NCBI GenBank assembly: GCA_018499965.2
Contig: JAHBAS020000023.1
Location: 1-44,396, forward strand
Direction: 5' to 3'
Length of the DNA: 44,396 nucleotides
From: Candidatus Uhrbacteria bacterium
GTDB lineage: Bacteria; Patescibacteriota; Patescibacteriia; 2-12-FULL-60-25
Shown: positions 1-44,396 of the stretch, piece after piece
Numbering within the stretch: the stretch's first letter is position 1
Layout of the letters: each line of letters begins with the position of its first letter
Notes under the pieces: generated by a model
Told to the model about the DNA's origin: nothing
The model's input: the letters and a program-made list of their open reading frames with translations, nothing else
The model's database searches: none
Position numbers and translations under genes: made by a program

Positions 1-1031
1 CAATCGCTATCCGCGCAATCAATGTCACCGTCTCCGTCGTCATCCGTTGGTGCGTTATTACAAACTTCACAGCCCGGCTTACCGACGCACTGAGAATCGT
101 CACAGTCGATCTGGCTATTGCCGTTATTATCGATACCGTCCGTACATACTTCCGGCTGACACTGGATCTGGCTCGAACAATCACCCACTCCCGTATCCGC
201 ACAGTCGATCTGAGCATCCCCGTCGTCATTCACCCCGTTCGCACAACAATTCGAACCGCCGATCAAGGCACAGTTCACTTCCGTTGCCGGACAAGTCGGC
301 TCTTGATACATACAACCCGTATCCGCACAGTCGATCTTTCCATCCAAATCATCATCTAATCCGTTTCGACAGAGCACTGGATTTGAGGCAGCGCTTTCAA
401 CACCAGCACCCATAGTCACGCGGGAAAAATCCATCCATCCCCAACCGCTGTTCCCGGTAGACGAATGCCATCCCCAACCCGTGAAAAGACCCGTTGAAAA
501 ATTAACGCTTACCTTGTAGTTGCTCGTGGCACACTCAGCCATATTGGAACAGTTCAAAGAAATCCATCCTTCCGTTCCCAAAGAGCAAAACTTCGCCCAA
601 CCTGAAATATTCCCGGACGCATCCGCGCTCGCGGCTGGCAGTCCACCGGCCGGAGTCGTTCCTGGACACGATGCAGTGCAAGAAGACCCAAAACAAACCC
701 ATCCGTTATTCGGAGACCAGGCAAAGCCAGTCATAACACGAGTCGTCGGGTCGATATTCACACCCCAGCTATATGCACTAGGCGCTTCCGGGTTGATGTT
801 GTTCATGGAAAGCCACCCGCCCTGGGCGCTCCAGACCCATCCTTGCACGTTATCCGTAGACGTAGCAGAGACACGGAACGTCGGCGTTAATAAAACGGCG
901 ATGTTTGCGATCGCGAGAATCGCCGCGACAACGACGAATCCGCCCACAACCTGATGGTGGTGACGAATCGCTTTTTTCTCGCGAGACCTGGCAAAAAAAT
1001 TGAAACGAAACTTGCGTAACGTACGTTTCAT
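1..1031 (-). CDS. Truncated surface protein with Asp-rich (MopE-like) Ca-binding-type repeats
   Basis: The reading frame starts with ATG at 1029-1031 and stays open to the window edge, so the C-terminus is missing (343 codons seen). A basic N-terminus (MKRTLRKFRFNFFARSREKK) leads into one hydrophobic segment at about residues 28-50, as in a membrane-anchored or exported protein. Next come Trp/Gly-rich strands with spaced WGW and GW motifs (about 60-215). From about residue 220 there are at least four Cys-bracketed repeats of the form C-N-G-x-D-x-D-x-D-G-x-I-D-C-x-D, for example CRNGLDDDLDGKIDCADTGC. This matches the putative metal-binding motif of MopE and myxobacterial surface proteins (family knowledge). 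Calcium binding and disulfide stabilisation are inferred. The full length is probably much greater, since such repeats occur in long arrays. Confidence 0.8.
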   Translation of the reverse strand, partial: MKRTLRKFRFNFFARSREKKAIRHHHQVVGGFVVVAAILAIANIAVLLTPTFRVSATSTDNVQGWVWSAQGGWLSMNNINPEAPSAYSWGVNIDPTTRVMTGFAWSPNNGWVCFGSSCTASCPGTTPAGGLPAASADASGNISGWAKFCSLGTEGWISLNCSNMAECATSNYKVSVNFSTGLFTGWGWHSSTGNSGWGWMDFSRVTMGAGVESAASNPVLCRNGLDDDLDGKIDCADTGCMYQEPTCPATEVNCALIGGSNCCANGVNDDGDAQIDCADTGVGDCSSQIQCQPEVCTDGIDNNGNSQIDCDDSQCVGKPGCEVCNNAPTDDDGDGDIDCADSD

Positions 1032-1043
1032 AGAGTTTAAACT

Positions 1044-1052
1044 ATCATACCA
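1044..1052 (-). promoter_or_regulatory. Extended -10 promoter of the surface protein gene
   Basis: On the minus strand the string TGGTATGAT is an extended -10 element (TGn plus TATGAT) ending 12 nt before the ATG at 1031. No Shine-Dalgarno sequence is visible, so the expected transcript has a leader of only a few bases. Confidence 0.5.
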
Positions 1053-1121
1053 CACTCGCTCCCCAAAGCGGAGAGCTTAAAAGGGGGACAAGGATCATAA
1101 AGCGAAAGTTGTGGAAAAATT

Positions 1122-1571
1122 TTATACCCCACGACCCTCTCCCCTTCCCTTCGTTCCTTCATCCATCGCTTTATTCGCCAATGCGTCCGCCGCCTTATTC
1201 TGCGCACGGAGAACGTGACGATATCGCACCGGTTTTCCGATACGCATCTCAAACCCACGCACTTCCGCATATCGCTTTGCTAATCCTTCATTCTTTACAC
1301 GATACATCCCGGTCAACTGTCGAACGAGCAATTCACTATCCGCAACGACCATCACGCTATCGGGATTCATCTTAGACGCTTCATCAAGCGCCATGATCAC
1401 CGCAGCGTATTCCGCTTGATTATTCGTGGTTTCACCGAGATACTTCGACAATTCTTTTAACACCTCGCCGGTATCCGCATCCGTGATCACCGCGCCAGCT
1501 CCCGCCGGACCGGGATTCCCCCGAGCTCCGCCGTCCGTAAAAATTCGTAAATTCAATTCTCGCATGTGCAT
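1122..1571 (-). CDS. rnhA: Ribonuclease HI family protein
   Basis: 149 residues, about the length of RNase HI. It hydrolyses the RNA strand of RNA-DNA hybrids. The catalytic acidic residues are all visible: D13 in FTDGGARGNPG, E54 in NNQAEY, D78 in VADSELLV and D129 in KAADALANKA. The shape resembles the compact bacterial 'RNase HI-like' branch (YpdQ and Rv2228c N-domain type) more than E. coli RnhA. It lies 63 nt after recJ on the same strand, and both act on nucleic acid intermediates. The start at 1571 was chosen because an extended -10 (TGCTACACT, 1579-1587) lies 7 nt upstream. A second ATG follows at 1565. No ribosome binding site is seen. The C-terminal tail is Gly/Arg-rich. Confidence 0.9.
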   Translation of the reverse strand: MHMRELNLRIFTDGGARGNPGPAGAGAVITDADTGEVLKELSKYLGETTNNQAEYAAVIMALDEASKMNPDSVMVVADSELLVRQLTGMYRVKNEGLAKRYAEVRGFEMRIGKPVRYRHVLRAQNKAADALANKAMDEGTKGRGEGRGV

Positions 1572-1634
1572 AAGATAGAGTGTAGCAGGAATGAGGGTGA
1601 GTAGTAGGTAGAAGGTATGTAAGGCCTGCTCGTC

Positions 1635-3422
1635 TTAGGCCTGTCGAAAATCCACCACCTTGCACTGGATATCTTTTCGTCCATTCCACTCCGTTGGAGC
1701 GATCGTACAGACGATATCCAAATATGTACGATGCATGGCCTCGCCTACGCGATGACCAAATCCGAAAGCAATGAACGGGCGAGTAACGCCATCCGAAGAA
1801 CGCGCCGTGAGACGCAAATGCTTACCATCTTTTCCAACCGTTGACGAAGAAACGACTTCCACGTTTCGCACCACGAAAAGCGGCGAAGGATTATGCATGC
1901 CATACGGTTCCAATCGATCCAATTCCTCTAAAAGAACCCAATCGATCTCTCGAAGCGTGACTTCCGCATGGACATCCATCGATGGACCGAGATCAGCCTC
2001 GCTAATCAACTCTGCCGCATCTTTCCGCAGACGGTCGGCAAAAACAGGAAGATACTCGTCTTCGGTAAACGCGAAGCCGCAGGCCTGCGCATGACCGCCA
2101 GATCGCGTAAGAAGACCCTCCCCGGCCCGTTTCACAGCTTCGGTGATGTCATACGACGGAATGGAACGACCGGAACCAATCCACTGCCCGCCGTGTTTGC
2201 CGATCGCAATCACCGGCACGCCATAACGATCCGCCACGCGCCCGGCAACAAGTCCGACGAGCGCCGGAGACCAGTCATCGCGCCACAACACGTGCAACGG
2301 CGCATCTTCCGAAAACGACGTAAGGAGATCATCCGCTTCGCGCATCATAAGCGTCATCGCTTCCTGGCGCGCCCGATTCAAGGCTTCGAGTTCGTTTGCA
2401 AGCCGGAACGCTTCGTCATCGGATGTCGAGGTAAGCAATTCCAACCCGATCGCCGCGTGATCCATGCGGCTCGGCGCATTCAAGCGCGGACCGATCACAA
2501 ATCCAATGTCTCTTGCCGTAATCGTGCCGGGCGTCAAACCACTCGTCCCAATCAGTGCCCGTAATCCCGGACGTCGCGTCTTGTTCAAGACCATCAATCC
2601 GTACCGCTCCAATACGCGATTCTCTCCCACAAGCGGAACCATATCCGTCACCGTGGCAATAGCAACCAAATCCAATAACCACTTCTCGCAGCCTTCGGGC
2701 AAACTCGCCCCAAGTTCACGCGCTCGCAAAATAAGCGCGCTCGCAACCTTCCACGCCACGCCAACTGCAGCGAGGAACGGAAACGGATACGTTTCGCCTG
2801 GAATAGACGGATGGATCAAAATCGCATCCGGCAAGACTTCTCCGAATTGATGATGATCAACCACGACGACGTCAACGCCATGCGCCCGGACATGCGCAAT
2901 TTCCTGAACGCAGGAAATGCCACAATCAACCGTGATGATCAACTGCGTTCCATCCTTCGCAAACCGCTCCGCTTGCGACATCTGCAATCCATACCCTTCT
3001 TTGTCGCGATGCGGAACGTAAAAAGAAATATGCTCTTCCGCAGACGGATACAACGCCGCACGAATCTGGCGCAGCGTCGTCAGGATCGTGGCGGAACCGG
3101 TTAAACCGTCCGCATCATAATCGCCAAAAACAATGATGCGCTCCCCTTTTTCCAACGCTAATAGAATCCGCTTCACCGCTGCATCCATCTGCGAAAATAA
3201 AAACGGGCTATGGACATGCTCTTCAAACGACGGCCGCAAAAATGCCTTGATCTCTTCCGGGGTTCGAATATTTCGATGCCACAATAATCGCGCAACAACC
3301 GGATGCGCCTCCCCACAACTTGCTATGAATTCCGCTGGCGGGGTTTCAAGAATATTCCATCGCTTTTGCATGTGGCGCATCGTCGCATGCACGCAAACAG
3401 CAGGCAAGAAATACGAACTCAT
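1635..3422 (-). CDS. recJ: Single-stranded-DNA-specific exonuclease RecJ
   Basis: 595 residues, close to the usual RecJ length (about 560-600). RecJ is a 5'-to-3' single-strand exonuclease used in recombination and base-excision repair. The DHH core motifs are intact: GDYDADG, TVDCG and VVDHH, then GPRLNAPSR, and the DHHA1 motif SGGHAQACG. The C-terminal part fits the OB-like domain of RecJ. The start ATG at 3422 overlaps the stop of the upstream pilin gene as ATGA, which fixes the start and indicates translational coupling. A pilin as operon partner is unusual and is discussed under findings. Confidence 0.95.
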   Translation of the reverse strand: MSSYFLPAVCVHATMRHMQKRWNILETPPAEFIASCGEAHPVVARLLWHRNIRTPEEIKAFLRPSFEEHVHSPFLFSQMDAAVKRILLALEKGERIIVFGDYDADGLTGSATILTTLRQIRAALYPSAEEHISFYVPHRDKEGYGLQMSQAERFAKDGTQLIITVDCGISCVQEIAHVRAHGVDVVVVDHHQFGEVLPDAILIHPSIPGETYPFPFLAAVGVAWKVASALILRARELGASLPEGCEKWLLDLVAIATVTDMVPLVGENRVLERYGLMVLNKTRRPGLRALIGTSGLTPGTITARDIGFVIGPRLNAPSRMDHAAIGLELLTSTSDDEAFRLANELEALNRARQEAMTLMMREADDLLTSFSEDAPLHVLWRDDWSPALVGLVAGRVADRYGVPVIAIGKHGGQWIGSGRSIPSYDITEAVKRAGEGLLTRSGGHAQACGFAFTEDEYLPVFADRLRKDAAELISEADLGPSMDVHAEVTLREIDWVLLEELDRLEPYGMHNPSPLFVVRNVEVVSSSTVGKDGKHLRLTARSSDGVTRPFIAFGFGHRVGEAMHRTYLDIVCTIAPTEWNGRKDIQCKVVDFRQA

Positions 3423-4195
3423 CGGCTCATGCTCGCCATGAACTGCTCACGACCTTCCGCGTACATTCGTTCAATGTCCTTCAAAGCGAGCTTATCAGAA
3501 TACACCGCAAATCGCGCAACGCTTCCGTTAAAATAGGTTCCATTCGGAACATCGTAGCCGATATACGCTGCCCCGGACTCCGGAACGCGGACTTGAGCTA
3601 TCGAATTATCCTTTTTCCCATCAATATACATCGTCGTAACCACGCCGTCCGAGCTCCATGCGACATGATGCCATTTATTATCATTTATACCCGCTGCCGC
3701 CGATTGTTGGGCTACCGGAGTCCCCGTATTGTAATACGCGAATAAACGCCCACTACTCACGCCAAGAAAAAGACCATTCCCTCGATTGCTGAAAAATGGG
3801 ATTTGCGCACCGCTTGTCGTCCGAATCCAAGCCGCTACCGTCACGCGTTGAGGCAACGTGATCGTTCCGAGTGAAACGTTTTGACCGGTAGCGGAAAAAC
3901 GAAGCGCCGGATTTCCATCCGGACCATCCGTAACCCATGTCGCACCGGTAATCGTTCCCGCTGCACCCGTTCCAAAACGGTTAGCCACGGTTGTGCCAGA
4001 TCCTTCATCAAGATCCCATACACCGATCGCATCCGAACCCTGGGCATTTAATGCCGTCCGCGCAAAACTCAATCCGCTCGCGAGACGAGCCTTTTCTCGC
4101 GATCCGGAAAGCTGCACAACCGCAAACGTTGAGAGAACGCCGATGATCGCAATGACCACCAGGAGCTCGATAAGCGTGAAACCGCGCTTCTGCAT
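3419..4195 (-). CDS. Type IV pilin-like protein with LamG/concanavalin-like domain
   Basis: 258 residues. The N-terminus MQKRGFTLIELLVVIAIIG is a perfect prepilin leader and methylation motif (cleavage after Gly, then FTLIE). It is followed by the hydrophobic helix that packs in the pilus core. Residues about 55-250 form a LamG-like jelly roll, with WDLDEGSGTTVANR, WHHVAWSSDG and MYIDGKKD typical of LamG/laminin-G-type sugar- or surface-binding domains. It would be processed by a PilD-type peptidase (not in this window) and displayed on a pilus or pseudopilus. The stop overlaps the recJ start. The start is supported by an extended -10 (TGTTATACT) 6 nt upstream. Confidence 0.88.
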   Translation of the reverse strand: MQKRGFTLIELLVVIAIIGVLSTFAVVQLSGSREKARLASGLSFARTALNAQGSDAIGVWDLDEGSGTTVANRFGTGAAGTITGATWVTDGPDGNPALRFSATGQNVSLGTITLPQRVTVAAWIRTTSGAQIPFFSNRGNGLFLGVSSGRLFAYYNTGTPVAQQSAAAGINDNKWHHVAWSSDGVVTTMYIDGKKDNSIAQVRVPESGAAYIGYDVPNGTYFNGSVARFAVYSDKLALKDIERMYAEGREQFMASMSR

Positions 4196-4201
4196 AAGGA
4201 G

Positions 4202-4210
4202 AGTATAACA
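4202..4210 (-). promoter_or_regulatory. Extended -10 promoter of the pilin-recJ operon, leaderless
   Basis: Minus-strand TGTTATACT (TGn plus TATACT) ends 6 nt before the ATG at 4195. Transcription would start at or next to the start codon. It abuts the terminator of the upstream unit (4212-4248), so one unit ends and the next begins within about 50 bp. Confidence 0.6.
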
Positions 4211-4211
4211 G

Positions 4212-4248
4212 AAAAAAAATTGATTAAGGAGTATCCCTCCTTAATCAA
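4212..4248 (-). terminator. Rho-independent terminator of the lepA / small-peptide unit
   Basis: Perfect 12-bp stem (TTGATTAAGGAG with CTCCTTAATCAA) and a 5-nt loop, followed on the minus strand by eight T. It lies after the stop at 4275. Confidence 0.9.
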
Positions 4249-4274
4249 TCCTTTCGCAGTCAACTCAACTCTTT

Positions 4275-4400
4275 TTACTGCCCGATCTGTACGAACGGCA
4301 AGACCATGGAAAAAATCATCGAAAGCGCCACGAAAATCACGAGCGTTTTCCACAGCATTTGCTTGATAACTCCTTTCTTTTTATTCGGGGGATTCGTCAT
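4275..4400 (-). CDS. 41-residue single-span membrane peptide
   Basis: A short open frame beginning MTNPPNKKKGVIKQMLWKTL and ending in ...VLPFVQIGQ, with stop TAA at 4275-4277. The N-terminus is polar and Lys-rich. Residues about 16-36 form one hydrophobic helix (LWKTLVIFVALSMIFSMVL), predicting a cytoplasmic N-terminus and a single membrane span. The frame sits alone between lepA (46 nt upstream) and a strong terminator just 27 nt downstream of its stop. That placement argues it is a real gene, probably co-transcribed with lepA. No family is recognised, and no function is proposed. Confidence 0.6.
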   Translation of the reverse strand: MTNPPNKKKGVIKQMLWKTLVIFVALSMIFSMVLPFVQIGQ

Positions 4401-4446
4401 AGCATTTAGATATTTCAAGGGGAAGATTCAATCATTCAAACCCACC

Positions 4447-6258
4447 CTAGCTTCTCCGTTTCAAAACCTTGATAAAGGCATCCGACGGAATATCCACTTT
4501 GCCTTTACCCATGGCCATCATCTTAGCTTTTCCCTTTTTCTGTTTTTCCAAGAGCTTCATTTTACGGGTGACGTCGCCACCGTACAAGTATCCGGTCACG
4601 TCTTTGCGGAAAGCCGTGAGACGTTCGGATGCGACCACCTTTGCGCCGATCATCGCCTGGATTTTGATCACGAATTGCGCACGATCGAGCGTCTCTTTGA
4701 GCGTCTCAACGATTTCGCGTCCGCGACGTTGCGCTTCGGATTCATGCAAGAGCGTTGAAAGCGACGGCACCGGATCTTCTGCAACAGAAATATCCAATCG
4801 AACGATATCCGCTTCGCGGAAATCCGCGACTTCGTAGTTAAGCGAAGCGTAGCCCTGCGTGGCGCTCTTGAGACGATCGTAAAAATCCACGATTACCGAA
4901 GCGAGCGGCATCTCAAAATGCATGATCGCGCGCGTTGGATCCAACCATTCGGTGGTGATAAAGAGCCCACGACGATCCGTAACAATCGTCATCACGCTTC
5001 CGAAATATTCCGACGGGGTCACGATATCGACTTTCGCCCACGGCTCGCGCGTTTCACGAACGGATGATGGATCAGGATAATCAAGCGGAGACGTGATCGT
5101 TTCTTCGTCACCATTCGTTCGAGTGATTTCGTAGGCCACGGACGGCGTGGTCACGACGACATCAAGATGATGCTCCCGAGACAATCGTTCCGTGACGATT
5201 TCGAGATGCAACATGCCAAGCATGCCGCAACGGAATCCAAATCCGAGTGCAGAATGATGTTCCGGTTCAAAAGAGAGCGCCGCATCATTCAAACGCAAAC
5301 GATCCATGGCATCGCGCAACTTATCGTAATCATCCGCAGCTTTCGGGAAAATACCCGCGTACACCATTGGCTTCACGGTTTTATACCCTTCGAGCATTTT
5401 CGTGCGTGAGACGTCTTTTGCCAACGCCACCGTGTCACCGACGCGTACCTGGGAAATGTCTTTCAATCCCGTGACGATATACCCAATCTCCCCTGTTCCG
5501 ATCGTCGGCGTTTCGCGCAAACCCGGATTCAAGAATCCGACTTCAAGCGCATCACCCTTTGCGCCCGTAGCCATAAAAATCACCTGGTCGCGTTTCGTGA
5601 GCATGCCATCGACCACACGAACGTAGGCGATCACGCCGCGATAGTCGTCGTACTTGGAATCGAAGATGAGTGCGCGCGACGCTTCGTGGCCTCCGCCCTT
5701 TGGGGACGGAACACGTGCGACGATCGCTTCAAGCACGCGATCAACGCCTTCGCCCGTTTTTCCGCTCGCCGTAAGGATCTCATCGCGCGTACATCCGATC
5801 AATTTCATCAACTCTTCCGCGCGACGATCAACGTCCGCATTCGGAAGGTCGATTTTATTTAAAACCGGAATAATCTCCAAACCCTGCTCGATGGCGAGAT
5901 ATAAATTCGCGATCGTCTGTGCCTGAACGCCCTGCGTGGCATCGACCAAAAGGATCGCTCCTTCCACGGCCGCGAGCGAACGCGAAACTTCGTAGGAAAA
6001 ATCAACGTGTCCCGGGGTATCGATTAAATTCAACTGGTATTCCTTTCCATCCGCCTTGCCCACATATTTCATGCGCGCAGGCTGAAGCTTGATCGTGATC
6101 CCGCGCTCCTGCTCGAGTTCCAGGGTATCAAGCATCTGCTCCTTCATGTTCCGCTTATCGATGGTCCCGGTGATTTCAAGCAAACGATCGGCAAGCGTGG
6201 ACTTGCCGTGATCGATATGCGCGATAATGCAGAAATTTCGGATGTGGGACTGATCCAT
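4447..6258 (-). CDS. lepA: Elongation factor 4 (back-translocating GTPase LepA)
   Basis: 603 residues from the chosen start MDQSHIRNFCIIAHIDHGKS, the normal EF-4 beginning and length. EF-4 is a ribosome-associated GTPase acting on stalled or mistranslocated elongation complexes and on 30S biogenesis. G1 AHIDHGKS, G3 DTPGHVDF and G4 NKID are visible. The LepA-specific C-terminus is also present (YGGDVTRKMKLLEKQKKGK), separating it from EF-G. An in-frame start 13 codons further upstream is less likely because the family starts at this Met. It is followed by the 41-residue membrane peptide and then a terminator. Confidence 0.97.
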   Translation of the reverse strand: MDQSHIRNFCIIAHIDHGKSTLADRLLEITGTIDKRNMKEQMLDTLELEQERGITIKLQPARMKYVGKADGKEYQLNLIDTPGHVDFSYEVSRSLAAVEGAILLVDATQGVQAQTIANLYLAIEQGLEIIPVLNKIDLPNADVDRRAEELMKLIGCTRDEILTASGKTGEGVDRVLEAIVARVPSPKGGGHEASRALIFDSKYDDYRGVIAYVRVVDGMLTKRDQVIFMATGAKGDALEVGFLNPGLRETPTIGTGEIGYIVTGLKDISQVRVGDTVALAKDVSRTKMLEGYKTVKPMVYAGIFPKAADDYDKLRDAMDRLRLNDAALSFEPEHHSALGFGFRCGMLGMLHLEIVTERLSREHHLDVVVTTPSVAYEITRTNGDEETITSPLDYPDPSSVRETREPWAKVDIVTPSEYFGSVMTIVTDRRGLFITTEWLDPTRAIMHFEMPLASVIVDFYDRLKSATQGYASLNYEVADFREADIVRLDISVAEDPVPSLSTLLHESEAQRRGREIVETLKETLDRAQFVIKIQAMIGAKVVASERLTAFRKDVTGYLYGGDVTRKMKLLEKQKKGKAKMMAMGKGKVDIPSDAFIKVLKRRS

Positions 6259-6397
6259 GAGTGCACGGATCGTACGCGAAAATAGGAGAAAAAGCAAGAT
6301 TTAGGCCCGCATAGGAATGAACATCGCCCGCCATTCACAAGAGAACCCCCCTTGTGTTAGGCTGCCCTCAAGAAAAACCAATATCAAAGGAACCGCT

Positions 6398-6874
6398 ATG
6401 CCCTACGAATCCCCCTTCTCCGCTGAACAACCTGTTTCTCAAGAGCAAGAACCCGTAAAGCAATACGGAACCATCGAACTTTCCGACGAAGAGCAGGAAC
6501 GCCTAGATCAAGCATCCTCGGGGTCTTTCGAACCGCATCCCACACTTCCGAACGTGGAAGTTCAACAGATGTCCGTCGAAGAATTACCGACGAGCATTCA
6601 AGAGATCATCAAGAACCTTGGCGGCAAACCAACGTCATACGCCGCCATTCGCACAAAAGCAGGAGTTCCTCTCCATCGACACACGAATGACGGAGAAGTC
6701 TACTTCTCCGGAAACGGGGCGATCGTCACACTTCTGGATGAACATCGACAGGAAATCGGACGCGTCACATTATCCGAGAACGCCTTTACTGCCACTCGTA
6801 TCAACCAGTGGCACAGCGTCACGAATCAAGACGAAGCCGAATCGCTGTTCTTCGGAGCAAAATTCTCCTCGTAA
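6398..6874 (+). CDS. Small cupin-fold protein
   Basis: 158 residues. The first 60 are acidic and low in complexity. The rest is one cupin domain. Cupin motif 1 is exact: G-V-P-L-H-R-H-T-N-D-G-E-V-Y-F-S-G-N-G fits G(x)nHxH(x)4E(x)6G. Motif 2 is reduced to HSVTN, fitting H(x)3N. These His/Glu residues normally hold a divalent metal. The substrate cannot be told from sequence. The start ATG at 6398 follows a Shine-Dalgarno AAAGGA with about 6 nt spacing, so this gene has a conventional leader, unlike most of its neighbours. It is divergent from lepA and convergent with the DUF5666-like gene. Confidence 0.8.
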   Translation: MPYESPFSAEQPVSQEQEPVKQYGTIELSDEEQERLDQASSGSFEPHPTLPNVEVQQMSVEELPTSIQEIIKNLGGKPTSYAAIRTKAGVPLHRHTNDGEVYFSGNGAIVTLLDEHRQEIGRVTLSENAFTATRINQWHSVTNQDEAESLFFGAKFSS

Positions 6875-6904
6875 CAGCAACGACAAAAAAACTCGTATAC
6901 AAAT

Positions 6905-6934
6905 AGCCCAGCACTCTTCTTGAGACGCTGGGCT
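6905..6934 (+). terminator. Hairpin after the cupin gene
   Basis: 8-bp stem AGCCCAGC / GCTGGGCT with a 14-nt loop, 30 nt after the stop. The following sequence is ATAAAATTTTAT, with only a short T run, so this is a weak terminator candidate. Confidence 0.5.
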
Positions 6935-6945
6935 ATAAAATTTTA

Positions 6946-6976
6946 TAAAAAAGATCGCCCCGTATTGGAGCGATCT
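6946..6976 (-). terminator. Rho-independent terminator of the DUF5666-like gene
   Basis: Minus-strand stem AGATCGC / GCGATCT followed by six T. It lies 20 nt after the stop at 6998. Confidence 0.8.
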
Positions 6977-6997
6977 CTTCATCCCTATCGTCACGCT

Positions 6998-7501
6998 TTA
7001 TTGCTGCGCGGGAGCTGCGGTTGGAGCTTGATCGCCCGTTGGACGCTCACCTGATGGCGGCACACCGAATGGACCGCCCACGCCGCTATCGCCTGCAGCG
7101 CGAATCTGGACCATCGTAGCAGTGATACTCCCGTCCGTTCCCGTCTTTCCCATCACCATAACCGTTTTGCCAGGCGTGAGGCTGTCCATAGACCCCTGTG
7201 TCATCTCTCCAACCGTCGTCGACGCGGAGAAAAGCACGATCTTGGAACTGCCGTCAGCCAACTTCACGGTAAAACTCTTCTCGTCTTTCGAAGTGATTTC
7301 ACCGTTCGTGGCATTCAATCCGCCGCCGTTTCTCGCGCCCATGGCACCGCCGCCGACACGAAGGCCCTGCCCCATCATCTGTCCACCAGCGCTACGCGAC
7401 TTGATTGATTTCGACGAGCCGTACCGCATCCCGCCATAGAACGAGCCGCCCGCCACAACGACGAACGCGATCACCAAAATAATAATTGATTGTTGTTTCA
7501 T
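6998..7501 (-). CDS. Membrane-anchored DUF5666-like protein
   Basis: 167 residues. An N-terminal hydrophobic segment (residues 5-24, IIILVIAFVVVAGGSFYGG) is an anchor or signal. A Gly/Met-rich linker follows (about 38-62). Then comes a small beta domain (about 65-135) with the pattern NGEITSKDEKSFTVKL...SASTTVG...GKTVMVMGKT, as in DUF5666-type OB-like modules. The tail is Pro/Ala-rich. The domain assignment is by pattern only. It lies 77 nt after the MacB-like permease on the same strand, with a possible -10 (TATCAT) of its own, so a link to the exporter is suggested but not shown. Confidence 0.65.
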   Translation of the reverse strand: MKQQSIIILVIAFVVVAGGSFYGGMRYGSSKSIKSRSAGGQMMGQGLRVGGGAMGARNGGGLNATNGEITSKDEKSFTVKLADGSSKIVLFSASTTVGEMTQGSMDSLTPGKTVMVMGKTGTDGSITATMVQIRAAGDSGVGGPFGVPPSGERPTGDQAPTAAPAQQ

Positions 7502-7578
7502 AGAATAGGGTTACGGATATGATACGTGAATAAACAAGAACTTCTTTCAATCTCGGGGTGGACGAGAAAACCCCGCCT

Positions 7579-8790
7579 CTACTCGTACCGCAACGCGTTG
7601 ATCGGATTCAATCGTGACGCGCGGCGGGCGGGATAATATCCGAAGACGAGTCCGATCCCCGTAGATACGCCAAAGGCCAACCCGACCGCCCACATCGGAA
7701 CCACCGTTTCCATGGATGCGAATGTAGAAATGAGCTTCGAGATGCCGTAGCCTAATGCGATACCGATCGCGCCGCCAACCATGGTTTCGATCATCGCCTC
7801 GCCTAAAAACTGAACGATGATTTCCCGACTACGGGCACCGATCGCTTTTCGAAGACCGATTTCACGCGTACGCTCCGTTACCGTCGTTAACATCATGTTC
7901 ATGATGCCGATGCCGCCGACGAGCAGCGAAATGCCGGCAATGGACGCGAGTAGCAACGTCAATGTTCCGGTGACGCTTGAAGCCGTGCTTACGAGATCGG
8001 ATTGGTTCATCACGCTGAAATCTGCGGTCGTTACTTTATGACGTTGAAGCAGAAGAGCATTGATCGATTCCTGAACCGTGGTCATCACCTCCTGGCTCTC
8101 CGCTTGAACCCCGATCGTGCTGACGTATTCGCTTCCGGAGATATAGGCAGACATCGTAGAAAGCGGAATATAGATCGCATCGTCCGCGTTTGAAAATCCA
8201 GAACCGCCTTTCGTTTTCGTCAGTCCAATGACCGTATACTCCATGCCCGAAATGCGGATGCGCTGCCCGATAGCCGTCGCGTTCTCGCCAAAAAGATCAT
8301 CGCGGACCGTCGGACCGATCACCGCCACCTTTGCACGTGATGTGATATGTGCCTGCGTGATGAACGTTCCCGTATCCATGGAAACATTACGTACGGAGGT
8401 ATACGCCGGTGTGGTGCCGATAACCTGCGTATTCGTGTTCGAACCCTTTGTCGTCACCTGTACGCGCGAAGAGGAGTCCGCTTCCACGGCTTTGACGCCG
8501 GGGATGGATTTCAACGCTTCCGCATCGCTCATCGTTAACGTCTTCGCCGAACCGCCGGCGGAACGGACGACCGTTCCAGCGGATCGCTGCGCTCCCGGCA
8601 TCACGAGCAAAAGATTCGATCCGATCGAAGAGATACTGTCTTCGATCTGCTTCTTCGTTCCCTGTCCGACCGAAAGCATGGCGATCACGGACGCGATGCC
8701 GATCACGATGCCAAGCATCGTTAAACCCGAGCGGACCTTGTTTGCGGTCACGCCCAGAACCATCTCTTCGACCTGGTCAATGAAATGCAT
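7579..8790 (-). CDS. MacB-type ABC transporter permease
   Basis: 403 residues. The N-terminal helix (about 18-42, TMLGIVIGIASVIAMLSVG) is the MacB/FtsX-superfamily first span. A MacB-PCD-like extracytoplasmic domain (about 45-240) follows, then three C-terminal spans with GGIGIMNMMLTTVTERTREI and GLRKAIGARSREI, the signature of this superfamily. Such permeases move substrates or transmit force by mechanotransmission rather than forming a classical channel. It is the third gene of a unit with the fusion protein (9522-11507) and the ATPase (8799-9518), 8 nt after the latter. Here the permease and ATPase are separate polypeptides, as in Gram-positive YknY/YknZ. Confidence 0.92.
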   Translation of the reverse strand: MHFIDQVEEMVLGVTANKVRSGLTMLGIVIGIASVIAMLSVGQGTKKQIEDSISSIGSNLLLVMPGAQRSAGTVVRSAGGSAKTLTMSDAEALKSIPGVKAVEADSSSRVQVTTKGSNTNTQVIGTTPAYTSVRNVSMDTGTFITQAHITSRAKVAVIGPTVRDDLFGENATAIGQRIRISGMEYTVIGLTKTKGGSGFSNADDAIYIPLSTMSAYISGSEYVSTIGVQAESQEVMTTVQESINALLLQRHKVTTADFSVMNQSDLVSTASSVTGTLTLLLASIAGISLLVGGIGIMNMMLTTVTERTREIGLRKAIGARSREIIVQFLGEAMIETMVGGAIGIALGYGISKLISTFASMETVVPMWAVGLAFGVSTGIGLVFGYYPARRASRLNPINALRYE

Positions 8791-8798
8791 AAAAGAAA

Positions 8799-9518
8799 TT
8801 ACGAAGATTCTTCAGTTGCAACGCTGACTTTTCGTGGATGAGGATTTTTTTGATCTTGCACGATCTGGCCGTCGCGAACCACGATGATCCGCTCCGCGTG
8901 TTCCGCCACATACGGTTCATGCGTAATCAACACGATCGTACGACCTTGCGCGTGAAGATCCTGGAACGTTCCAAGCACGTGGTCACCCGTTTTTGAATCA
9001 AGGTTTCCCGTCGGTTCATCCGCAAGGATGAGCGTCGGGTCGTTTACCAACGCACGCGCAATCGCCACACGCTGCATCTGCCCACCGGAAAGTTGGTTCG
9101 AAAGATGCGTATGGAGATTTTTCGGAACACCGGCGGATTCCAAACACGTTCGCGCACGACGCTCGCGTTCGCCATCCGTCACGCCCGCGTAGATCAACGG
9201 CAACATCACGTTTCGTAATACGGTCGATCGAGAGAGGAGGTGAAACGATTGGAACACGAATCCGATACGCGTTTTGCGGATAGAAGCGAGTTCATCTTCC
9301 GAGCACGTCGAAATATCCCGATCATCCAAGGTATACGTGCCCGTCGTCGGCGTATCGAGCGCGCCGATGATATGCATCAACGTGGATTTGCCGGATCCCG
9401 ACGGCCCCATGATCGCCACGAACTCCCCGTTTTCGACCTTAAACGAAACATCACGCAAAACTTTCGTTTCTTCCGCGCCGTTCACGTACGACTTGCAGAT
9501 ATGAGAAAGCTCGATCAT
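8799..9518 (-). CDS. MacB/LolD-type ABC transporter ATP-binding protein
   Basis: 239 residues. Walker [10 protein letters not shown], signature LSGGQMQR, Walker [11 protein letters not shown] with the trailing LDSKTG, and H-loop ITHEP are all present. The sequence belongs to the LolD/MacB/FtsE family. It would power the permease encoded 8 nt downstream. Only 3 nt separate it from the end of the fusion protein gene, so the three genes form one translational unit. The C-terminus adds about 15 polar residues. Confidence 0.95.
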
Positions 9519-9521
9519 AGA

Positions 9522-11507
9522 TTATCGTCCCGGAGGAGTACCCATCATCATGACGCCACCCATGCCTCCAGCAGCGCTCCCCCTGCTCGCATTCGTCGCT
9601 GCAGATGTCTTCGTCGTGGCGCTACTTCCTTGAACCGTTCGGACGATGACATAATCACCTTCCGAAAGCCCGGATGAAATTTCCGTGAGTTCGTCATTCG
9701 ACAATCCGGTCGCAACCTGGACAATTTCAGGATCGTTCGAAAGCTCAACACCATCCGTCGAGAGCGCCGTGGACGCGTCAACGCCCGTGACGCGACTCAC
9801 TGTTGAAGCGCCCGAAACATCCGTCTGGATCGCAGCGTTTTCCACCGTAAGCACATCGACGCTTGCGTTCGTCACGATCGCCGCAGAAGCGCTCATGCCC
9901 GGCTTGATCGTATCCCCTTCCGTTTCAAACGCGATCTTCACGCCATACGACACCACGCCTTGCGAAACCGTACCGATCTCATCGACTTCCGCCACCGTAC
10001 CGACGATCGTCATGTCGGAAACCGCATCAAACGTCAACGTCGCGCGCTGCCCGACTTTAACCTTGGCGATATCCACCTCGTTCAACGTGATCTCCGTGAT
10101 CTTCGACTTCGTAAACAACGTCGCAATAGACTCCGAAGCTGAAGCTTTTCCGTACACCGTAGCCGTCACATCAGCGATCCTGCCGTCGAACGGTGCACGA
10201 ACGGTATACGACGCAAGCTCCTCCTGTTTATCTCCGAGCGTATTCCGGGCGGACTCAAGCGACGATTGGCGCTGCGCGATGGACTGCTGCGCATTCGTAA
10301 TCTCCGAAGCGGTCGCACCGGCCATCAGATCCTTCAAGGACAATTCCGCTTCTTTCACCTTCTCTTCCGCGCTGGCGAGTTCAGATGCGTCCGGCCCGTC
10401 TTTCAATTCTTGCAACACGTCTTTCGCGGTCTGCAAACTGCGTCCAGCATCCGCGTACGACGTTTGCGCGTCTTCGATCGCATGGCGCGCGCTTGAAACC
10501 ACGTTCGTCTTCGATGAAACAGACGTTCGCGCGGATGAAATCGAACTCTTCAAGGAGTCCAAAGAACTCTGCGTGAACGATGAAGACGTGATCGAATATT
10601 TCAAAGCCGCTTCAACGTCCGTCAAAAGCGCTTCCATCTTTTCAACGCAAGTAAGGGCCTCGGCCAACGCCGTATCGATCTTCGCGGTCTCTTCGTCAAA
10701 GAGCTTCAAATCTTCCGCAACGGCTTTAAAGTCCTTCAAACTCGCCTTTGCGGCATAATAAGAAAGCGTTGACTTAGAAAGCAAGCTCGTATTCAATCCC
10801 GAAATATATCGTTCATACGCATCATTCTTTCCCGCCTCATCGATGCCAAGTACCGCATCCGCCTTATCAAGCGCATCCTGAAACGTTTGCAACATCGTGG
10901 CGATATCCGACGAAGCATCGTCGTACGCATCCCGCACGTCTTGCGGCATGGAACCGTCACGCGTGAGTCGTGCTTTTTCTTCCGCACTCTCAACCGACTG
11001 TTCCGCCTTACGCAATTCGTATGCGTTCGCACCCTTCTTCAAATCTTCAAGATCGCGCTTTGCCTTGTTCAACGTATTCTCGGCCTGCGTGACTTTCAAT
11101 TCATCCGGCGGATCCGTCAATTCTTTTAGAGAAAGCTTCGCTGCCGCAAGCGAGAGCTCCGCATCATGAACCGAAAGCGATGCATCACGAACGGCCTTCA
11201 CCGCCGTTTTCCCGTCAATGGTCATTAAAACGTCTCCAGCCTTCACTTCATCGCCGGATTTCACCACGATACTCGTAATATCGCCGGCAACTTCCGGCTT
11301 GATCTCGATCTGTTGTTCGCCGGACACCTGACCACTCCCGGTTACGGTCGTAACCACGCTCCCTTTCGTCACCTGAGCCAAGACGTATCGAACCGTCTCT
11401 TTGTTACCGGAGCTCTTCGTATACCAATACCCCCCGCCGATCACAAGGATCAAAAGAGGAATAAAAACGTATTTCTTGGCTAAAATAAGCTTTATTTTCT
11501 GCATCAT
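9522..11507 (-). CDS. MacA/HlyD-type membrane fusion protein with an unusually long coiled coil
   Basis: 661 residues, well above the roughly 370-400 of MacA. One N-terminal span (about 8-27, KYVFIPLLILVIGGGYWY) is followed by a split lipoyl/barrel-sandwich domain: GSGQVSGEQQIEIKPEVAG and SIVVKSGDEVKAGD at the N-side, SYTVRAPFDGRIADV at the C-side. Between them lies about 350 residues of Ala/Leu/Glu/Lys/Ser-rich helix, compared with about 100 in MacA. Beta-barrel and membrane-proximal domains follow, with a Ser/Thr/Gly/Met-rich tail. The start at 11507 (ATGATG) was chosen because it places the membrane span at the N-terminus. Longer starts add a non-conserved stretch. It is the first gene of the exporter operon. 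Confidence 0.85.
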   Translation of the reverse strand: MMQKIKLILAKKYVFIPLLILVIGGGYWYTKSSGNKETVRYVLAQVTKGSVVTTVTGSGQVSGEQQIEIKPEVAGDITSIVVKSGDEVKAGDVLMTIDGKTAVKAVRDASLSVHDAELSLAAAKLSLKELTDPPDELKVTQAENTLNKAKRDLEDLKKGANAYELRKAEQSVESAEEKARLTRDGSMPQDVRDAYDDASSDIATMLQTFQDALDKADAVLGIDEAGKNDAYERYISGLNTSLLSKSTLSYYAAKASLKDFKAVAEDLKLFDEETAKIDTALAEALTCVEKMEALLTDVEAALKYSITSSSFTQSSLDSLKSSISSARTSVSSKTNVVSSARHAIEDAQTSYADAGRSLQTAKDVLQELKDGPDASELASAEEKVKEAELSLKDLMAGATASEITNAQQSIAQRQSSLESARNTLGDKQEELASYTVRAPFDGRIADVTATVYGKASASESIATLFTKSKITEITLNEVDIAKVKVGQRATLTFDAVSDMTIVGTVAEVDEIGTVSQGVVSYGVKIAFETEGDTIKPGMSASAAIVTNASVDVLTVENAAIQTDVSGASTVSRVTGVDASTALSTDGVELSNDPEIVQVATGLSNDELTEISSGLSEGDYVIVRTVQGSSATTKTSAATNASRGSAAGGMGGVMMMGTPPGR

Positions 11508-11604
11508 AGGATAAAGATGGCAGATAAAATAATAAACGCGACCTGCGCGCCTATCGCTGCCACTCACGCCTACATACGCCACATATCAATAACTTCTTTC
11601 ATGC

Positions 11605-11632
11605 AAAAAAAGCCGACGCTAAACCGTCGGCC
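11605..11632 (-). terminator. Rho-independent terminator of the murJ operon
   Basis: Minus-strand stem GCCGACG / CGTCGGC with a short loop, followed by seven T, 20 nt after the murJ stop. Confidence 0.88.
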
Positions 11633-11651
11633 ATAAACGACAAACCTCTTC

Positions 11652-13277
11652 TTACACCCCCTGCGCCTCCCCCGCTCCTTCCGTCACTTTTGCCCTACGC
11701 CATACGCGCCGACGAATCGTTTCCGACAACTCTCTCCATTCCGGGGATTTGCAAAGGATCGCGACGCCGATAAACGCCGCGCAACCGACGAATGCGGCAC
11801 ATCCTGCCTGGAGCGATACCTGCCAAAGGGTACGCAAGGGATACCACGTTCCAATCACCGTACGCGCAAAGTAGGCCGAAACCATCAAGGCGATCGACCC
11901 GAGGATCGCCGTACCATACGACGGCCAAAGCGATCGTAAACCGAGCGATCCGCGCTTTCGTCGCAACTGCCAAAACATCAATCCCATGCCCACCCATGCG
12001 GAAATCGAAAAAGCGGCAGCGAGACCAGCGACGCCGAAACGTACGTAAAAAAACCAGGCGAAAACGAGATTGACGATTTCCGCAGCAACGCCGATGAAAA
12101 ACGGTGTCCATGTTTGCTGCAACGCGTAGAACGCGCGAGCGTAAAGCGGCTGCAAGGCTTGAGGCAAAAGGGAGAACGCGAAAATCGCCAAGGCATCCGC
12201 CGTACGGATCGTCGCATCCCAATCAAATGCTCCGGCCCCAAGCAACACGCGAACGATTTGCGCACGCAACACGATCAATATCGCTGCGGATGGAAGGATA
12301 AGGAAAAGAACCATGCGCGTGGCATCATGCAATGCTTTACGGAACGAGGCCGCATCCTGCGGGGCGGCGAATCGGGAGAGCTGCGGGAACGCAGCGACTG
12401 CAAAGGAAATCGCAAAAAGCCCGATTGGCACGTATTGCAAGTTCATCGCGAAATTCAATACCGTCACCGATCCTTGCGACAAAGACGAGGCGAATGCGAG
12501 AATGATGATCAAATTAATTTGCGCCACCGCCAATCCCGCGGTTCGTGGCCCCATAAGCATGAGGATGCGATGCACGCCAGCGTCGCGAATCGTCAACGCC
12601 CCCCAAGTAGGCATCCCAAGCCCACGCGCAACGAAAGCCTGGATGAGAAAATGGAATAACGCACCAACCACTACGCCCCAACCAAGTCCAACCGCACCCA
12701 TCATCGGCACCAAAACGACAGCTCCAAAAATAATGCCAATATTATAAAGGACGGGAGCAATGGAGAAGGCAAAGAATCGACGAAGGGATTGCAATACGCC
12801 GCCCATGACCGCAGACATCGCCAAAAAAAACGTCGAGAGCAGCATGACGCGCGAAAGCGTAATCGTCATGCCGAGCTTTTCACCGGTAAATCCAGGAACG
12901 GTGAGCGGGACGATTTGCGGAGCGAACAGAAAAAGCCCTACGCAGGCCACGGCCATGACCACGCTGACCATGGAGAGCATGCGGCTCGCAAGTTTCCAGG
13001 CGTCCTCCTTCGTGCGCGTTTCCATGTATTCGGTAAACACCGGAATGAACGCCGCGGAAAGCGCGCCGAGAATCACGAGATTATATAAAAAATCCGGAAT
13101 GCGGAATGCAGCGTAGTACGCATCGAGCACGTCTCCGGCTCCGAACGTTGCAGCAAGCACGCGATCACGAAGCAATCCAACGAGACGGGAAGCCAAAGAT
13201 GCTGCACCGACGATAAACGCCGCAGCGGCAACACCGTCCGTTTCTTGATGCAGGAGCTTACGTAAAAAACTAAGCAT
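11652..13277 (-). CDS. murJ: Lipid II flippase MurJ (MviN family)
   Basis: 541 residues with about 14 hydrophobic spans, the expected MurJ size and topology. MurJ moves lipid II across the cytoplasmic membrane for peptidoglycan synthesis. The N-terminal family pattern is clear: AASLASRLVGLLRDRVLAATFG, DAYYAAFRIPDFLYNL and GALSAAFIPVFTEY. The basic central-cavity residues of the family fall within these stretches (R in SRLVGLLRDR). Two nucleotides separate it from the upstream glycosyltransferase stop, so it is translationally coupled to it. The C-terminal 30 residues are basic and cytoplasmic. Confidence 0.96.
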   Translation of the reverse strand: MLSFLRKLLHQETDGVAAAAFIVGAASLASRLVGLLRDRVLAATFGAGDVLDAYYAAFRIPDFLYNLVILGALSAAFIPVFTEYMETRTKEDAWKLASRMLSMVSVVMAVACVGLFLFAPQIVPLTVPGFTGEKLGMTITLSRVMLLSTFFLAMSAVMGGVLQSLRRFFAFSIAPVLYNIGIIFGAVVLVPMMGAVGLGWGVVVGALFHFLIQAFVARGLGMPTWGALTIRDAGVHRILMLMGPRTAGLAVAQINLIIILAFASSLSQGSVTVLNFAMNLQYVPIGLFAISFAVAAFPQLSRFAAPQDAASFRKALHDATRMVLFLILPSAAILIVLRAQIVRVLLGAGAFDWDATIRTADALAIFAFSLLPQALQPLYARAFYALQQTWTPFFIGVAAEIVNLVFAWFFYVRFGVAGLAAAFSISAWVGMGLMFWQLRRKRGSLGLRSLWPSYGTAILGSIALMVSAYFARTVIGTWYPLRTLWQVSLQAGCAAFVGCAAFIGVAILCKSPEWRELSETIRRRVWRRAKVTEGAGEAQGV

Positions 13278-13279
13278 GC

Positions 13280-14029
13280 TTACGAAGATTTCTTTGAATC
13301 ATCCGGGACTTCTCCGCCCATCTTGTAGGTGAACGGCGTCTTGTATCGATACGGCCCAAAAAACTTCATACGAATATCGGTCCAAAAATAGACGGCAAGC
13401 GTTTTTACCCATCCGTCTTTTTCAAATCGACGCATATCCGTTTGGATCGGCTCCGGTTTTACGAGAATCCCAAAATGGAATCCATGCGCATGCGCGCGCT
13501 GTGCGTATTCATGGTCTTCGGCGAAAGCGACTGTTTCATCGAATCCTTTAATGATGCGATGAACGCTTCGACGCGCAAGCATGCAGAACCCCGGAGCATG
13601 CGGCCAAAAACGCTGCGTAAATCTGGCGTACCAATTATAGGCATTATACCCCGCTCGATCCATTAATCGATTCGAAAGCGGCGCGATGTCCGGCGCGGCC
13701 ACATCAAGATGCCGCTCTTCAAATTCCTGGATCACATCTTCCAGGAACTGACTATTTGGAAACACTACATCCGCATCCAAAAAGAGAAGAATTTCACCGC
13801 GAGCGACTTCTGCTCCGCGATTTCGTCCTTCACCGGCTTTTCCTCCCTTCACGATCACGCATCCATGGGACTGACAAATATCCGCCGTGCCATCAACGGT
13901 TGCCGGAGAGTTCGCGACGATCAATTCGTAATCCTGGAAACGCTGCGCACGAAGCGATTGGATAAAACGAGGGATGGTTGCCGCCTCATTCAACGTTGGA
14001 ACAATAATGGAAAGCATTGGAGTACTCAT
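13280..14029 (-). CDS. Family 2 glycosyltransferase
   Basis: 249 residues from the start MSTPMLSIIVPTLNEA. GT-A fold features are present: the nucleotide-binding strand SIIVPTLNEA, the DxD motif LFLDADVVF, and the acceptor/catalytic region ETVAFAEDHEYAQRAH (ED motif). A C-terminal amphipathic or hydrophobic stretch could bind the membrane surface. The start ATG overlaps the upstream methyltransferase stop as ATGA, which fixes it. The neighbouring murJ suggests a surface polysaccharide or lipid-linked sugar role, but the substrate is not deducible. Confidence 0.9.
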   Translation of the reverse strand: MSTPMLSIIVPTLNEAATIPRFIQSLRAQRFQDYELIVANSPATVDGTADICQSHGCVIVKGGKAGEGRNRGAEVARGEILLFLDADVVFPNSQFLEDVIQEFEERHLDVAAPDIAPLSNRLMDRAGYNAYNWYARFTQRFWPHAPGFCMLARRSVHRIIKGFDETVAFAEDHEYAQRAHAHGFHFGILVKPEPIQTDMRRFEKDGWVKTLAVYFWTDIRMKFFGPYRYKTPFTYKMGGEVPDDSKKSS

Positions 14030-14502
14030 AAAAAAGAGGTCATGCGTGGCGTGGCGGCACGAAAATGCCAAAGAGCGATGCCAGCCGCAACGGAAACATT
14101 GAGGGATTCTTTTGATCCTAATTGCGGGATCTCTACGATAGCATCGCAGGCGGAACGCTGCATCTCCGACAACCCCTCGACTTCGTTTCCAACGACGAGG
14201 GCGCAAGGAAACGTAGGGGTAAATCGATGCAAATAGGCTCCATTCGCCCCACACTCCAGCCCAACAATAGACAATCCCTCTTTACGCAATCGCTCAAAAC
14301 ACCCCATCACATCAGGAATCGACTCCCAAGAAACGGTTTTCTCCGCTCCCAATGCGGTTTTTTGCACGGCTTCATGTTCTGGGGTTGGCGTGTATCCAGC
14401 AAGCCATATTTTGGCTACACCAAGCGCATCCGCCGTACGAAAAAACGACCCGACATTGAGTGCGGATCGTACATTTACGGCAACGAGATGAATATCATCC
14501 AT
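14026..14502 (-). CDS. SpoU/TrmH-family RNA 2'-O-ribose methyltransferase
   Basis: 158 residues: a minimal SPOUT domain without the N-terminal substrate-binding domain of RlmB. The family motifs are present. Motif 1 is VNVRSALNVGSFFRTADALGV. Motif 2 is CALVVGNEVEGLS. Motif 3 is VEIPQLGSKESLNVSVAAGI. Together they form the knotted SAM site and supply the catalytic Arg and Asn. The substrate could be a tRNA or rRNA position. In size it is closest to TrmL/YibK-like or stand-alone TrmH proteins. The start at 14502 is supported by -10 TAGGAT 8 nt upstream. It heads an operon with the glycosyltransferase and murJ. Confidence 0.88.
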   Translation of the reverse strand: MDDIHLVAVNVRSALNVGSFFRTADALGVAKIWLAGYTPTPEHEAVQKTALGAEKTVSWESIPDVMGCFERLRKEGLSIVGLECGANGAYLHRFTPTFPCALVVGNEVEGLSEMQRSACDAIVEIPQLGSKESLNVSVAAGIALWHFRAATPRMTSFL

Positions 14503-14510
14503 TTGCCGGC

Positions 14511-14516
14511 ATCCTA
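14511..14516 (-). promoter_or_regulatory. -10 hexamer of the trmH-GT2-murJ operon
   Basis: Minus-strand TAGGAT ends 8 nt before the ATG at 14502. No Shine-Dalgarno sequence is seen. This fits a leaderless transcript. Confidence 0.45.
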
Positions 14517-14604
14517 GCTGATTTTTGGAAAAAAAGAAAGACGGACCCGACCCCCGAGTCACACACCTTCCCACGACCCATTCCCCATACCCCTTCTTAA
14601 AATA

Positions 14605-14613
14605 TGCTATTCT
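14605..14613 (+). promoter_or_regulatory. Extended -10 promoter of the M23 peptidase gene
   Basis: TGCTATTCT (TGn plus TATTCT) ends 9 nt before the ATG at 14623. No Shine-Dalgarno sequence lies between them. Confidence 0.5.
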
Positions 14614-14622
14614 CAAATCGTT

Positions 14623-15663
14623 ATGAAATTCAGACTCCCCCTCCCCAGCCTTATCAGCCTCCTGGTGATAGGCGGAATGAGCCTCATCTTGGCGCCGCAC
14701 ACGCAGGCGGCAGAAACGGAAATTCGCCAAATCGCATTCCCTACGGAAAAGACGATCACCTTCACGAATGACTTCGGCGACGCCCGAAGCGGACACGTCC
14801 ACGAGGCAAACGATTTGATGGGACCGAAAATGACGCCGCTCTATGCGGCAGTAGATGGTCGCGTGCGGAGCATCAACGATCCGGAAGAATCATGGGGTTA
14901 TGCTCTTACGATCCAAGATGCCGACGGCTACACCTATCACTACCTCCATATCAACAACGATACGCCAGGAACGGATGACGGGAACGGCGGAACCGTATAC
15001 GCCTACGCTCCCGGAATCGAACGCGGCGCACGAGTGACCAGAGGTCAACTCGTAGGATGGATGGGAGACAGCGGGAATGCCGAAAACGTCGGATCACATC
15101 TCCATTTTGAAATTCGCCTCCCGGACGGGACGGCAATCAATCCCTATGCAAGTCTTACCGCAGCATTAAATCGCGTGGCAACGTACGATTTCGATCCCGC
15201 ACTCGCCACATCAACCACGCCGGACATCAATACCGACAAAGGATACGTCGCCATTGATGGAGCAACGCCTCCATGTGTTTCCGGATCACTCATTCGATCA
15301 AAATCCGTGAGCGCCGTGTACTACTGTGGCGCAGATGGCAAGCGTCACGCATTCCCGCATGAACGCGTGTACTTCACCTGGTATAAAGATTTCTCAACGG
15401 TCAAAATCATTTCCGATGAAGAGATGGCTGCGATTCCACTCGGAAAGAACGTGACGTATCGTCCAGGGTCCAAAATGGTCAAAGTCGAATCTATACCCAA
15501 CGTCTATGCTGTTGATCGAGGTGGCATCCTGCGCTGGATCACGACTCCAGAAGCCGCGGCAACGCTCTACGGAAAAAATTGGGCCAAGAACGTGGACGAC
15601 GTTTCAAGCGCCTTCTTTGGGAACTACAAGATGGGCGAACCGGTGAGAGAAACAGGGAGTTGA
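14623..15663 (+). CDS. Secreted M23 (LytM-type) peptidase with C-terminal surface module
   Basis: 346 residues. A signal peptide spans about 1-29 (LISLLVIGGMSLILAPHTQAA, with a likely AQA-A cleavage). The M23 domain (about 35-170) has the zinc motif HxxxD as HEAND and the second motif HLHFEIRLPDG, so the catalytic site looks intact. It would cleave peptide cross-bridges in peptidoglycan or a surface protein. Residues about 200-340 carry a module with LIRSKSVSAVYYCGADGKRHAFP and VYFTWYKDFSTVKIIS, then a second related stretch with VYAVDRGGILRWITTPEAA. Such paired modules are common on Patescibacteria exoproteins (recalled, not searched) and probably bind the envelope. Confidence 0.9.
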   Translation: MKFRLPLPSLISLLVIGGMSLILAPHTQAAETEIRQIAFPTEKTITFTNDFGDARSGHVHEANDLMGPKMTPLYAAVDGRVRSINDPEESWGYALTIQDADGYTYHYLHINNDTPGTDDGNGGTVYAYAPGIERGARVTRGQLVGWMGDSGNAENVGSHLHFEIRLPDGTAINPYASLTAALNRVATYDFDPALATSTTPDINTDKGYVAIDGATPPCVSGSLIRSKSVSAVYYCGADGKRHAFPHERVYFTWYKDFSTVKIISDEEMAAIPLGKNVTYRPGSKMVKVESIPNVYAVDRGGILRWITTPEAAATLYGKNWAKNVDDVSSAFFGNYKMGEPVRETGS

Positions 15664-15692
15664 TTGGAACAGGAGCATTTCGCATCAAACGA

Positions 15693-15721
15693 TGGACATC
15701 CCGTCAAAAATCCGCTATAAC
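15693..15721 (+). promoter_or_regulatory. Complete -35/-10 promoter giving a leaderless trmA-like mRNA
   Basis: TGGACA (15693-15698), a 17-bp spacer and TATAAC (15716-15721). The ATG at 15728 begins 6 nt after the -10, which is where transcription should start. This is the clearest leaderless promoter in the window. Confidence 0.7.
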
Positions 15722-15727
15722 TCGCGC

Positions 15728-17146
15728 ATGAAATTCGGAGATATTTTGCAGGGAACGATTACGCGCTTTGACGCAAAAGGTCGAGGCGTGTTCGACGCGC
15801 CAAAAGGCGACGGTGGCAATCGTCCAGTGATCGTGCCGTTCGCGACGCTTGGCGATACCGTTGAGGTTTCGTTCATCAAGCGTCAGGAGGGATGCTCGAT
15901 CACGAACCTGGTTCGCGTGCTTTCCGCCGGACCGTCCCGACGATCCGAAGCGCTTTCGAAGAGTCTTCCTCATAATCCCGGCATGCTTTGGGCGCATATC
16001 AATTATGATGATCAAATTTCTTTCAAACAGGAAATGATCAACGATGCGCTCGAAGGAGCTGGTCATGACGAACGCGTGGAACATATCATCCCCTGCCCTC
16101 CGACCGTCGCAGCGAATGGACACGCAGCAGAAGATCGACTCTATTATCGCAATCGCATGGATTATGCCATTGGCTGGAAAGGCGAAGTTGGATTAAAAGA
16201 ATACGGAAGTTGGAACCGTTACATCGATCTCAAAGACTGTCTTCTACTTTCTCCTGAAGCGCCAAAAATCCTTGAGGCCTTCCGTGGGTTCATGGCGAAA
16301 CACCCGGAACTCAAGCCTTGGGATGCGAAAAGGCAAGAAGGCGATTTACGCTACCTCGTCGTGCGCGAAGGAAAACAGACGAACGATCGCCTCATTGCGA
16401 TCATCGTGAAAGACCTGGAACGTTTTTCTGACGAAGTCCGCAAAGACCTCGTGGATCAGCTCGATCGTTTCGCGGACAACATCGTCCTTGGCGAAAACCC
16501 GGCAGTCACGGATCTTTCATTCGGTCGCACGACGGTCGCGCTCAAAGGTAAAGAAACATTCGACGAAATCGTAAACGGCACGCGCTACACGATTCAACTC
16601 AACAGCTTCTTCCAAACGAATCCGTTGATGGCCGCAAAACTCCAAGATGTCGTCATGGATTTCGTAAGCACCACTCCCCACTCCCCCCTACCCTCTACCC
16701 TCCTAGACCTCTACTGCGGTCTCGGCTTCTTCGCAATCAATGCGGCGCAACGTTTTCCGAATATCAAAGCAACGGGCTTTGAGATCTACAAGCACATGAT
16801 CGAACTTGCAGGCATCAATGCCCAACAGAACGAGGTTGGAGATCGCTGCGTCTTCGAAAGCGGCAAAGCAGAAGAACTTTCATGGAAAGATATCGAAGCA
16901 GACGTCGTGATCGTCGATCCGCCACGCGCCGGTCTGCACCATCGCGTCATTGAAACGCTTCTTGAGAAATCCCCAAAGACGATCATCTACGTCTCTTGCG
17001 ACTATCATCATCTGGTCAAAGAACTCACACAGTTTAAAACCAAGTACGAGATCAAAAATATCACGGCACTGGATCTCTTCCCGCACACGCCGCACGTAGA
17101 GGTCGTTGTGAAGATGGCGTTGAAATCTGGTATCATGTCTTCATGA
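15728..17146 (+). CDS. TrmA/RlmD-family 23S rRNA or tRNA m5U methyltransferase, lacking Fe-S cysteines
   Basis: 472 residues from MKFGDILQGTITRFDAKGRG. It has an N-terminal TRAM-like OB domain (1-60), a central domain and a C-terminal Rossmann methyltransferase. The class motifs are present: NSFFQTN (the Gln contacting the base), LDLYCGLGFFAI (SAM), VIVDPPRAGL, YVSCDYHHLVKEL (catalytic Cys) and FPHTPHVEVVVKM. The three clustered Cys of the RlmD CxxCGGC motif are absent; the equivalent stretch reads PHNPGMLWAHINYDDQ. Only the fourth, DLKDCLLLSP, is seen. The start is placed at 15728, not at an earlier in-frame Met at 15692, because the promoter ends 6 nt before it. The stop overlaps the pilin start as ATGA. 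Confidence 0.9.
   Translation: MKFGDILQGTITRFDAKGRGVFDAPKGDGGNRPVIVPFATLGDTVEVSFIKRQEGCSITNLVRVLSAGPSRRSEALSKSLPHNPGMLWAHINYDDQISFKQEMINDALEGAGHDERVEHIIPCPPTVAANGHAAEDRLYYRNRMDYAIGWKGEVGLKEYGSWNRYIDLKDCLLLSPEAPKILEAFRGFMAKHPELKPWDAKRQEGDLRYLVVREGKQTNDRLIAIIVKDLERFSDEVRKDLVDQLDRFADNIVLGENPAVTDLSFGRTTVALKGKETFDEIVNGTRYTIQLNSFFQTNPLMAAKLQDVVMDFVSTTPHSPLPSTLLDLYCGLGFFAINAAQRFPNIKATGFEIYKHMIELAGINAQQNEVGDRCVFESGKAEELSWKDIEADVVIVDPPRAGLHHRVIETLLEKSPKTIIYVSCDYHHLVKELTQFKTKYEIKNITALDLFPHTPHVEVVVKMALKSGIMSS
17128..17136 (+). promoter_or_regulatory. Extended -10 promoter inside the end of the methyltransferase gene
   Basis: TGGTATCAT (TGn plus TATCAT) ends 6 nt before the pilin ATG at 17143. It lies within the last codons of the upstream gene, so the pilin can be transcribed separately as well as by readthrough. 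Confidence 0.5.
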
Positions 17147-17676
17147 AGAAAAACCTTCCAGGTTTTACGCTCATCGAACTCTTGGTCGTCATCGCCATCA
17201 TCGGCCTTCTCGCAACCCTCGCCGTTGTTTCATTTGGAAACGCTCGACTGAAAGCTCGAGACGCGAGAAGGTATTCGGACGTCAAACAAATCATGACCGC
17301 CATGCAGCTCTACAAGGATGCGACGGGGTCATTTCCAAATCCAGCAACGCTCGGCTGCCCCGCGAGCGCATCTCTTGGTTTTTACTGTCTTGGACATGGA
17401 GATGCGGGTACGTGCTGGGGATCGGGTCAACACGGATGCACGGTACTCGACAATGCTTTGAAACCCTATCTTCCAAAAATCCCAGACGATCCAGAAAACA
17501 ACACCGCAAATGCCGGCGATGCCTACCTCTATAGCTTTGATGGGACCGGATGGATTCCAGGCACCGTCCTCACTTGGGGCATGAATCAAGCAACGAATCC
17601 AACCACGTGTTTCGGCGGACAGTACTACGGTCAATGGTCAACGGACCATTACTGGTGTGCGACGACGCTACAATAG
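17143..17676 (+). CDS. Type II secretion / type IV pilin-like protein (GspG-type N-terminus)
   Basis: 177 residues. MKKNLPGFTLIELLVVIAIIG is a class III prepilin leader cleaved after Gly, with the invariant Glu at +5. The helix continues through KARDARRYSDVKQIMTAMQLYKDATGSFP, the hallmark of the GspG/pseudopilin family. The globular part (about 60-177) is rich in Gly, Cys (at least six) and Trp, which suggests disulfides and surface exposure. A PilD-type peptidase and an assembly ATPase are required but not in the window. It overlaps the upstream methyltransferase by ATGA and has its own promoter. Confidence 0.88.
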   Translation: MKKNLPGFTLIELLVVIAIIGLLATLAVVSFGNARLKARDARRYSDVKQIMTAMQLYKDATGSFPNPATLGCPASASLGFYCLGHGDAGTCWGSGQHGCTVLDNALKPYLPKIPDDPENNTANAGDAYLYSFDGTGWIPGTVLTWGMNQATNPTTCFGGQYYGQWSTDHYWCATTLQ

Positions 17677-17710
17677 ACAATATCAGTAATATACGATACA
17701 TTCAGCACGC

Positions 17711-18571
17711 ATGAAATCTGGATTTGTCATTCTTGCCGGACGATCAAATGTCGGCAAGTCCACACTTTTAAACGCACTCATCGGATCAAAAGTCGCGATC
17801 ATGAGTCCAAAACCGCAAACCACGCGCCATCCGGTCCGTGGCGTTTTACATGATCCCCGAGGACAAATCGTGTTCGTGGATACCCCGGGTCTTTTTCTTG
17901 GACAGAAAGATCCGGTTTCCAAAAAACTCAATGACCTCGTAAAGGCATCTCTGGATGGTATCGATGCCATTATTTACGTCGTAGATCCGGTACGAGCCCC
18001 AGGAGAAGAAGAAGCGCAAATTCAAAAAATGCTGAAGGCGGCGAATGTACCGATTATCCTTGCCGTCAATAAAAAAGATCTTACCGAAGAACAACGACCC
18101 CACCTTGAAGAATTCCGAGCGATCGATGTTGGACAGGAAGGAAGCGTAGAAATCAGCGCAAGAACCGGCGCGAACCTCAACCTCATCGTCAATAAGCTTT
18201 TTGAACTCCTCCCAGAAGGCGAACCGTTCTACCCGGATCTTCAACTCACAGACCTCACGAATAGCCAGTGGCTTTCGGAGCTCATCCGGGAAAAATGTTT
18301 TTTGGCGCTCAATCAGGAACTTCCCTATTCCGTGCACGTCCACGTAGAAAGCGATGAACGGGACGGAAGGCTTCGCCGCATCACCGCCGTCATCACGACC
18401 AGCGAAGAACGGTACAAGGGCATGATCATCGGAAAAGGCGCGCAGAAGCTCAAAGAAATCGGCACAGCAGTCCGACGCGAGCTTGAAAGCGTCACAGGTG
18501 ATAAAATATTCTTGCAATTACAAGTCGACGTTGATCCGAAGTGGCCGCAGCGATTCGCCGACGCGCAATAA
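17711..18571 (+). CDS. era: GTPase Era
   Basis: 286 residues, within the Era range (about 290-300). Era binds the 3' end of 16S rRNA and helps 30S assembly. The GTPase motifs are G1 GRSNVGKST, switch region TTRHPVRGV, G3 DTPGLFLG and G4 NKKDL. The C-terminal KH domain has the GxxG loop in IIGKGAQKLKEIG. The start is MKSGFVILAGRSNVGKS. No Shine-Dalgarno sequence is visible; a possible -10 (TACATT) lies 8 nt upstream. It is 34 nt after the pilin on the same strand. Confidence 0.97.
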   Translation: MKSGFVILAGRSNVGKSTLLNALIGSKVAIMSPKPQTTRHPVRGVLHDPRGQIVFVDTPGLFLGQKDPVSKKLNDLVKASLDGIDAIIYVVDPVRAPGEEEAQIQKMLKAANVPIILAVNKKDLTEEQRPHLEEFRAIDVGQEGSVEISARTGANLNLIVNKLFELLPEGEPFYPDLQLTDLTNSQWLSELIREKCFLALNQELPYSVHVHVESDERDGRLRRITAVITTSEERYKGMIIGKGAQKLKEIGTAVRRELESVTGDKIFLQLQVDVDPKWPQRFADAQ

Positions 18572-18582
18572 CATACCTATCC

Positions 18583-19404
18583 ATGGCTTTTGAGAGGGGC
18601 ATCTCATCACCACCACAAACTCCGCAACCGCGCGAAGAACGCATTTTGCATACGCCCGAACAAGGAAACGACGAACTCCCACCATCGATTCAAGATATCG
18701 GAACATTTTTTCGATACATTCGCCGCGAAGACCTTCTCGGACCGGACACTGCCCGTGACCGACACGCACGCGAGTACGCCCTGATCAAAGCCCTGGATGA
18801 AGCGAAAACAAAATACCACACAGACCAAACCGCGCTCACACCACTTGAACGAAAAGCGAGGCAACACCATATCGATCATATTCGAAAACTCATCTGGCGT
18901 CTTTCAACCGCAAAAGAAAATAGCGAACCATCAAAGGATGAAGCAACGGCATCCGCCAAACAGATCGCAAAAACCATCGAAAGCACGGAATACGAATGGA
19001 CGGAATCTCCCGAAGACCAGCATGATTGGGAAGAAGCTCGACGAGAACGTGCGGAATGCTATCAATTACTTGCAACAGCCTTTGAGCACGACGTGACGGG
19101 AAACGCGTCCATCCCACACAGTTTTCTAGCATCCAATCCGCACATTCTTTCAACATACGGACCAGTCATCAAACTCAAACAATTCCTGGAGCAAGTGGAA
19201 TACGAATACGGATCCCAAGAGTACCAGGCCATGACTGCGTACGATCATCGCCGCCGGAAAATCGAAGAACAGAAACTTCAAGAACTCCGACGCGTTCGCG
19301 ATGAATTGTATACCAGCTACCTTTTTCCAAATCTCGCCAAAGCTATGCACGCCTCGGAGCGCCATCAAAAAACGCAAAAGCCTCAAAAACGCCGTGCCGC
19401 ATAA
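18583..19404 (+). CDS. Hypothetical charged helical protein
   Basis: 273 residues from MAFERGISSPPQTPQPREER, 11 nt after the era stop, so probably in the same unit. The first 35 residues are polar and Pro-rich. The rest is strongly charged and predicted helical, with Glu, Lys, Arg and Gln dominating (RKARQHHIDHIRKLIWRL, DHRRRKIEEQKLQELRRVRD). The C-terminus is basic (HQKTQKPQKRRAA). There is no signal peptide or membrane span, so it is cytoplasmic. I do not recognise a family. Its style resembles the orphan at 26520-27137: a disordered, charged N-terminus followed by helices. Confidence 0.7.
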   Translation: MAFERGISSPPQTPQPREERILHTPEQGNDELPPSIQDIGTFFRYIRREDLLGPDTARDRHAREYALIKALDEAKTKYHTDQTALTPLERKARQHHIDHIRKLIWRLSTAKENSEPSKDEATASAKQIAKTIESTEYEWTESPEDQHDWEEARRERAECYQLLATAFEHDVTGNASIPHSFLASNPHILSTYGPVIKLKQFLEQVEYEYGSQEYQAMTAYDHRRRKIEEQKLQELRRVRDELYTSYLFPNLAKAMHASERHQKTQKPQKRRAA

Positions 19405-19421
19405 TATTTTTTTGCTCACCA

Positions 19422-19450
19422 TTGACGTAAAACATCACTTCTCCTACCAT
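19422..19450 (+). promoter_or_regulatory. Sigma70-type promoter of a 60-residue gene
   Basis: TTGACG (19422-19427), a 17-bp spacer and TACCAT (19445-19450). Transcription would start near 19457, giving a leader of about 50 nt before the ATG at 19507. An AAAGGGA Shine-Dalgarno-like sequence lies about 9 nt before that ATG. Confidence 0.6.
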
Positions 19451-19506
19451 AGAGCCTCGCTCTTTCTTTTCGCTTACAAACCACTCACATAAAGGGACCC
19501 ATACCC

Positions 19507-19689
19507 ATGGATTGGACACCTTTCGAAAAGCCAGGAACATCGCCTTCGATTCCCGGACACCAGCTCGCACTCCAATTTGCGCAACAGGTCATTACAGACA
19601 AGACCCCATCGATCCCTCATGGAATCTGCATCCCTACCCCGTCACCAACGTCACAAGAGACGCGTGACCATGTCCTTGCAAGCGATTAA
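19507..19689 (+). CDS. 60-residue orphan protein
   Basis: MDWTPFEKPGTSPSIPGHQL begins a 60-residue frame rich in Pro, Ser, Thr and Gln, with one Cys and no membrane span or signal. No family is recognised. Support for a real gene is contextual: a TTGACG-N17-TACCAT promoter, a leader with an AAAGGGA ribosome site, and a hairpin 30 nt after the stop bracket it as a self-contained unit. The plain leader and Shine-Dalgarno contrast with neighbouring leaderless genes and suggest separately controlled or abundant expression. The sequence looks largely disordered. Confidence 0.55.
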   Translation: MDWTPFEKPGTSPSIPGHQLALQFAQQVITDKTPSIPHGICIPTPSPTSQETRDHVLASD

Positions 19690-19718
19690 TACGACTTCTA
19701 CTCCGTAGAACACACAAG

Positions 19719-19746
19719 GACGACGCATCAGAGGAGGTGCGTCGTC
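19719..19746 (+). terminator. Hairpin after the 60-residue gene
   Basis: 9-bp perfect stem GACGACGCA / TGCGTCGTC with a 10-nt loop. The downstream tract (TATTCAATATCTTT) is only partly T-rich, so termination is likely but not certain. Confidence 0.6.
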
Positions 19747-19783
19747 TATTCAATATCTTTACATCCTGGCACGAACCTATCCC

Positions 19784-20401
19784 CTACTTTTTCGCCTCCG
19801 GAGGATAATCGACGGAAAGGGTGACCTGATCGACTTTTTCTGTCTTCGGATCATCGAGAACGTACAAATGCACGTTAATCAACGCGCTCGTCCCGATCAT
19901 TTCGCTCACATCGCCCTGATCCGTGGCACGAACCTGAGGATCATAGATCCCAGCTTGCATCATGGACCCTGCGTAGAACAAGAGAATGTCCTGCACGGAA
20001 GTATCGACATCTACCCATTCAATAGAAACCGTATCCGCGTTCTGAATCGCGGACGTCCCTCGCTCCATCTTATCCGCAATCGTTGTCGCCTCACCTGATA
20101 CGCGCCCCATGAGCCGCAACGGTAAAGAGGCGAATTTTAATGGACGCTGCTTTTCCGCAGCCGTGTACAGATAGATGTCACGAATGCCTTCTGGACGAAA
20201 TAGCGTGAACGACGATGGGAAATTCTCTGGAATCCCCTTCACACGACGAGGACCTGATCCGCTAAAGAAGCGGATCATGACAACGCTCACGAGCACAAGC
20301 ACGACAAGCGTAATCCCGACAATGATTAAACAGCTTTTCCACCACGGACGCCCCTCGATGACGTCATCGACCTCTCTTTTGTCTGCCCCCTGGTTTTTCA
20401 T
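19784..20401 (-). CDS. Hypothetical single-span membrane protein
   Basis: 205 residues from MKNQGADKREVDDVIEGRPW. This start was chosen because a -10 hexamer (TATCAT, 20409-20414) lies 7 nt upstream. A longer in-frame start at 20452 would run into the divergent peroxiredoxin promoter region. Residues about 23-46 are one membrane span (CLIIVGITLVVLVLVSVVMI). The external part (about 50-205) is a mixed alpha/beta domain with no recognised family, ending TLSVDYPPEAKK. N-in/C-out topology is expected from the charged N-terminus. It is divergent from the peroxiredoxin gene. Confidence 0.7.
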   Translation of the reverse strand: MKNQGADKREVDDVIEGRPWWKSCLIIVGITLVVLVLVSVVMIRFFSGSGPRRVKGIPENFPSSFTLFRPEGIRDIYLYTAAEKQRPLKFASLPLRLMGRVSGEATTIADKMERGTSAIQNADTVSIEWVDVDTSVQDILLFYAGSMMQAGIYDPQVRATDQGDVSEMIGTSALINVHLYVLDDPKTEKVDQVTLSVDYPPEAKK

Positions 20402-20454
20402 ACCATGTATGATATTCTGTAAGGAAGTAGTTTGGCAAATAACCAACCGCATCT

Positions 20455-20913
20455 ATGACGCAGCACCAACCACTTACCGTGGGATCTCGCGCTCCAATGT
20501 TCACCTTAAAGGATGCAAAAGGAAATACCGTCTCGCTTCGCGAGCTCATTGCCACGAAGCCTGTTCTCCTCTTTTTCTATCCAGGAGATATGACACCGGG
20601 TTGCACCATGCAACTCTGTGCCATCCGTGACGAATGGGAAGCGTTCAAAAAGGCCGATGTCCACATCTTTGGCGTGAATCATGCGAATGCCCAATCACAC
20701 ACCGCATTCTCGGATGCCTACCATTTTCCCTTTCATCTTCTCATCGACGAAGGTAAAAAGGTAAGCACCCAATACGGTGCCATTCGAAAATTCTTTAAGA
20801 CACTTATCATTAAGCGAACCGTTGTAGGCATCGCCAAAGACGGGACCATCTTCTACTACAAAGCCGGCATGCCAAAGAACGCCGATATCTTAAAGGCCCT
20901 TCCGAAGAAGTGA
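20455..20913 (+). CDS. bcp: Peroxiredoxin, Bcp/PrxQ type
   Basis: 152 residues, the usual Bcp length. It reduces hydroperoxides using thiols. The peroxidatic Cys is C50 in DMTPGCT and the resolving Cys is C55, five residues later (CTMQLC), the alpha2-type PrxQ arrangement. The Pro-x-x-x-Thr/Ser-x-x-Cys signature holds in PGDMTPGC. It is cytoplasmic, with no signal. It opens a plus-strand run of three oxidant-defence genes (this, superoxide dismutase, AhpC). No convincing Shine-Dalgarno sequence sits next to the ATG. Confidence 0.93.
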   Translation: MTQHQPLTVGSRAPMFTLKDAKGNTVSLRELIATKPVLLFFYPGDMTPGCTMQLCAIRDEWEAFKKADVHIFGVNHANAQSHTAFSDAYHFPFHLLIDEGKKVSTQYGAIRKFFKTLIIKRTVVGIAKDGTIFYYKAGMPKNADILKALPKK

Positions 20914-21043
20914 AGAAGTAACGAGGGAATCAGAGGCTTGGGTTATACGAATTCCTCTGATCTATGCCCCGCATCATCGCCCTTCCCTTTTTTGAACAAA
21001 CATATTACCCTGTCTATGGCTAGGTAATTAATCTTCTATACTT

Positions 21044-21643
21044 ATGGAATTACAAGCACTCCCATTTCAACAGCCTCTTGATGGCATTTCACCAAAAACG
21101 ATCGAAATCCATCATGACAAGCTCTACGCGGGATACGTTGCAAAAAAACAGGAAATTCAAACCGCCCTCAATCCCCTTGAGCACGGTGGCGATCTCACAT
21201 CTGCCAATCAAACCTACTCTGCGCTTCGAGCATTGAAAGACGGTGAAACATTTGCCGTAAACGGCGTCTATCTCCACGAGTACTACTTCGACGTCCTTGG
21301 CGGAGACGGTAAGCCTCAAGGCGAACTCGCCAATGCGCTTACGGAGCAATTCGGTTCCATGGAAAATTTCATCTCTTACATGAGCGCCTGCGGCATGGCT
21401 GCTCGAGGTTGGGCTGTGCTCGCCTGGGACACGAAAGAGAAGGCATTACGCGTCTATACCGGTGACGCCCACAATCAGGGTGGCGTATGGGGATGCCTTC
21501 CGATTATCGTGCTCGATGTGTACGAACATGCATATTTCATCGATACGGGATCAGATCGCAAAACGTATATCGCAAACTTCTGGAAAAATCTCAACTGGAA
21601 AGCGGCAAATGCGCTCTTTCTCCAGGCAACCAAACAGGCATAA
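21044..21643 (+). CDS. sod: Fe/Mn superoxide dismutase
   Basis: 199 residues, normal for the family. It dismutates superoxide to H2O2 and O2. Predicted metal ligands are H23 (EIHHDKLY), H78 (NGVYLHEYYF), D158 and H162 (LDVYEHAYF). The C-terminal hallmark GVWGCLPIIVLDVYEHAY is intact, and the gateway Tyr corresponds to Y31. The usual KHH after the first ligand is replaced by KLY, a variation outside the metal shell. Metal choice (Fe, Mn or either) cannot be decided here. It sits between two peroxiredoxin genes that could remove its H2O2 product. Confidence 0.95.
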   Translation: MELQALPFQQPLDGISPKTIEIHHDKLYAGYVAKKQEIQTALNPLEHGGDLTSANQTYSALRALKDGETFAVNGVYLHEYYFDVLGGDGKPQGELANALTEQFGSMENFISYMSACGMAARGWAVLAWDTKEKALRVYTGDAHNQGGVWGCLPIIVLDVYEHAYFIDTGSDRKTYIANFWKNLNWKAANALFLQATKQA

Positions 21644-21695
21644 ATAAAAAAACGGGACATGATTCATGCCCCACTCATCTCTAACCCCTACATAT

Positions 21696-22220
21696 ATGAT
21701 TCGTATCGGAAAACCAGCACCGGATTTCTCCGGCGTCACCGCCTATCACAATGGCGAATTCGTAAAAGTAAATCTCTCGGATTACAAAAAGAAATGGGTC
21801 GCGCTCTTCTTCTATCCTCGAGACTTCACGTTCGTGTGCCCAACGGAAATTAAAGGATTCGGAAAAGCCGAAGAAGAATTCAAACAGCTCAACTGCTCGC
21901 TCCTCGCCGTGTCAACGGATTCTGAATGGTCCCACAAAGCATGGTTTGAACGCGATCTTCCTGACGTGAAGTATCCCGTACTCGCAGACACCACCCATCA
22001 GATCTCAAGAGACTACGACGTATACAATGAACAGGACGGACTCGCGGAACGCGGACTCTTCCTCATCGATCCGGAAGGCTTGATCCAGTACGCTCTTGTC
22101 AGCGCCGGTTCCGTAGGACGAAGCGCAAAGGAAACTCTCCGCGTCCTCAAAGCCATCCAGAGCGGAGACCTCTGCCCAATGGAATGGGAACCTGGAGCCG
22201 AAACGCTCGGCAAGGCCTGA
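21696..22220 (+). CDS. ahpC: 2-Cys peroxiredoxin, AhpC/Prx1 type
   Basis: 174 residues from MIRIGKPAPDFSGV, which matches the start of the family; an upstream in-frame Met would add ten poor residues. The peroxidatic Cys is C48 in DFTFVCPTE and the resolving Cys is C160 in GDLCPMEW, so it is a typical 2-Cys enzyme working as a dimer or decamer. It reduces peroxides and needs a thiol donor. No AhpF or thioredoxin reductase is in the window, so the partner is unknown; the convergent glutaredoxin-like gene is a candidate. A bidirectional terminator follows 23 nt after the stop. Confidence 0.95.
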   Translation: MIRIGKPAPDFSGVTAYHNGEFVKVNLSDYKKKWVALFFYPRDFTFVCPTEIKGFGKAEEEFKQLNCSLLAVSTDSEWSHKAWFERDLPDVKYPVLADTTHQISRDYDVYNEQDGLAERGLFLIDPEGLIQYALVSAGSVGRSAKETLRVLKAIQSGDLCPMEWEPGAETLGKA

Positions 22221-22241
22221 TCTCGGCACGACATATAAAAC

Positions 22242-22269
22242 AAAAGCCCCGATGAACATCGGGGCTTTT
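22242..22269. terminator. Bidirectional terminator between ahpC and the glutaredoxin gene
   Basis: 8-bp perfect stem GCCCCGAT / ATCGGGGC with a 4-nt loop. It is flanked by AAAA and TTTT, so it can stop both convergent transcripts. Confidence 0.85.
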
Positions 22270-22285
22270 GATACATGCGTAAATC

Positions 22286-22561
22286 TTACGCCGTTTCCTT
22301 CGCTTTCTTAGCAGGCTTCTTGGCGCTCTTGGCGTTCGCCAAAACTTCTTCAATGGCATCCTTATTCCATCCGACCACGACATGGCCATCGATATCCACA
22401 ACAGGGACACCCATCTGGTTTGAAAGTTTTACCATCTCATTGGCAGCGGATGGATTACTCGCGACATCGACATCTTTAAAAGAAACTTCTTTTTCCGTAA
22501 GGAACTCTTTTACGAGCTTGCAGTACGGACACGTAGGCGTTGAATAGACAGTAACGTTCAT
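22286..22561 (-). CDS. Glutaredoxin / NrdH-like thiol oxidoreductase with Lys-rich tail
   Basis: 91 residues from MNVTVYSTPTCPYCKLVKEF. The active site CPYC (C11 and C14) and the cis-Pro context GVPVVDIDGHVVVGW are as in glutaredoxins. The last 15 residues (AKSAKKPAKKAKETA) are a histone-like basic tail, unusual for the family. It would reduce disulfides in proteins or peroxiredoxins. The start is fixed by family alignment. An extended -10 (TGGTATACT) lies 22 nt upstream, leaving a short leader without a Shine-Dalgarno sequence. It is convergent with ahpC. Confidence 0.88.
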   Translation of the reverse strand: MNVTVYSTPTCPYCKLVKEFLTEKEVSFKDVDVASNPSAANEMVKLSNQMGVPVVDIDGHVVVGWNKDAIEEVLANAKSAKKPAKKAKETA

Positions 22562-22583
22562 AGCATGGGTGTGAATTGCACAG

Positions 22584-22592
22584 AGTATACCA
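22584..22592 (-). promoter_or_regulatory. Extended -10 promoter of the glutaredoxin gene
   Basis: Minus-strand TGGTATACT, a near-consensus extended -10, lies 22 nt before the ATG at 22561. Confidence 0.55.
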
Positions 22593-22624
22593 CACCGCAT
22601 ACGAGGAACAAAAGAGATGTGTCG

Positions 22625-24184
22625 CTACGAACGTTTCTTTGGGGAAGATTTGGCGATCTTCTTTTCATTCACAAGATCTTCAAGGTATGCGAGAACCGTA
22701 CGAACGCCAACGCCCGTACCACCATATGGCATATCTGCGCGATATTCTTTTTCACAAAACACCGGTCCGGCAATATCACAATGCACCCATGGCACGTTCC
22801 CAACGAAATGCTTGAGAAATAATCCGGCTTTGATCGCTCCAGCGGATCGTCCGCCGGTATTATTCACGTCTGCGACTTTTGATCGCAACGCTTCGTCATA
22901 GTGCGAAAAAAGCGGAAGCTCCCAGAACAATTCCCCCGCGGTCTTTGCCGCTTTTCCAACAGCACGCGCGAGCGATCGATCGTTCGACATGTACCCCGTA
23001 CAATCATCACCAAGCGCGACGATGACCGCCCCGGTTAATGTAGCGAAATCCAAAATCGCATCTGGCTTAATACGCTTCACCGTATAGCTCAACGAATCCG
23101 CCATGGTTACACGACCTTCGGCATCGGTATTCAAAACTTCGATCGTCATCCCGTTCATGGCTCGCACCACGTCACCTGGTCGATACGAGGTTCCAGATGG
23201 CATATTCTCAACCGCCGCAAAGACCCCATGAACTTCCACGGGAAGGGCGAGATCTGCCAGCGCGGAAAAAGCACCGATCACCACGGCTGCTCCGCCCATA
23301 TCGATTTTCATATTCGTCATGGCATCCGCAGGCTTGAGCGAGAGACCGCCGGAATCGAACGTAACGCCCTTCCCGACCAATGCGATTCGACGAAGCGGCT
23401 TACGCTTTGGCGTATATGTGAGATGGACGAAATACGGAGCATGCGCAGAACCTTCCGCAACCGCAAGCGCGGCGCCCATTCCCATGCGTTCCATGGCCGC
23501 GCGGTCATACACCTTACAGGTGATGCCGCTCCCGCGTTTCACGATCGCCTTCGCTGCGGCCGCGAGATCCGCAGGCTTCATATGTCGAGGCGATGTGTTG
23601 ATCAAATCACGGGCATACGACGTAGCAGCCACGATCACGTCCGCTCGACGAAGCGCCTTTTCGATCGCGCGACAACGCGCAGCATCGGGTTCGATCAATG
23701 CGACAGACGAAAAAACGAATCGTTCTTTCCCCCGCGTCCGCGTTCCGAAATGATCCGAGAATTCATAGGCGCCAAGCGCCACACCTTCCGCAAAAGCCTG
23801 GATCAAAGCTTCGTACTCCGGACCAAGCGCTCCATGCACAGGAGAAACGGTAGCGATACGCTTCGTTTTCGCTTCCTTGGCGATCTTGGCAAGCTGGCCT
23901 CCGGCAATGCGTAACGCATCTGTTTTTCCTGATGAAATCTCCCCAAGACCGATCACGCAAACTTTTCGCGCCTTCATGCACCCAAACGTCGGCAAAGTCA
24001 CGCGCGTACCGTGCGCACCGTCAAAACGCTCCTGACGAAGGAATGGCAAAAGACGCCCGTCAAACGCTTGGTCGATTCGCTCAATAACACGTTCGTGTTC
24101 CCATCGATCTTTCTGCACGTAGACAACGAGAAGATCGCACGCCGTATCACAAACATCCGTATGGAGAACCGTGATAGGTAACAT
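22625..24184 (-). CDS. pepA: Leucyl aminopeptidase, M17 family
   Basis: 519 residues, near the family's usual 480-500. It removes N-terminal residues from peptides with a two-metal centre. The M17 hallmark NTDAEGRVTMADSL is intact, and the upstream metal/substrate segment KGVTFDSGGLSLKP is also exact. The N-terminal domain (about 1-180) is the macro-like regulatory domain of PepA. The C-terminus carries a short basic extension (KKIAKSSPKKRS). It begins 2 nt after the stop of the VKOR-DsbA gene, so the two are translationally coupled. It is cytoplasmic, with no signal. Confidence 0.95.
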   Translation of the reverse strand: MLPITVLHTDVCDTACDLLVVYVQKDRWEHERVIERIDQAFDGRLLPFLRQERFDGAHGTRVTLPTFGCMKARKVCVIGLGEISSGKTDALRIAGGQLAKIAKEAKTKRIATVSPVHGALGPEYEALIQAFAEGVALGAYEFSDHFGTRTRGKERFVFSSVALIEPDAARCRAIEKALRRADVIVAATSYARDLINTSPRHMKPADLAAAAKAIVKRGSGITCKVYDRAAMERMGMGAALAVAEGSAHAPYFVHLTYTPKRKPLRRIALVGKGVTFDSGGLSLKPADAMTNMKIDMGGAAVVIGAFSALADLALPVEVHGVFAAVENMPSGTSYRPGDVVRAMNGMTIEVLNTDAEGRVTMADSLSYTVKRIKPDAILDFATLTGAVIVALGDDCTGYMSNDRSLARAVGKAAKTAGELFWELPLFSHYDEALRSKVADVNNTGGRSAGAIKAGLFLKHFVGNVPWVHCDIAGPVFCEKEYRADMPYGGTGVGVRTVLAYLEDLVNEKKIAKSSPKKRS

Positions 24185-24186
24185 AA

Positions 24187-25317
24187 TTACTTGTTCGTTA
24201 TGCCCCCTTCTTGTTTGATAAGTTCGATGAGCTGATCCGCATTCGGGAGCCCTACGATCATGGTCGTATTCACAAAGAACGTCGGCGTTGAATTCACACC
24301 TAATTCCCCACCCGCATTCAAATCACGCTCAATGATCATACGTGTAGACGTTGCCGTTAAACACGGAACGAACGCATCGACATCCAACCGAAGCTCGGCT
24401 GCGCGTCGCACAAGATCGGCACGTTCGAGCTTATCCTCTTCCATCAACAGCTCCGCGTACGGGAAAAGCGCGCCTTGCCGATCTGCGCAGACTGCGGCAG
24501 CCGCAGACGCCAAAGCGTGCGAATGGATCGGGAGCGGGAAATGACGATACGCGAAACGGATCTTTCCTTGCAATTCCGAGCGGACGCGTTGAAGCTCCGC
24601 ATGAGCCTGACGACACGATGGGCATTCAAAATCCACGAACTCAACCAATGTCACAGGCGCATCAGACGGACCATCCGTGGTCAAACCCTCTGGCAGCAAT
24701 GACGCCCGTACGGCATCTACCTCGCCCTGATCCGGCTGATACGAGCTCAACGCCGCATTCGGTACCGTGGAAGTCCTTTGCGGGTACACCAAGAAAACGA
24801 TCGCGACCGTCCCAACGATCATCGTGGCGAAAAAAACGTAAAACTGGAAAGCGAGCTCTCGCGTTGGAACCGGCGTATCCGCATCCAAAACCTTATCGAA
24901 CCACGAAATGATAAAGAGAAGTGTTGCCGCAACCGCCGACGCCAAACACCATGTGCAAAAAGCCTTGATCTCAAACGCTTGCACGAACGTCAGAAACAGA
25001 GATTCGATCAATCCGACCGTAGCCCCGATCATCGTGAGACGATAGAGCCATCGACGCTGATACGTCGGCCACGCCGTACGAACAACGAGCAGAGCCGCCA
25101 TGCCAAGATAAAATGCCATGCCATATAACGGCGTTGGCAGTCCGAACATCGTAGCCCGAGAAGAAAGACGGACGAGGTCACATCCATGCGTCCCTCCGCA
25201 CACGATCGGACCGCCGGTGGTATATGTGACAAAAAGATACGTCGCAATGAAGAATCCTGCCAATGCCACAACGAACATCGCTCGTCGTACAAGAAAAACA
25301 CGCTGGAGAACGGTCAT
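24187..25317 (-). CDS. VKOR-DsbA fusion, disulfide-forming membrane protein
   Basis: 376 residues. Residues 1-180 are the vitamin K epoxide reductase-like domain with five spans. Its loop Cys pair is C40 and C46 (VCGGTHGC) and its active-site pair is C121/C124 (FCTWC). A linker leads to a DsbA/thioredoxin-4-like domain (about 210-370) with CPSC (C232/C235) and the cis-Pro loop NSTPTFFVN. Family knowledge: VKOR re-oxidises DsbA using quinone, so one polypeptide forms disulfides in exported proteins. This suits the Cys-rich surface protein and pilin in the window. A -10 hexamer lies 8 nt before the ATG. Confidence 0.93.
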   Translation of the reverse strand: MTVLQRVFLVRRAMFVVALAGFFIATYLFVTYTTGGPIVCGGTHGCDLVRLSSRATMFGLPTPLYGMAFYLGMAALLVVRTAWPTYQRRWLYRLTMIGATVGLIESLFLTFVQAFEIKAFCTWCLASAVAATLLFIISWFDKVLDADTPVPTRELAFQFYVFFATMIVGTVAIVFLVYPQRTSTVPNAALSSYQPDQGEVDAVRASLLPEGLTTDGPSDAPVTLVEFVDFECPSCRQAHAELQRVRSELQGKIRFAYRHFPLPIHSHALASAAAAVCADRQGALFPYAELLMEEDKLERADLVRRAAELRLDVDAFVPCLTATSTRMIIERDLNAGGELGVNSTPTFFVNTTMIVGLPNADQLIELIKQEGGITNK

Positions 25318-25325
25318 ATCCGTAC

Positions 25326-25331
25326 AGCTTA
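25326..25331 (-). promoter_or_regulatory. -10 hexamer of the VKOR-DsbA / aminopeptidase operon
   Basis: Minus-strand TAAGCT ends 8 nt before the ATG at 25317. No ribosome binding site is seen. Confidence 0.4.
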
Positions 25332-25413
25332 GCGATGAATGGGCATTTGGTAAAGAAGAGACGCGGTTATGACGTTCTGAAGGAATAAAGCCTTGAATAC
25401 CCCTATTTTTAGC

Positions 25414-26073
25414 CTATGGCGCACAGTTCGAATTCCATAAACCGCGCTTCGCTTCTTTCGCCTCCCGCTGTAACCGGATCAGCGTTACTTTTCTTTCCGG
25501 AGTAAGCGGAAAACTCGTATACGCGTACGCATACCCTTCCGATACGAGCTTAGCATTAAAATCCGTCCCATCCTCAAGCGTGACATTGCGCAACAAGCGC
25601 CCGTATTTGTCCCGTTCGTCCGCCTGGGGATCCGCATCCAAACGGATGCGCGACCCAATCACGAGTACGGACTTTGAAAACGCAGACGCATCTTTTCCAA
25701 AACACTCTACGGCTTTTCGAGGATCGACCGTTTCCGGCGTATTCACGCCAAGCATACGAATACGGACTTTTCCCACACCCTCAAGATCCGCATCCAACGT
25801 ATCCCCATCGACAACGTGCAAAACCGTGGCATTCGTTTCAACTGCCGCATTTCCTTGGATATCCGAAGGAACCTGCTGATCGTCAATCCCATCAGCAGAT
25901 AATGCCTCATCGATAATTACCTCCTGGCTCACCTCTTCCCCAGAGGTCCTTGGCTGAGATGTGATCGTTTTTCTTGCTGCGCCATTCTGCCAAGCGGATA
26001 TCAAAAAAAGCACCCCGATCGCAACCGCCGTTGCAATGAGGCGAACAAGACGTCGACGAGGGAGAAGAGACAT
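25414..26073 (-). CDS. Membrane-anchored or secreted thermonuclease (SNase family)
   Basis: 219 residues. Residues about 10-27 are a membrane anchor or signal (VRLIATAVAIGVLFLISAW), then an acidic linker (45-78), then the SNase OB fold (82-219). Catalytic residues by comparison with staphylococcal nuclease: D89 (VVDGDT), R106, E114 in GVNTPE, and R149 in DKYGR. The residue equivalent to calcium ligand D40 is Asn (N111), as in many bacterial homologues. It would degrade extracellular DNA or RNA, possibly for nucleotide salvage in a cell that cannot make its own. An extended -10 ends 6 nt before the ATG. Confidence 0.9.
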   Translation of the reverse strand: MSLLPRRRLVRLIATAVAIGVLFLISAWQNGAARKTITSQPRTSGEEVSQEVIIDEALSADGIDDQQVPSDIQGNAAVETNATVLHVVDGDTLDADLEGVGKVRIRMLGVNTPETVDPRKAVECFGKDASAFSKSVLVIGSRIRLDADPQADERDKYGRLLRNVTLEDGTDFNAKLVSEGYAYAYTSFPLTPERKVTLIRLQREAKEAKRGLWNSNCAP

Positions 26074-26079
26074 GAAATG

Positions 26080-26088
26080 AGTGTATCA
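26080..26088 (-). promoter_or_regulatory. Extended -10, leaderless nuclease promoter
   Basis: Minus-strand TGATACACT (TGn plus TACACT) ends 6 nt before the ATG at 26073. Confidence 0.55.
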
Positions 26089-26123
26089 CGGAAAACGAAC
26101 GGGACAAGTAGCAAGAAAACCGC

Positions 26124-26129
26124 TACGCT
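26124..26129 (+). promoter_or_regulatory. -10 hexamer of the Smr gene
   Basis: TACGCT ends 6 nt before the ATG at 26136, the same spacing as in other leaderless genes here. Confidence 0.35.
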
Positions 26130-26135
26130 ATACAC

Positions 26136-26471
26136 ATGTCAAAGACAAAACGTCCGCAAAAACTTTCGGACAAAGCGCAAAAAGACGCCGAAGCGGCTAT
26201 CTTCGCCGCTGAACTCGGTTCAGTGCCGGAAATCGACTTACATGGACAAACCGTCAATCAAGCACTTTCGATGCTGGACGGTTTTCTGAACCACGAATGC
26301 CTCCAGGGTACCGAGGCGGTCAAAATCATCCACGGCCGCGGAACCGGAGCCCTTCAAAAGGCCGTTCGACTCTTTCTTCAAGATCATCCCCTCGTTGTTA
26401 TTCTAAAAGACGCCTCCTCAATGAGCCAACAAGGCGGAGTAACATACGCAGCCCTAGAACGAGTAAAATGA
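26136..26471 (+). CDS. Smr-domain protein
   Basis: 111 residues: a basic 25-residue N-terminus and a complete Smr domain. DLHGQTVNQAL (motif 1, with DLHG) and VKIIHGRGTGALQKAV (motif 2, with HGRG) are the nuclease-associated motifs of the MutS2 C-terminal domain. Stand-alone Smr proteins include endonucleases; some act on RNA in ribosome rescue (SmrB). No MutS2 is present in the window. It is divergent from the nuclease gene, 62 nt apart. The DNA-versus-RNA substrate is not deducible. Confidence 0.9.
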   Translation: MSKTKRPQKLSDKAQKDAEAAIFAAELGSVPEIDLHGQTVNQALSMLDGFLNHECLQGTEAVKIIHGRGTGALQKAVRLFLQDHPLVVILKDASSMSQQGGVTYAALERVK

Positions 26472-26480
26472 CCAACTAAC

Positions 26481-26509
26481 TTGACAAAATAAGGTTTTCA
26501 TGCTATATT
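26481..26509 (+). promoter_or_regulatory. Near-consensus promoter with extended -10
   Basis: TTGACA (26481-26486), a 17-bp spacer and TATATT (26504-26509), with TGC directly before the -10. It is one of the strongest promoters in the window. The ATG at 26520 is 10 nt after the -10, so the leader is at most a few bases. Confidence 0.75.
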
Positions 26510-26519
26510 TCTTTTCATT

Positions 26520-27137
26520 ATGAACATGCCAAAATTTTTTGAACATCCAACTCCCCATAGCGAATTTCCTCCTGAAAAAAGCGAGGCCTCTGGCATTCGT
26601 TCACATACGCCACCAACAGGCGAAGAAACAGATGTAGACCTTGAACCTCTTGCGGAGAGCGCAAAACGAGAAACCTCTGCTATGAACGCTCGATCAAATA
26701 TCTCGCGAACGTGGCAGGAGCCTCAAAAACCACAATTCCGAGAAGGGTCTGGAATCCTAGAAGGAACGCTCATGAAAACGGATGCGGAGCATAGAACGAC
26801 ATCGGATCAAGAAATTCAAACGAAGATCGAGGAAGCGAAACGGGACGTTTCCATTGCATTCGAAGACCTTACATTCGATACGAATCCGGAAGAGGGTCTC
26901 GAAGTGCTCAAAGAACTCATTGAAACACACGAGCACAAAGCGCACGTCATCAAGGCTATCTATCCGATCGCTATGGAGGACATGTTGCGCCGATACCTGA
27001 ACGCGAACTCGGATCTTATCGAGGCCTACCAAAAAGAACCCGGTGCCACAGAACTCATCGCGAATATCTACATCGTCTTACGAAACGACATCGCAAGTGA
27101 AGACATCATCGACATCGAAGACGACATGGCTGCATAA
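26520..27137 (+). CDS. Hypothetical acidic protein under a strong promoter
   Basis: 205 residues from MNMPKFFEHPTPHSEFPPEK (alternative Met at 26526). The first 90 residues are polar and likely disordered. Residues about 95-200 are predicted helical and acidic (FDTNPEEGLEVLKELIETHE, AMEDMLRRYLNANSDLIEAY). There is no signal or membrane span. I do not recognise a family. It is a monocistronic unit: a perfect TTGACA promoter at the 5' end and a perfect 10-bp terminator hairpin 23 nt after the stop. This implies high expression of a lineage-specific cytoplasmic protein. Confidence 0.7.
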   Translation: MNMPKFFEHPTPHSEFPPEKSEASGIRSHTPPTGEETDVDLEPLAESAKRETSAMNARSNISRTWQEPQKPQFREGSGILEGTLMKTDAEHRTTSDQEIQTKIEEAKRDVSIAFEDLTFDTNPEEGLEVLKELIETHEHKAHVIKAIYPIAMEDMLRRYLNANSDLIEAYQKEPGATELIANIYIVLRNDIASEDIIDIEDDMAA

Positions 27138-27154
27138 TTTTTTTCAACTGCGAT

Positions 27155-27189
27155 AAAAAACATCCCGATGGGCATCGGGATGTTTTTTT
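27155..27189. terminator. Strong bidirectional terminator
   Basis: Perfect 10-bp stem CATCCCGATG / CATCGGGATG with a GG loop. Six A precede it and seven T follow it. It serves the plus-strand orphan and the convergent archease gene. Confidence 0.92.
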
Positions 27190-27201
27190 ATTTCCTATCA
27201 C

Positions 27202-27633
27202 CTACACCCTGCTCTTGATTCGAATCACTGCCTCCCATTCCCCTGTCGCTTCATTCTTCTTCACCGTCAACCCCTCGTCTGCGGTTCCCGTAACGGGTTT
27301 GGCAAAATGCGTGACCGCGCAACCCATGAACGATCCTTCGACTTTGGTATTCGTAATGAGATTCAAACGCAACTCCTGACAGGTTTCACTGTTTTGATCC
27401 GCGACCTGAATGGCATTATCGAGCATCTTCGCTAAAAGAATCTCCGGAGATTCCGCTTCAACGGAAAACGTTCGCTCATTCTGCGCGTCATTTTCCGGAT
27501 GACGAGCCGGTTCCATGGCTTCAAAAAGCGCATGCATGGCGGCAGTGAACAATCCGGCGCGGGTCTTCCCGTACGCCGTGATCACGACGTGATCCCCCTC
27601 GTGCACAATCTGATATTTCGGTGCGTCTGGCAT
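27202..27633 (-). CDS. Archease-like protein
   Basis: 143 residues, archease size. The N-terminus HEGDHVVITAYGKTRAGLFTAAMHALFEAM fits the family pattern HtaDigieayGkTleElFenAa.aLfe. ILLAKMLDNAI fits the LLv.wLNe segment. AVTHFAKPVTG...EWEAVIRI fits the C-terminal KavTyh..v strand with its metal site. Archease activates the RNA ligase RtcB and lets it turn over many times. RtcB is not in this window. The start MPDAPKYQ is the only nearby Met. It is divergent from the EamA gene, 49 nt apart. Confidence 0.82.
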   Translation of the reverse strand: MPDAPKYQIVHEGDHVVITAYGKTRAGLFTAAMHALFEAMEPARHPENDAQNERTFSVEAESPEILLAKMLDNAIQVADQNSETCQELRLNLITNTKVEGSFMGCAVTHFAKPVTGTADEGLTVKKNEATGEWEAVIRIKSRV

Positions 27634-27670
27634 AGTAATCCGTAGCGTAGCGAATCCGCCTCAAATCGTC

Positions 27671-27676
27671 TACAAT
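27671..27676 (+). promoter_or_regulatory. -10 hexamer of the EamA gene
   Basis: TACAAT ends 6 nt before the ATG at 27683. No Shine-Dalgarno sequence is seen; this fits a leaderless transcript. Confidence 0.5.
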
Positions 27677-27682
27677 GCACGC

Positions 27683-28522
27683 ATGCTCGCCATCCTCATC
27701 ATTACCGGAGCCGCGTTTTTCCTGGAGTTATCGTCTTCTATCGGAAAAGTCGAGATCCAAAAACGACGCGAAAGCATGTATGCCATGGGATTCCTCTCCA
27801 TGATCTGGGGATGCTTCATCTTCGGAGGCATGATCCTAGCCCGCGGAAATCTTGGCTTCGATATCGCCTCGCTCCCAACCTTTGGACTTCGTGCCATCCT
27901 GGAAATCTTCCAAGCCTACGTCTCTCTCCGGGCCATCTCGGAAGCCAGTCGGACAACCTACAGCTTCATCCACGCCGGGACCGTTCCGATCATCCTCATC
28001 ATCGATCTCTTCCTCATGAATGCGCCGATCGGCGGATGGCAAATCATCGGCATGGCAGCGATTCTTGGAGCGATGATGATCCTTTCGTTCAACCACGGCA
28101 TCGACCGAAAGGGACTTCTCTTCGTCATTCTCTCAACCGTCAATGCCGCTATCACGATCTCGCTCTATAAATACGATATTTCTCATTTTAACAGCGTTGA
28201 AGGCGAGCAATTCCTCATCCTCCTCATCCTCCTCGCGTACTTCACGATCGCTGCCCGCGTCTTTTACAAAGAACGTCCATGGCAACTCCTTAAAAAACCC
28301 GTCTTCCTTGCGCAATCCGCCACGTATGGCATCGGACACGTGCTTGATAGCTTCGCTTATCTCTTCGGGGTCGCATCTGTGATCACAGTGACAAAACGTG
28401 CCGCGAGCACCTTATGGGCCCTAGTTTCCGGACGCATCGTGTTCCATGAAAAAAATCTTTTCGTAAAAATAACCTGCCTGTGCCTGATCGTAACCGGCAT
28501 CGTGCTTCTGAATATCCGCTAG
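27683..28522 (+). CDS. EamA/DMT-superfamily transporter
   Basis: 279 residues with about ten hydrophobic spans in two repeats, the architecture of the drug/metabolite transporter superfamily. Recognisable segments include PTFGLRAILEIFQAYVSLRA (first repeat), GAMMILSFNHGIDRKGLLF, and the end GRIVFHEKNLFVKITCLCLI. These proteins move small metabolites, amino acids or nucleotide-sugar-like compounds across the inner membrane. The substrate cannot be read from the sequence. The stop TAG shares a CTAG palindrome with the stop of the convergent gene. Confidence 0.85.
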   Translation: MLAILIITGAAFFLELSSSIGKVEIQKRRESMYAMGFLSMIWGCFIFGGMILARGNLGFDIASLPTFGLRAILEIFQAYVSLRAISEASRTTYSFIHAGTVPIILIIDLFLMNAPIGGWQIIGMAAILGAMMILSFNHGIDRKGLLFVILSTVNAAITISLYKYDISHFNSVEGEQFLILLILLAYFTIAARVFYKERPWQLLKKPVFLAQSATYGIGHVLDSFAYLFGVASVITVTKRAASTLWALVSGRIVFHEKNLFVKITCLCLIVTGIVLLNIR

Positions 28523-29283
28523 ACGGAAAAGAGGGCTTTCGTTTGCATGATATCTTCCGGACTTGCGGCGTAGATGATCGGCTCAATATGCTCTTTGGCA
28601 AAAGCCCGAAGAAGCTCCTGAGTCATTTCTTGCGCGATCTCTGCATTCAATAAATACGAATTCGGCAAAAAGACGCCATAGAGCGGATTAGCTTTTAAGG
28701 CACCGAGCGTATCAGGCGCTGGAGCAGGAACGCAACCGGAGAGCACGATGTCCGGACGAATGCCTCGGATGAATTCGACCGCTTTTTGGACCTTCCCGAT
28801 ATCCATACCGATCTGCAAACTCACTTCTTTTACAAAAGCGAATCCGAGCTTCGTTCGTAAACGATCCTGCTCTTCACGCAGGCGCCCAGGGTCATAAAAC
28901 GGATTATACGCGCAAGAGACATGCAAGCCATCCGCAAGTCGTGAATCGTACATAGCATGAAGAGCCTCCAAGGAATCAAATGTTCCGCGCGGGTATCCGC
29001 TCACGATCATGATGCGACGAATGCCGTTTTTCTTGGCATCGTCAACGCGTTTTCGAAACGCTCCTCGTCCAGCGTCAACGCCGGACTCTCCGCAGTGCCT
29101 GGCAGAAATATAGATGGCGACATCCGCCTCGGGGAAACGTTCACGAACCCATCCGGCAGAAATCACCGGATCGGATGCGCGATCCGTATCCGTCATATCG
29201 AGCTTTAAACCCTGAAGCGACGACAACGGTGCTTCATATGCCTCAACTTCCTCAGATGCTCGAATCGTCAATTCAAAACGCAT
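28519..29283 (-). CDS. MTHFR-like TIM-barrel protein (tentative)
   Basis: 254 residues from MRFELTIRASEEVEAYEAPL. This start is supported by -10 TATCAT 8 nt upstream. The pattern of strands and helices suggests a methylenetetrahydrofolate-reductase-like barrel: AKKNGIRRIMIVSGYPRG is like the GvrNILaLrGDp segment, HVSCAYNPFYDPGRLREEQD is like gvagYPe.Hpea, and the following LGFAFVKEVSLQIGMD is like GADf.iTQ.ffd. The key folate/FAD residues cannot be confirmed by eye, and the protein is shorter than MetF (about 290). The role is therefore only a suggestion. It is convergent with the EamA gene, with overlapping stop codons. Confidence 0.5.
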   Translation of the reverse strand: MRFELTIRASEEVEAYEAPLSSLQGLKLDMTDTDRASDPVISAGWVRERFPEADVAIYISARHCGESGVDAGRGAFRKRVDDAKKNGIRRIMIVSGYPRGTFDSLEALHAMYDSRLADGLHVSCAYNPFYDPGRLREEQDRLRTKLGFAFVKEVSLQIGMDIGKVQKAVEFIRGIRPDIVLSGCVPAPAPDTLGALKANPLYGVFLPNSYLLNAEIAQEMTQELLRAFAKEHIEPIIYAASPEDIMQTKALFSV

Positions 29284-29350
29284 ATAGGCATATGATACGC
29301 TAGAAACACCTAAAAAAGAAGGGAGATAAAGAAAAAATGAATTCTTCCTA

Positions 29351-29385
29351 AAAGCCGAAACGCTCCCGTGAAAATCACGGGAGCG
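29351..29385 (-). terminator. Hairpin terminator downstream of the orphan island's first gene
   Basis: Perfect 11-bp stem CGCTCCCGTGA / TCACGGGAGCG with a 3-nt loop, followed on the minus strand by TTTCGGCTTTT. It lies 58 nt after the stop at 29444. Confidence 0.75.
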
Positions 29386-29443
29386 CGACGACGGAATCGC
29401 GTAAAGACGCGACATGTAAAAGCAGCGCAAGAGAAAAGAACGG

Positions 29444-29827
29444 CTAACGGGACGACTTTGATGGAACGGATCGATGAACGCAGTCGCGTGACGAAAAGCC
29501 GCATCCGCAAACCTGTCCCATCGGGGGTGGCGGGAGACTTTGACGCTTTGCTTCCGTAACAAGTCGCACGAAACGCTCAAACTGCAAACCTCCTGGAATC
29601 TCAATCTCATCTTGTTGCTCAGGCGATGCGCTGAGAAAATCGATGATGACCTGCCTAGGAATATCTGCCTGACATAGAAGCGCAGCAGCAGCCTTCACCC
29701 ACGCGGGTCGAATAGCCACAGGAATATCAGTTTCTTCGGGGGCGAATCGAGAAAGCGTAGCAGCTTCAACAAGAAACGGCTTAATGAGACAGAGCTCATC
29801 TGAAACCTCATTGGATTCTTGCGACAT
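29444..29827 (-). CDS. Orphan island protein A, small Cys-containing
   Basis: 127 residues from MSQESNEVSDELCLIKPFLV. The start ATG at 29827 is 5 nt after a strong Shine-Dalgarno sequence (AAAGGAGG), so the longer in-frame reading to 29926 is rejected. Residues 1-90 are acidic and helical (WVKAAAALLCQADIPRQVII, DFLSASPEQQDEIEIPGG). The C-terminus is Pro-rich, then Cys/Arg-rich (VCGCGFSSRDCVHRSVPSKS), which could bind a metal. No family is recognised. A possible promoter TTGCGG-N17-TACGGT precedes it. It shares the conventional leader and Shine-Dalgarno style of the other island genes. Confidence 0.7.
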   Translation of the reverse strand: MSQESNEVSDELCLIKPFLVEAATLSRFAPEETDIPVAIRPAWVKAAAALLCQADIPRQVIIDFLSASPEQQDEIEIPGGLQFERFVRLVTEAKRQSLPPPPMGQVCGCGFSSRDCVHRSVPSKSSR

Positions 29828-29890
29828 TATAACCTCCTTTGCAAGACCAGAACACCGTACATCCAAGAAGAAAAATCCGCAAGATAAGCG

Positions 29891-29929
29891 AAAACCCGTA
29901 CAAGAAGTGACATCACTTGCCTGCACGGG
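29891..29929 (-). terminator. Long imperfect hairpin with T run between two island genes
   Basis: A 35-nt inverted repeat beginning CCCGTGCAGG and ending ACGGG on the minus strand, centred on AAGTGATGTCACTT, followed by TTTT. It is probably the terminator of the upstream gene (stop at 29951). It contains the 14-nt imperfect palindrome noted, which could also bind a protein. Confidence 0.6.
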
Positions 29930-29950
29930 TCGCGATAACGGGAAAGAGCA

Positions 29951-30523
29951 TCAAGGACCGGTAGACCGTATCCGCGCAAGGCAACGTTTCGCCTCTCGCT
30001 CATTCGCAAAACACATGATCGTGTACGTATCGTGCGTACCGATCGGACCGATCATCAATCGGGTTTCTGCCGTCAGACTGAAAGGAATAACATAACTCAT
30101 TTCCCTCCCACCATCCGTTGACGCGCACACGAAAGACAACGCGTCGCGCGAGACTTCGAATCGCAGACCATGCCAAGACACCGGAGCGTCTACGGCAAGG
30201 GGCAAAATTGCATCCGAAGCGTCCATAACATTGATGATGAGAAGATATCCGATGGGCTCGGATGCTTTTGCGAGTGCGATCTTGAGCCTACGAAGACGCT
30301 CATCCACCTCGATCAACGCCTCTCGGGTCGCTCGACGCTTTTCATCCTGAAGAGCGATAGACTGACAAATCTTCGCCCGTCTTCCAGCGCCACCATCATT
30401 CGCTTTAGAGGCCTTCTTGACCTTCCTAACCCTTCTCAAAGCCTTCTTTGTATTAGCTACTCGCTGCTTCTGAGATGGAGCCTTTCGCTTCGGTGAACCT
30501 GATTTTACGATCAATTTACTCAC
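29951..30523 (-). CDS. Orphan island protein B, Lys/Arg-rich N-terminus
   Basis: 190 residues starting with GTG at 30523, 5-6 nt after AGAGGA. Residues 1-50 are very basic (KRKAPSQKQRVANTKKALRR, VRKVKKASKANDGGAGRRAK), resembling a nucleic-acid-binding tail. Residues 51-90 are a charged helix. Residues about 95-190 form a compact alpha/beta region (SWHGLRFEVSRDALSFVCAS, YTIMCFANEREAKRCLARIR). No family is recognised and no signal is present. It is divergent from the acidic protein at 30743; the two -35 elements are 35 bp apart. Binding DNA, RNA or the acidic partner is a guess from charge only. Confidence 0.7.
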   Translation of the reverse strand: MSKLIVKSGSPKRKAPSQKQRVANTKKALRRVRKVKKASKANDGGAGRRAKICQSIALQDEKRRATREALIEVDERLRRLKIALAKASEPIGYLLIINVMDASDAILPLAVDAPVSWHGLRFEVSRDALSFVCASTDGGREMSYVIPFSLTAETRLMIGPIGTHDTYTIMCFANEREAKRCLARIRSTGP

Positions 30524-30582
30524 GAAATCCTCTTTTCTTATTCCTGGAAGGAACGGCTATTTACGCCAAAATCGGCAGCGAG

Positions 30583-30610
30583 ACTGTATCAAAATATCCT
30601 ACATTGTCAA
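30583..30610 (-). promoter_or_regulatory. Promoter of island protein B
   Basis: Minus-strand TTGACA (30605-30610), a 16-bp spacer and TACAGT (30583-30588), with TG one base before the -10 (TGATACAGT). It implies a leader of about 50 nt with a Shine-Dalgarno sequence. Confidence 0.65.
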
Positions 30611-30645
30611 GTAAACACGACGGATAAACGAATCATCAAATTACC

Positions 30646-30674
30646 TTGACAAATCTGTCTTTTTTCGGTATACC
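30646..30674 (+). promoter_or_regulatory. Promoter of the acidic island protein
   Basis: TTGACA (30646-30651), a 17-bp spacer and TATACC (30669-30674). The leader would run about 60 nt to the GTG at 30743. It is back to back with the minus-strand promoter of protein B, a layout suited to joint control. Confidence 0.7.
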
Positions 30675-30742
30675 CGAAGCCTCTTACACGACCTTTTTCA
30701 CCCTATCCTTCTGAGTAAGAGCAGAAGAAAGGAAACAAGACA

Positions 30743-32347
30743 GTGACCACCAACGATCAGCCAAATACCAACGCCGAAACCACCAATGCCGAGCAGCAGC
30801 CGCAGGAGGATCAGAAGCTCATTCGCGTGACCTTGAAGCAAACAGGGGCAAGTGATGAATTCCCTGCGTACGCACAGCTCTGCATTCACGTATGCATCCG
30901 AACCCCTGAAACAAGGATGCGAACGCAACCCTTTATCTTCTCCAAGACCAAGGGCAGACAAATCATCCAATCCCTCCAGAAACAGGACGACAACGATCCG
31001 ATAAGGCAGCTTCAATTCGCTCCGGCCATCCAAGCACTCATTCAGCCTCAATATGTGGCTGGCCTACAATCCTGCCTTGCCGAACTCGAAGCATCGGATC
31101 TACCTGAAGGAGAAACTCGCCTCGACAAGCTCTCCAAAACGACGCCGATCCCTATTACGCCGGAAATCCTAGAAACGCTCCTGCAGGTCTACGACCACAT
31201 CTCCATCGCTTTCATCAGAGCCAAGCGAGAAATGCCTGCCCATTTCTCAATGAAGCTCACCGAGAATGACGCGGATGGGGACGCCCTTCATTTCTACTCA
31301 CGCGAAGCCTTTCGGGAAGACATCGTCAAACAACGAGACGAATTCGGATTCCTTTCGGATCATCAAGCGGCATTCTTCCTCGCGGCCATTACGCCGAATG
31401 GGGACAGCTACCCGGATATCCCCGAAGGGAAAACGGTCTACGACGACCTCGTCGCTACACGCAAAATCGAGCATCCGTGTATTCATCGCGAAAACGGAAA
31501 GGCATCCGTCATTACGGCGATACAGAATGCTCACGCGGGCATAGCGGCGAATCCAAAATGGACAGTCTGTGAAAACTGCGGCGGCTACCACTGCGGAATC
31601 CATTTCGGAATCTACGGCATCCGCCTTTTCACGGCGACAGACGTAGAGACGGCTGAAAAAATCATGCCGCTCCTCGGTTCAGTCTTCATCAACGAAGAGC
31701 AGCGCGAAACGCTCTTCGGACAGCTCTGCAGCATCAAGGCGCGGCTAGCCGACGACGAGGAAAAAGTCCGAGATAAGGAAGATGACGACGATCTGAACGA
31801 AGACGATGACCTCGATGAGGACGAGGAGAAAGCGTGGAACGGCGAGGGGTCAACACCGGCAAGCGATGACGATTCGGGGGATGATGAAGAGGATGACGAG
31901 AATCCGAATACGGACTCCCTCCATCCTGCAGTCCAACCCGATGAGATCAACGAAGATCCGAACGACGACGATGACGCCGAAGACGATCCAAAAGGCGAGA
32001 TCGAATCAGACGACGAAGACGATGCCGATAACAAGGGTAGCGAAGGTGGCGAGCATGACGATCAATCAGATACGGACGAAGCATCTCCAGAACCCGACGA
32101 CGATCACGCGGATCCGAGTGAAGGCCCAGGAGAGGCGACGCCGGAGCCGGAGAACGTGGACGGCACGACACCGTCGGATCCCGAGTCGCCACCCGTAACA
32201 CCAATCCCACCCACGCTTCGTCCGGAGCAATCAGCGCCCGCGCCCCAAGCAGACGATCAAAAAGCAGAAGAACCGTTGAATGCCTTTACGGAGCAACTTC
32301 GCACGGACCCCGTCAGAACCAACGATCAAACAACAGCTCAAACCTAA
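30743..32347 (+). CDS. Orphan island protein C, large with CxxC/H cluster and 200-residue acidic tail
   Basis: 534 residues starting with GTG, about 10 nt after GAAAGGAAA. Residues about 25-335 are a folded region. Within it, C276-x2-C279-x3-H283-C284-x2-H287 (VCENCGGYHCGIH) looks like a zinc site. Residues about 335-534 are almost entirely Asp, Glu, Pro, Ser, Gly and Asn (EDDDDLNEDDDLDEDEE and similar), surely disordered and highly negative. Parts of residues 30-215 align by eye with the next island gene (PAI...Q, then TRLDKLSK against TRFDKLVK; FGFLSDHQAAFFLAAITPN against LGHLRRQDADRIIASVNPS). There is no signal or span. No family is recognised. A DNA-mimic or chaperone-like role is conceivable but unproven. 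Confidence 0.75.
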   Translation: MTTNDQPNTNAETTNAEQQPQEDQKLIRVTLKQTGASDEFPAYAQLCIHVCIRTPETRMRTQPFIFSKTKGRQIIQSLQKQDDNDPIRQLQFAPAIQALIQPQYVAGLQSCLAELEASDLPEGETRLDKLSKTTPIPITPEILETLLQVYDHISIAFIRAKREMPAHFSMKLTENDADGDALHFYSREAFREDIVKQRDEFGFLSDHQAAFFLAAITPNGDSYPDIPEGKTVYDDLVATRKIEHPCIHRENGKASVITAIQNAHAGIAANPKWTVCENCGGYHCGIHFGIYGIRLFTATDVETAEKIMPLLGSVFINEEQRETLFGQLCSIKARLADDEEKVRDKEDDDDLNEDDDLDEDEEKAWNGEGSTPASDDDSGDDEEDDENPNTDSLHPAVQPDEINEDPNDDDDAEDDPKGEIESDDEDDADNKGSEGGEHDDQSDTDEASPEPDDDHADPSEGPGEATPEPENVDGTTPSDPESPPVTPIPPTLRPEQSAPAPQADDQKAEEPLNAFTEQLRTDPVRTNDQTTAQT

Positions 32348-32409
32348 CCAAGGAGGTCACTGTCTTCTTACCATCAAGGATCATCTCCGATCTTTGATGT
32401 CTCAACAAG

Positions 32410-32447
32410 GGCCCGCCTATCGCATACGTGCGATGAGCGGGCCTTTT
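32410..32447 (+). terminator. Rho-independent terminator of protein C gene
   Basis: Two-part stem, GGCCCGC / GCGGGCC and ATCGCA / TGCGAT separated by a 2-nt bulge, with a 4-nt loop, then TTTT. It is 62 nt after the stop. Confidence 0.85.
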
Positions 32448-32464
32448 ACGTTTCATAGCCTACC

Positions 32465-32493
32465 TTGACCTTTCCCAAAAACTCCCCTACGAT
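32465..32493 (+). promoter_or_regulatory. Promoter of island protein D
   Basis: TTGACC (32465-32470), a 17-bp spacer and TACGAT (32488-32493). The leader to the ATG at 32580 is about 80 nt. Confidence 0.6.
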
Positions 32494-32579
32494 CATCTCC
32501 TCTCGCGATTCTCCCGATCCTTTGACCTCACATTCGTCTTGATCAACGCGAAGATTAAGACATACGGAAAGAAGGCATC

Positions 32580-33257
32580 ATGCAGTACGCAGTCCAAACG
32601 ATGACGACACATTCAGAACCAATCTTCGCCCTCTCGTTCGAATTCGTTCCAGCGACACCGAGCATTCAACTACCGGATCGATTCATCGTTCGAACATCCG
32701 CCTGTATCAAACAGGTAGGTAAACCGATCGTTCGACCAGTTGGAGACCGCACGATTGACGGAGCGTTCGCTTCAAAAGTCGGAGGGTACATCTACCTATC
32801 CCTCGAACGATCCATCAAGCTCGCGGAAGAAATTGTCACGGAGTACGGGCTCAACCCCACACTGAGTAGCCTCCTGCAGCCAGCGATATTCGCCGAATTT
32901 CAAAGCATGCACCCCGTATTCGACAAACTCTGCGAGCAGCACCCCTTACCGACCCCTCTCACGCGCTTCGACAAACTCGTGAAGAGATATAGCACCAAAG
33001 AGGAGCACCCCGGGGGAGCTATTCAATGGGTCGAGACAATCCTTCGCGAAGAAATAACCTCAAAAAAAACGCTCTATTGGCTAGAACGCGTGTCGGACGG
33101 ATGGGTATTTAAATCCATCATCGCCATTCCAGATTGGACGGAACGGGTATTCCCATCTTCGGCAGAAGCTGAAAACGGCATACGCAGAATGCAAAAACTC
33201 GGACACCTTCGCCGACAAGATGCGGATCGCATCATCGCATCCGTGAATCCTTCGTAA
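32580..33257 (+). CDS. Orphan island protein D, paralogue-like short form of protein C
   Basis: 225 residues from MQYAVQTMTTHSEPIFALSF, 4 nt after AAAGAAGG. It is mixed alpha/beta with no signal, no span, and no Cys cluster or acidic tail. Several blocks line up in order with the folded region of protein C: LLQPAIFAEFQ with FAPAIQALIQ, TRFDKLVK with TRLDKLSK, and the C-terminal LGHLRRQDADRIIASVNPS with FGFLSDHQAAFFLAAITPN. The alignment is by eye and weak in between. No outside family is recognised. It has its own promoter and terminator, so it is a separate unit next to protein C and before tRNA-Gln. Confidence 0.72.
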   Translation: MQYAVQTMTTHSEPIFALSFEFVPATPSIQLPDRFIVRTSACIKQVGKPIVRPVGDRTIDGAFASKVGGYIYLSLERSIKLAEEIVTEYGLNPTLSSLLQPAIFAEFQSMHPVFDKLCEQHPLPTPLTRFDKLVKRYSTKEEHPGGAIQWVETILREEITSKKTLYWLERVSDGWVFKSIIAIPDWTERVFPSSAEAENGIRRMQKLGHLRRQDADRIIASVNPS

Positions 33258-33273
33258 GTTCTCCTCAACCTCG

Positions 33274-33320
33274 AACCCGTTTGCCGCTCTTCTCCAAGGC
33301 AAGCGGGTTTCGTGTTTTTT
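33274..33320 (+). terminator. Rho-independent terminator of protein D gene
   Basis: Stem AACCCG-TTGCC / GGCAA-CGGGTT with single-base bulges, followed by TTTCGTGTTTTTT. Confidence 0.8.
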
Positions 33321-33344
33321 AAACTTCTTATCCGATTTCTTGCA

Positions 33345-33376
33345 TCAAAAAACCGCGAGCTTATCTCGCAGTTTTT
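33345..33376. terminator. Bidirectional hairpin at the 3' end of tRNA-Gln
   Basis: 7-bp stem CCGCGAG / CTCGCAG with a short loop; six T follow on the minus strand and TTTTTCTTT on the plus strand. It begins 4 nt past the tRNA CCA end and is most likely the tRNA terminator. Confidence 0.8.
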
Positions 33377-33379
33377 CTT

Positions 33380-33453
33380 TGGCTCGGGGACGTGGGTTCG
33401 AACCACGATTCACGGCTTCAAAGGCCGCTGTCCTACCGTTAGACGATCCCCGA
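33380..33453 (-). tRNA. tRNA-Gln (anticodon TTG)
   Basis: 74 nt with encoded CCA. The acceptor stem TCGGGGA / TCCCCGA is fully paired. The D-arm GTC/GAC, the anticodon stem GCGGC / GCCGT (one G-U) and the T-arm CGTGG-TTCGAAC-CCACG are all present. The anticodon loop is CTTTGAA, so the anticodon is TTG, reading CAA (and CAG by wobble). The discriminator base is G. It has its own promoter and terminator. Confidence 0.96.
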
Positions 33454-33508
33454 AAGGTATGGCGTAGATCACGAGGCACGGCTTTCCATGCCTTCTTCCG
33501 GCCTGCGG

Positions 33509-33537
33509 ATCCTACGCGATTGTCAGGTTTTTTTCAA
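33509..33537 (-). promoter_or_regulatory. Promoter of tRNA-Gln
   Basis: Minus-strand TTGAAA (33532-33537), a 17-bp spacer and TAGGAT (33509-33514). Transcription would start about 50 nt before the mature 5' end. Confidence 0.6.
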
Positions 33538-33543
33538 GGCTTT

Positions 33544-34494
33544 CTAAAAACGCAAACGGAATACGAGATAAGCGGCATAAATACCAAGAAAAACCACGCC
33601 CTCCCAACGGCCCAGCGTATGTTTTTTTCCGATGAACATGGTCAAGAAAAGCAAAATGGAAGCCGCTACCACAAAGAAGGCATCCAATCCGTTTTCCATC
33701 GTAAATGGCAACGGACGAATCGTCGCGCTCATCCCAAGCACCCAAAAAATATTAAAGATGTTCGAACCAATGGCATTTCCGATCGCAAGATCCGCATGAC
33801 CTCGACGCGCGGCTAAAAAGGTGGTCGCGAATTCCGGAAGAGACGTACCGATGCCCACGACCGTGAGTCCGATCAACGATTCACTGAGCCCGAATACGCG
33901 CGCAATTTCTTCTGCACCGCTCACCGTCCAATTTCCACCCGCATAGAGAGAGGCGATGCCGAGAACGAGAAGGCCTAGGGATTTAGACCATGAAAATTCC
34001 TCATACTTCGCAACCTTTACATCCTTTCGACTAATCCCGAACGTGTAATACAAGTACACGAAAAAGAAACAGATCAATACCATGCCATCGATACGATCAA
34101 GGATACTATCTCCGCGACCGACGAAGAGCCCGTCGTTTCCCATCATGAACACCAAGATAGCTGCAAGGATCGCTAATGGAATCTCACGCCATACGGTGGT
34201 ACGCCGCAAAACAAGCGGCGTCACTAATGCCGTCCCTCCGAGAATGAGAAGAACGTTTGCGATATTCGATCCCATCACGTTGCCGATAGCAAGACCCGAA
34301 GTTCCTTGAAAAGAGGCCATGAGGTTCACCACGAGCTCTGGAAGCGATGTGCCGAATGCGACGACCGTGAGCCCGATAACGATCGGACTCACACGTAAAC
34401 GCTCCGCAATGGATGCAGCACCATTAATAAACCAATCCGCACCTTTGACGATACAGATGAGACCGAGAAATGCGATAGAAAGGGATAACATCAT
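33544..34494 (-). CDS. CaCA-family Na+/Ca2+-type exchanger (YrbG-like)
   Basis: 316 residues with about ten spans. Both alpha repeats of the family are clear: alpha-1 GTSLPELVVNLMASFQG and AIGNVMGSNIANVLLILG, alpha-2 GTSLPEFATTFLAARRG and AIGNAIGSNIFNIFWVLG. These carry the Glu and Asn/Ser residues that bind the cation. It exchanges Ca2+ or a similar cation for Na+ or H+. The start ATGATG overlaps the upstream TGA, so it is coupled to the unknown 149-residue protein and, through it, to the FtsEX operon. A calcium link to the Asp-repeat surface protein is only a suggestion. Confidence 0.93.
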   Translation of the reverse strand: MMLSLSIAFLGLICIVKGADWFINGAASIAERLRVSPIVIGLTVVAFGTSLPELVVNLMASFQGTSGLAIGNVMGSNIANVLLILGGTALVTPLVLRRTTVWREIPLAILAAILVFMMGNDGLFVGRGDSILDRIDGMVLICFFFVYLYYTFGISRKDVKVAKYEEFSWSKSLGLLVLGIASLYAGGNWTVSGAEEIARVFGLSESLIGLTVVGIGTSLPEFATTFLAARRGHADLAIGNAIGSNIFNIFWVLGMSATIRPLPFTMENGLDAFFVVAASILLFLTMFIGKKHTLGRWEGVVFLGIYAAYLVFRLRF

Positions 34495-34940
34495 ACCGAC
34501 GATGGCGTCGATGCATGCGCATATGATACCACTGATTGACGAAGCGTTTCCGTTAATCGCTCGAGCCGCTCCTGCGAGGATGTACCGATGAGATGCGCGA
34601 TGTCAAAAAGATCCGTATGCTCTATGGGCGCTTGCAATGCTAATTGCCATACCGGCAAAGACGTTTCCGGAATAGATGCAATGAGGTATCCGCGCTCCAA
34701 TAACCATGTGCGTAAGGCGAGATCAAAACGAGGATCCTTCATTCCAATGCGCTCAATGCCGATCGAAAAATCATCATACTCCCCCACCTCAACACGCGAA
34801 GGAATGCCACAAGCCTGCCACTCATCAAGCGACGCCTCGAGAAGATGCGGCGTGGATAAATGCACACTCACGCAAGCACCTCCGGAGATCACGAGTTCCG
34901 CAAGAAATTGATGGTTCGCATTAAAAATTAAACGAATCAT
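34491..34940 (-). CDS. Hypothetical 149-residue protein in the ftsEX operon
   Basis: 149 residues from MIRLIFNANHQFLAELVISG. The start ATG overlaps the stop of the upstream gene as ATGA, and its own TGA overlaps the exchanger start, so both ends are fixed by coupling. It looks like a small soluble alpha/beta protein (beta-rich residues 1-70, helices after 75, such as ERLERLTETLRQSVVSYAHA). No signal, span or known motif is visible. Longer in-frame starts reaching 35048 lie inside the upstream gene and are rejected. Confidence 0.75.
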   Translation of the reverse strand: MIRLIFNANHQFLAELVISGGACVSVHLSTPHLLEASLDEWQACGIPSRVEVGEYDDFSIGIERIGMKDPRFDLALRTWLLERGYLIASIPETSLPVWQLALQAPIEHTDLFDIAHLIGTSSQERLERLTETLRQSVVSYAHASTPSSV

Positions 34941-36169
34941 ATGAGGTGGCGGGCACTCGCCTGCGGGTCGCGCATGGCGATCGTCTCTGCAAAACGCCGG
35001 CGGATGTCTGATGCATGATGCGAGGTTACAGAAGCGAGGTCTTGGCACACATGACGAAGGACCTCGATCGAAGGATGACGGGACGGGATCGGAAGTTCAC
35101 CATCCAACCATGCGAGATCCGCAAGTGCGCGATGAATACGATCCGCCGCATCAAATCCATACCCCAGATCCGAAGGGAACGACGAGACGAGATCAGACGA
35201 TGCCGCAGGAGAAGGCGTTACTCGTACTCCTGGACCGTGGAGCACGCGATCCACCCCCAATGCAAACGACGATCGAAGATCGGCTGGAAGTTCATGCAAA
35301 CAACGTTCCGCCTCATGCGCATGCGAAGCACGTACGGCACGATGCAAAAAATGAAGATGGCCGTGTGCAGCTCGCCAAAGAACAAACGTCGGATCGACCA
35401 ACGCGCAAACACGACGAATAGTGGCAATATCAAGCCGGATACCGGAAAACGTATCCCGACGTGCATCTGCCATTCGATACGTACGAAGCCTATGCGACAA
35501 GCCACGCTCCCACTCTCGTTCATCCGAAGCATCAACAGAGAGTGCGGACGTGAAAAGCTCTACCCAATACCGACGCGCACGTGCATCCGTATCTTGAAAT
35601 GGAAGAGAAGAAACGGATACGAATGGCGTATGATCAGGCGAAGATACGCGAGCACGCATGAGGCGAGCGAGCTCACGACGTACCCGTTCGTCATAGAAAG
35701 GTGAACGCCAATCCGATGAAGAAACCGTCGCTCGAACGATCAATCGAAAAAGATCCGAAACGGAATAACCTCCGTGACGGATCATGATATGAACACCGCC
35801 ATCTTTGCGCTGTACGTGAAAAGAAGATTCCTCATGCGGTTCAACGCGAAGTGAACGAAGGCCTCCACGAGAAATCCACGATCGAGGAAAAGACGCATGC
35901 ACAACACGAGCAACATCTTGATTCGAAATCCCGAGATGCTCTTCAAATCCACCAACCTCGCAAACGTGATCGCCCTCATCATGCACGTCTTCCTCAAAAG
36001 AAATTGCTTCCGAAGGATCGACGCATGGACCCACGGCCTCGGTGGTAGCCATACCGAGTTCGCCGATACGGAACGGCTCCAACGCCTGCAGCAATGCCGA
36101 TCGCGAATCCATCTTCGCATGTTCATGCGAAGATATTGACGCGGCGCCCCCTCCGAAAAAATGCTCCAT
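34937..36169 (-). CDS. Hypothetical 410-residue protein in the ftsEX operon
   Basis: 410 residues from MEHFFGGGAASISSHEHAKM, 3 nt after the ftsX stop. The first 95 residues are acidic and likely unstructured. The rest (about 100-400) is rich in Arg, His, Ser and Asp, with predicted helices (HRALADLAWLDGELPIPSRH, RRFAETIAMRDPQASARHLI). There is no signal peptide or membrane span, so it should be cytoplasmic. I do not recognise a family. Position suggests a cytoplasmic partner or regulator of FtsEX. The high His/Arg content and lack of Lys (very few) set it apart from neighbouring proteins. Confidence 0.72.
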   Translation of the reverse strand: MEHFFGGGAASISSHEHAKMDSRSALLQALEPFRIGELGMATTEAVGPCVDPSEAISFEEDVHDEGDHVCEVGGFEEHLGISNQDVARVVHASFPRSWISRGGLRSLRVEPHEESSFHVQRKDGGVHIMIRHGGYSVSDLFRLIVRATVSSSDWRSPFYDERVRRELARLMRARVSSPDHTPFVSVSSLPFQDTDARARRYWVELFTSALSVDASDEREWERGLSHRLRTYRMADARRDTFSGIRLDIATIRRVCALVDPTFVLWRAAHGHLHFLHRAVRASHAHEAERCLHELPADLRSSFALGVDRVLHGPGVRVTPSPAASSDLVSSFPSDLGYGFDAADRIHRALADLAWLDGELPIPSRHPSIEVLRHVCQDLASVTSHHASDIRRRFAETIAMRDPQASARHLI

Positions 36170-36172
36170 ACC

Positions 36173-37090
36173 CTATCGTTTCAAATACTTTCCTGCAGCC
36201 AACCAGCTCGTGACACCGATCAACAACGACAACCCCCCGCCTTCGATCAGAGCCAAACGAGGCCACGCCTGTGAAAAATACGTTCGAAGCCCAGGGTCGC
36301 CGCCATACGCCGCAGTCAACATCGGATCCATCCACGCGATCCCGATAGCAACGAATCCGGCCGTAATGCCAAGTGCGATGATCGCAAGAGCAATGCCCTG
36401 AATGACGAATGGAGCCCGTACGAAAAATGAACTCGCGCCGACGAGGCGCATGATCCCGATTTCTTCACGCTGCGTATAAATCGCCACGCGGATAGAATTA
36501 AATACGATCAGCATGCCGATCAATGAAAAGATCGCGATGAGAATCGCCCCGATTTTTCGTGCATAATCTCCAATAGATCGCACACTTGCGATGGCATCCG
36601 CGTGATCGTCATACGTCTTTGATTCGATCGCATCCGTGAATTGCGGATTCTTTAACGTATCGATAATGAACGGGTAATCCGATGGCGCTCGAGCGGTAAT
36701 ACGAAGCGTGGCGCCGAGCGGGTTACCATCAAGCTCATCAAGTGCAGAAAGGATTTCCGCATCCGCCGCATGACGAGCACGGAATTGTTCGAGCGCCGCG
36801 TCTGCCTGTAAAAGCTCCACGGACTGGACTTGAGGCAATTCCGCCAAGAAAAATTTCGCCTGCGTCACCAAAGCCTCGTTGGCATTCTGCTTGAAAAACA
36901 CCGTGACATCGATTTTCTGCTCAAGGAGCTTTACGGCATTTCCGATAAGTACATTCATGCCTACGAGAAGATTCACCGACGTCAACGCCAAAACCAGCAC
37001 GATAACCGTAGCAATACCGAGCCAAGCATTCCGAAAAATATTCTGAATCGCTGCAAGAAAGACACGATGACTGTGGACAAAAATTTTCAT
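36173..37090 (-). CDS. ftsX: Cell-division ABC transporter permease-like protein FtsX
   Basis: 305 residues, usual FtsX length. Topology: a first span at about 20-45 (AWLGIATVIVLVLALTSVNL), an extracellular domain at about 50-170 (DVTVFFKQNANEALVTQAKF is the typical start), then three spans. The superfamily motif NSIRVAIYTQREEIGIMRLVGAS is intact. FtsX transmits ATP-driven motion from FtsE to peptidoglycan hydrolases outside. It starts 10 nt after ftsE with a GAGG ribosome site. Candidate hydrolase partners in this window are the RlpA-like protein upstream and the M23 peptidase at 14623. Confidence 0.95.
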   Translation of the reverse strand: MKIFVHSHRVFLAAIQNIFRNAWLGIATVIVLVLALTSVNLLVGMNVLIGNAVKLLEQKIDVTVFFKQNANEALVTQAKFFLAELPQVQSVELLQADAALEQFRARHAADAEILSALDELDGNPLGATLRITARAPSDYPFIIDTLKNPQFTDAIESKTYDDHADAIASVRSIGDYARKIGAILIAIFSLIGMLIVFNSIRVAIYTQREEIGIMRLVGASSFFVRAPFVIQGIALAIIALGITAGFVAIGIAWMDPMLTAAYGGDPGLRTYFSQAWPRLALIEGGGLSLLIGVTSWLAAGKYLKR

Positions 37091-37100
37091 GGGCCCTCAA

Positions 37101-37784
37101 TTACGTAATAAGGTATTTTCCGTGCTTCTGGTCCGAAACGATCCCGCCATCCGCAAGAGTAATCACCCGTCGACGCAGGGAATTCACGACATCGCGATTA
37201 TGCGTCACGAGCACGATCGTTGTTCCAAACTCATTAATCTTCCGAAGGAGATCAATGATGTCCTGCGTGTTTAGCGTATCAAGGTTTCCCGTCGGTTCAT
37301 CCGCGAGAATGACTTTCGGTCGATGCACGAGCGATCGCGCGATCACCACGCGCTGCTGCTCTCCGCCGGAAAGCTGACGCGGATAACGATGATGCTTCTC
37401 ATCCAATCCAACGATTTTGAGCACCTGCGGAACGATGTCTCGAATACGACGACCGGATTCACCCGCAACTTCTAAAGCGAATGCCACGTTTTCATGTACG
37501 GTCTTTTTTGGAAGCAACTTGAAATCTTGGAACACGATGCCGATCTGACGGCGTAAAAAAGGCACTTCACGCGTACGAATGTTCGTAATGTCCCAACCTC
37601 CGATCTCGATCTTCCCTCGCGTCGGACGCTCTTCGGCGATCAATAGCTTAGCGAGCGTTGTCTTGCCCGCGCCACTCTGGCCAACGATGGAAACGAATTC
37701 CCCTTGTTCAATATCCAAACTCACATCCCGCAAACTTTGGATGTTCGGATGATAGGTTTTTGAGACATTACGCAGTTTGATCAT
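37101..37784 (-). CDS. ftsE: Cell-division ATP-binding protein FtsE
   Basis: 227 residues from MIKLRNVSKTYHPNIQSLRD, the usual FtsE start. A further in-frame start at 37814 adds ten poor residues. Walker A GQSGAGKTT, Q-loop QIGIVFQDFKLLPKKTVHEN (the FtsE-specific F-Q-D-F-K-L-L), signature LSGGEQQR, Walker [11 protein letters not shown] and H-loop VTHNRD are all present. It is the ATPase of FtsEX. It lies 33 nt after the RlpA-like gene and 10 nt before ftsX. Confidence 0.97.
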   Translation of the reverse strand: MIKLRNVSKTYHPNIQSLRDVSLDIEQGEFVSIVGQSGAGKTTLAKLLIAEERPTRGKIEIGGWDITNIRTREVPFLRRQIGIVFQDFKLLPKKTVHENVAFALEVAGESGRRIRDIVPQVLKIVGLDEKHHRYPRQLSGGEQQRVVIARSLVHRPKVILADEPTGNLDTLNTQDIIDLLRKINEFGTTIVLVTHNRDVVNSLRRRVITLADGGIVSDQKHGKYLIT

Positions 37785-37817
37785 AAAGAAGATACGGGTA
37801 AAAACACAGATCACCCC

Positions 37818-38570
37818 CTACTCGACCCTTTCAACCGTCACGGCCAACGTGCCGCCGCGAGGATTTCCGATCTTCGCAAAAGCCACACGGTCCAAATCAA
37901 TCACGCGCTCCGGATGGCGCTTGCGATCCGGACCGTAATCATTCACCTTCACGATCACGAAACGAGAAGGATCATCCTGACGCGAGACTTTCAACTTCGC
38001 TCCCTTAGGCACATCCGGTGATGCCGCACACAAGCATCCTTTGTATCGATACCAAGACGCCATTCCGACTCGCATGATCCCTTCTTCGTATTGAGGTGCA
38101 ATACGAATATCCGAAAAAGCCGGAATACGATACGTCACCGAAACCCCGCCGAACGTTCCTTGCACCGTGGTTGACGCATGCTCAACGAAAACAACCGGAC
38201 GTTCTGTCGAGGTCGGCGGATGGAGCGCGCGTTCACGAATGACGAACGCTCCTTTGGCATCAATCGCATCAGCATGTCCAAACGAAATATGCACCGTATT
38301 CCCGGCAATGCGAGACGACGACGAGGCGACATCCGTCGACGTATCCACATCCTCAACTTCAACGGTCATTGTGGTTGGAGCGACGAGCGTCTTCGCGTCC
38401 CAATCCACAGAAACAGCCCCTTCAAAAAGGTCGAGATGAACCGGCCGGCCGACAAACCCCGCATCCAGCGTCAATTGCACGGTTTTTGAGGCCGCAGAAA
38501 CCGCCTTGACGCCAACCGTGAATGAAAGTAGAATCATGACCGCTACGAATCCTCTTGTGGAAGCATGCAT
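37818..38570 (-). CDS. Secreted RlpA-like double-psi beta-barrel protein
   Basis: 250 residues. A signal peptide spans about 1-26 (FVAVMILLSFTVGVKAVSAA). An N-terminal beta-rich region (27-165) of unknown type follows, then the RlpA-like barrel (about 168-250). The barrel motifs are MASWYRYKGCLCAASPDVPKG, FVIVKVNDYGP (the RlpA NDRGP motif with Tyr for Arg) and RVIDLDRVAFAKIGNPRGG. Family members are lytic transglycosylases or peptidoglycan-binding proteins at the septum. Whether this one is catalytic is unclear because the equivalent region is shortened. It directly precedes ftsEX on the same strand. Confidence 0.8.
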   Translation of the reverse strand: MHASTRGFVAVMILLSFTVGVKAVSAASKTVQLTLDAGFVGRPVHLDLFEGAVSVDWDAKTLVAPTTMTVEVEDVDTSTDVASSSSRIAGNTVHISFGHADAIDAKGAFVIRERALHPPTSTERPVVFVEHASTTVQGTFGGVSVTYRIPAFSDIRIAPQYEEGIMRVGMASWYRYKGCLCAASPDVPKGAKLKVSRQDDPSRFVIVKVNDYGPDRKRHPERVIDLDRVAFAKIGNPRGGTLAVTVERVE

Positions 38571-38710
38571 AGTATCGGCATATCATACTGGATGCGCAGC
38601 AACTTTCCAACCCTAAAGAAACGGAACTGTACGTAAAAATACAGCTCCAAACCGATTCGTTTCGGTATTCCGCAGGCCTGCCTGCCGAAGCCCACCGAAG
38701 ACGAATGCAT
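38571..38710. other. Non-coding gap between the RlpA-like gene and tRNA-Gly
   Basis: 140 bp without a convincing gene. It holds a possible -10 for the RlpA-like gene (minus-strand TATGAT, 15 nt before its ATG) and two small inverted repeats: GGA-CTGTA / TACAG-TCC near 38620-38650 and ACCGA / TCGGT near 38655. It also has a GC-rich stretch GCAGGCCTGCCTGC. No clear plus-strand promoter for the tRNAs could be picked out. Confidence 0.4.
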
Positions 38711-38785
38711 GCGGGTATCGTATAGCGGCTATTATGAATGCTTCCCAAGCATTAGATGGGGGTTCGACTCCCCCTACCCGCTCCA
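38711..38785 (+). tRNA. tRNA-Gly (anticodon CCC)
   Basis: 75 nt with encoded CCA. The acceptor stem GCGGGTA / TACCCGC and T-arm GGGGG-TTCGACT-CCCCC are fully paired. The anticodon stem AATGC / GCATT encloses loop TTCCCAA, giving CCC, which reads GGG. The discriminator base is T, normal for tRNA-Gly. It lies 37 nt before tRNA-Thr, probably in one transcript. Confidence 0.96.
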
Positions 38786-38822
38786 ACGCTCCCCGCGAGC
38801 CAAAAGGCTGAAAAAGGGACGC

Positions 38823-38898
38823 GCCAGCTTAGCTCAGTTGGTAGAGCAATGCTTTCGTAAAGCAGAGGTCCCGGGTCCGAATCCCGGAGCTGGCTCCA
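38823..38898 (+). tRNA. tRNA-Thr (anticodon CGT)
   Basis: 76 nt with encoded CCA. The acceptor stem GCCAGCT / AGCTGGC, D-arm GCTC / GAGC and T-arm CCGGG-TCCGAAT-CCCGG are complete. The anticodon loop is TTCGTAA, so the anticodon is CGT, reading ACG. The outermost pair of the anticodon stem is an A-G mismatch. A terminator hairpin follows directly. Confidence 0.95.
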
Positions 38899-38904
38899 GA
38901 CAAA

Positions 38905-38936
38905 AATCCCATCGTGTTCAACGCGATGGGATTTTT
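38905..38936. terminator. Terminator of the tRNA-Gly/Thr transcript, probably bidirectional
   Basis: Perfect 10-bp stem AATCCCATCG / CGATGGGATT with a 9-nt loop and a T run on the plus strand. On the minus strand it is also followed by TTTTTG, so it can end the SurA-like gene's transcript (stop at 38965). Confidence 0.88.
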
Positions 38937-38964
38937 GATTTCATACGGTGTAGTCGTATCCTTG

Positions 38965-39579
38965 TTAAAATTTCACGTATCTCACCACGTCATCTTTCTT
39001 CAAACGATCATCAAGATACGTTTGGAATGCCTCAAGATCATTCTCATGGTCGGCGGCATACGATGCGGTCAATAGACGCTCAAGTAACACCGGCCGAACG
39101 ACGTGCTTTTCAAAATCCTGAAGCGTCCACCGAAAATTCTTTTGGAGATACGCTTCGAATGCCGCCTGGTCTCCTCCGCTAGAAACGAACTCCGTCTGAA
39201 TTGCTTCTTGAACTTGCTCGTCCGTAATGGAAATCTTACGAATGTCCGCGAGCTCTTTCGTCGCCGCTTCCTGCAAAAGCCGTTCCAAAGCCTGCTTGCG
39301 GTCATCATCCGTGATTTCACGCGTCAACTTTGCCTGAACCGCCTCTTCAGAAGCAAGATACGTCTTTAAACTCTCCACATCGTCAAGATAATCACGAAGA
39401 AGAATCGGTGTTCCCGCGAAACGCGCTGCAGGCAATGACGCCACAGACGCAACCCGATACACCATCGGACCCTCCCAGCGCTGAACGTAAATCCCCCACC
39501 ACAAAACCGCCGCAGCAAGAACCGCAAGCGCTCCAATGCCAACAACCGCAATACCTGCGATCACCCAATGTGTTTTCAT
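38965..39579 (-). CDS. Membrane-anchored SurA-N-like chaperone domain protein
   Basis: 204 residues. An N-terminal span (about 5-29, VIAGIAVVGIGALAVLAAAV) anchors an external helical domain (50-200). This has the layout of the SurA/PrsA N-terminal domain: ILLRDYLDDVESLKTYL, a helix with ALERLLQEAATKELADIRKI, SITDEQVQEAIQTEF, LQDFEKHVVRPVLLERLL. No parvulin isomerase domain follows, so it would be a chaperone-only form. The assignment is from pattern, not a search. Its ATG overlaps the ftsB-like stop (ATGA). Confidence 0.7.
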   Translation of the reverse strand: MKTHWVIAGIAVVGIGALAVLAAAVLWWGIYVQRWEGPMVYRVASVASLPAARFAGTPILLRDYLDDVESLKTYLASEEAVQAKLTREITDDDRKQALERLLQEAATKELADIRKISITDEQVQEAIQTEFVSSGGDQAAFEAYLQKNFRWTLQDFEKHVVRPVLLERLLTASYAADHENDLEAFQTYLDDRLKKDDVVRYVKF

Positions 39580-39998
39580 AACGGAGGAAGACGATCCGGA
39601 TGGAAGAAATAATTAAACCACTGCTCGGGATTCGATTGTGTAATCACCGGTTTTTCTTGAACCACGTTCATGGCAAAAATCCCTTCATTCGTTCCAGAGG
39701 CCACGAATCCATTCAATACGGTCACGCGTTCGCCCGGCTGACGCATTCCCAAACGCTTGCGCGCCTCAACTTCCAAACGCTCCGGCGATTGAAGCGCTTG
39801 GGCAATTTCCAATAGCCGACGATTGCGCCCCTCTAATTCATCCGCCTGTTCAGAAAGCGCCTTAATCTCCTGGTCAACCTGCCAACCGCGATAACTTTCC
39901 CGGATCGTAGCCGCACCGATGAACACGAGCAACAACAAACTCCCGATGAGCATCAATGGCCATCGTGAGAGAATTGCGCGCACGCGATCATTCATCAT
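39576..39998 (-). CDS. FtsB/DivIC-like septum formation initiator
   Basis: 140 residues (ATGATG start; the second Met at 39995 is possible). A short cytoplasmic N-terminus is followed by a span at about 14-33 (LMLIGSLLLLVFIGAATI). A coiled coil covers about 38-70 (DQEIKALSEQADELEGRNRR), then the family signature RLEVEARKRLGMRQPGE. A 45-residue C-terminal tail follows. FtsB/DivIC forms a complex with FtsL and FtsQ/DivIB to activate septal peptidoglycan synthesis. It starts 2 nt after the PH-domain gene and overlaps the SurA-like gene, so the three form one coupled unit. Confidence 0.9.
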   Translation of the reverse strand: MMNDRVRAILSRWPLMLIGSLLLLVFIGAATIRESYRGWQVDQEIKALSEQADELEGRNRRLLEIAQALQSPERLEVEARKRLGMRQPGERVTVLNGFVASGTNEGIFAMNVVQEKPVITQSNPEQWFNYFFHPDRLPPL

Positions 39999-40000
39999 AG

Positions 40001-40765
40001 CTATTCGTCAATCTCCTTTAACGAAGCGGTGGTAATCTTTTTAATAGAGAGACCGTATTCGTCTGCAGGAGCACGCTCCTGGGAGGAGTGCTCTGAAACC
40101 GTCTTTTCTCCCGAATGCGTATTGAACAAGCGATCGACCGTTTGATGACGCTCCTCGCGCGCAAGCTTTCGCTCCAGTGTGCGGAGTTCATCTTCATTCA
40201 AGTCATCGAGTAGCCTTTTTACGCGATCCGCCTTTGTCACTCGCTCTTGCCCTGCGCCGGAAAGACCACGCTTCTTTGCCATATCCATCATATCCGTAAC
40301 AAGCGCATGAACCTGCTTTGGCTGTGGAACGAATGAGGCGATGATCGGCTGAGGAATGCCGATAATATTCATCAAGACGCTCCCATAATTCCACACAACG
40401 CCGAAAATTCCTTTTTTCATCCAAGCGACATCTCGAATATTCTCAACGCCCGCTTCCGTAACCACGCGCGAAAAAATACCCGTTTGCAATACCTTCACGA
40501 TACGATGTGTGCTCACGATAAACACATCCCCATCCCACATCACGAACGATCGCCAGGCAATGAACGTTCCCGTACCAACCATGATCGCAAATACCACCAT
40601 TCCCGTAGGGCCCGTGCGAAACAACGGAAACAAAAAGAAAAACGGGCCAGCAAGCAGCAGGAGTGCTCCAAGGAGCTTTGGAATGAGCGTAACGGCATGA
40701 CGCTTCACAACCATGCGAATTTCTTCCCCGTCTTTCAGTTGTAATACCTCTTCGAGTCGGAACAT
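40001..40765 (-). CDS. Membrane protein with bacterial PH-like (bPH2/DUF304) domain
   Basis: 254 residues. Two spans lie at about 25-48 and 55-75 (LIPKLLGALLLLAGPFFFLF; MVVFAIMVGTGTFIAWRSFV). A bacterial PH domain follows (about 78-150) with the typical FIVSTHRIVKVLQTGIFSRV and VENIRDVAWMKKGIFGVVWN. A cytoplasmic charged tail (165-254) has predicted helices (RVKRLLDDLNEDELRTLERK). The function of such proteins is poorly defined. Here it is coupled to the FtsB-like gene, which hints at a division or envelope role. The -10 TATAAT lies 7 nt before the ATG. Confidence 0.85.
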   Translation of the reverse strand: MFRLEEVLQLKDGEEIRMVVKRHAVTLIPKLLGALLLLAGPFFFLFPLFRTGPTGMVVFAIMVGTGTFIAWRSFVMWDGDVFIVSTHRIVKVLQTGIFSRVVTEAGVENIRDVAWMKKGIFGVVWNYGSVLMNIIGIPQPIIASFVPQPKQVHALVTDMMDMAKKRGLSGAGQERVTKADRVKRLLDDLNEDELRTLERKLAREERHQTVDRLFNTHSGEKTVSEHSSQERAPADEYGLSIKKITTASLKEIDE

Positions 40766-40772
40766 GGAACTG

Positions 40773-40778
40773 ATTATA
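40773..40778 (-). promoter_or_regulatory. Consensus -10 of the PH/ftsB/SurA-like operon
   Basis: Minus-strand TATAAT, a perfect match, ends 7 nt before the ATG at 40765. No Shine-Dalgarno sequence is seen; this fits a leaderless mRNA. Confidence 0.6.
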
Positions 40779-40848
40779 TACAGAGATCGGAGATCAGAAT
40801 AGAGCCCATGGATCGTAGGGCCGGGACTGAGACCGCCCCTATGGACAA

Positions 40849-42153
40849 TTATGCCGTTCTCAAAGCCTTTCTCACCTCCCCGCGATCATCCCAAGGGATT
40901 TTATGCCCACGTTCTACGGCCATCACTGGTTCACTCCCTTTACCGGTAATCAAGACGACATCACCAGGCCGAGCAAGGGAAATGGCTTTTTGAATCGCTT
41001 CTCCACGATCCAGAATGCGAAATAAACTCTCTCCGTCACGCTTTCCGGCCTGAACGGCTGCCTCGGCCACATTCGTCATAATTTGCATCGGATCTTCATC
41101 ATACGGATCTTCGTTCGTCACGATCGTGATATCCGCCTTTTTTGCCGAAAGTTCTCCAATAACCTTGCGGCGACCCACATCACGCCCGCCGCCCGCAGAA
41201 CCCGTCAAATGAATGATGCGTCCGTCTTTTTTTAATGCATGCGCGAATGCAAATAATTTTTCCAACGCCACAGGCTCATACGCGTAATCCACAATGACCG
41301 TGAATGGCTGACCTTCATCGATCGATTCGTATCGACCAGGCATTCCCTGAACCGAGGCGAGTCGTTCGATCGCTCCGGCAAGCGGCATGCCATACGCCTC
41401 TGCGGCCGTAAGCGCGGCAAGCGCGTTATAAACCATCACTTCTCCTGGCGTATGCAAAACGCAGCGATGACCGTCGACATCGAACGCTACATGATCGGGC
41501 GCGACTTCAATGCCAACCGCACGACGTGACGCGCCTTCATGCAAACCATACCATACGACCTTTGACTCGCCCCATGCATGCGCAAAATCCTTCGCATGTT
41601 CATCGTCATAGTTCACGATAGCGATGCGCGGGATCTTCGTGCCATGAATGACCTTCGAAGGGAGCGAAGAGACAAAGGAAAACAGCTCCATCTTCGCGCG
41701 CTTATAATTTTCAAATCCGCCATGCGCTTCAATATGCTCTGGCGTGAGATTGGTAAACACGCATCCGTCATATGCGATATCCCGATGGCGATATTGCAGA
41801 ATCCCCTGCGATGACGTTTCGATCACGGCATACGCGCATCCGGCATTGACCATTTCCCGAAGCAATTTCTGCGACCGAAAACGTCCGAGCATGGTCATTT
41901 TCGTGGCATTCGTCCACTCGCGATCCGCCACCTTGAACATCGCCGTACTCGTCATTCCCGTTTTCGCTCCGGTCGCTTCAAGGGCTTTTGCCAAAAAATA
42001 CGACGTCGAGCTCTTCCCATTCGTCCCCGTTACCCCGATCACGATGAGCTTTTTGCTCGGATGGCCGTACCACGTAGCAGCAAGCCAAGAAAGCGTGCGG
42101 TGATACATCAAAAAAGCCCATTTTGGCGTGATTTTTCGGAGCAAATGCAACAT
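40849..42153 (-). CDS. MurE-like Mur ligase with shortened N-terminal domain
   Basis: 434 residues from the ATG at 42153 (a TTG six bases upstream is also in frame). -10 TACGCT lies 8 nt upstream. Central ATPase domain: VTGTNGKSSTSYFLAKALE (P-loop), ETSSQGILQYRHRDI, FTNLTPEHIEAHGGFENY. C-terminal domain: VDYAYEPVALEKLFAF (MurE VDYAHTP), GSAGGGRDVGRRKVIG, VTNEDPYDEDPMQI (MurE TsDNPR.E.P), LITGKGSEP. MurE adds the third stem-peptide residue to UDP-MurNAc-dipeptide. Only about 38 residues precede the ATPase core, so most of the UDP-binding N-domain is missing. The DNPR amino-acid specificity motif is NEDPYD, so the substrate is uncertain. Confidence 0.85.
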   Translation of the reverse strand: MLHLLRKITPKWAFLMYHRTLSWLAATWYGHPSKKLIVIGVTGTNGKSSTSYFLAKALEATGAKTGMTSTAMFKVADREWTNATKMTMLGRFRSQKLLREMVNAGCAYAVIETSSQGILQYRHRDIAYDGCVFTNLTPEHIEAHGGFENYKRAKMELFSFVSSLPSKVIHGTKIPRIAIVNYDDEHAKDFAHAWGESKVVWYGLHEGASRRAVGIEVAPDHVAFDVDGHRCVLHTPGEVMVYNALAALTAAEAYGMPLAGAIERLASVQGMPGRYESIDEGQPFTVIVDYAYEPVALEKLFAFAHALKKDGRIIHLTGSAGGGRDVGRRKVIGELSAKKADITIVTNEDPYDEDPMQIMTNVAEAAVQAGKRDGESLFRILDRGEAIQKAISLARPGDVVLITGKGSEPVMAVERGHKIPWDDRGEVRKALRTA

Positions 42154-42213
42154 ACGCAAATAGCGTAGCGGTTTATGACAGGAAAGGCAAAGCGAGACTA
42201 GAATCTATGAAAC

Positions 42214-42882
42214 TTACTCAAACCGGATATGTGACAATATATCGGAAAAAAGTTCTTCGTTCGCATTCAACTGATCCGTGGATAGCGGCTCGGTTCGTGG
42301 CCAAACTTGAAAAAGAATATCAATCATGACGTCTTTGCCAAGAGATACTGCATGCCAATTCTGGATAGCGGAAGCTTCTCCGGATTTGTACACGAGATAT
42401 TCATGGCCGTTGTTCGCTACGACTCTCGGATCAAACATCTCTACGTTTTCGGATAACAACCTCTTCTCAAGATCGGTTATCGAAACATCCGAGGGACGAC
42501 GCTTTACGGTATTCACGGAATAATAAATCTTCTTATACGCGGTTGCCGTTAAAGACGGATTCGTATCAACGGAAATGCCTCCAAGAAAATCCACGTACTC
42601 GGCATGGGAAATCTTTCGATTGACGAATGCGCCTAAATCATAAAATCCTCCTTTCGGATACGATACGACGATCTCCGTTCCGGGAATCGTCGACGTTGCG
42701 TCAAAAAGGATGCGCTCAACCGCCCGCTCCTCTCGAGAAGGCGTTGGGACGGAAGATCCTGCAGCAGACGGCGCATCCATCGGTACAGGCGCATCCCTGT
42801 AAAGAAGAGAACTCGAAACCACAATACCGATCGCGCACAAGATCGCAACCGCAATCCCGATACCCCACATGCTCTTTGTCAT
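42214..42882 (-). CDS. Hypothetical membrane-anchored protein
   Basis: 222 residues from MTKSMWGIGIAVAILCAIGI. This start was chosen because -10 TATCAT lies 6 nt upstream; a longer frame to 42930 is rejected. Residues about 7-27 are a membrane anchor or signal. The rest is extracytoplasmic: a Ser/Pro/Ala linker (about 33-50), then a mixed alpha/beta domain (about 55-222) with no recognised family. The gene is divergent from the polytopic membrane protein at 42969, and both have leaderless-type promoters. It lies 60 nt upstream of the MurE-like gene. Confidence 0.7.
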   Translation of the reverse strand: MTKSMWGIGIAVAILCAIGIVVSSSLLYRDAPVPMDAPSAAGSSVPTPSREERAVERILFDATSTIPGTEIVVSYPKGGFYDLGAFVNRKISHAEYVDFLGGISVDTNPSLTATAYKKIYYSVNTVKRRPSDVSITDLEKRLLSENVEMFDPRVVANNGHEYLVYKSGEASAIQNWHAVSLGKDVMIDILFQVWPRTEPLSTDQLNANEELFSDILSHIRFE

Positions 42883-42888
42883 AGAGCT

Positions 42889-42894
42889 ATGATA
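42889..42894 (-). promoter_or_regulatory. -10 hexamer, leaderless promoter of the anchored orphan
   Basis: Minus-strand TATCAT ends 6 nt before the ATG at 42882. Confidence 0.5.
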
Positions 42895-42952
42895 CCGCAA
42901 AACGAGGTGAAGAAACACCTCATTTCCCACTCTACCCGCTCCCTACGCTCCG

Positions 42953-42961
42953 TGGTAGCAT
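42953..42961 (+). promoter_or_regulatory. Extended -10, leaderless promoter of the polytopic protein
   Basis: TGGTAGCAT (TGn plus TAGCAT) ends 7 nt before the ATG at 42969. No ribosome binding site is seen. Confidence 0.5.
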
Positions 42962-42968
42962 CTTCAGT

Positions 42969-44377
42969 ATGAATATTCGGAACAAAAGCGCCCGAACCAT
43001 CGTGGCCGGAGGAGCAATTCTCCTCGTCCTCTCGTTGATCGGCATGCCGCGAATGATCGAGTCTTTCCTTGCGGCATTTGCCGTTCTCTCGCTCGGTTGG
43101 GAAGTCGGACCGCTCCTCCTTCCCTCGCGCCACCGCTTGCTTCAATTCCTCTTTGGAACGCTCAATGCCATAGCGCTCGCCATGCTCGTACGCGGTATCT
43201 GGTTTTACGTGGGATGGAACTTGAACGGATATGGGAATCTCATCCCAATCGTCATCACACTTGGCATCGCCGCGATCTGGTGCGTATTCATTGAACCGCA
43301 TCCGCGTGCACACAAACGCGAAAACGATCACCACCTCTCGCTTCAAGAACGGATCTTTGCTATCGCTTCAGCGACCATCTCATTCGGAGCGATGATGCTC
43401 ATCCTTAGCGCTGCGCAAAAAGTCGGAACAACGGATGCCATCCGTACACCGTGGCCATTACTCCCGACCTGGACACTTCCGCTCATTGCGCTCCAATGGA
43501 TGCTCTTGATCGCGAGCGCGTGGCGCATTCCCTCACGAACGCTCGCAACGCTGCAAAGCACGTTCGCGATCGCGTCCATCACATGCATCACGCCACTCGT
43601 ATACGTGATCGGATATGGCTTCGATGGATTCCTCCACGTTGCCGGCGAACGTATTCTCTCCACCACCGGAACGCTCCTCCCGCATCCGCCGTATTACATG
43701 GGGCAATACGTCTTCACGACATGGCTTGCACGGCTCACGGAAATCGACATCGCGCTCATCGATCGATGGCTCGTACCCCTTGCCGCGCCGATCCTCCTGG
43801 CTTTTTCAGCGCTTAGCGCAACATCAACGAGTTCGCGCATCCCTCTCATCGCCGGACTATTCCTCGTTCCGTTCGGCGCACTGATCACGACAACCCCGCA
43901 CGGATTCGCGACCGTCCTTGCGATCACGGCGATCATCCTCGCCATCGGTACATCGCAAAAGCGCATCCACCCCGCCGCCCCACTCATCATCGCCGCATGG
44001 TGCGCGCTAACGCATCCGCTCATCGGCCTTCCGGTCGCTGGTGCGATCCTGGCATCCGCAATCTATCAACGCGAAACGATCTGGCGAATGATTATTGCCA
44101 TTCTCTGCGCCATCGGCGCAGGCATCTCCGTGCCGCTCGTCTTTGGATTCGCCGCCTCACTCGGATCATCAACCGGCGTTGCCTTGGATATGCACGCCCT
44201 CTTTTCCTGGAACGCGTGGCAACCCGTTCTCACCGCCTGGATTCCATGGGTCGGCAATCGCTACGCCCTTTGGCCGGAAGCTTCCGTATGGATTGAAAAA
44301 CTCCTTCCTTGGATGATCATCGTGCTCACGATCTCCGCGACCATTCGAGCCATCATCGCCACCCATCTCCGCTCCCC
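42969..44377 (+). CDS. Large polytopic membrane protein, 3' end cut by adapter
   Basis: The frame opens with MNIRNKSARTIVAGGAILLV and stays open to the end of genomic sequence (469 codons). It is very hydrophobic with at least ten spans, for example LIPIVITLGIAAIWCVFI, PLIAGLFLVPFGALITTT and MIIAILCAIGAGISVPLVFG. Short loops and a His-rich stretch (about 110-125, EPHPRAHKRENDHHLSL) lie between spans. The layout resembles multispan membrane proteins of the glycosyltransferase-C or transport type, but no active-site motif is seen, so no function is claimed. The true C-terminus is unknown. Confidence 0.8.
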
Positions 44378-44396
44378 CTGTCTCTTATACACATCT
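44378..44396. other. Nextera transposase mosaic-end adapter sequence
   Basis: CTGTCTCTTATACACATCT is exactly the reverse complement of the 19-base Tn5 mosaic end used in Nextera libraries. It ends the contig and overwrites the coding frame of the last gene. It is an assembly artefact, not genome. Confidence 0.98.

Follow-up and report, generated by a model that had tools for sequence, protein, structure and literature searches.

The window analysed here, meaning the whole stretch of 44,396 nucleotides, is the entire contig C20 of a genome of 1.11 Mb that is 94% complete. Within it, four open reading frames, A and B on the reverse strand and C and D on the forward strand, were confirmed between a gene resembling MTHFR and a glutamine tRNA gene, which the first-pass annotation had placed beside the block and which was identified as tRNA-Gln(TTG). 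The genes and the edges of the interval are as follows.

28519..29283, reverse strand: MTHFR-like gene, one conserved edge of the slot, named by eye and without a Pfam match
29444..29827, reverse strand: gene A, orphan of 127 aa
29951..30523, reverse strand: gene B, orphan of 190 aa
30743..32347, forward strand: gene C, orphan of 534 aa
32580..33257, forward strand: gene D, orphan of 225 aa
33380..33453, reverse strand: tRNA-Gln(TTG), 3' end toward the block, the second conserved boundary of this variable slot

In A, B and D the annotated frame had the better frame score, that of A being the best of six by codon score; for gene C an antisense frame scored nearly as high as the annotated one, but it holds 11 stops. 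A binning error is not a suitable explanation for the block, because the flanks of the contig are syntenic with those of a congener. Four other genes of the window also lack a Pfam match (6317-6874, 18541-19404, 26520-27137 and 34937-36169).

Each of the four genes is accompanied by transcription and translation signals, which were located as listed below.

29354..29392, reverse strand: gene A terminator, hairpin of -27.9 kcal/mol followed by TTTTAGG
29833..29840, reverse strand: gene A Shine-Dalgarno sequence AAAGGAGG, -11.2 kcal/mol against the anti-Shine-Dalgarno sequence, strong
29894..29930, reverse strand: gene B terminator, hairpin of -23.0 kcal/mol followed by TTTCG
30528..30533, reverse strand: gene B Shine-Dalgarno sequence AGAGGA, -5.8 kcal/mol, moderate
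30583..30610, reverse strand: gene B promoter TTGACA-16-TACAGT with extended -10, 10 of 12 positions matching
30646..30674, forward strand: gene C promoter TTGACA-17-TATACC, divergent from the gene B promoter, 10 of 12 positions matching
32407..32446, forward strand: gene C terminator, hairpin of -27.9 kcal/mol
32465..32493, forward strand: gene D promoter TTGACC-17-TACGAT, 9 of 12 positions matching
33274..33309, forward strand: gene D terminator, hairpin of -20.0 kcal/mol followed by TCGTGTTTT

The three TTGAC-type promoters with 16-17 bp spacers described in the first-pass annotation were thus recovered upstream of B, C and D, with 59, 68 and 86 nt, respectively, between the -10 box and the start codon, and no clear promoter was seen for gene A. 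Across the whole region, sequences resembling promoters are no more frequent than chance would give (5 versus 7.4 expected); what matters is where they lie. The individual terminators also stood, a strong hairpin with a T-rich tail lying 3' of all four genes. The good Shine-Dalgarno sequences attributed to all four genes held for A and, to a moderate degree, for B, but those of C (-4.0 kcal/mol) and D (-3.5 kcal/mol) are weak, so that strength declines from A to D. Resident genes of the window had been said mostly to carry a -10 box 6-9 nt before the ATG; under a strict test, a TANNNT box 5-10 nt before the start was found in 11 of 29 resident genes and in none of the four block genes, which is short of a majority but far above shuffled sequences (mean 2.5, largest 8). 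Leaderless starts are here inferred from such -10 boxes before start codons. The accompanying statement that the other genes mostly lack a Shine-Dalgarno sequence was overstated, several operon-internal resident genes having a similar sequence. The promoter, leader and terminator build of the block nonetheless differs from that of most resident genes.

The description of A to D as genes of no recognisable family was borne out by every search for relatives. None of the four proteins gave a match above noise in Pfam, PHROGs, NCBIfam or PADLOC, and single-protein searches of 57 relatives returned the genes themselves and sub-threshold noise. For gene A, the comparison with relatives' genomes spans these 57 only. 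In the class-wide search, no relative of gene B was found among 381 genomes of the class and a two-sequence C/D profile had no further match in 41 family genomes or in the 381 class genomes (291 genera). Pattern scans of viral contigs, run with each of the four proteins and also with the C/D profile, pattern scans of species genomes for C and D, and tblastn searches of phages (B, C and D) and plasmids (C and D) likewise yielded no relative. At the sensitivity used, A to D are thus orphans as judged from sequence; since the pattern scans detect close relatives only, very diverged homologues may still exist, and fast divergence could be a source of the orphan status.

The only relationship detected lies within the block. 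BLASTP gave E = 0.01 for C and D, and residues 20-215 of C are colinear with D at 24% identity, with a score reached by none of 1,000 shuffles. On this alignment gene D and the N-terminal region of C are diverged duplicates, one of which would derive from the other by duplication. Neither A nor B is significantly similar to any other member of the block, and a motif spotted by eye as common to A, B and C/D was set aside as unsupported by shuffles. The charge features noted on first reading were confirmed: the basic N-terminus belongs to B, with 27 K/R versus 7 D/E within 85 residues preceding a C-terminal part of about 100 residues, and its divergent neighbour C combines the D-like part (approximately residues 20-215), a zinc-like C-x2-C-x3-H-C-x2-H cluster at residues 276-287 and an acidic tail (341-534) with 73 D/E in the 194 C-terminal residues. 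Gene A also encodes a cluster, C-x-C-x6-C-x-H at residues 107-118. An internal repeat in C around DLPEGETRLDKL / DIPEGKTVYDDL, with a score reached by 5 of 400 shuffles, is suggestive only. AlphaFold models were unusable both for D with the C/D alignment (mean pLDDT 38.8) and for the isolated C domain (mean pLDDT 36.3), and a sequence search against solved structures gave nothing credible for B and D. With low confidence, the four products may be soluble cytosolic accessory proteins, among which B might bind nucleic acid via its basic N-terminus, with the acidic stretch at the end of C as a possible charge partner for B; charge is the sole basis of the proposed nucleic-acid-binding pair.

The genomic setting of the block was assessed by comparing the interval between tRNA-Gln and the MTHFR-like gene in congeners. 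The MTHFR-like gene has orthologues in two of three congeners, at 42% identity, and within the family it is confined to this genus. In one of them (G003) the order of exchanger, tRNA-Gln, MTHFR-like gene and archease is kept, and the slot of approximately 5.7 kb is occupied by genes for a zinc-ribbon-like protein, a P-type ATPase, an orphan and a sugar-dehydrogenase-like protein, all named by eye. In the second (G002, contig C5) the MTHFR-like gene lies 136 bp from tRNA-Gln; the contig breaks inside this tRNA, so that the sequence past its 3' end lies outside the contig. The tRNA-Gln of this congener (L068, 1-73), located exactly at the contig end, is identical to that of the window and inverted relative to the MTHFR-like gene. 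The comparison with possible empty sites thus finds the block in neither relative, one presenting other cargo and the other an inverted tRNA at a contig end. Given the different cargo of the first congener and the 136-bp distance in the second, the slot is variable, and both congeners that keep the neighbourhood lack the block as a unit. Such a change of gene content from one close relative to the next, between flanks that are conserved, is characteristic of an accessory slot.

This location on the 3' side of a tRNA, together with the absence from congeners, is also what would be seen if the block were the remnant, or a minimal form, of an integrated mobile element (a plasmid or phage satellite) whose cargo has kept a foreign expression style, a mobile element being one of the possibilities raised in the first-pass annotation. 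The tRNA-Gln(TTG) of the congener with other cargo is moreover accompanied by exact partial copies, one of 27 bp from its 5' end (L023, 9842-9868) beside the intact gene and one of 34 bp from its 3' end (10022-10055), with the intact gene between both; these are possible scars of past insertion or duplication at the locus. The block itself, however, contains no integrase or transposase, its four genes being without Pfam, PHROG or NCBIfam match, and a search around it for the tRNA 3'-end direct repeat (GGTTCGAACCACGATTCACGG, at most 3 mismatches) matched only the tRNA itself; the best local alignment for a tRNA copy around the block scored 9. No relatives turned up in phages (B, C and D), plasmids (C and D), viral contigs or PHROGs either, and the strand skew of the block resembles that of residents. 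Integration at tRNA-Gln was accordingly rejected, neither repeat nor recombinase being present, and the block is not classed as an integrative element because both were looked for and not found; we consider a mobile-element origin of this kind improbable. In a separate setting (L069, contig C34 of G001), a small ORF identified by eye as a GIY-YIG (URI-like) nuclease (4062-4403) has tRNA-Gln(CTG) on one side and a partial copy of this tRNA, 57 bp long, on the other, an arrangement that suggests a nuclease mini-element inserted into tRNA-Gln.

Composition was examined as an indicator of the age of the block, which had been described as recently acquired. Its GC and GC3 are ordinary and match those of resident genes, and its third-position G/C skew follows the strand in both orientations as it does in residents, with A (+0.16) and B (+0.29) on the G-rich strand and C (-0.21) and D (-0.25) on the C-rich strand. 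Since this skew matches resident genes, a very recent arrival is disfavoured. The proposed codon and k-mer check gave a divided answer, for synonymous codon scores of the block fall below the resident mean and positions 29001-33000 deviate more in tetranucleotide make-up than any other 4-kb segment of the contig, though only at z = 2.3 and with a probable contribution from the acidic tail, whereas GC, GC3 and skew are resident-like. The broader proposal of an acquired or separately controlled module therefore fits the absence of the block from the two congeners and its differing expression build, but not the recency attached to it. A resident-like composition and strand skew would equally be expected of fast-evolving resident genes, in which case the block would be ancestral in the genus and would have diverged beyond detection, or been lost, in relatives; the identity of only about 24% between the C/D duplicates points to divergence that is fast or old. 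Such an explanation is at odds with the presence of different, recognisable genes in the same slot of one congener and of almost nothing in the other, as well as with the failure of the two-sequence C/D profile to find anything in family or class, and we regard it as unlikely.

Many defence islands feature small orphans, divergent gene pairs and variable slots, and the block, with four small orphans, the divergent B/C pair and a variable slot, presents all three. A defence or toxin-antitoxin type module, the former also suggested on first reading, is nevertheless very improbable: the four proteins are without a match in PADLOC, Pfam or NCBIfam, inspection showed no enzymatic motif in them, whether nuclease, ATPase or other, and every gene is separately terminated, unlike the coupled genes of toxin-antitoxin pairs.

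The expression style of the block was then compared with the rest of the genome. A genome scan for AGGAGG-N4-8-ATG returned 67 places, versus 31 for the reversed pattern, and in 11 stretches around such sites genes were called with both start signals. Among these, 1 of 20 Shine-Dalgarno-led ORFs had a Pfam match, versus 11 of the 20 leaderless genes taken from those stretches (Fisher p = 0.0012), both sets being hand-picked rather than a census, with four of the 20 Shine-Dalgarno-led picks having a moderate Shine-Dalgarno only and some ORFs possibly being false. Promoters matching at least 9 of 12 positions with the -10 box 36-121 nt upstream were found for 12 of the 20 Shine-Dalgarno-led ORFs (17.8% in shuffles), and terminators for 14 of 20 (11% at random places), the latter not significantly different from the 9 of 20 for leaderless genes (p = 0.2). 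Ten of these ORFs had no PHROG match and two had no relative in viral contigs. Their codon usage is shifted; however, they favour the C-rich strand (13/20 versus 11/40), so that much of the shift is strand bias, and codon usage was rejected as proof of foreignness. The set also holds two tandem paralogue pairs elsewhere in the same genome, both orphan and with strong Shine-Dalgarno sequences (L075, 3186-3791 and 3939-4439; L079, 5819-6475 and 6871-8724), the second of which is lipoprotein-like. The block's own expression style, as first described, is thus unlike that of most residents but is shared with other orphans genome-wide; C and D, whose Shine-Dalgarno sequences are weak, fit this class more by leader and terminator. 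The Pfam-less gene at 26520-27137 has a near-consensus promoter immediately 5' of its ATG, so some orphans are not leadered.

Taken together, we consider it probable that the block represents an accessory gene slot at the species level, bounded by tRNA-Gln and the MTHFR-like gene and holding four self-contained orphan transcription units, three with a visible sigma-70-type promoter 59-86 nt (-10 box to start) upstream and all four with an intrinsic terminator. It would be one local cluster of the leadered, Shine-Dalgarno-led orphans seen throughout a genome whose recognisable genes are often leaderless. The block would lack mobility of its own, and its ancestor may have come from a source that has not been sampled, at a time remote enough for a resident-like third-position skew to have developed.

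Gene transfer and genomic islands have been documented in Patescibacteria (PMC12455944), and the block resembles the accessory slots described there in its small host genome, conserved flanks, varying content and obscure cargo function; it differs from them in having no mobility genes, a resident-like composition and a start style unlike that of most recognisable genes. A second likeness concerns phage gene cassettes. Phage morons are autonomous single-gene cassettes with their own promoter and terminator, and the block genes are similarly all orphans, each with its own terminator and three (B, C and D) with a visible promoter. Unlike morons, however, they combine leader and Shine-Dalgarno sequence although leaderless starts are frequent in their host, and they lie outside any prophage, with no phage gene or relative nearby, the flanks being chromosomal and syntenic with a congener and B, C and D having no phage relatives. 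The genes are thus moron-like cassettes, yet the lack of a prophage keeps them from being classed as morons. Mixed leaderless and Shine-Dalgarno-led genomes are found in Actinobacteria and Deinococcus, with two start signals per genome, one of which is a -10 box directly before the ATG, as here; the present genome differs in that its recognisable genes and its orphans appear to be divided by the kind of start they use. No such split was found in the literature searched.

We tentatively put forward, as a possibility that falls short of probable, that two start-signal dialects sort genes by origin in this genome, leaderless starts marking much of the inherited set and leader plus Shine-Dalgarno starts marking accessory orphans, the block included. 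If true, the dialect would be a mark of genes that come from a gene pool not yet sampled or that belong to a separately controlled programme. The orphan genes of ultra-small bacteria are many and difficult to classify, and a start style that separates orphan accessory genes from inherited ones would provide a sequence-only handle for picking them out. A common outside pool of orphans would then become testable, and it could be asked whether these genes are separately regulated via their leaders and Shine-Dalgarno sites.
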